Virus record (IMG/VR): IMGVR_UViG_3300045135_003632
Span: 1-22,007 of that record
Reading direction: 5' to 3' (one strand)
From: a virus
DNA length: 22,007 bases
The notes beneath the pieces are model-generated. The model saw only the letters and a program-made list of their open reading frames with translations. It was not told where the DNA came from and did not search any database. Position 1 is the first letter of the stretch, and each line of letters opens with the position of its first letter. The position numbers and the translations under genes are program-made. Of this stretch, positions 1 to 22,007 are shown piece after piece.

Positions 1-156
1 AGCACGCCTCTGTTCCATTATTGCGTAAGGTCATATAGCAAACCAATCGCCAAAGCAACTGAAAATAGTTACAACTTGACCAAGGTGGTACGAAAGCGCG
101 AAGTCTGCTGAGAGCGGCGTTCACGCATGACGGTGTTTTAACCAAAGAGCTTTCCC
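1..156. other. Non-coding stretch beyond the end of the lysis genes
   Basis: This AT-richer stretch follows the end of the minus-strand lysis genes. I see no convincing open frame, tRNA, attachment-site repeat or strong rho-independent terminator. It may contain the transcription stop of the late operon or the prophage edge, but nothing in the sequence shows either. Confidence 0.5.
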
Positions 157-405
157 TTAACCACACGCCCTCACCTGCGCCCTGAGCACAGCATAATCTA
201 CCAGCCAGTCCACGATCCGCGCCCCTTCAGGCAGCGCGGCGATTTCCTCTGCGATCTGAGCCTGCTCGGCCCGGCTGTACTCCACTACGGGTGGGCAGAC
301 GCCGTGCGATCCTTCAGAAACCACCCTCGCGCAGGCGGTCAAGGAGATCATCGCGGTTGCGAGGGCGGCGGCTGGCAGCGTCCAGCATCTGACGTTGAAT
401 GGCAT
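157..405 (-). CDS. Rz1-like outer-membrane spanin lipoprotein (o-spanin)
   Basis: An 82-residue protein with a lipoprotein signal peptide: a hydrophobic stretch at residues 8-22 ends in the lipobox LTAC, making Cys25 the likely lipidated residue. The mature part is about 57 residues and ends in the pattern DYAVLRAQVRAC, which I recognise from small Rz1-like proteins of alphaproteobacterial phages. The ATG at 405 is chosen because it gives a proper signal peptide and has GGAG 8 nt upstream; the open frame runs further upstream to 495 but without signal features. The first 92 nt overlap the i-spanin gene in another frame, the classic Rz/Rz1 arrangement. By family knowledge it spans the periplasm with the i-spanin and fuses the inner and outer membranes at lysis. 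Confidence 0.75.
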   Translation of the reverse strand: MPFNVRCWTLPAAALATAMISLTACARVVSEGSHGVCPPVVEYSRAEQAQIAEEIAALPEGARIVDWLVDYAVLRAQVRACG

Positions 406-571
406 TGGTGCGCTCCAGGTGATCGATCCGCTCGGCGGCGCGGCCTGCGCGCTCGGCCGTGCGGCGGAGGTTGAGGACAAATAGGGTGATGGCAAGAGCG
501 ACGAGCGCGCATCCCGCCGCTCGCCGCGCCCATGGCCGGGTAAGGATCTTGGCCAGCAGACTCCCCCACAT
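314..571 (-). CDS. Rz-like inner-membrane spanin (i-spanin)
   Basis: An 85-residue protein with one membrane segment (about residues 17-34, Ala/Leu/Val-rich) preceded by Arg residues, followed by an Arg/Glu/Ala/Leu-rich stretch (about 36-70) that should form a coiled coil. This is the architecture of inner-membrane spanins. Its start codon overlaps the endolysin stop (TGATG at 573-569), and the o-spanin start lies inside it in another frame. The function is inferred from architecture and context; sequence identity to lambda Rz is not expected. A small holin is the main alternative, but the single membrane segment with a long charged helix fits a spanin better. Confidence 0.65.
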   Translation of the reverse strand: MWGSLLAKILTRPWARRAAGCALVALAITLFVLNLRRTAERAGRAAERIDHLERTNAIQRQMLDAASRRPRNRDDLLDRLREGGF

Positions 572-1251
572 CAGCGAAGGCCTTTCTTCCAGTCATCGAC
601 GCGCGCCCAGACCGCTACCGCGATCCCGGCCAGCACGAGGGCAATGAACAGCCAGCGCAGACTGTCGAGATAGGGGACCAGCGGAAGCACGGCACCTTGG
701 GCTTCTGCCAGCACCTCCTGCGCCACCTCGACCCCCGCGGCCCCAACCGTGGCGAGGCCCGCGGCCCCTGTCCCGCGCAGGGTTCGGCTTTCGGCCAGCA
801 ACTCGCGCGCGGGCGGGCTTTCCGGCGCGAACGGCACCGCCCGGACCGGGAACTTTTCGCCCCAGGTTCGCGCGGGTCCCAGATCGATGTGCATGAAGCC
901 CGAGCGCGGATAGTAGCCGAAGCCGAGGAAGCCCACCTCCCGCGCCACCGCCTCAAATGCCACCGGATCATGGTTCGCCATGGCAATATCAAACGCCGTA
1001 CCGTCCATATGCTTCGAGCGGGTTGCCCCGCCCACCGCCCGATTATGCTCGGGGCTGCGATAGGCTGAGCGAAGGATCAACGGCTTGCCCAGCCGGTCAC
1101 GAAGCGCCTGCAGCTTGTCCATGGCTTCCGGGTGCAGCTTCAACTGGCCCGTTCCACGGCAGGCTATTTCCGCGGGCGAGAACTTCTTCCAGCGCCATGC
1201 GCGCTCGGGCACATCGCGCCAATGACGGTAGGTTTTGACTGGTTCAGGCAT
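571..1251 (-). CDS. M15-family peptidase endolysin with a C-terminal membrane segment
   Basis: A 226-residue protein whose first ~130 residues are a zinc D-Ala-D-Ala-type peptidase of family M15 (Peptidase_M15_3-like). The zinc and catalytic pattern is visible: SKHMDGTAFDIA supplies His81 and Asp88, and MHID supplies His121. Such domains cut peptide cross-links in peptidoglycan. There is no N-terminal signal peptide. Residues ~200-217 form one hydrophobic segment followed by a short charged tail, so the enzyme is probably membrane-tethered. The ATG at 1251 is chosen over the upstream in-frame one at 1281 because GGAAGG lies just before it and it overlaps the end of the preceding small gene. 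It is translationally linked to the spanin pair downstream, making a lysis cassette. Confidence 0.85.
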   Translation of the reverse strand: MPEPVKTYRHWRDVPERAWRWKKFSPAEIACRGTGQLKLHPEAMDKLQALRDRLGKPLILRSAYRSPEHNRAVGGATRSKHMDGTAFDIAMANHDPVAFEAVAREVGFLGFGYYPRSGFMHIDLGPARTWGEKFPVRAVPFAPESPPARELLAESRTLRGTGAAGLATVGAAGVEVAQEVLAEAQGAVLPLVPYLDSLRWLFIALVLAGIAVAVWARVDDWKKGLR

Positions 1252-1381
1252 CGGGGCCTTCCGTGACGATCTCGCCCTCATGGGTGAGCGTCACGCCGAC
1301 GGTGAAGCCCACATGCCGGCCGTCTTGAAAGACCGGAGCGTTGGCAAAGGGCAGCGAGAGGTAGCGCGGGGTCTCAGCCAT
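1244..1381 (-). CDS. Small hypothetical phage protein, 45 residues
   Basis: A 45-codon frame starting at ATG 1381, with GAGGAG about 7 nt upstream, and stopping at TGA 1246-1244. It starts inside the end of the preceding 63-residue gene (8-nt overlap) and ends 8 nt inside the endolysin gene, the same coupled layout as the rest of the operon. The protein starts MAETPRYLSLPF and has no membrane segment or recognisable motif. It is supported by the ribosome binding site, the perfect fit between neighbours and the absence of any other gene in this gap. The function is unknown. Confidence 0.6.
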   Translation of the reverse strand: MAETPRYLSLPFANAPVFQDGRHVGFTVGVTLTHEGEIVTEGPDA

Positions 1382-1565
1382 GATAGGTCTCCTCAATGAT
1401 GGCGGTGATCTGGGCATCGGTCATGCGCGCGCCGCCTTCGACCTCGATCTCGATCGTGTCCTTGACCCGGAAATACGCCCCGACATTCTCGAGGATCTCG
1501 GCGCGGATGGTGGCGATGTTGCCGACCATGTCGCGGGCGAGGCTGATCAGTTTGATTTTGGTCAT
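1374..1565 (-). CDS. Small hypothetical phage protein, 63 residues
   Basis: A 63-residue protein with a mixed N-terminal half (MTKIKLISLARDMVGNIATI) and an acidic C-terminal half ending in an Ile-rich helix-like stretch (TDAQITAIIEETY). Its start overlaps the stop of the Cys-rich tail gene (ATGA at 1565-1562) and its end overlaps the next small gene by 8 nt, so it is firmly part of the late operon. I do not recognise the family. Its place between tail-end genes and lysis genes suggests a small tail-tip or fibre accessory protein, but that is only inferred from position. Confidence 0.65.
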   Translation of the reverse strand: MTKIKLISLARDMVGNIATIRAEILENVGAYFRVKDTIEIEVEGGARMTDAQITAIIEETYHG

Positions 1566-2413
1566 GTGGTGAACTTCCCGACATAGACCTCGAAGGTGAT
1601 CTCCCAGGTCGAACTGGTGTTGTCCGCGGGTGCCCAGGCCGACGGATAGGAAAAACAGCTCTCGGCGTAGTCCGTGGCCCTGACGCTCGTGTATTGGCGG
1701 TTTGAATGCTTGAACTCGGCCTTGACGGCATCGCCTTCGAGAAACACCGAGACAATCCGGCTGAGCCAGGGCGCGCCGCCAGGGATGAAGGCGCTTTCCA
1801 GAACGGTCGATCCATTGGCGGCGATCATCTCGCCATTGGGAATGGCACTGACAAACGTCCCGAAATCGCTCTGGCTGCCCGCAACGAGGCGATTTGCGCG
1901 CATCAGGACCAGCAGGAAATCCGGATTGGTCCCTACCGCCAGCGTGCCCAGCGTGTAGGTCTGGCTGTGTTCAAGCGCCGAGACCCGGTTGCCGCTGGAG
2001 GTGTAATAGCCCTCGACATCGACCCAGTCGCAGACCCTCTCGTAGCCGCAGCGTTCCTCATAGCCGCAGGAATAGACATTCTCGCAGACATATTGATAGC
2101 CGCAGACATTGCGGCCGAGGGCGAAATCATACTCACAGAGATACTGCGTCCCGCAGACGTAATCATAGCCGCAGGTGTAGACGTCGTTGCAGAGATATTC
2201 GTAATCGCAGCGGAAATCCCGGCAGCCAGACATGAAGGCGCTGACAAAGCCACTCGCGAGCGCCGCGGGGGTATCACCGCTTTCCGGAAATGCATGGGTG
2301 ATGGTGTGGGTCAGCACGGCGGCGATATGGGGCATGGGCGTGCCGGTATCAAAAACCACATCGCCGTTCGCGTCGGTGACGCGGATGATGTTGTCGCGGG
2401 CCTCAAAACTCAT
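1562..2413 (-). CDS. Tail-end protein with an 11-cysteine hexad array
   Basis: A 283-residue protein in three parts: an N-terminal segment of ~60 residues; a Cys/Tyr-rich array at residues 64-128; and a ~150-residue C-terminal region with Ser/Thr, aromatic and beta-prone sequence. Cysteines fall at 64, 69, 75, 81, 87, 93, 104, 110, 116, 122 and 128, so the step is six residues almost throughout, with one step of five and one of eleven. The unit is roughly C-G-Y-x-Y-V. The gene is coupled by ATGA overlaps to the genes on both sides and sits after tip protein J, where side fibres or receptor-binding proteins are often found. I do not recognise a family. A fibre or tip-adhesin role is inference from position and composition. 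Confidence 0.75.
   Translation of the reverse strand: MSFEARDNIIRVTDANGDVVFDTGTPMPHIAAVLTHTITHAFPESGDTPAALASGFVSAFMSGCRDFRCDYEYLCNDVYTCGYDYVCGTQYLCEYDFALGRNVCGYQYVCENVYSCGYEERCGYERVCDWVDVEGYYTSSGNRVSALEHSQTYTLGTLAVGTNPDFLLVLMRANRLVAGSQSDFGTFVSAIPNGEMIAANGSTVLESAFIPGGAPWLSRIVSVFLEGDAVKAEFKHSNRQYTSVRATDYAESCFSYPSAWAPADNTSSTWEITFEVYVGKFTT
2030..2224 (-). repeat. 18-nt in-frame repeat units coding the Cys/Tyr hexads
   Basis: Within the tail-end gene, units of about 18 nt recur in phase, each coding a hexapeptide that ends in Cys, with GCGGCTA-type blocks (coding C-G-Y) returning in several of them. The DNA copies differ mainly at third positions and in the variable residues, so the array is diverged rather than freshly expanded. 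One unit has been widened to eleven codons (residues 94-104). Confidence 0.8.
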
Positions 2414-3147
2414 ATGTGCACCCCGCGCCCCGCAGATCCGGCAAAGCTGCCAGTGTAGGTGGAAGATTGCAGCGCGACGCTGCCATCGGGCAGCACGACC
2501 TTGAGCCCGCCGCTTTGCACATCGGCCGTTTTGCCGGCGGTCACGAAGACATCCGGGGCGGCGCTTTCGCGGAGATAGCGATAGGCGGTGCTGAGCTTGC
2601 CAAAGCCTGCGCGAAACACGTTTGGCTCGATGCGGATGCTCTCATTGCCCAAGGGAGAAAAAAGCGTCTCGAAGAGAAACACGCGGTAGCGGCGGGTAAT
2701 GGCGGGCAGTGTATCGTCGAAGGTCACCCAGTTCTCGAAGGCGCGAAGCGCAGTGCCCGTGACAAAGATGCTGACAGCGCGGGCGCTTTCGCCGACCTGC
2801 TGAACGACGGTGCCTGAGGGCATCTGGGATGAGCCATAGAAGGGGATGAAAGGCACGACGCGACCGAAGCTGTGGCTGGCCAGATCAAAGGTCTCGGTGC
2901 CCTGGCGAGGGTTGTACCAGGTGGTTGAGCCGAAGAGGCCCTTGGAGGTCGAGGAACTGCGGGTGCGCTCGGGATGGGTCAGCGTCACATCAATCAGTTG
3001 CGCATTGCCAAGATAACTGAGGTCCGAGTGAAAATGCAGATCGCCCAGCTGGGGCCCGGTCGGGGTCTCATAGGTCGCCGGGGCAGCGTCACCCTTGTAG
3101 ATGAACACTTTACCGGTCGTGCCATCGGCATGAAGCGTGCGGGCCAT
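2410..3147 (-). CDS. Hypothetical phage tail protein, 245 residues
   Basis: A 245-residue soluble protein, rich in Thr, Ser, Gly and aromatic residues, with no signal peptide, membrane segment or coiled coil. Beta-prone stretches dominate (for example TGTALRAFENWVTFDDTLPA). The start overlaps the stop of the NlpC/P60 gene (TGATG at 3149-3145) and the stop overlaps the start of the Cys-rich gene, so the three are translated together. Position downstream of tip protein J suggests a structural tail-tip or fibre-linked protein. I do not recognise the family. Confidence 0.7.
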   Translation of the reverse strand: MARTLHADGTTGKVFIYKGDAAPATYETPTGPQLGDLHFHSDLSYLGNAQLIDVTLTHPERTRSSSTSKGLFGSTTWYNPRQGTETFDLASHSFGRVVPFIPFYGSSQMPSGTVVQQVGESARAVSIFVTGTALRAFENWVTFDDTLPAITRRYRVFLFETLFSPLGNESIRIEPNVFRAGFGKLSTAYRYLRESAAPDVFVTAGKTADVQSGGLKVVLPDGSVALQSSTYTGSFAGSAGRGVHI

Positions 3148-3800
3148 CAGGTTTTGATCCTCATGAAGCTCACCACCCAGGCCCGCCAGCGGGCATCAAA
3201 GTCCTGGATGCAGGAGGCGCGGTTCGGGAAGTGATGCAGGAAGAGGCCGTCGCCGAGATAGACGCCGCAATGGTTGGCGCGGTTCGGGCTTTCTTCGTCG
3301 CGACGTGACAATGAAAACAGGATCCCGTCGCCGGCTTGCGGCATGATCACCCGGTCCCAGCGGTGGAGTTCCGGGTTGGTCACGAAGACCCCGTCGGTCA
3401 GCCATTGGTTCACCAGCCGCTCCGGCGTGTCGGTCAGCATGGCCATCTCATGGCCGCGCTCGCGCGCCATCCAGTCGCGCACGATGGTGTAGCAGTCGTA
3501 TTGGCCGAGAACATAAGGGCGGCCCTCGTAGGGGGCAGCACTCTCCCAGGAGCGTGGCAGATGCAGGCGATGGCGACCACTCGGCCATTCGACGAAGACT
3601 GTCGGCTCTGTCACGTCCTGCACGACAGCCCCAAGATCGGGCACGGTGCGAAGATGGGCGAATAGGTTTTGGGGTGCGCTGAGCGCCAGGCTGATCCGTC
3701 CCGCCTCATGGAGCAGCCAGAGCTGGCGGCTCGGGTCTTCGGCCCAATACGCGCTTGCCGCGATCAGGGGCGAGAGGTCTTGCAGTTCGTGGGTGGTCAT
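3147..3800 (-). CDS. NlpC/P60-like tail-associated peptidase, second copy
   Basis: A 217-residue protein. The C-terminal ~120 residues look like an NlpC/P60 cysteine peptidase: YDCYTIVRDW supplies the nucleophile Cys at about residue 103, and NHCGVYLGDGLFLHHF supplies the His followed by the typical glycine-rich strand. The N-terminal ~90 residues could be a small accessory domain, not the JAB/Mov34 domain of lambda gpK. In lambda-like phages such proteins sit in the tail tip and help cut peptidoglycan or process the tip. This one comes after J rather than before it, and is the second such protein in the operon. It starts 10 nt after the J stop and overlaps the next gene by one base. Confidence 0.75.
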   Translation of the reverse strand: MTTHELQDLSPLIAASAYWAEDPSRQLWLLHEAGRISLALSAPQNLFAHLRTVPDLGAVVQDVTEPTVFVEWPSGRHRLHLPRSWESAAPYEGRPYVLGQYDCYTIVRDWMARERGHEMAMLTDTPERLVNQWLTDGVFVTNPELHRWDRVIMPQAGDGILFSLSRRDEESPNRANHCGVYLGDGLFLHHFPNRASCIQDFDARWRAWVVSFMRIKT

Positions 3801-3810
3801 GCGGTCAGGC

Positions 3811-6084
3811 TCACACGGTGATGGTGATGGTCTTGGCGTTGAGGTCGATCTTGAACTTGCCGTCGGCGCTGCGGATGACGCCGGCGGTGGCGGTGCCGAT
3901 GTCGGAGGTGATGGCGGAGAGTTGGGTGACGCTCATGACCTCAGCGCTGATCCCGCCTGCCGAGATAAGGCCCGCGATGACCGCGTCCCCTGCGAGTGTT
4001 GTACCGCTGCCGGGCGCGCCGAGTTCCCCGTTGATGTCGCTCGCATCAATCTCGCGGCTCCAGGCGCTGCCGGTCCAGCGGTAGAGCTTTGCATCACTGG
4101 TCAGGAAGACGACCCGGCCGGGGAGGTTCCCGGTCTCGGGAAGCGCTGACAGGATCTCGACGGGGGCGAGATTTGCGTCCTCCATCAGCCCTTTCAGCCC
4201 GCCGCGCAGGTCCTCCCCTTGAAGATAAATCCCGAGCGTGGTGACATCGAGCCAGCTTGACCACTCGGTCGGACGATCGAGCACATAGCGCCCCCGCACC
4301 TCGTATTCCGCCTCGGGCAAAAGTCCGTCCGAGACCAAAACCGAGCCGGCACCACGGTCCGCGATTCCGGAGGCTACGACCTGCGCCGTGGCCTTTAACC
4401 GGATCTCGTAGCGCACGAAAAGCGCGTCCAGCGCGGCGCTGCCCACCCAGGACAAGGTAATGGCAGGGCGACGGTCAAGGCCAAGTGCGTCCTTCAGCGT
4501 GCTGGCCGCCACCGACCAGCCGGCGATGATCTGCGGCGGGCGGGGGGCGAGGCCGGTGACCGGGACGACCGCGGGCAGGTCCTGATCGGAGGTCCAGCCA
4601 TAATCGGCCGGGTCGCGTTCTCGCAGCACCAGCTCTTGGTTGATCGTGACCGGATGGTCGGTGATCTCCACCACCTCGAAGATCTTGTTCGTGTAGCCGT
4701 TGCGTGCGCTTGTCCAGGCGATGGTGTCGAGCGGCTCGAGCAGGAAGGCCTCGGGCGGAAGGACGAGGCGGTGGGTGCGGAAGCGGCGCGCGTCCTTGAT
4801 GTAGGCGCTCATCAGCTGCGCGACTTGGCTGACCTCCGAGCAGGCCGGAAAGTTGAGGCTCGTCGAGAGGCGACGGCCACCGTCCTCGGCTTCCCAGGTG
4901 GCATTGAAAAGCGGGGGTGCCGCGCGCGAGGTCCAGAGGCTGGCGGGTTCGGGGTATTCCGAGGCGATGGCATTGGCGCTGGCCGCCAGCCCGGGAAACG
5001 GGTCCAGCTCCTGCGGCGCGGAGATGACGATGTCCTCGTCACTGATGAACTGCACCGGGGCCGCCGGGGCACCCACGCGCATCCGGAACACGCCACCCAT
5101 CTCGCTGATCTGCCCCAGGCAGGTTTTAGCCAGCTCGTCAATGACCTCGGCCGGCTCCATCTCCAGCTTGACCTCGAGGCCGGCGACAAAGCTGGGACGG
5201 CTGCCAATTGGCGCATCGCAGGCGTTCATCGCGGCGAACCAGTTATCAAGCGGCAGGTCATCCGCAGGCACATCGCCGCCCCAGATCTCGCCGGTCGGCA
5301 GGCGAATGCCGCGCAGGATGTTGTAGATCATCACAGCGGGGTTGGCGGAGCGCGCCCAGGTTAATGGAGCATGCCAGCGCTGTGCCCCACTGCCGCCGAC
5401 GCTGCTGTCAAACCGCGGATCGTAAAGCGGCACGCCGTCCAGCTCGAAGCGGACGGTGGGCAGATTGTTGAAAACTTCGCGGTTATAGCGCGCGGTTAGG
5501 ATCGCATAGGCGGTGCCGTGGCCGACAAAGCTGCTGCTCCAGGGTCGGTCTGGGTAGCTGGCGTATTTGGCGACCAGCATCGGGTCGGCTGCCGTTTGAC
5601 GGCCGTCGTAAAATTTGATCCAGGCGTGGTCTGTGCCGCCCACGCGCTGGTTCAACAGCGGGGAGCCATAGTCTGGGTGGGCTGTAGGGCCCAGGTCGGA
5701 ATAGCCATCATTCAGGATCACCCGGCTGAGACCAATGCCAGGCAGATCGCTGAGCTCGATCACGTAGGTGAGAAACCCGTTCGGCGTGCCTGCATCGTCA
5801 TGGCTCATCGGCGGGCAGACATGGTGGCCGGCGGTGGCAGTTCTCCCCAAGATAAATCCCTGCGGTTCTGTCCCACCGGTCGTGGTGACGGCAGTCTGGA
5901 TGCCGCTTTGCTTGATCGTGGTTTTGGGCGTCAGCGCCCGTGCGATCAGCGAAATCCCCACTGAGATGGCGGTATTGACCAGGATCGAGCCGATAAAGGA
6001 GCTCGCAGCAAAGGCCGAGACGGCCGAGATCGCCCCGCCAATGGCAGTCCCAATGGCGGCGATTGCTGCACCAACGGGCGGCAT
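3811..6084 (-). CDS. Tail tip / host-specificity protein, lambda J type
   Basis: A 757-residue protein, the largest in the tail module after the tape measure. It begins with ~50 hydrophobic Gly/Ala-rich residues resembling the membrane-like region of lambda gpI, which has no separate counterpart here. The middle (about 100-530) matches what I know of phage tip-attachment proteins, with hub-like segments. A fibronectin-type stretch follows at about 540-620. The C-terminal end holds a lyrical Ser/Ala/Ile-rich repeat-like segment closing with RSADGKFKIDLNAKTITI, similar to DUF1983-type ends of J proteins. It is expected to close the tail tube and contact the cell. Its start overlaps the upstream gene as TGATG. 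It is shorter than lambda J (over 1,100 residues). Confidence 0.85.
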   Translation of the reverse strand: MPPVGAAIAAIGTAIGGAISAVSAFAASSFIGSILVNTAISVGISLIARALTPKTTIKQSGIQTAVTTTGGTEPQGFILGRTATAGHHVCPPMSHDDAGTPNGFLTYVIELSDLPGIGLSRVILNDGYSDLGPTAHPDYGSPLLNQRVGGTDHAWIKFYDGRQTAADPMLVAKYASYPDRPWSSSFVGHGTAYAILTARYNREVFNNLPTVRFELDGVPLYDPRFDSSVGGSGAQRWHAPLTWARSANPAVMIYNILRGIRLPTGEIWGGDVPADDLPLDNWFAAMNACDAPIGSRPSFVAGLEVKLEMEPAEVIDELAKTCLGQISEMGGVFRMRVGAPAAPVQFISDEDIVISAPQELDPFPGLAASANAIASEYPEPASLWTSRAAPPLFNATWEAEDGGRRLSTSLNFPACSEVSQVAQLMSAYIKDARRFRTHRLVLPPEAFLLEPLDTIAWTSARNGYTNKIFEVVEITDHPVTINQELVLRERDPADYGWTSDQDLPAVVPVTGLAPRPPQIIAGWSVAASTLKDALGLDRRPAITLSWVGSAALDALFVRYEIRLKATAQVVASGIADRGAGSVLVSDGLLPEAEYEVRGRYVLDRPTEWSSWLDVTTLGIYLQGEDLRGGLKGLMEDANLAPVEILSALPETGNLPGRVVFLTSDAKLYRWTGSAWSREIDASDINGELGAPGSGTTLAGDAVIAGLISAGGISAEVMSVTQLSAITSDIGTATAGVIRSADGKFKIDLNAKTITITV

Positions 6085-6476
6085 CAGGGGGTTCTCACGG
6101 CAAAGGCGCGCCGCATTTGGCCGCGCGGGACAAGCCCGAGGCCCTGAGGCTTCAGGCAGTAGATCATCTCGCCAGCAATGATGCCGAAGGCGTTATCGTC
6201 GAGCACGGCGATATCGCCCACCTGTGCGAAAGCCGGGGCGATCTCAGGCAGATGGGCAGCCGCGAAATCTACGTGGTCGGTAAAACCCGCGTCTTCCAGG
6301 AGCTGCTGGCCCCGACGCAAGCTGCGATAGGTGCTGCGCCAGCCGCGGGCAAAGTCCTGACCCGTGGCGATCTTCACCCAGCCGGCCGCGAAGAGCGCGC
6401 AATCATGGCGGCCGGCCTGGAACGGCCGCTGGCCCGCCTCGGCGGCATAGGCGATGAGCAAGGACAGCCGGTCCAT
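6084..6476 (-). CDS. NlpC/P60-like tail protein (DUF6950-like)
   Basis: A 130-residue protein. GRHDCALFAAGWV near residues 22-34 is the nucleophile segment of an NlpC/P60-like fold, and GDIAVLDDNAFGIIAGEMIY corresponds to the central strands where the catalytic His would normally lie; a Phe occupies that region instead. This resembles, from memory, the DUF6950 group found just before J in alphaproteobacterial prophages. The ATG at 6476 is chosen because it overlaps the upstream stop exactly (TGATG, 6478-6474); an in-frame ATG at 6506 would lie inside the upstream gene. It occupies the slot of lambda K. Whether it is still enzymatic is doubtful because of the missing His. Confidence 0.75.
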   Translation of the reverse strand: MDRLSLLIAYAAEAGQRPFQAGRHDCALFAAGWVKIATGQDFARGWRSTYRSLRRGQQLLEDAGFTDHVDFAAAHLPEIAPAFAQVGDIAVLDDNAFGIIAGEMIYCLKPQGLGLVPRGQMRRAFAVRTP

Positions 6477-7087
6477 CAGGCGCGCTCCCGGCTCTCGCCC
6501 CACCACACACCGACTTCGCCTGCGATATCGGTGTAACGGCGGAAGGCGTCACCAGTATTCCGGCGGCGCATCTCGGCATCCGAGCGGGTCAGCGTCAGGG
6601 CGCGGGTAAGCCCACGCGCGGCGCTGGCCAGCGTGACCGTGGCCTCGCTGGTGCCGCCGACCTCGCCCGTGCGGATCTTTACCTCATCGACCCAGCCACG
6701 GAAGACGCGGATCGGTTCGGCAATGAGCTGGCCGGTCTCGAGGGACAAGAGCGCGCGGTGGACTTCGGCCGGGGCCAGGCGGGCATCATAGCCGCGCAGG
6801 AGCTGGGCGACCTCCGGCGTCAGTGGGCTTAGCGCCAGCTGAAGCATGCACACCTCGAGGCCGATACCGGCCCGGATCGGCTCCACGCCGATCAGACCGC
6901 CCGCGCCGTAATAGGTGCGGTTGACGCCATTGATGGCGATCGTCAGATGGTCGTCGCCCTGCCAAAGGCCGAGGGCTTCCAGCGCGCCGGTATCGCGATT
7001 GCGGGCGATGACATGCACCATGTGGCGGCCGGCCATGCCGGTGCGGGCGGCGAGATAGGCCGCAGAGGTCGGGTCGAGGAGGCGCAT
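6476..7087 (-). CDS. Minor tail protein, DUF2163-like
   Basis: A 203-residue protein starting MRLLDPTSAAYLAARTG and containing a beta-rich body (FRGWVDEVKIRTGEVGG). From memory it resembles the DUF2163 group of minor tail proteins found between the tape measure and the NlpC/P60 gene in phages and gene transfer agents of the Rhodobacterales. The ATG at 7087 is chosen over the longer frame to 7210 because the extra 41 residues are Arg/Pro-rich, lie over the brnT gene and promoter on the other strand, and have no family resemblance. The brnTA island separates it from the other minor tail gene (7950-8600). Confidence 0.7.
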   Translation of the reverse strand: MRLLDPTSAAYLAARTGMAGRHMVHVIARNRDTGALEALGLWQGDDHLTIAINGVNRTYYGAGGLIGVEPIRAGIGLEVCMLQLALSPLTPEVAQLLRGYDARLAPAEVHRALLSLETGQLIAEPIRVFRGWVDEVKIRTGEVGGTSEATVTLASAARGLTRALTLTRSDAEMRRRNTGDAFRRYTDIAGEVGVWWGESRERA

Positions 7088-7105
7088 GGGAGGGTCCCTG
7101 GTTGT

Positions 7106-7149
7106 CGTTCTCTTGACGAACGGGGAGGCAAATCGTATATACAGATGCG
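7106..7149 (+). promoter_or_regulatory. brnTA promoter with overlapping inverted repeat
   Basis: TTGACG (7113-7118) and TATATA (7136-7141) are separated by exactly 17 bp, close to the sigma-70 consensus. A perfect inverted repeat CGTTC-N7-GAACG (7106-7122) covers the -35 box and could be the BrnA operator; BrnA-type antitoxins are known to repress their own promoters. The brnT ATG lies 9 nt after the -10 box, so the transcript would have almost no leader. Confidence 0.65.
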
Positions 7150-7392
7150 ATGGATCTGGAGTTTGACGCCGAAAAGGACGCGGCGAACCGCGCCAAACAC
7201 GGTGTCCCACTCGCAGAGGCCGTGAAGTTTGAGATGTTGGCCGTTCTTGAGGACGATCGGTTCGATTACGGCGAACAAAGATTCCGGGCCTGGGGCATGA
7301 TCGACGGCGTGTACTTCGCCTTGGCCTTTACGATCCGTGGCGAAAAAGTTCGTCCAATCAGCCTGCGTCGGGCTCATGCACGGGAGATCTAG
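7150..7392 (+). CDS. brnT: BrnT-family toxin (DUF497)
   Basis: An 80-residue protein with the BrnT pattern: an N-terminal FDAEKDAANRAKHGV segment, the central DDRFDYGEQRF stretch, and the C-terminal RPISLRRAHAREI end. BrnT toxins are small RelE-like ribonucleases that stop translation and are held inactive by BrnA. The length is normal for the family (~80-95). It is the first gene of a plus-strand pair set in the minus-strand late operon, divergent from the DUF2163-like gene with a 62-bp gap. It has no Shine-Dalgarno motif at usable distance and may be translated leaderless. The brnA antitoxin follows after 4 nt. Confidence 0.88.
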   Translation: MDLEFDAEKDAANRAKHGVPLAEAVKFEMLAVLEDDRFDYGEQRFRAWGMIDGVYFALAFTIRGEKVRPISLRRAHAREI

Positions 7393-7396
7393 CGCT

Positions 7397-7660
7397 ATGT
7401 CGCAGACCAAGAAGAAAGCTGACCACGATAACCCCGAATGGACCAAGGCCGATTTTGCCAAGGCGAAGCGACCCGAAGCCGGCTTGCCTGACGATGTCTT
7501 GGCGGCGTTCCCTCGTACGACCAGGGGCGCTCAAAAGGCGCCGACCAAGGTGCCGCTCTCTATTCGGCTGAGCCCGGAAGTGGTCGCGCATTACAAGGCC
7601 ACAGGGCCTGGCTGGCAAAGGCGGATCGATGAAGATCTCAAGAAGGCAGCAGGGCTTTGA
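7397..7660 (+). CDS. brnA: BrnA-family antitoxin
   Basis: An 87-residue protein with the typical BrnA features: NPEWTKADFAKAKRP near the N-terminus, an AAFPRTTRG segment, and a C-terminal ribbon-helix-helix-like DNA-binding end (KVPLSIRLSPEVVAHYKATG followed by PGWQRRIDEDLKKA). It neutralises BrnT and represses the operon. The ATG at 7397 is chosen because it follows the brnT stop by 4 nt and gives the usual length; the longer frame starting at 7337 lies inside brnT. Confidence 0.88.
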   Translation: MSQTKKKADHDNPEWTKADFAKAKRPEAGLPDDVLAAFPRTTRGAQKAPTKVPLSIRLSPEVVAHYKATGPGWQRRIDEDLKKAAGL

Positions 7661-7677
7661 TATCGCGCCGTACGCAA

Positions 7678-7914
7678 ATGAAGATATTCCTCACGAAGCT
7701 CACGGATCTGCTCAAGACCAACAAAGCTCCCGCGTCCTTGGTCGTTGCCGATGAAGGCCGACCGTCTCATACCTTCCTCAATGGGGCAGACGATTGCCGC
7801 TCAGCCGAAAGAGGACAAAGTCTGATTACAGAACTTGGCACGCCGGGGCTTTCGGATATCGACTTTGAGCCCGAAAAGATCCACGTCGTTCCGCGCGAAG
7901 TCGACTTCAGCTGA
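7678..7914 (+). CDS. Unknown small gene following brnTA
   Basis: A 78-residue frame starting MKIFLTKLTDLLKTN and ending in an acidic, Val/Asp-rich tail (KIHVVPREVDFS). It may instead start at TTG 7657, which overlaps the brnA stop as TTGA and would add seven residues; neither start has a good ribosome binding site. It is co-oriented with brnTA and ends 35 bp before the convergent minor tail gene. It has no membrane segment and I recognise no family. It could be a third member of the island or a degraded remnant. Confidence 0.35.
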   Translation: MKIFLTKLTDLLKTNKAPASLVVADEGRPSHTFLNGADDCRSAERGQSLITELGTPGLSDIDFEPEKIHVVPREVDFS

Positions 7915-7949
7915 TAAGCTTGTGCAGCCCTTGTCATGATATTGTTTCC

Positions 7950-8600
7950 TCACCTGAGCGTCTGAATGAACTCAAAACTGGCCCCGCGGCTGAGCGCCTG
8001 GCGGCCGGATCCATAGGTGGGCTCTGGCAGGAGCCGCGCCTTGCAGGCCGGGCGGATCAGCGACACCGTCAGCCCCGCCACAGCACCGGCCCGCAGGTTG
8101 GGCACCAGTTCTAACATCGGCGTCAGCCCGCTGCTTGAAGCCGTGCCGCCGACAACGATGCGGTGCAGAGCATATCGGACAGGGTTCGTTCCATACTGAA
8201 ACCCCAGCATGTCGCCCGCACTCAGGTGATATCCGCTTGGCAAACCTGTCAGCCGCAGCTCCCGCATATTGCTGGCCACGGAATGGACCGTGACCGTCCG
8301 GCTGCCGAGGATCGCCCCGGTTGGATCATTGGCGGGGCCCAGATACCTTGGGTCATGGCACAGAAACGTCGATCCTGGCTGATCCGTCAACGCCAGGAGT
8401 GCTTCCATCTGTGCATGGCGTGGGTGGTTCGCCTGCGCCAGTCGGATCGTGCCGGTCCAGAGCGAGGCCCCGAGGCTTGCGCTGATCACCGTGCCATCGC
8501 CAAGGCGCGTGTGTTCCTGCGGATGCGACAGCCGAAACGTCACTTCCTCGACGCGCAGCGCTCCGAGGAACTGGGCGTAGGAGAGCGGATAGGACAGCAT
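7950..8600 (-). CDS. Minor tail protein, 216 residues
   Basis: A 216-residue beta-rich protein starting MLSYPLSYAQFLGALRVEEV. It follows the tape measure gene after 2 nt, the position of lambda M/L-type minor tail proteins. A C-terminal Arg-rich end (ASFEFIQTLR) and a lack of signal or membrane segments fit a structural tail component. Similar proteins occur at this spot in Rhodobacteraceae prophages, but I cannot assign a named family. The brnTA island separates it from the next tail gene (6476-7087), which would otherwise be expected to be adjacent. Confidence 0.7.
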   Translation of the reverse strand: MLSYPLSYAQFLGALRVEEVTFRLSHPQEHTRLGDGTVISASLGASLWTGTIRLAQANHPRHAQMEALLALTDQPGSTFLCHDPRYLGPANDPTGAILGSRTVTVHSVASNMRELRLTGLPSGYHLSAGDMLGFQYGTNPVRYALHRIVVGGTASSSGLTPMLELVPNLRAGAVAGLTVSLIRPACKARLLPEPTYGSGRQALSRGASFEFIQTLR

Positions 8601-8602
8601 AA

Positions 8603-11107
8603 CTATCCCCTCCGCCGTGGGTCTTGGCTCACCCGCGCCAGCGTGCGTGGCGCAACCAGCCGGTCATAGTCCCGCAGGCTGCTCTGGGCGATCTCGACGG
8701 ATTGCGATCCCGCCTGTTCCAGGATGTGGCCCACCAGCCCTTCGCCTAGCTCGATGCGCACGCGCGATGCGGCACCGCTGTCGCCACCATATTGCGCGGC
8801 CTCGCGCCGGTTCAGCACGCGCTCGCCACGTTGCAGGATGGTCGGCACCTCATCCGGGCGCAGTCCTGCCCAGCCCCCGGCATGCAGGCGTGGCGCGCCG
8901 GCGAAGGCCAGCGCCGGCACCTGCCGGGAATACCCGGAAATCCCCACCATGCCTCCGGCATGCGACACGGCCGCTGTGACGGAACTGTCTCCCCAGCCGC
9001 CAAAGACGCTGGAGAGGGCATTTGCGATGGGCCCAAGCACGGCCTTGCGGAAATGCAGCACCGCCAGATCCTCGAGGATCGAGGCCACCAGCCCTTTGAA
9101 ATCAAGCTTGCCGGTGCGGACAAAGTCGCGAAACGCGTTCTCTGCCCCGCGAAACGCCCCGACCAGGGTGTCGCCCAGACCCTTGCCCCAATCCATCGCG
9201 TCGCGGGCATAGGAAGCGAGCGTGTCGCTGACCGCGGCCCAGCCGCTGGCGGCGACAGCGCCGGCATCACGGATCTGCTCGGCCGCCGATTGGGCTGCCG
9301 CGCCCGCGCGTCCCGCCTCTGCCGCGACCTCCTCGCCAGAAAAACTCTCCTCGGCCTCTGTCAGCGCAGCCCCCAGCCGATCGGCGGAGTTGGTCGCGTC
9401 GTCCAGCGCCGCAGCGCCATCTTCCGCGCTGCCGCGCATGGTCTCTCGGAGCGCCTGCCAAGCGGTGAGCGGGCGAGCAGCGGCATCAGACAGCATCCGA
9501 GCGGCCTCGGCATATCCGGCGGAGCGCCCGCGGGCATCGTCGGCCATGCCCCCGAAAAGCTGCGGCGCCTGAAACGGACTGTCCTCAAAGGCGCGGCCAT
9601 AGGCTTCTGCCGCGCGCTCGCCGAGTTGCACCGCTTCCGGGACAGTGGCCCTCCACTCCGACAGGTCCGGTGCCGGAATGGCCCAGTCGGGACGGCGACC
9701 GCCCAAGGTGAGAACGGCATTCATGGCCTCAGTGATGCCACCAAGGCCGGTTTCCATTGCGGCGAGCAGCCCGTTGATCGCCAGCGCGCCGATCCGCTCA
9801 AAAACCTCGGGCAGCGCGTTCCAGATAGCCTGCACCGCCAGAAACGTCCCTTCGAAGGTGTTGACCGTAGCATTGGCCCAGCCGGTGACCGCGGCGGTGG
9901 CGCTCTGGAAACCATCGAGAATGACCGACTGCGCGGCCGCCCAGCTGCTTTCCACCCGGGCCCAGGAGGCCTGGGCCGAAAGCGAAACCCGGGTCCAGAC
10001 TTGCGAGGCCACATCCTTCAAAAGCCCCATGGCGGCCCCAAACCCGCCAGCCCCCTCTACCAGACGCGAAAACCAATAGACCAGCTCGCCAGCGCCCACG
10101 ATCAGCGCCCCGACCCCGGTGCGGATCAGCGCGCCGCGCAGAAACACCAGCCCCGTGGCCAGCCCGCGCACCGAAATCGCAGCCGCTGCCATGGCGGCGA
10201 CCCAACGGCCGGCGAGGAAGGTGGTAAAGGTCCCGGCATAAATGGCCAGCCGGTCGAGATTGGCGAGCATCGTATCAAAGGCCCGTGACAGCAGACTGGT
10301 CGCGGAGGCCAGCGCGACGAAGGCATTGGCCATGGCCTCGAGTGATGGTGCCAGCGCCACAGCCACCTTGTTGCGGATACCTGTAAATACTTGACCCATG
10401 CTGACCAGCGCCAGTTCCGAGCGACGCATGGCAGAAATGGCGTCGCTGTCCAGGACCGCGCCAAGCTGCGCGGCCTGTTCCCCGAGGCGGCCCATCTCGG
10501 CTCCACCGTTCGCTAAGAGCGGGATGAGCCGCGTGGCGTCAGACGCCATGGCCTCGAGATAGAAGGTCATCTCCTGACTGTTGACGCCTGCGCGCTCGAG
10601 ACTGTCGACATAGAGCTGCAGGGCTTCCGGCCCCGAGAGCCGGGCGAACTGGTCTGCGGTCACACCCACCCGCGGGGCGATGTTCTCGAAGAAATCCGCC
10701 ATCGGGCCGCCGCCCGTTTGCAGGAAATCTCCCACCCGGTCGTTCACATCCTTCAAGATATCGGCGAGCTTCCCCTGCTCGATGCCCACGGTGCTCGAGG
10801 CCGCCGACCAGCGCTGGAAGACTTCCGGCGTGGCATTGGCCACCTGAGCGAGCTGGCTGATCTCATTGGCGGCCGCCACCGTCGAGCGCGTCATGGACAA
10901 TGCCGCCCCCGCCAGCGCTGTGGCTGCGGCCGTCGCGGCAATCTGAGCGCGCCGGGCAAAACTGGCCAGACGGGCATTCGCGGCCTCCATCTCACGCGAG
11001 AGCCGGCCAAAGCCGCGACTGCCAGCCTCGCCCACGCCTTCCAGCTCGGCACGCACTTGCCGACCGCCCGTGGCAAACAGACGGACAGAGACTTGCTTGG
11101 TGGCCAT
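8603..11107 (-). CDS. Tail tape measure protein, lambda H type
   Basis: An 834-residue protein, close in length to lambda H (853 residues). The first ~70 residues are helical (AELEGVGEAGSRGFGRLSRE). Long Ala-rich helices follow, with hydrophobic stretches near residues 270-345 that may insert into the host membrane. A lambda-type tape measure C-terminal segment is visible (TGKLDFKGLVASILEDLAVL, about residue 665). Near the end, PDEVPTILQRGERVLNRREA is a motif common at the C-termini of tape measure proteins. AAGGA lies 6 nt before the ATG at 11107. It sets tail length and is ejected with DNA. The vapBC/higA island lies between it and the chaperone gene that normally precedes it directly. Confidence 0.93.
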   Translation of the reverse strand: MATKQVSVRLFATGGRQVRAELEGVGEAGSRGFGRLSREMEAANARLASFARRAQIAATAAATALAGAALSMTRSTVAAANEISQLAQVANATPEVFQRWSAASSTVGIEQGKLADILKDVNDRVGDFLQTGGGPMADFFENIAPRVGVTADQFARLSGPEALQLYVDSLERAGVNSQEMTFYLEAMASDATRLIPLLANGGAEMGRLGEQAAQLGAVLDSDAISAMRRSELALVSMGQVFTGIRNKVAVALAPSLEAMANAFVALASATSLLSRAFDTMLANLDRLAIYAGTFTTFLAGRWVAAMAAAAISVRGLATGLVFLRGALIRTGVGALIVGAGELVYWFSRLVEGAGGFGAAMGLLKDVASQVWTRVSLSAQASWARVESSWAAAQSVILDGFQSATAAVTGWANATVNTFEGTFLAVQAIWNALPEVFERIGALAINGLLAAMETGLGGITEAMNAVLTLGGRRPDWAIPAPDLSEWRATVPEAVQLGERAAEAYGRAFEDSPFQAPQLFGGMADDARGRSAGYAEAARMLSDAAARPLTAWQALRETMRGSAEDGAAALDDATNSADRLGAALTEAEESFSGEEVAAEAGRAGAAAQSAAEQIRDAGAVAASGWAAVSDTLASYARDAMDWGKGLGDTLVGAFRGAENAFRDFVRTGKLDFKGLVASILEDLAVLHFRKAVLGPIANALSSVFGGWGDSSVTAAVSHAGGMVGISGYSRQVPALAFAGAPRLHAGGWAGLRPDEVPTILQRGERVLNRREAAQYGGDSGAASRVRIELGEGLVGHILEQAGSQSVEIAQSSLRDYDRLVAPRTLARVSQDPRRRG

Positions 11108-11110
11108 GGG

Positions 11111-11169
11111 TTGATCCTTGATTCACTGGATATTTTGTCTTACGTTATTTTTATCGATCACGGAGGCGT
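11111..11169 (+). promoter_or_regulatory. Possible vapBC promoter and ribosome binding site
   Basis: TTGATT (11118-11123) and a weak TACGTT (11141-11146) are 17 bp apart. GGAGG (11161-11165) precedes the vapB ATG by 4 nt and decides its start. The segment is AT-rich compared with the flanking genes. The -10 match is poor, so the promoter call is tentative; the ribosome binding site is clear. Confidence 0.4.
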
Positions 11170-11388
11170 ATGATCATGCCAGAAACCGCAACACTTTCTT
11201 CGAAGTTCCAGATCTCGATCCCAAAGGCGATCCGCGCCGCACAGCACTGGGAAGCGGGCCTTACCTTTGCCTTTATTCCAAAGGGTAAGGGTGTGCTTTT
11301 GGTGCCTGTGCCTCAGCGCGACGCGCTGAAGGGCATCGCGAAAGGTGCCACAGCCTCTGATTACCGCGATCGATCGGATCGGTTCTAA
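11170..11388 (+). CDS. vapB: AbrB/SpoVT-type antitoxin of a VapBC pair
   Basis: A 72-residue protein with the swapped-hairpin AbrB DNA-binding pattern (TLSSKFQISIPKAIRAAQHW) and a basic to acidic C-terminal tail (ASDYRDRSDRF) that would contact the toxin. Such antitoxins bind the PIN toxin and the operon's own promoter. GGAGG stands before the ATG at 11170. The stop overlaps the vapC start (TAATG at 11386-11390), as expected for a coupled antitoxin-toxin pair. The pair is divergent from the tape measure gene. Confidence 0.85.
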   Translation: MIMPETATLSSKFQISIPKAIRAAQHWEAGLTFAFIPKGKGVLLVPVPQRDALKGIAKGATASDYRDRSDRF

Positions 11389-11765
11389 TGATCCTCGTGG
11401 ACACATCTGCCTGGATCGAATGGCTGATCGGCTCCCCAACGGGTGAGAGGGTGTCCGAGCATCTACCCGAACAAGATGTCTGGTTGGTGCCGAGCATGGT
11501 CCAACTTGAGTTGACGAAATGGCTGACGCGCGAGGTCGGGGAAGATAGGGCTGACCAGGTTATAGCGTTCACTCAGGTTTGTCGGGTCGTTCCCCTCGAC
11601 ACCGAGATCGCTTTGGCAGCAGCAGAGGCCTGTCGCATACATCGCCTATCCACGGCCGATGCGGTGATTTTTGCCACGGCACAGGTCCATGGGGCGAAGG
11701 TCGTAACCTGCGACGCACATTTTGAAAATCTGCCGTCAGTAATCTACGTTCCAAAACATCAGTGA
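11388..11765 (+). CDS. vapC: VapC-type PIN-domain toxin
   Basis: A 125-residue PIN-domain ribonuclease. The four acidic residues that bind Mg or Mn are all visible: Asp5 (MILVDTSAWIEW), Glu41 (VQLELTKW), Asp91 (LSTADAVIFATA) and Asp109 (VVTCDAHFE). VapC toxins cut tRNA or rRNA sites when free of VapB. The length is normal and there is no frameshift, so it appears intact. It is translationally coupled to the antitoxin gene and is followed after 55 bp by the higA-like gene. Confidence 0.9.
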   Translation: MILVDTSAWIEWLIGSPTGERVSEHLPEQDVWLVPSMVQLELTKWLTREVGEDRADQVIAFTQVCRVVPLDTEIALAAAEACRIHRLSTADAVIFATAQVHGAKVVTCDAHFENLPSVIYVPKHQ

Positions 11766-11820
11766 GTGCATGCAATTGGCATACTTCCCGTTTCTCGATT
11801 ACCAATGAAGGGGCGCCTCC

Positions 11821-12111
11821 ATGAGCCTGCTGACACATCCCTCCCATCCCGGCGAAGTTCTTTCCGAGCTCTATCTCGGGCCCTTGGGCATGAAGGCACC
11901 GACTCTGGCCAAACAGCTGCGGGTTCCCCGCACGCGGATTGAGCGTCTGGTCAAGGGTCAAACAGCGTTGACGGCGGACATTGCGATGCGCCTGGCTGCC
12001 TTCTTCCAGACGACACCCGAATACTGGATGAACCTGCAGGGGGCCTGGGATCTGGCCTGCGCCCGCGAAACCGTCGATGTGTCAGATATTGAGCCCCTCC
12101 GCGCGGCCTGA
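11821..12111 (+). CDS. higA: HigA/VapI-type antitoxin, apparently without a toxin partner
   Basis: A 96-residue protein starting with the family hallmark HPGEVLSELYL, followed by an XRE-type helix-turn-helix (LAKQLRVPRTRIERLVKGQ) and the AAFFQTTPEYWMNLQ end typical of HigA antitoxins. AAGGGG precedes the ATG by 7 nt. HigA genes normally follow a higB toxin of ~90 codons, but only 55 bp separate this gene from vapC and hold no such frame. It is therefore an orphan antitoxin, possibly acting as a regulator or anti-toxin of a toxin elsewhere. Its last 30 bp overlap, in the opposite direction, the end of the frameshifted tail chaperone gene. Confidence 0.88.
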   Translation: MSLLTHPSHPGEVLSELYLGPLGMKAPTLAKQLRVPRTRIERLVKGQTALTADIAMRLAAFFQTTPEYWMNLQGAWDLACARETVDVSDIEPLRAA

Positions 12112-12417
12112 GTGCATCTCTGCATTGATCTTGCGCACCATCACCGCCTCGATGGGCGGCAGCAGTTCGGCGATAGCGTGGGACGAAACCCCAAGCGCCG
12201 TACCCAGTGGCAGCGCCGCGCCCATGTCCCAACCGATCACAGCTGATCCGGACACCCGCAGCTGGCCGCCGAGGCGCTGAACAAGGTCCCAGACCTGCCA
12301 GCCTTCATAGGTAAGAGGGGCATTTACGCTTTGCGGGCAGTCTTTGCAGTTCTGCGGGCAGGCTTGGCAGTAGTCTGCGCCCCCGCCGAACTCCCAGTCG
12401 GCAAGGGCGGTGAGGCG
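12082..12417 (-). CDS. Frameshift extension of the tail assembly chaperone (T part of G/GT, DUF7697-like)
   Basis: In the -1 frame relative to the chaperone gene, 111 sense codons run from CGC at 12417 to TGA at 12084-12082. The translation looks fully protein-like: LADWEFGGGADY, then CQACPQNCKDC, then WQVWDLVQRLGGQLRV, VIGWDMGAALPLGTALGV, and AELLPPIEAVMVRKIN. I recognise this pattern from alphaproteobacterial prophages (DUF7697-like, from memory). No ATG, GTG or TTG in this frame lies near the start of the conserved part, so it is most likely made only by -1 frameshifting at 12417-12424. The fused protein would be about 234 residues. In lambda the equivalent GT protein bridges the chaperone and the tail tube. 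Confidence 0.8.
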   Translation of the reverse strand, partial: RLTALADWEFGGGADYCQACPQNCKDCPQSVNAPLTYEGWQVWDLVQRLGGQLRVSGSAVIGWDMGAALPLGTALGVSSHAIAELLPPIEAVMVRKINAEMHSGRAEGLNI

Positions 12418-12785
12418 TTTTTTTCCGCGTCCAGGATCATGGCGCGGGCGACATATTTGGTCTGGAAGGCCTCGAAGATCGGCCAGATATCGAGGAGCGC
12501 GTCGATGCCCTCCGGGCTCACCGGCACAGAAAAGCCGTTGTCATCGCCAACACCTTTCCAGTCCTGGATCGCGATGCGCGCCACCGCCTTGGCCATGGCC
12601 AGCGCAATGCCGTCGGTATCGAGGTTGGTGGCGTCATCATCAGGCCCCTCTAGCAGCGTGATCAGACCCTGCGCCTCCTTGCGCGCGGCCATCATCAGCG
12701 CCGTGGTCATGGGGGCGACCAGGATCTCGACGCCGTGGCCCAGATCCAGCCATTGTGCCTCATGCGAGAGGTTCAGCCGCAGCAT
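12324..12785 (-). CDS. Tail assembly chaperone, zero-frame product (lambda G position)
   Basis: A 153-residue protein starting MLRLNLSHEAQW, with a helical body (ALMMAARKEAQGLITLLEG, then DGIALAMAKAVARIAI). Its last ~30 residues are Ala/Lys/Arg/Thr/Ser/Pro low-complexity sequence (TAKPARRTAKTARKA), which looks like a by-product of the overlapping coding frame. The ATG at 12785 is preferred over the in-frame GTG at 12800 because GAGGA lies 8 nt upstream and it follows the tube-protein stop directly (TGAGATG). It sits between the tail tube and tape measure genes, the position of lambda G, and helps load tube subunits onto the tape measure during tail assembly. Confidence 0.8.
   Translation of the reverse strand: MLRLNLSHEAQWLDLGHGVEILVAPMTTALMMAARKEAQGLITLLEGPDDDATNLDTDGIALAMAKAVARIAIQDWKGVGDDNGFSVPVSPEGIDALLDIWPIFEAFQTKYVARAMILDAEKNASPPLPTGSSAGAQTTAKPARRTAKTARKA
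12417..12425 (-). promoter_or_regulatory. Programmed -1 ribosomal frameshift site A-AAA-AAC
   Basis: The zero frame reads GCG GAA AAA AAC GCC on the minus strand, an X-XXY-YYZ heptamer built on a run of seven A in a GC-rich gene. A -1 slip moves ribosomes to CGC CTC ACC and into the 111-codon extension. A possible stimulatory hairpin GCCGA-N8-TCGGC (12402-12385) lies 14 nt downstream. Confidence 0.8.
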
Positions 12786-12786
12786 C

Positions 12787-13725
12787 TCAATAGTCCTCAC
12801 GGGCGTTGGTCAATGTCACGGTACACATGCGTCCCACGACCGGGTCGCTTGCCGCCTGCCAGTCGAAAGTTGCCTGCACGCCTTGCGGTCCAGAAATCTC
12901 GATCCGGGGCCGCGGCAGATAGACCGCATGGGCTGTCAGTGTCAGGCTCTCGCCCGTGGGCAGCGCATAGGAAAACTCCAGCGCGCAGGCCTCGCCATTG
13001 ATGGCTTGCTCTACCAACGTCTGATCGGCAAAGCGCACGACGATGTTCCCGGTGAGCGCGGCGATGGACGGATCCGCCCCGTCGATCTTGCCGTCCGCGC
13101 GGATCGTCTCAATGCGGTCGAGATTATTGGCATAGGTAAGGTCGACGGAGACAACGTTACCTATACTCAAACCATTGCGGGTCACCGTCCCGTTGAAATG
13201 CCCGAACCGCTTGAGGGTGATGTCCGCTGGCGTGCCTGCCGAGGCACTTGTCCCAACCGTCTCGCCCTGCGCCACGATGCTGGCCGTGGCGGTCAGGAGG
13301 CCTGAACGCGCCATTTGCCAGCTGAGGCTGTCGACCATGCAGCCGGAATACATCGCATAGCGCGGCACTTCCGGCATGGCCGTCTCGATGGCAAAGGAGG
13401 GCAGTGACCAACTGCCGGAAGTGAACTGGTGCGTATAGCTCTCAGTCCCGGTCGTTGTGGGCGCGCCAAAGGCGGCCTTGAGCCAAAACCCAAAGGCCTC
13501 GGCGTCGATCGGGATGACCACATCGCCATCGGCTGTCACCGCGTCCTTGATGGGTGCCAGCGGATCACGGCCATAACCCAGAAGCTCTGATGCCTGCAGC
13601 GGTTGCTCCGCCCCGAGCGTGGTGCGGGCAAACGGCATCCGGGTGAAGCCGCTCGCCGGCGGCGTGCCATAGATTGTCTCGAACGCCAGCGCCATCTGCG
13701 CCCGCGCCCCTTGGGCTCGTGCCAT
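12787..13725 (-). CDS. Tail tube protein
   Basis: A 312-residue beta-rich protein with a ~45-residue N-terminal arm (FETIYGTPPASGFTRMPF) and a body rich in Thr/Ser/Val. This pattern, including the central SGCMVDSLSWQMARSGLLT segment, matches the phage tail tube family (Phage_tube_2-like). It is longer than lambda V (246 residues), with the C-terminal ~80 residues perhaps forming an extra domain. GGAGAG precedes the ATG at 13725. The subunits stack as hexameric rings to form the non-contractile tail tube. It directly precedes the chaperone gene, as in lambda. Confidence 0.85.
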   Translation of the reverse strand: MARAQGARAQMALAFETIYGTPPASGFTRMPFARTTLGAEQPLQASELLGYGRDPLAPIKDAVTADGDVVIPIDAEAFGFWLKAAFGAPTTTGTESYTHQFTSGSWSLPSFAIETAMPEVPRYAMYSGCMVDSLSWQMARSGLLTATASIVAQGETVGTSASAGTPADITLKRFGHFNGTVTRNGLSIGNVVSVDLTYANNLDRIETIRADGKIDGADPSIAALTGNIVVRFADQTLVEQAINGEACALEFSYALPTGESLTLTAHAVYLPRPRIEISGPQGVQATFDWQAASDPVVGRMCTVTLTNAREDY

Positions 13726-13756
13726 TGTCTCTCTCCGTCAACGTCAGGTTTTGTCG

Positions 13757-14182
13757 TCAGGCCAGCGCGTCGCTGGTCGCGTAATGCAGGATCATGGGCA
13801 CCACGGCGGCCTTGATCGCGGCGGCACCCTCGATCGGCAGGTCCACGGGTTCTGGCGCCTCGGCCTCGACCCAGTCGCAACGCCCGCGCAGCGTGCGGTC
13901 AGCCGCGATGGCGGCAGTAATGCGCCCAATCAGTCGGTCAAATCGCGCGTCCCGGTCCTCTCCGGTCTGCACGATCACCTCGAGCTCGGCCCGGTGCTGG
14001 TAGTGATACATCAAGGGCGACAGCGTCACGGCGGGCTCGCCAGGATTGCCGTCGCGCAGGATCATCAGCCCTGACGGTGGGATGCGTTCAGGCAGGACCT
14101 CACCGCGAAGGACCGGTACATGTGGGACTGTGCGTAACAGGTCCGCCAGGGCGCTGAGGATGGTTTCGCGGGGGGTGGGCAT
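13757..14182 (-). CDS. Probable tail terminator / tail completion protein
   Basis: A 141-residue protein starting MPTPRETILSALADLL and containing GEVLPERIPPSGLMILRDG and YHYQHRAELEVIVQ. It resembles a group commonly (and probably wrongly) annotated as acyl-CoA transferase in Rhodobacteraceae prophages. Its place before the tail tube gene is that of lambda U, which caps the tube and joins it to the head, so I call it a terminator from position and size. The ATG at 14182 is preferred over the in-frame ATG at 14221, whose extra 13 residues lie toward the tacAT promoter; no clear ribosome binding site distinguishes the two. Confidence 0.65.
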   Translation of the reverse strand: MPTPRETILSALADLLRTVPHVPVLRGEVLPERIPPSGLMILRDGNPGEPAVTLSPLMYHYQHRAELEVIVQTGEDRDARFDRLIGRITAAIAADRTLRGRCDWVEAEAPEPVDLPIEGAAAIKAAVVPMILHYATSDALA

Positions 14183-14240
14183 GGGGGACCATTCGGTTGT
14201 TTTGAGACTTTGACCCTGCATCTGCAGCGGTCCATCATTC

Positions 14241-14290
14241 TTGACTCGTACGGCAAAACGCCGTACATACCCCCGAGAAGGAGATTAAGT
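14241..14290 (+). promoter_or_regulatory. tacAT promoter with a perfect palindromic operator in its spacer
   Basis: TTGACT (14241-14246) and TACATA (14264-14269) are 17 bp apart. Between them lies the perfect inverted repeat GTACGGC-AAAAC-GCCGTAC (14248-14266), which reaches into the -10 box. This is where a ribbon-helix-helix antitoxin would bind to repress. AAGGAG (14278-14283) is the ribosome binding site and fixes the tacA start at 14291. Confidence 0.75.
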
Positions 14291-14599
14291 ATGTTTGCCA
14301 TCGAAAAAGTCGCCCCAACCCCGGGCAAAATGGAAGCGCGCAAGGAGCTGCGCATGCACCGTGTCGACGAGGAGCGGATCCGCGCCGCAGCTGCAGCTAC
14401 GGGTTTGCAGGAAGCCGACTTTATCCGTCAGGCTGCGCTGCTGCGGGCACAGGAAGTCGAGCAGCGCATGTCACTCTCGATCCTGCCGCATGAAACCTTC
14501 GAAGCTTTCCGGAATGCCGTCGAAGCCCCTGGCAAAATGGTGCCTGGTCTGGCGCGTGCCGCTGAAGCGTCGAAGGGGCTACTGAAGGATGCCATCTGA
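14291..14599 (+). CDS. tacA: DUF1778-type (TacA-like) antitoxin
   Basis: A 102-residue protein whose central part (RMHRVDEERIRAAAAATG, QEADFIRQAALLRAQEVE) matches the ribbon-helix-helix N-terminal half of DUF1778 antitoxins. The C-terminal half (LPHETFEAFRNAVEAPGKMV) would wrap the toxin. The ATG at 14291 is fixed by AAGGAG 7 nt upstream; the frame is open further upstream but runs through the promoter. It overlaps the GNAT toxin gene by 11 nt. It neutralises the acetyltransferase and represses the shared promoter. Confidence 0.88.
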   Translation: MFAIEKVAPTPGKMEARKELRMHRVDEERIRAAAAATGLQEADFIRQAALLRAQEVEQRMSLSILPHETFEAFRNAVEAPGKMVPGLARAAEASKGLLKDAI

Positions 14600-15134
14600 C
14601 AGCCCGGCAAGAACAGCCGCTCTTTCCATCGCAAGATTCGAAAAGGCGCTGCATGATCGCAGCGCTTTTTCTTGCGGCTTTACCCCAATCGACAACTTCC
14701 TGAAGTCCTCGCTCTCGGATCAGATCAAGGGTGGGCTGGTAACAGCTTGGGTTGCGACATCGGGAGATGATCCTGCCGTCCTCGGCTTTTACACGCTGAG
14801 CGCGATGGCTGTGCGCCCCAGTGACGGCCCGACCAAGTGGCGACGGTCAGGTGTGCCCGATATTCCAGTGATTTATATTCGGGCCGTTGCCGTTCGTAAG
14901 GACATGCAAGGCAGAGGGCTGGGGACTGCCCTCTTACTGGATGCGATGAAGCGGAGCTTGTTGATTACTGAGCAGCTGGGTGCAGCGGCAATTGCGCTCG
15001 ATGTTCTTGAAGACCAGCACTTTGAGCAACGCCGGAAATTTTACATTGATCTTGGCTTCAGGCCGCTCGGAGATCCCGACAACCCTCGCCGTGTTTTCAT
15101 TCCCATGGCCGACGTCCGCGCGACCCTCGGTTAG
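14589..15134 (+). CDS. tacT: GNAT-family (TacT-like) toxin
   Basis: A 181-residue GNAT acetyltransferase. The acetyl-CoA-binding motif is clear (VAVRKDMQGRGLGTALLLDA, giving the Q-x-x-G-x-G pattern), with the conserved Tyr in RKFYIDLGFRPL near the C-terminus. An N-terminal ARFEKALHDRSAFSCG segment is typical of toxins paired with DUF1778 antitoxins. These enzymes acetylate the amino group of aminoacyl-tRNA and block translation. It looks full length and intact. It ends 12 bp before the convergent end of the DUF6441-like gene. Confidence 0.9.
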   Translation: MPSDSPARTAALSIARFEKALHDRSAFSCGFTPIDNFLKSSLSDQIKGGLVTAWVATSGDDPAVLGFYTLSAMAVRPSDGPTKWRRSGVPDIPVIYIRAVAVRKDMQGRGLGTALLLDAMKRSLLITEQLGAAAIALDVLEDQHFEQRRKFYIDLGFRPLGDPDNPRRVFIPMADVRATLG

Positions 15135-15146
15135 TCTTTGCGGGAT

Positions 15147-15773
15147 TCAGCGTCGGGTTTCCACCCAATGCGCCACGATCGCGCCTGGGATACCGTCCTG
15201 CGCGGCCTTGGCTGCACCATCTAGATCCAGCCGTTTGCGGAGCTTCACCTGGCGCACAAGCAGGAAGATTGGCACCGTGGTCAGCCCGCGCCCGGTCTTG
15301 GAGCGCGAGCCCACACCAAGCCCGCGGGCATTCAGCCGGCCTTCGGCCACCAGAAGACTTGGTCCGCTGCGGCGATAGATGAACCGGAGGCGCAATCCGC
15401 GCCGGCGCTCCCACTCCCCGGGGCTGATCCTGCCGCCGCTGGCTGACTTGCCGGCTGCCGCAGTTGGGATGGCCAGCCAAAACCCATCCTTTGAGCGAAT
15501 AAGGGGACCGGTATCATGCGCACCGACGATCACCGGCGCGTTGGACCAGACCAGAGCTGCCGCATTCAGGCTGGGCTGGCCCTTGGGATAGAGCTCCGAG
15601 CGGATTGTCCGCGACAGACGTGCCCCCAGACCGGCGCCTGTGATCTGGCCCCGCCAGGCGGTCTTGAGACTGCTGCCCGCCTTGCCAACAGCTTTCGTGA
15701 CGGCCTTTTCGCCGGTAGCGATCTCAGCGGCCATCATGGCACCGAGGTCACCGACGATGTCCATTCGGATCAT
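15147..15773 (-). CDS. DUF6441-like phage morphogenesis protein
   Basis: A 208-residue protein with several segments I recognise from a phage group usually listed as DUF6441 (from memory): RTIRSELYPKG, LVWSNAPVIVGAHDTGPLIR and KDGFWLAIPTAAAG. It is basic, with a helical N-terminus. It lies between the head-tail joiner and the tail terminator, the place of lambda Z or HK97 gp10-like connector and tail-completion proteins. GAGGAG precedes the ATG at 15773 by 7 nt. The tacAT island separates it from the tail terminator. Confidence 0.75.
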   Translation of the reverse strand: MIRMDIVGDLGAMMAAEIATGEKAVTKAVGKAGSSLKTAWRGQITGAGLGARLSRTIRSELYPKGQPSLNAAALVWSNAPVIVGAHDTGPLIRSKDGFWLAIPTAAAGKSASGGRISPGEWERRRGLRLRFIYRRSGPSLLVAEGRLNARGLGVGSRSKTGRGLTTVPIFLLVRQVKLRKRLDLDGAAKAAQDGIPGAIVAHWVETRR

Positions 15774-15788
15774 CGTATACTCCTCGCC

Positions 15789-16133
15789 TCACTGTTCCAG
15801 GTCGGCATGCGGGTCTGGCCACCAGAGCAGAAGCTCCACCGTCCAGACCAGGCGTTCCCGGTCCCTTTGTGGTGCGCCCTGGACGGTGAAGATCTCGCCC
15901 GCGATTTCGAACCGATCACCTGCCGCCAGATCGGGACAGTCGCTGATGCGCACATCAAGCACCACGCTGTCGCTCACCAGACGCGCCGCACCAAATTCGA
16001 CCATCCGGTCGGGGTTGCGGCGCACCACGCGGATCCCGCGCTCCACCCCGACGCCGGATTGCTGGTAAAGCGCCAGGGTGGAGAGGTTAGGGTCGCCGAA
16101 GAGCACGCCAAGCGCGTCCGCAAAGGCAGTCAT
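15789..16133 (-). CDS. Head-tail joining protein, lambda FII-like
   Basis: A 114-residue protein starting MTAFADALGVLFGDPNL. The second half is beta-rich (GDRFEIAGEIFTVQGAPQRD then VWTVELLLW), the pattern of small beta-barrel head-tail joiners such as gpFII. The start at 16133 shares a base with the capsid stop (TGATG); a longer open frame up to 16520 lies inside the capsid gene and is a shadow. By position after capsid E it would complete the head and provide the tail docking site. Confidence 0.72.
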   Translation of the reverse strand: MTAFADALGVLFGDPNLSTLALYQQSGVGVERGIRVVRRNPDRMVEFGAARLVSDSVVLDVRISDCPDLAAGDRFEIAGEIFTVQGAPQRDRERLVWTVELLLWWPDPHADLEQ

Positions 16134-17146
16134 CACGTCCGCTTGGCCGAGCGCAGAACCTGCGGCCGGGTGCAGATCGGCAGCGGGTTGCTTTCGATCT
16201 CGAGCCGCACCCATTCGTCTCGGTCGCGATCGGGGATCATGCGCGCATAGAGCGGCAAGCCGAGGGTGTTCACCGTCTCGAACGTGTCTGCCGGGGCGTA
16301 GTAGATCTCGAAGAGCCCCTCGACACCTTCGGGGTAAAAATAGGCTTTGTCGGTCGGCACGCCGAAGCCAAGCCCACCCCGATAGCGGCGGAAGGTGATG
16401 CCGCCGAAGCTGACTTCTTCGCCGACACGGCCGCGCAGATCTGCCGCCGCGGCGGTATTCAGATATGTCTCGCGCACCTCCTTGTGCGCCACCAGATCGG
16501 CAAAGAAAGCCGAGCCGCATTCGGCGCGCAGCTGCACCTGACCAGCAGCAAGCCCGCCCAGACTGTCCTCAACGCTTTCGATCATTGCCTGGCAGCGCTT
16601 GCGCAGGGCGCCAGAGGCGGGAGACTGGTTGTCGAGATCGAAATCCACCTCCGCCGCCGGCGTAATGCCGAACTCGATGTAGTAGTTGATGACCGTCGCC
16701 CCGTCCTTCGGGTCCTTCACCACACCCTGAATGCCGTTGAAGAGGTGGAATTCGAAGGTCGCCTCGGCATCGTTGCGCAGGCGGCCCATCTTGCGGGCAA
16801 CCTCGGCCTGCACCTGCTGGGTCGCAGTCTCAGAGCCGAAGTCGCGGATCCCTTGGATCTCGGAAGCCCAGAGCACATCCTGCTTCTTGAACTGCCGGCA
16901 GACAAAGGCGCGCATGTCACGCCGTTCGGGGACCTGTTGCTCATAGGCCGAGCCACGTTCCGAGAAAGGGATCAGCGACAGCGTGCCATCGCGGCTTTCG
17001 ATCATCACGGTGCGCTGGCGAACGCCACGCGCGCCAAAGAGACCGGAGCCCGACAGGATTGCCGGTTTGAAGGGGATGTTTTCCAAAGCCCGGGTGAGTT
17101 CGATGATGCTGAAGGCGTCGCCCTCGAAGATGTCCATGCTGGCCAT
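16133..17146 (-). CDS. Major capsid protein, lambda E family
   Basis: A 337-residue protein, nearly the length of lambda gpE (341 residues). Recognisable segments include the N-terminal MDIFEGDAFSIIELTRALE, the RRDMRAFVCRQFKKQD stretch, and the near-C-terminal TDKAYFYPEGVEGLFEIYYA, all typical of this HK97-fold family. AGGAGG lies 8 nt before the ATG at 17146. It forms the icosahedral shell and is bound outside by the D-type decoration protein encoded just upstream. Confidence 0.93.
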   Translation of the reverse strand: MASMDIFEGDAFSIIELTRALENIPFKPAILSGSGLFGARGVRQRTVMIESRDGTLSLIPFSERGSAYEQQVPERRDMRAFVCRQFKKQDVLWASEIQGIRDFGSETATQQVQAEVARKMGRLRNDAEATFEFHLFNGIQGVVKDPKDGATVINYYIEFGITPAAEVDFDLDNQSPASGALRKRCQAMIESVEDSLGGLAAGQVQLRAECGSAFFADLVAHKEVRETYLNTAAAADLRGRVGEEVSFGGITFRRYRGGLGFGVPTDKAYFYPEGVEGLFEIYYAPADTFETVNTLGLPLYARMIPDRDRDEWVRLEIESNPLPICTRPQVLRSAKRT

Positions 17147-17191
17147 TGCGCCAACCTCCTGAATGTCGATGAAACGGATGCGCGCCGGGGC

Positions 17192-17563
17192 TCAGCGCAG
17201 GATGATGCCGAGCGCGGCCAAGGCCGTGGTGGCCGCGGTGATCTGGACCTCGGTCGCGCCCTCGGGCCAGACGATCTCGTGGCGGTTGACGATGGCGGGG
17301 CCGCGCAGGATCACGACGCCGGGCGCATCGGCATCCGTGGCATCCACAGCGGCCCAAAGGATGCCGGCGGCATTCTGGCTGCCATTCGAAGCACCCGGGG
17401 TCAGCACGGTGTATTTGCCGCCCGTGGTGATCTTGCCCAGAACCGTGCCGGGCGCGAGCTTGCCCGCGCCAGAGGCGATGGTGACGGTTTCGCGGGTGTA
17501 ATCGCGCAGCACTTCCCAGACGAGAAAGCCGCCTGCGTGTTTGCCTTCGGTGAGCGTGGTCAT
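17192..17563 (-). CDS. Head decoration protein, lambda D family
   Basis: A 123-residue protein slightly longer than lambda D (110 residues). It has the expected features: GTVLGKITTGGKYTVLTP near the middle, NAAGILWAAVDATDAD, and VVILRGPAIVNRHEIVWPEG. Trimers of this protein sit on the three-fold axes of the mature capsid and stabilise it after DNA filling. The gene lies between the protease and the capsid gene in the lambda order (C, D, E), and its start is 6 bp from the protease stop. Confidence 0.9.
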   Translation of the reverse strand: MTTLTEGKHAGGFLVWEVLRDYTRETVTIASGAGKLAPGTVLGKITTGGKYTVLTPGASNGSQNAAGILWAAVDATDADAPGVVILRGPAIVNRHEIVWPEGATEVQITAATTALAALGIILR

Positions 17564-17569
17564 GGAGGC

Positions 17570-17944
17570 TTATCCTTTCGTCTTGAAGGTGCGGGCGATC
17601 ACATCGCCCCAGGGATTTGTGGTGGCCGCGCGCCCGGGCTGGGCATGGGCGGCGATGATGATGTCAGGGACGTTCTCTGCCTTCGCCGCGAGAAGACGGG
17701 TGCGGACCTCATCGAGGCTCGCGTCCTCTTCCAGAAAGCGTCCGGCCATTTGTGGCTGGCCGGCAAGGCGGCAGAGGTCGATCACGGCCCGCGCATGGGC
17801 GATGGCCTCGGCGCGAATGGCATTGGCCTCAGGAGCAGTGTTGGTGGCTGCAACACTGCTCTCAAAGGGAACGGAGGGGTGGGTGTTTCCGTCGGGAACA
17901 CCCACATCTTGCCCAAGCGGCGCCGATGGATCCTCTGCTGGCAT
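17570..17944 (-). CDS. Possible nested scaffold gene (lambda Nu3 type) inside the protease gene
   Basis: An in-frame ATG at 17944 would start a 124-residue product made only of the protease C-terminus (starting MPAEDPSAPLGQ). AGGGG lies 9 nt upstream. In lambda, the scaffold Nu3 (about 130 residues) is made from an in-frame internal start in the C gene, and no separate scaffold gene exists in this operon. The fit in length, frame and position is suggestive, but no experiment or homology was available to confirm it. Confidence 0.4.
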   Translation of the reverse strand: MPAEDPSAPLGQDVGVPDGNTHPSVPFESSVAATNTAPEANAIRAEAIAHARAVIDLCRLAGQPQMAGRFLEEDASLDEVRTRLLAAKAENVPDIIIAAHAQPGRAATTNPWGDVIARTFKTKG

Positions 17945-18661
17945 GGTGATGTCCCCTGAGGGGATGTTGTCTTTCCCAACATCACTTTCGGGCACCGCAG
18001 GCGGCGTTGCCTCCGTAGGCTGATCCGGATCGCCCTCAAAACCGTTGGGGGCGCCAACGGTTTCCGCGACGGCCTCAAGCAGCGACGGCGGCGCATTGCG
18101 GAACCGGCCGATGTCGAAGCTGGCAGCAATACGCACCGGCTCCGCCATCCGCGTCGCAAAACCCGCCGCGAGCGCGTCCTGCGCATCAAACCATGTCTCG
18201 GCCGTCATCAGCGCCGCGATCTCTTCCTCGGAGCGTCCGGACCGGGCCGCGTAGCCGCGGATCATGCTGCCCGCGATCTTGTCCATGGTGTCGGCCATCT
18301 CGCGCATATCGGCGGCCGTGCCCATGACCAAGCCGCTCGGATCATGGATCATCAGAAAGGCGTTCTCGGGCATGACGATCTCGTCGCCTGCCATGGCGAT
18401 GTAGCTCGCAGCCGAGGCCGCGATGCCATCGATCCAGACGGTGATCGTGCCCGAGTGCCGCTGCAGAGCGTTGAAGATGGCTACGGCGTCAAAGACCGAG
18501 CCGCCCGGGCTGTTGAGGCGCAGGTCAATCGCCGCATCGTCGGGCAGCGCGCCCAGTTCGGCCAAAAACCCCTTCGCGCTGACGCCATAGGCGCCGATTT
18601 CGTCATAGATCAGCACTTCCGCCCCGGAGGCCCGGGCGCGGATTTCGTACCAGCTTTTCAT
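17570..18661 (-). CDS. ClpP-like prohead protease with scaffold-like C-terminus (lambda C type)
   Basis: A 363-residue protein. Residues 1-190 form a ClpP/S49-type serine protease: LRLNSPGGSVFDAVAIF, then DGIAASAASYIAMAGD with the likely nucleophile Ser83, and AFLMIHDPSG with His106. Residues ~195-280 are a Pro/Asp/Thr-rich linker carrying four DNA palindromes. Residues ~280-363 are helical (AEAIAHARAVIDLCRLAG), resembling a scaffold or maturation tail. In lambda, C cuts the scaffold and portal during head maturation. AGGAG lies just before ATG 18661, which is preferred over the upstream in-frame ATG at 18727 that lies within the portal gene. The portal stop is 4 bp upstream. Confidence 0.9.
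   Translation of the reverse strand: MKSWYEIRARASGAEVLIYDEIGAYGVSAKGFLAELGALPDDAAIDLRLNSPGGSVFDAVAIFNALQRHSGTITVWIDGIAASAASYIAMAGDEIVMPENAFLMIHDPSGLVMGTAADMREMADTMDKIAGSMIRGYAARSGRSEEEIAALMTAETWFDAQDALAAGFATRMAEPVRIAASFDIGRFRNAPPSLLEAVAETVGAPNGFEGDPDQPTEATPPAVPESDVGKDNIPSGDITMPAEDPSAPLGQDVGVPDGNTHPSVPFESSVAATNTAPEANAIRAEAIAHARAVIDLCRLAGQPQMAGRFLEEDASLDEVRTRLLAAKAENVPDIIIAAHAQPGRAATTNPWGDVIARTFKTKG
17833..18063. repeat. Four inverted repeats in the protease-scaffold linker
   Basis: Four perfect inverted repeats occur within 231 bp: 17833-17861 (11-bp arms, 7-nt loop), 17879-17905 (9-bp arms, 9-nt loop), 17963-17983 (7-bp arms, 7-nt loop) and 18039-18063 (10-bp arms, 5-nt loop). On the minus strand each arm ends at the loop with GTT(G) and resumes with (C)AAC. 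Arm sequences differ between units but always pair. They code ETVGAPNGF, SDVGKDNIP, DVGVPDGNTH and SSVAATNTA. Confidence 0.8.
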
Positions 18662-18665
18662 CAGA

Positions 18666-20186
18666 TCACTCCTGTGGATTGGCGCGGTCGGGCGCCGCCG
18701 GGTTGTCGCTATTGCCGTCCTCGGCACCGTCGCTGGGTTCCGGCCGTCGCGCCGGTGTCGCCCGCGCGCCCTGCGTCTCGCCTGGGCTGGCGCGATAGGT
18801 CAGACCCAAGTCTGCTGCCCGTTTGGCGTCGGATGCATTCTCGCGATCGACCTCTTCGATGTCGTAGCCGGTGGCCTCAACGACCTTGCGTCGCGACGTC
18901 AGCCCCGCCTCCATCGCCAGCACCTGCGCCTGGATGTCCTTCAAGGGATCGACCCAATCCCAGCGGGGCGGGATCCATTGCACAGGACGCGCGATGATCG
19001 GATCTGCTTCCAGCGCGCCCGAGAGCACGGCCGTCTCCAGCCAGCGCCGCCAGATGGGGCGGCACAGCTGGTGTGCCATGACACCGTGCTGCAGCTGACC
19101 GATGCGGCGGCGGAACTCGACGAGTTCGGCGCGGAGGCTGGAATAGTTCGCTTGGCGCACATCGCCCGTCACGAGGTGATAGGGCAGCCCCAACGAGGCT
19201 GAGACGGCGAGCAGCGTGCGGTACTGGAACGCCTCGTAGCCGCCACCGACGTCAGCGGGGCTCGAGAACTTCACATCCTCGCCCGGCAGCAGCACCTGCA
19301 TCGTGCCCGGCTCGAGGCTGGCGATGGCCGCCCCGTCCAAATCGGCGGCCCCTTCGCCCATAATCGGGTCTTCGGGGGCGGTCTTAGTGATGAAGCCCGC
19401 GAACATCGCCGCGGTCTTTTTGCGGTCGAGCTCGGCGTCGTCGTACTGATCGAGCAGGAAGAGCCGCACCATCGCAGGCGCCACATGTGGCAGGCCGCGG
19501 ATCTGACCCGCATCAATCGGCCGGTAGATGTGCAAGACTTCCTCGGCCGGCACGCGAACCGTGTCGGGAACGGCAATGCGCTGGTCGGTGCTGTCGCCTG
19601 GATGGCGGCGGCGGAAGTGATAGGCCACCCTCCGACCGATCAGGTCGAACTCAATCCCGCATCGGATGCGGTTCCCGTTCGGGTCCGTCTCGGTTTTCTC
19701 GAAGGGCAGCATCTCCGACTGAAGAAGTTGCAATTGTAGCGGCACCAGCAGTCCATCTTCCGCGCGACGCGGGCGCAAGCGCACGAAGCATTCGCCAGCG
19801 ACAAACATCTCGCGGGCGACCATGGCTTGCAGGCCGTAGAAATCGGTCAGCCCATCGGCATCCGCCTCGTCCGTCCAGGCGAGCCAGAGCTTCTGGACCT
19901 GGTCGCGGAGCGCGGCGTCTGTGATCAGCGAGGATGGTTTGATCCCGTCGCCAACAAGGTTGGCCGCAAAGGCCTCGCAGGCATTTGCGGCATAGCCGTT
20001 GGTCACCACCAATTCGCGTGACCGCGCCAACAGTCGCGGGCCGCCGGAGGCGACCAGCGCGTTGATGTTCTCCAGAGGCGGGTTCCAGCCGCGCAAGCGG
20101 CGCTTAGCCATCGCCCCTTCGAGACGCGCACGCACGGCCTCAGGGCCGCCAGTGGCCCGGCGGCGGAACAAGTCGAACATCCCCAT
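18666..20186 (-). CDS. Portal protein, lambda B type
   Basis: A 506-residue protein close to lambda B (533 residues). The N-terminal part shows the family pattern (ARSRELVVTNGYAANACEAF then LVGDGIKPSS), and the body includes LHIYRPIDAGQIRGLPHVAP and SLGLPYHLVTGDVRQANYSS, characteristic of Phage_portal_2 proteins. The C-terminal ~50 residues are Pro/Ala/Asp-rich and probably disordered. AAGGGG lies 8 nt before the ATG at 20186. The twelve-subunit ring is the entry and exit gate for DNA in the head. It is flanked by gpW and the protease as in lambda. Confidence 0.93.
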   Translation of the reverse strand: MGMFDLFRRRATGGPEAVRARLEGAMAKRRLRGWNPPLENINALVASGGPRLLARSRELVVTNGYAANACEAFAANLVGDGIKPSSLITDAALRDQVQKLWLAWTDEADADGLTDFYGLQAMVAREMFVAGECFVRLRPRRAEDGLLVPLQLQLLQSEMLPFEKTETDPNGNRIRCGIEFDLIGRRVAYHFRRRHPGDSTDQRIAVPDTVRVPAEEVLHIYRPIDAGQIRGLPHVAPAMVRLFLLDQYDDAELDRKKTAAMFAGFITKTAPEDPIMGEGAADLDGAAIASLEPGTMQVLLPGEDVKFSSPADVGGGYEAFQYRTLLAVSASLGLPYHLVTGDVRQANYSSLRAELVEFRRRIGQLQHGVMAHQLCRPIWRRWLETAVLSGALEADPIIARPVQWIPPRWDWVDPLKDIQAQVLAMEAGLTSRRKVVEATGYDIEEVDRENASDAKRAADLGLTYRASPGETQGARATPARRPEPSDGAEDGNSDNPAAPDRANPQE

Positions 20187-20190
20187 GCGT

Positions 20191-20418
20191 TCAGAGCCCC
20201 TTGGCCGTAGTCACGCGCACCTGCCGGACAATGCGCCGACCCTCTGCCGCAGCGATCTCGCGGTCCAGCGCCTCGATGGCGCGGTCGATCTCGGCGACGC
20301 TGCGATAGTCCACTGTCTTTCCGTCGTAGCTGACGCGCGCCACACCCGAGGCGCGCTGCGAGGTCAGGGCCTCCCGGCGGAGTTTCAGTGTCGCCAGATC
20401 CGCCATGCCCAAACTCAT
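20191..20418 (-). CDS. Head completion protein, gpW family
   Basis: A 75-residue protein, similar in length to lambda W (68 residues). It shows the small alpha/beta gpW pattern: an N-terminal helix (DLATLKLRREALTSQ), a short hairpin (ARVSYDGKTVDYRSV) and a second helix (EIDRAIEALDREIAAAEG). gpW attaches after DNA packaging and makes the platform for FII. Its start overlaps the terminase stop (ATGA at 20418-20415), and the portal follows after 4 bp, exactly the lambda order A-W-B. Confidence 0.88.
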   Translation of the reverse strand: MSLGMADLATLKLRREALTSQRASGVARVSYDGKTVDYRSVAEIDRAIEALDREIAAAEGRRIVRQVRVTTAKGL

Positions 20419-21080
20419 CCCATGTATGTTGACCGCGCAACGCGGCGCACCTGTGCCCTGCGTAGAGATTGCGTGCCTCCGGTAGAGGCGGCGCCCTTGG
20501 CTTCAGCGACCGCAAACTGCGCCGCGAGTTCTTCCCACCGCGCATCTGACCAGCGATCAGCTCCGAGGATCCAAGCGGCCGCGCGAGCATAAACCCGGCA
20601 ATCGAGTGCCTCGTTGCGTTCCCGCAGCTTTTGCCATTCGAGCTTAGCAAACCCACGCTTGTTCTTGACCGTGACCAACTGCTCGGCCGTCAGCTGCTTC
20701 AGCCATTCGGCATCGATCCAGCCCGGCAGATGAAGAAAGCCGGGAGGGAACCGCTCCCCATCCACCGGGCTAGGTTTCGGCGGGCTTACGCCGCCCCACT
20801 GGGGCGACGGTCCCGCCTCATCCGGTGGATCAAGCCGCAGGAACCGATAGGTCTCGGCCTTGAAGGTCGATGTCGCCACCGTCCAAAGCCGCGCACCCCG
20901 GCGCAGGCGTTTGCCGCCGATCGTGGCATCGACATAAGTCGGCCCAGTCACCGGGCTCGCGCGGTTGAAGCCCTCAAGGCCTTTGATCGGCGCGACCTGT
21001 CCAAAGCCCACCTGTCGCGCCCAGGCATAGACGGCGCTGGTCTCATAGCCCGTATCGATCGCGAGCCGCGCAATTGTCAT
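20415..21080 (-). pseudogene. Terminase large subunit (GpA type), C-terminal remnant
   Basis: The 221 residues from the ATG at 21080 match the C-terminal nuclease half of GpA-type terminases: RLAIDTGYETSAVYAWARQ with the nuclease Asp, APIKGLEGFNRASPV, PPGFLHLPGWIDAEWLKQLT, FAKLEWQKLRERNEALDCRVY and ARAAAWILGADRW. A normal GpA has ~600-700 residues; the N-terminal ATPase region (Walker A and B) is absent. Upstream of ~21080 the same frame stays open to 21383 but encodes unrelated sequence opposite plus-strand genes. The gene is therefore truncated at its 5' end by a rearrangement. The remnant cannot power packaging. Its nuclease part may be expressed or simply decaying. Confidence 0.85.
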
Positions 21081-21095
21081 CGATGTGCCGCTCGC

Positions 21096-21317
21096 ATGAC
21101 CATGGCTATCACCACCATCCGCATCGCTCACGCTGCCCTGCCGGAGCATCTCGACTGCTCGCGCCCCGATACCGTCGCCGCAGCCATAGAAGCCGCGCTG
21201 CGCGAAGAGGGCATCACCGCCGACGCCTCCGACGTGATCTCGCACATCAAAATCGAACTTCCGACTACCCAGCTCGCCGCTGCCAGCACCCTGCTCGCCA
21301 GCCTCCAGCTGATTTGA
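21096..21317 (+). CDS. Small hypothetical protein of the accessory block
   Basis: A 73-residue protein (MTMAITTIRIAH; alternative start at 21102 gives 71 residues) with an Ala-rich helical middle (DTVAAAIEAALREEGI) and a Leu/Ala-rich end. It has no membrane segment and no motif I can name. It is the first gene after the terminase break and is followed after 10 bp by the next plus-strand gene. No clear ribosome binding site precedes either start, perhaps because the upstream control region was lost at the junction. Confidence 0.55.
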   Translation: MTMAITTIRIAHAALPEHLDCSRPDTVAAAIEAALREEGITADASDVISHIKIELPTTQLAAASTLLASLQLI

Positions 21318-21327
21318 GGGGGCCAAG

Positions 21328-21609
21328 ATGAGCACCCGCGCGCAGATCGCCATCCAGATCGGACCCGAGGAATGGGCCCACACATATGTGCATTTCGACG
21401 GCTACCCCGAGCACATGCTGCCCGCACTGGCTGCATGGACGCCTGACGACATTCTTGCCGCCCGCGAGATCCGGCAGGTCACCGCTGAGGCGCTGGACTG
21501 CTTCGACCCGCCGCGCGCGCCAATCGTCTATCCCGAGCCCCGCTGCGATTTCTCCCACAGCTATGTGTTCGCACAAAGCGGCTGGATCGAATGGAGGGCG
21601 GGCCAATGA
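21328..21609 (+). CDS. Hypothetical accessory-element protein, 93 residues
   Basis: A 93-residue protein starting MSTRAQIAIQIGPEEWAHTY and continuing with HFDGYPEHMLPALAAW and SHSYVFAQSGWIEWRAG. I recognise the general pattern from small proteins encoded on plasmids and integrative elements of the Rhodobacteraceae, but I know of no assigned function. AGGGGG precedes the ATG by 6 nt, and the stop overlaps the next start as ATGA (21606-21609), so the block is an operon. Confidence 0.75.
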   Translation: MSTRAQIAIQIGPEEWAHTYVHFDGYPEHMLPALAAWTPDDILAAREIRQVTAEALDCFDPPRAPIVYPEPRCDFSHSYVFAQSGWIEWRAGQ

Positions 21610-22007
21610 CCACGCACCCCATCTTGCCCAGCCAAAACGAGGACTACGGCTTCTTCCGCACCCTAACCGTCTGCCCAGAGCGCGACCGCCGCAGTGCGGA
21701 GGTCTGGGCGCTCGCCTCGCGCCTGATAGCTGAGGCCATCGGGGCCGAAAGCGAAGAGGAGATGATCGGCATCCGCGACTTTCTGGACAGCCGCATCGGT
21801 CGGCATTTCGCCGACGATGTCGTCGGCAACATGACCGGCTGCAACAGCGGGCTCGAGCCTGCCATCGCCTCCGCGATCCGCCGCTGGCAGGGTTGGCGCA
21901 TCGACCGCACCACAGAACGCTCCGAGGGCATCCCCGCGGGGCTGCCATACCTCACGGGCTGGGTGCAGCATTTCGCGGTGACGGCCGCGATGGAGGACAC
22001 AGAATGA
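21606..22007 (+). CDS. Hypothetical accessory-element protein, 133 residues
   Basis: A 133-residue soluble protein starting MTTHPILPSQNEDYGFFRT, with a helical, acidic middle (AEAIGAESEEEMIGIRDFLD) and an aromatic C-terminal region (IRRWQGWRIDRTTE, then LTGWVQHFAV). The ATG at 21606 is preferred over 21591 because it overlaps the preceding stop (ATGA) and has GGAGGG about 8 nt upstream. The function is unknown. It belongs to the same tightly packed block, which by resemblance is plasmid or integrative-element accessory cargo. Confidence 0.7.
   Translation: MTTHPILPSQNEDYGFFRTLTVCPERDRRSAEVWALASRLIAEAIGAESEEEMIGIRDFLDSRIGRHFADDVVGNMTGCNSGLEPAIASAIRRWQGWRIDRTTERSEGIPAGLPYLTGWVQHFAVTAAMEDTE
22004..22007 (+). 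other. Start of a further gene cut by the window edge
   Basis: An ATG at 22004-22006 overlaps the preceding stop as ATGA, with GGAGG about 7 nt upstream. The same overlap style joins the two previous genes, so another operon member probably begins here; nothing of its product is visible. Confidence 0.45.

Follow-up and report, generated by a model that had tools for sequence, protein, structure and literature searches.

Cross-strand disulfides staple the antiparallel hairpin of theta-defensins and of other hairpin antimicrobial peptides, which are short and secreted and carry closely spaced rungs. The stalk of the bovine ultralong CDR H3 is a long two-stranded ribbon with a YxYxY motif (PMC5994613). 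Among phages, Milano has a disulfide network in its tail and baseplate, with the inter-subunit bonds given in Table 1 of that study (PMC10811340), and phage T1 has inter-subunit disulfides in its tail tube (PMC11945409). Four conserved cysteines hold an iron-sulfur cluster in the RcGTA hub (PMC7296036), and the C-terminus of the JBD30 hub (gp53) docks into the receptor-binding protein gp54, which is encoded adjacent to it (PMC11445458).

The protein described here, referred to as the ladder protein, is encoded in a 22,007-base virus record, the whole of which was analyzed and is called the window. Its predicted hairpin, like that of the theta-defensins and related peptides, would be stapled by cross-strand disulfides, but it is far longer, lies inside a virion-type protein, and has a rung every six residues. 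As in Milano and T1, disulfides would be present in a tail protein despite assembly in the cytoplasm, and Milano, like this phage, has an alphaproteobacterial host. However, the Milano and T1 bonds join subunits of the sheath, tube, and baseplate, whereas the ladder lies within a single chain and the cysteine content elsewhere in the tail is low. Like the CDR H3 stalk, the predicted hairpin is a ribbon that leaves a compact beta domain and varies in length and at its tip; unlike it, the ladder has its putative disulfides as rungs of the stalk rather than in a knob, and the two proteins are unrelated. The ladder protein is encoded beside a J/hub gene, as is gp54 of JBD30, but the two have no sequence match, gp54 has an alpha-helical bundle and we found no cysteine ladder described for it (PMC11445458), and docking is a candidate arrangement here. 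Both cystine-ladder hairpins and disulfide-bonded tails have precedents. For their combination, a single-chain ladder of ~100 Å in a tail-tip module with six-residue rungs and variants in rung number, we found no description in the open-access literature searched.

Cysteine array of the ladder protein

The original prediction placed eleven cysteines at residues 64, 69, 75, 81, 87, 93, 104, 110, 116, 122, and 128, and all eleven stand at exactly these positions (codons at 2030-2224) in an intact ORF encoding 283 aa (Table 1); the twelfth cysteine of the protein is C253. The spacing between neighbors, which had been described as a strict six-residue step, is six residues in 8 of 10 cases, with a first step of 5 and one step of 11 (5, 6, 6, 6, 6, 11, 6, 6, 6, 6). 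Eight six-residue steps never arose when the segment was shuffled 200,000 times or the whole protein 100,000 times. Cysteine makes up 4.2% of the ladder protein versus 0.87% of the other listed ORFs in the window, a background that includes a doubtful 17-cysteine ORF at 21265-21948 and is in truth lower. The tyrosines that had been noted as alternating between the cysteines do so in the sense that they stand at Cys+2 and Cys+4, that is, on the same strand face as the cysteine. The array is not a reading-frame artifact because the protein is conserved, synonymous changes dominate the flanks, and the array cysteines are kept. A scan for promoters and terminators near the ladder gene gave no excess over shuffled sequences.

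TABLE 1 Features of the ladder gene and of the tail-tip genes next to it in the window
Feature	Position	Strand	Basis
Cys-ladder tail-tip protein, 283 aa	1562-2413	minus	Intact ORF, ATG start, relatives L002-L009, L012-L014, L154
N-terminal core, residues 1-60 (FEA.N.IRV.D..G.VVFDT..PMPHI)	2234-2413	minus	Invariant block, alignment A4
C64	2222-2224	minus	Conserved, off six-residue register (step 5 or 7), no ladder partner
Predicted hairpin arm 1: C69, C75, C81, C87, C93	2135-2209	minus	Cys spacing, AF2 strands, face analysis
Predicted hairpin tip, residues 94-103, turn 97-100	2105-2134	minus	AF2, relatives
Predicted hairpin arm 2: C104, C110, C116, C122, C128	2030-2104	minus	Cys spacing, AF2 strands, face analysis
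C-terminal core, residues 144-283, slow-evolving, GKFT at end	1565-1984	minus	Alignments
C253	1655-1657	minus	Inside C-terminal core; invariant across all relatives
J/RcGTA-megatron-like tail-tip protein	3811-6084	minus	phrog_5616 2.4e-176, PF13550
J C-terminal motif, last ~33 residues	3814-3912	minus	Common to all module-bearing fibers, motif comparison
NlpC/P60-fold tail peptidase-like protein	3147-3800	minus	Pfam PF00877 3.4e-06
Partner protein, 245 aa	2410-3147	minus	A7 alignment; no Cys; no family match
Small protein, 63 aa, after ladder gene	1374-1565	minus	Related ORFs in L003, L004, L009

Relatives with arms of equal length

Scans of viral contigs and genomes yielded relatives L002 to L009 and L012 to L014, which are 51 to 91% identical to the window protein; L014 derives from the same prophage as L003 and has identical DNA in the ladder gene. 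A divergent three-rung member, L154 (32% identity), was found through a CGxE pattern. Members have a VVFDT..PMPHI-type N-terminal motif and a GKFT[TI] C-terminal core (alignments A4 and A6). Relatives are located in the genomes of Pseudorhodobacter, Roseovarius, and another member of the Rhodobacteraceae, which suggests that the host range of the phage lies in this family.

With the first, off-register cysteine left out, the ladder has 5+5 cysteines in the window protein, L002, L003, and L012 to L014, 4+4 in L004 to L009, and 3+3 in L154. Every member therefore has two equal cysteine arms, with six-residue steps throughout and one central loop, and unequal arms do not occur, while the changes in arm length amount to only about two events. 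The innermost cysteines are separated by 10 residues in the 5+5 form and by 10 in the 4+4 form apart from L009, which has 14, and by 8 in L154. Within the array, C64 is the sole cysteine outside the ladder and the sole one off the six-residue step (5 or 7). The proteins of L004 to L008 have 11 cysteines, and because this number is odd, at least one of them (C190) is free or bonded elsewhere.

No match to the ladder protein was found among annotated phages, plasmids, Pfam, NCBIfam, PHROGs, or PDB sequences apart from a weak one to phrog_4062 (best E value of 0.0069 among 12 members), which covers only the N-terminal part of the window protein; a search with phrog_4062 gave no match anywhere, controls included, and is thus uninformative. 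The family is rare, since profile searches of 395, 385, and 398 genomes at the family, class, and phylum levels recovered only the known prophage G001, and a profile of the partner protein proved equally rare. A scan of viral contigs for six cysteines at six-residue steps returned at least 120 stretches, nearly all of them microsatellite-type or out-of-gene translations, and no second Cys/Tyr ladder family was recognized among the stretches listed. A scan with a Cys/Glu pattern gave the known members and noise only.

Viral ORFs with a cysteine at every third residue (C-x2-C-x2, e.g., DCTNCTNC) were observed in L110, L075, L054, and L137. Their repeats run for tens to more than 100 residues, some follow a WVDxxxNKW-like N-terminus, and they may represent a different cysteine-repeat family.

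A tail-tip module behind three types of tail

One strand of the window carries genes for terminase, portal, protease, tail terminator, tape measure, distal tail, hub, DUF6950 peptidase, and a J/megatron-like protein in an RcGTA-like tail order. In all loci examined (the window, L003, L004, L009, L154, and G001), the gene directly upstream of the ladder gene encodes the partner (~243 aa). In the window, L003, L004, and L009, J and the partner are separated by an NlpC/P60-like gene, which is not found behind J in L154. The module formed by the J C-terminal motif, the partner, and the ladder protein occurs behind three tail types. The fiber is GTA-like in the window (phrog_5616) and lambda-J-like in L154 (1433 aa; phrog_31, FNIII-A_GpJ), while that of L009 (817 aa) matches the J profile in its later regions only and belongs to a differently organized tail locus. 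The J C-terminal motif, which reads ITSDIGTATAGVIRSADGKFKIDLNAKTITITV in the window and ISADLGEVTAGVLKSTDNKFVIDLNNKTISIEV in L154, and the genes downstream of it travel together. Such a module, spanning GTA-like, lambda-like, and other tails, is undescribed, and it points to likely determinants of host range in phages that infect the Rhodobacteraceae.

The same slot is occupied in Xylophilus phage Lumi, where a J-like protein with the same end motif, a giant tail protein, is followed by a split partner and then by gp028 (WCD44167.1). This 157-aa protein has the same N-terminal core as the ladder protein (hhalign probability of 91%, E value of 9.7e-07, residues 2 to 38, an alignment of 37 residues only) and a similar end, YVGQF, and the ladder is absent. 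The absence of the hairpin from this relative suggests that it was inserted into a small, beta-rich protein of the tail tip.

Predicted hairpin and its two faces

AlphaFold2 (AF2) models were obtained for monomers of the window protein (12 sequences) and of the divergent L009, from alignments of 10 to 12 related sequences. In the window model, strands 64-96 and 101-133 are joined by a turn at 97-100 (center, 98.5), with a pLDDT of about 80 in the hairpin (mean for the whole model, 74.5; pTM, 0.52). The eleven-residue step, which had been read as a loop in a solenoid, is placed at the hairpin turn. The L009 model has strands 63-91 and 98-126 despite its longer tip (mean pLDDT, 62.9; pTM, 0.46). 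Register sums agree with the cysteine pairs in both models (197 = 93+104 and the other pairs in the window protein, 189 = 87+102 and the other pairs in L009), but the AF2 register is not independent of the cysteines, which AF2 tends to pair, and a constant pair sum is automatic for two six-step arms, so that the nontrivial observations are the equal arm counts and the position of the turn. From cysteine spacing and these models, the array is very probably one long antiparallel beta-hairpin. In the model, opposite cysteines (93/104, 87/110, 81/116, 75/122, and 69/128) would make five rungs six residues apart on strands of ~33 residues, a predicted length of roughly 100 Å.

When the hairpins of eight members were read as paired strands, the ladder cysteines and most Tyr, Phe, and Trp residues fell on one face, and Val, Glu, and Gly fell on the other. 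The cysteine-bearing face is 56% aromatic, 0% Gly, and 14% charged, versus 1% aromatic, 16% Gly, 35% charged, and 28% Val/Ile/Leu for the opposite face, counts that are not independent because the sequences are related. Cross-strand Tyr-Tyr/Phe pairs adjoin the cysteine pairs. An aromatic face borne by a two-stranded ribbon suggests that this face is covered, either by a partner protein or by further copies of the ladder protein.

In the latter case, a trimeric or higher bundle with its Cys/Tyr faces turned inward would form a stiff beta-prism shaft held by both inter- and intrachain disulfides. An isolated two-stranded sheet with so aromatic a face, which is normally buried, and the threefold core of RcGTA-type baseplates (PMC7296036) speak for such a bundle, which we regard as a tenable if tentative proposal. 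It overlaps with the stapled hairpin arm that we favor, which leaves the oligomeric state free.

It is improbable that the hairpins of two or three subunits stack through this face so that each rung level binds Zn or an Fe-S cluster and the shaft is pinned by metal. The cysteine pairs are invariant and all lie on one aromatic-rich, likely buried face, thiolates would be favored by assembly in the reducing cytoplasm, and cysteine-bound Fe-S clusters occur in the RcGTA hub and in lambda gpL (PMC7296036). However, a single hairpin offers two cysteines per level, the levels are six residues (about 20 Å) apart, a motif check found no CxxC, CxC, or HxH in the array, and a single His occurs among the non-Cys ladder positions of the eight members. 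Conserved cross-strand cysteines in exact register are, moreover, the usual geometry of disulfides. The metal-binding needle put forward in the original prediction by analogy with His-x-His iron-binding fibers found no positive support, and the array has no such pairs.

Fold searches returned weak matches to generic beta proteins, the best VIA Z score (5.4) lying under the meaningful level of that tool; a match in BFVD (A0A8S5T8D1, E value of 3.4e-04) is an uncharacterized podovirus protein. The weak top matches from Foldseek include long hairpins of pore-forming proteins, as would fit a membrane-inserting hairpin of which several copies form an outer-membrane pore for DNA passage. We consider such a pore very unlikely, given that the best Foldseek E value is 3.4e-03 and the TM-scores of ≤0.15 among the matches listed up to rank 34 are those of generic long hairpins, that a lipid-like character is missing from both faces (one is 35% charged, and the other bears Tyr/Cys/Gln/Asn/Asp), and that the strands far exceed the thickness of a membrane.

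A beta-solenoid or hexapeptide left-handed helix, with stacked coils and a column of cysteines, shares the six-residue periodicity known from left-handed beta-helices but is scarcely credible, because it needs coil corners every six residues whereas the models of both the window protein and L009 predict one turn between strands that run without a break (64-96 and 101-133 in the window protein), and because equal loss of repeats on both sides of a central loop is not expected of it. The arms change length together, as cross-strand pairs require, which argues for the antiparallel hairpin. Of the forms first envisaged for the array, the disulfide ladder is retained, as a hairpin, and the solenoid is not.

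Variation and possible recombination in the array

Relatives with an identity of 80% or more retain all 11 array cysteines, and every array cysteine compared, as well as C253, is invariant across the family. Apart from its cysteines, the array varies more than any other part of the ladder protein, with an identity of 24 to 56% at non-Cys positions versus 54 to 88% in the flanks (members other than the two closest). In four window-type pairs, dN/dS in the non-Cys array codons was 2 to 5 times that of the flanks, for instance 0.36 versus 0.15 (window and L013), 0.48 versus 0.11 (L002 and L013), and 0.26 versus 0.05 (window and L002). Free replacement of the cysteines in an otherwise conserved protein had been named as the pattern that would refute the original prediction, and the opposite was seen. 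Fixed scaffold cysteines beneath a fast-changing surface form the pattern that an exposed host-contact element with covalent bracing should show. Judging by where the gene lies and how fast it evolves, we give a host-contact role for the ladder protein an even chance.

At the DNA level, L013 and L014 (both at 6001-6849) share an identity of 99% in the array and of 87% in the C-terminal part; for the window and L013, the corresponding values are 71% and 87%. Such values would fit a history in which segments of the ladder gene were swapped by recombination.

A proposed stapled arm at the tail tip

The best explanation as a whole, and one that we hold to be likely, is a disulfide-stapled hairpin arm at the tail tip that projects toward the host. 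J would carry the ladder protein and its partner on its conserved C-terminal stretch, at the far end of the phage tail, a terminal position that is plausible because the JBD30 hub docks a neighboring receptor-binding protein through its C-terminus. The rungs are probably oxidized to disulfides and would close once the particle is out of the reducing cytoplasm; such late oxidation is realistic because disulfide-bonded tails are established for Milano and T1. A bond between C64 and C253 would tie the base of the hairpin to the core. So stapled, the hairpin would act, either singly or packed into an oligomer by way of its aromatic face, as a stiff arm whose length would be set by the number of rungs (3, 4, or 5) and whose variable tip and outer face would be shown to the host surface.

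A bolder and rather unlikely extension is a modular covalent ladder in which the reach of the arm is tuned by the gain or loss of whole rungs, each strand changing by one six-residue repeat at the same time, and the rungs serve as a redox timer. The arm would be reduced and soft at assembly, locked after release, and perhaps reopened at the host surface, which would trigger infection.

If the rungs of the stapled arm are closed, the protein would contain a naturally occurring cystine ladder, a hairpin of about 100 Å within a single chain that follows a simple rule (C-x-Y-x-Y-x, equal arms) and has natural variants of 3, 4, and 5 rungs. It would then offer a model for building and lengthening stiff beta arms and for the use of disulfides after assembly in a reducing cytoplasm.

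Other genes of the tail locus

Two NlpC/P60-type or related proteins flank J in the window; the DUF6950 gene (6084-6506, minus strand) precedes it, and the other follows it directly. The small gene that ends the module (1244-1417, minus strand) encodes 57 aa in the window versus 94 to 128 aa in L003, L004, and L009, and an M15 peptidase gene stands directly after it. The window lacks, as if by deletion, the genes that come next in L003 and L004 (138 aa, 122 or 502 aa, and more). The hub-like tail protein of the window (phrog_2048; 6476-7210, minus strand) has a single cysteine, and its counterpart in L004 has none; since the RcGTA hub has four conserved cysteines, the hubs of the window and L004 seem to lack an Fe-S cluster. 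In L154, the gene that separates the gpI-like gene from the lambda-like J (6249-7289, minus strand) encodes a 346-aa protein that resembles metallophosphoesterases by eye (GDMH, GNHD, and GGHIH).
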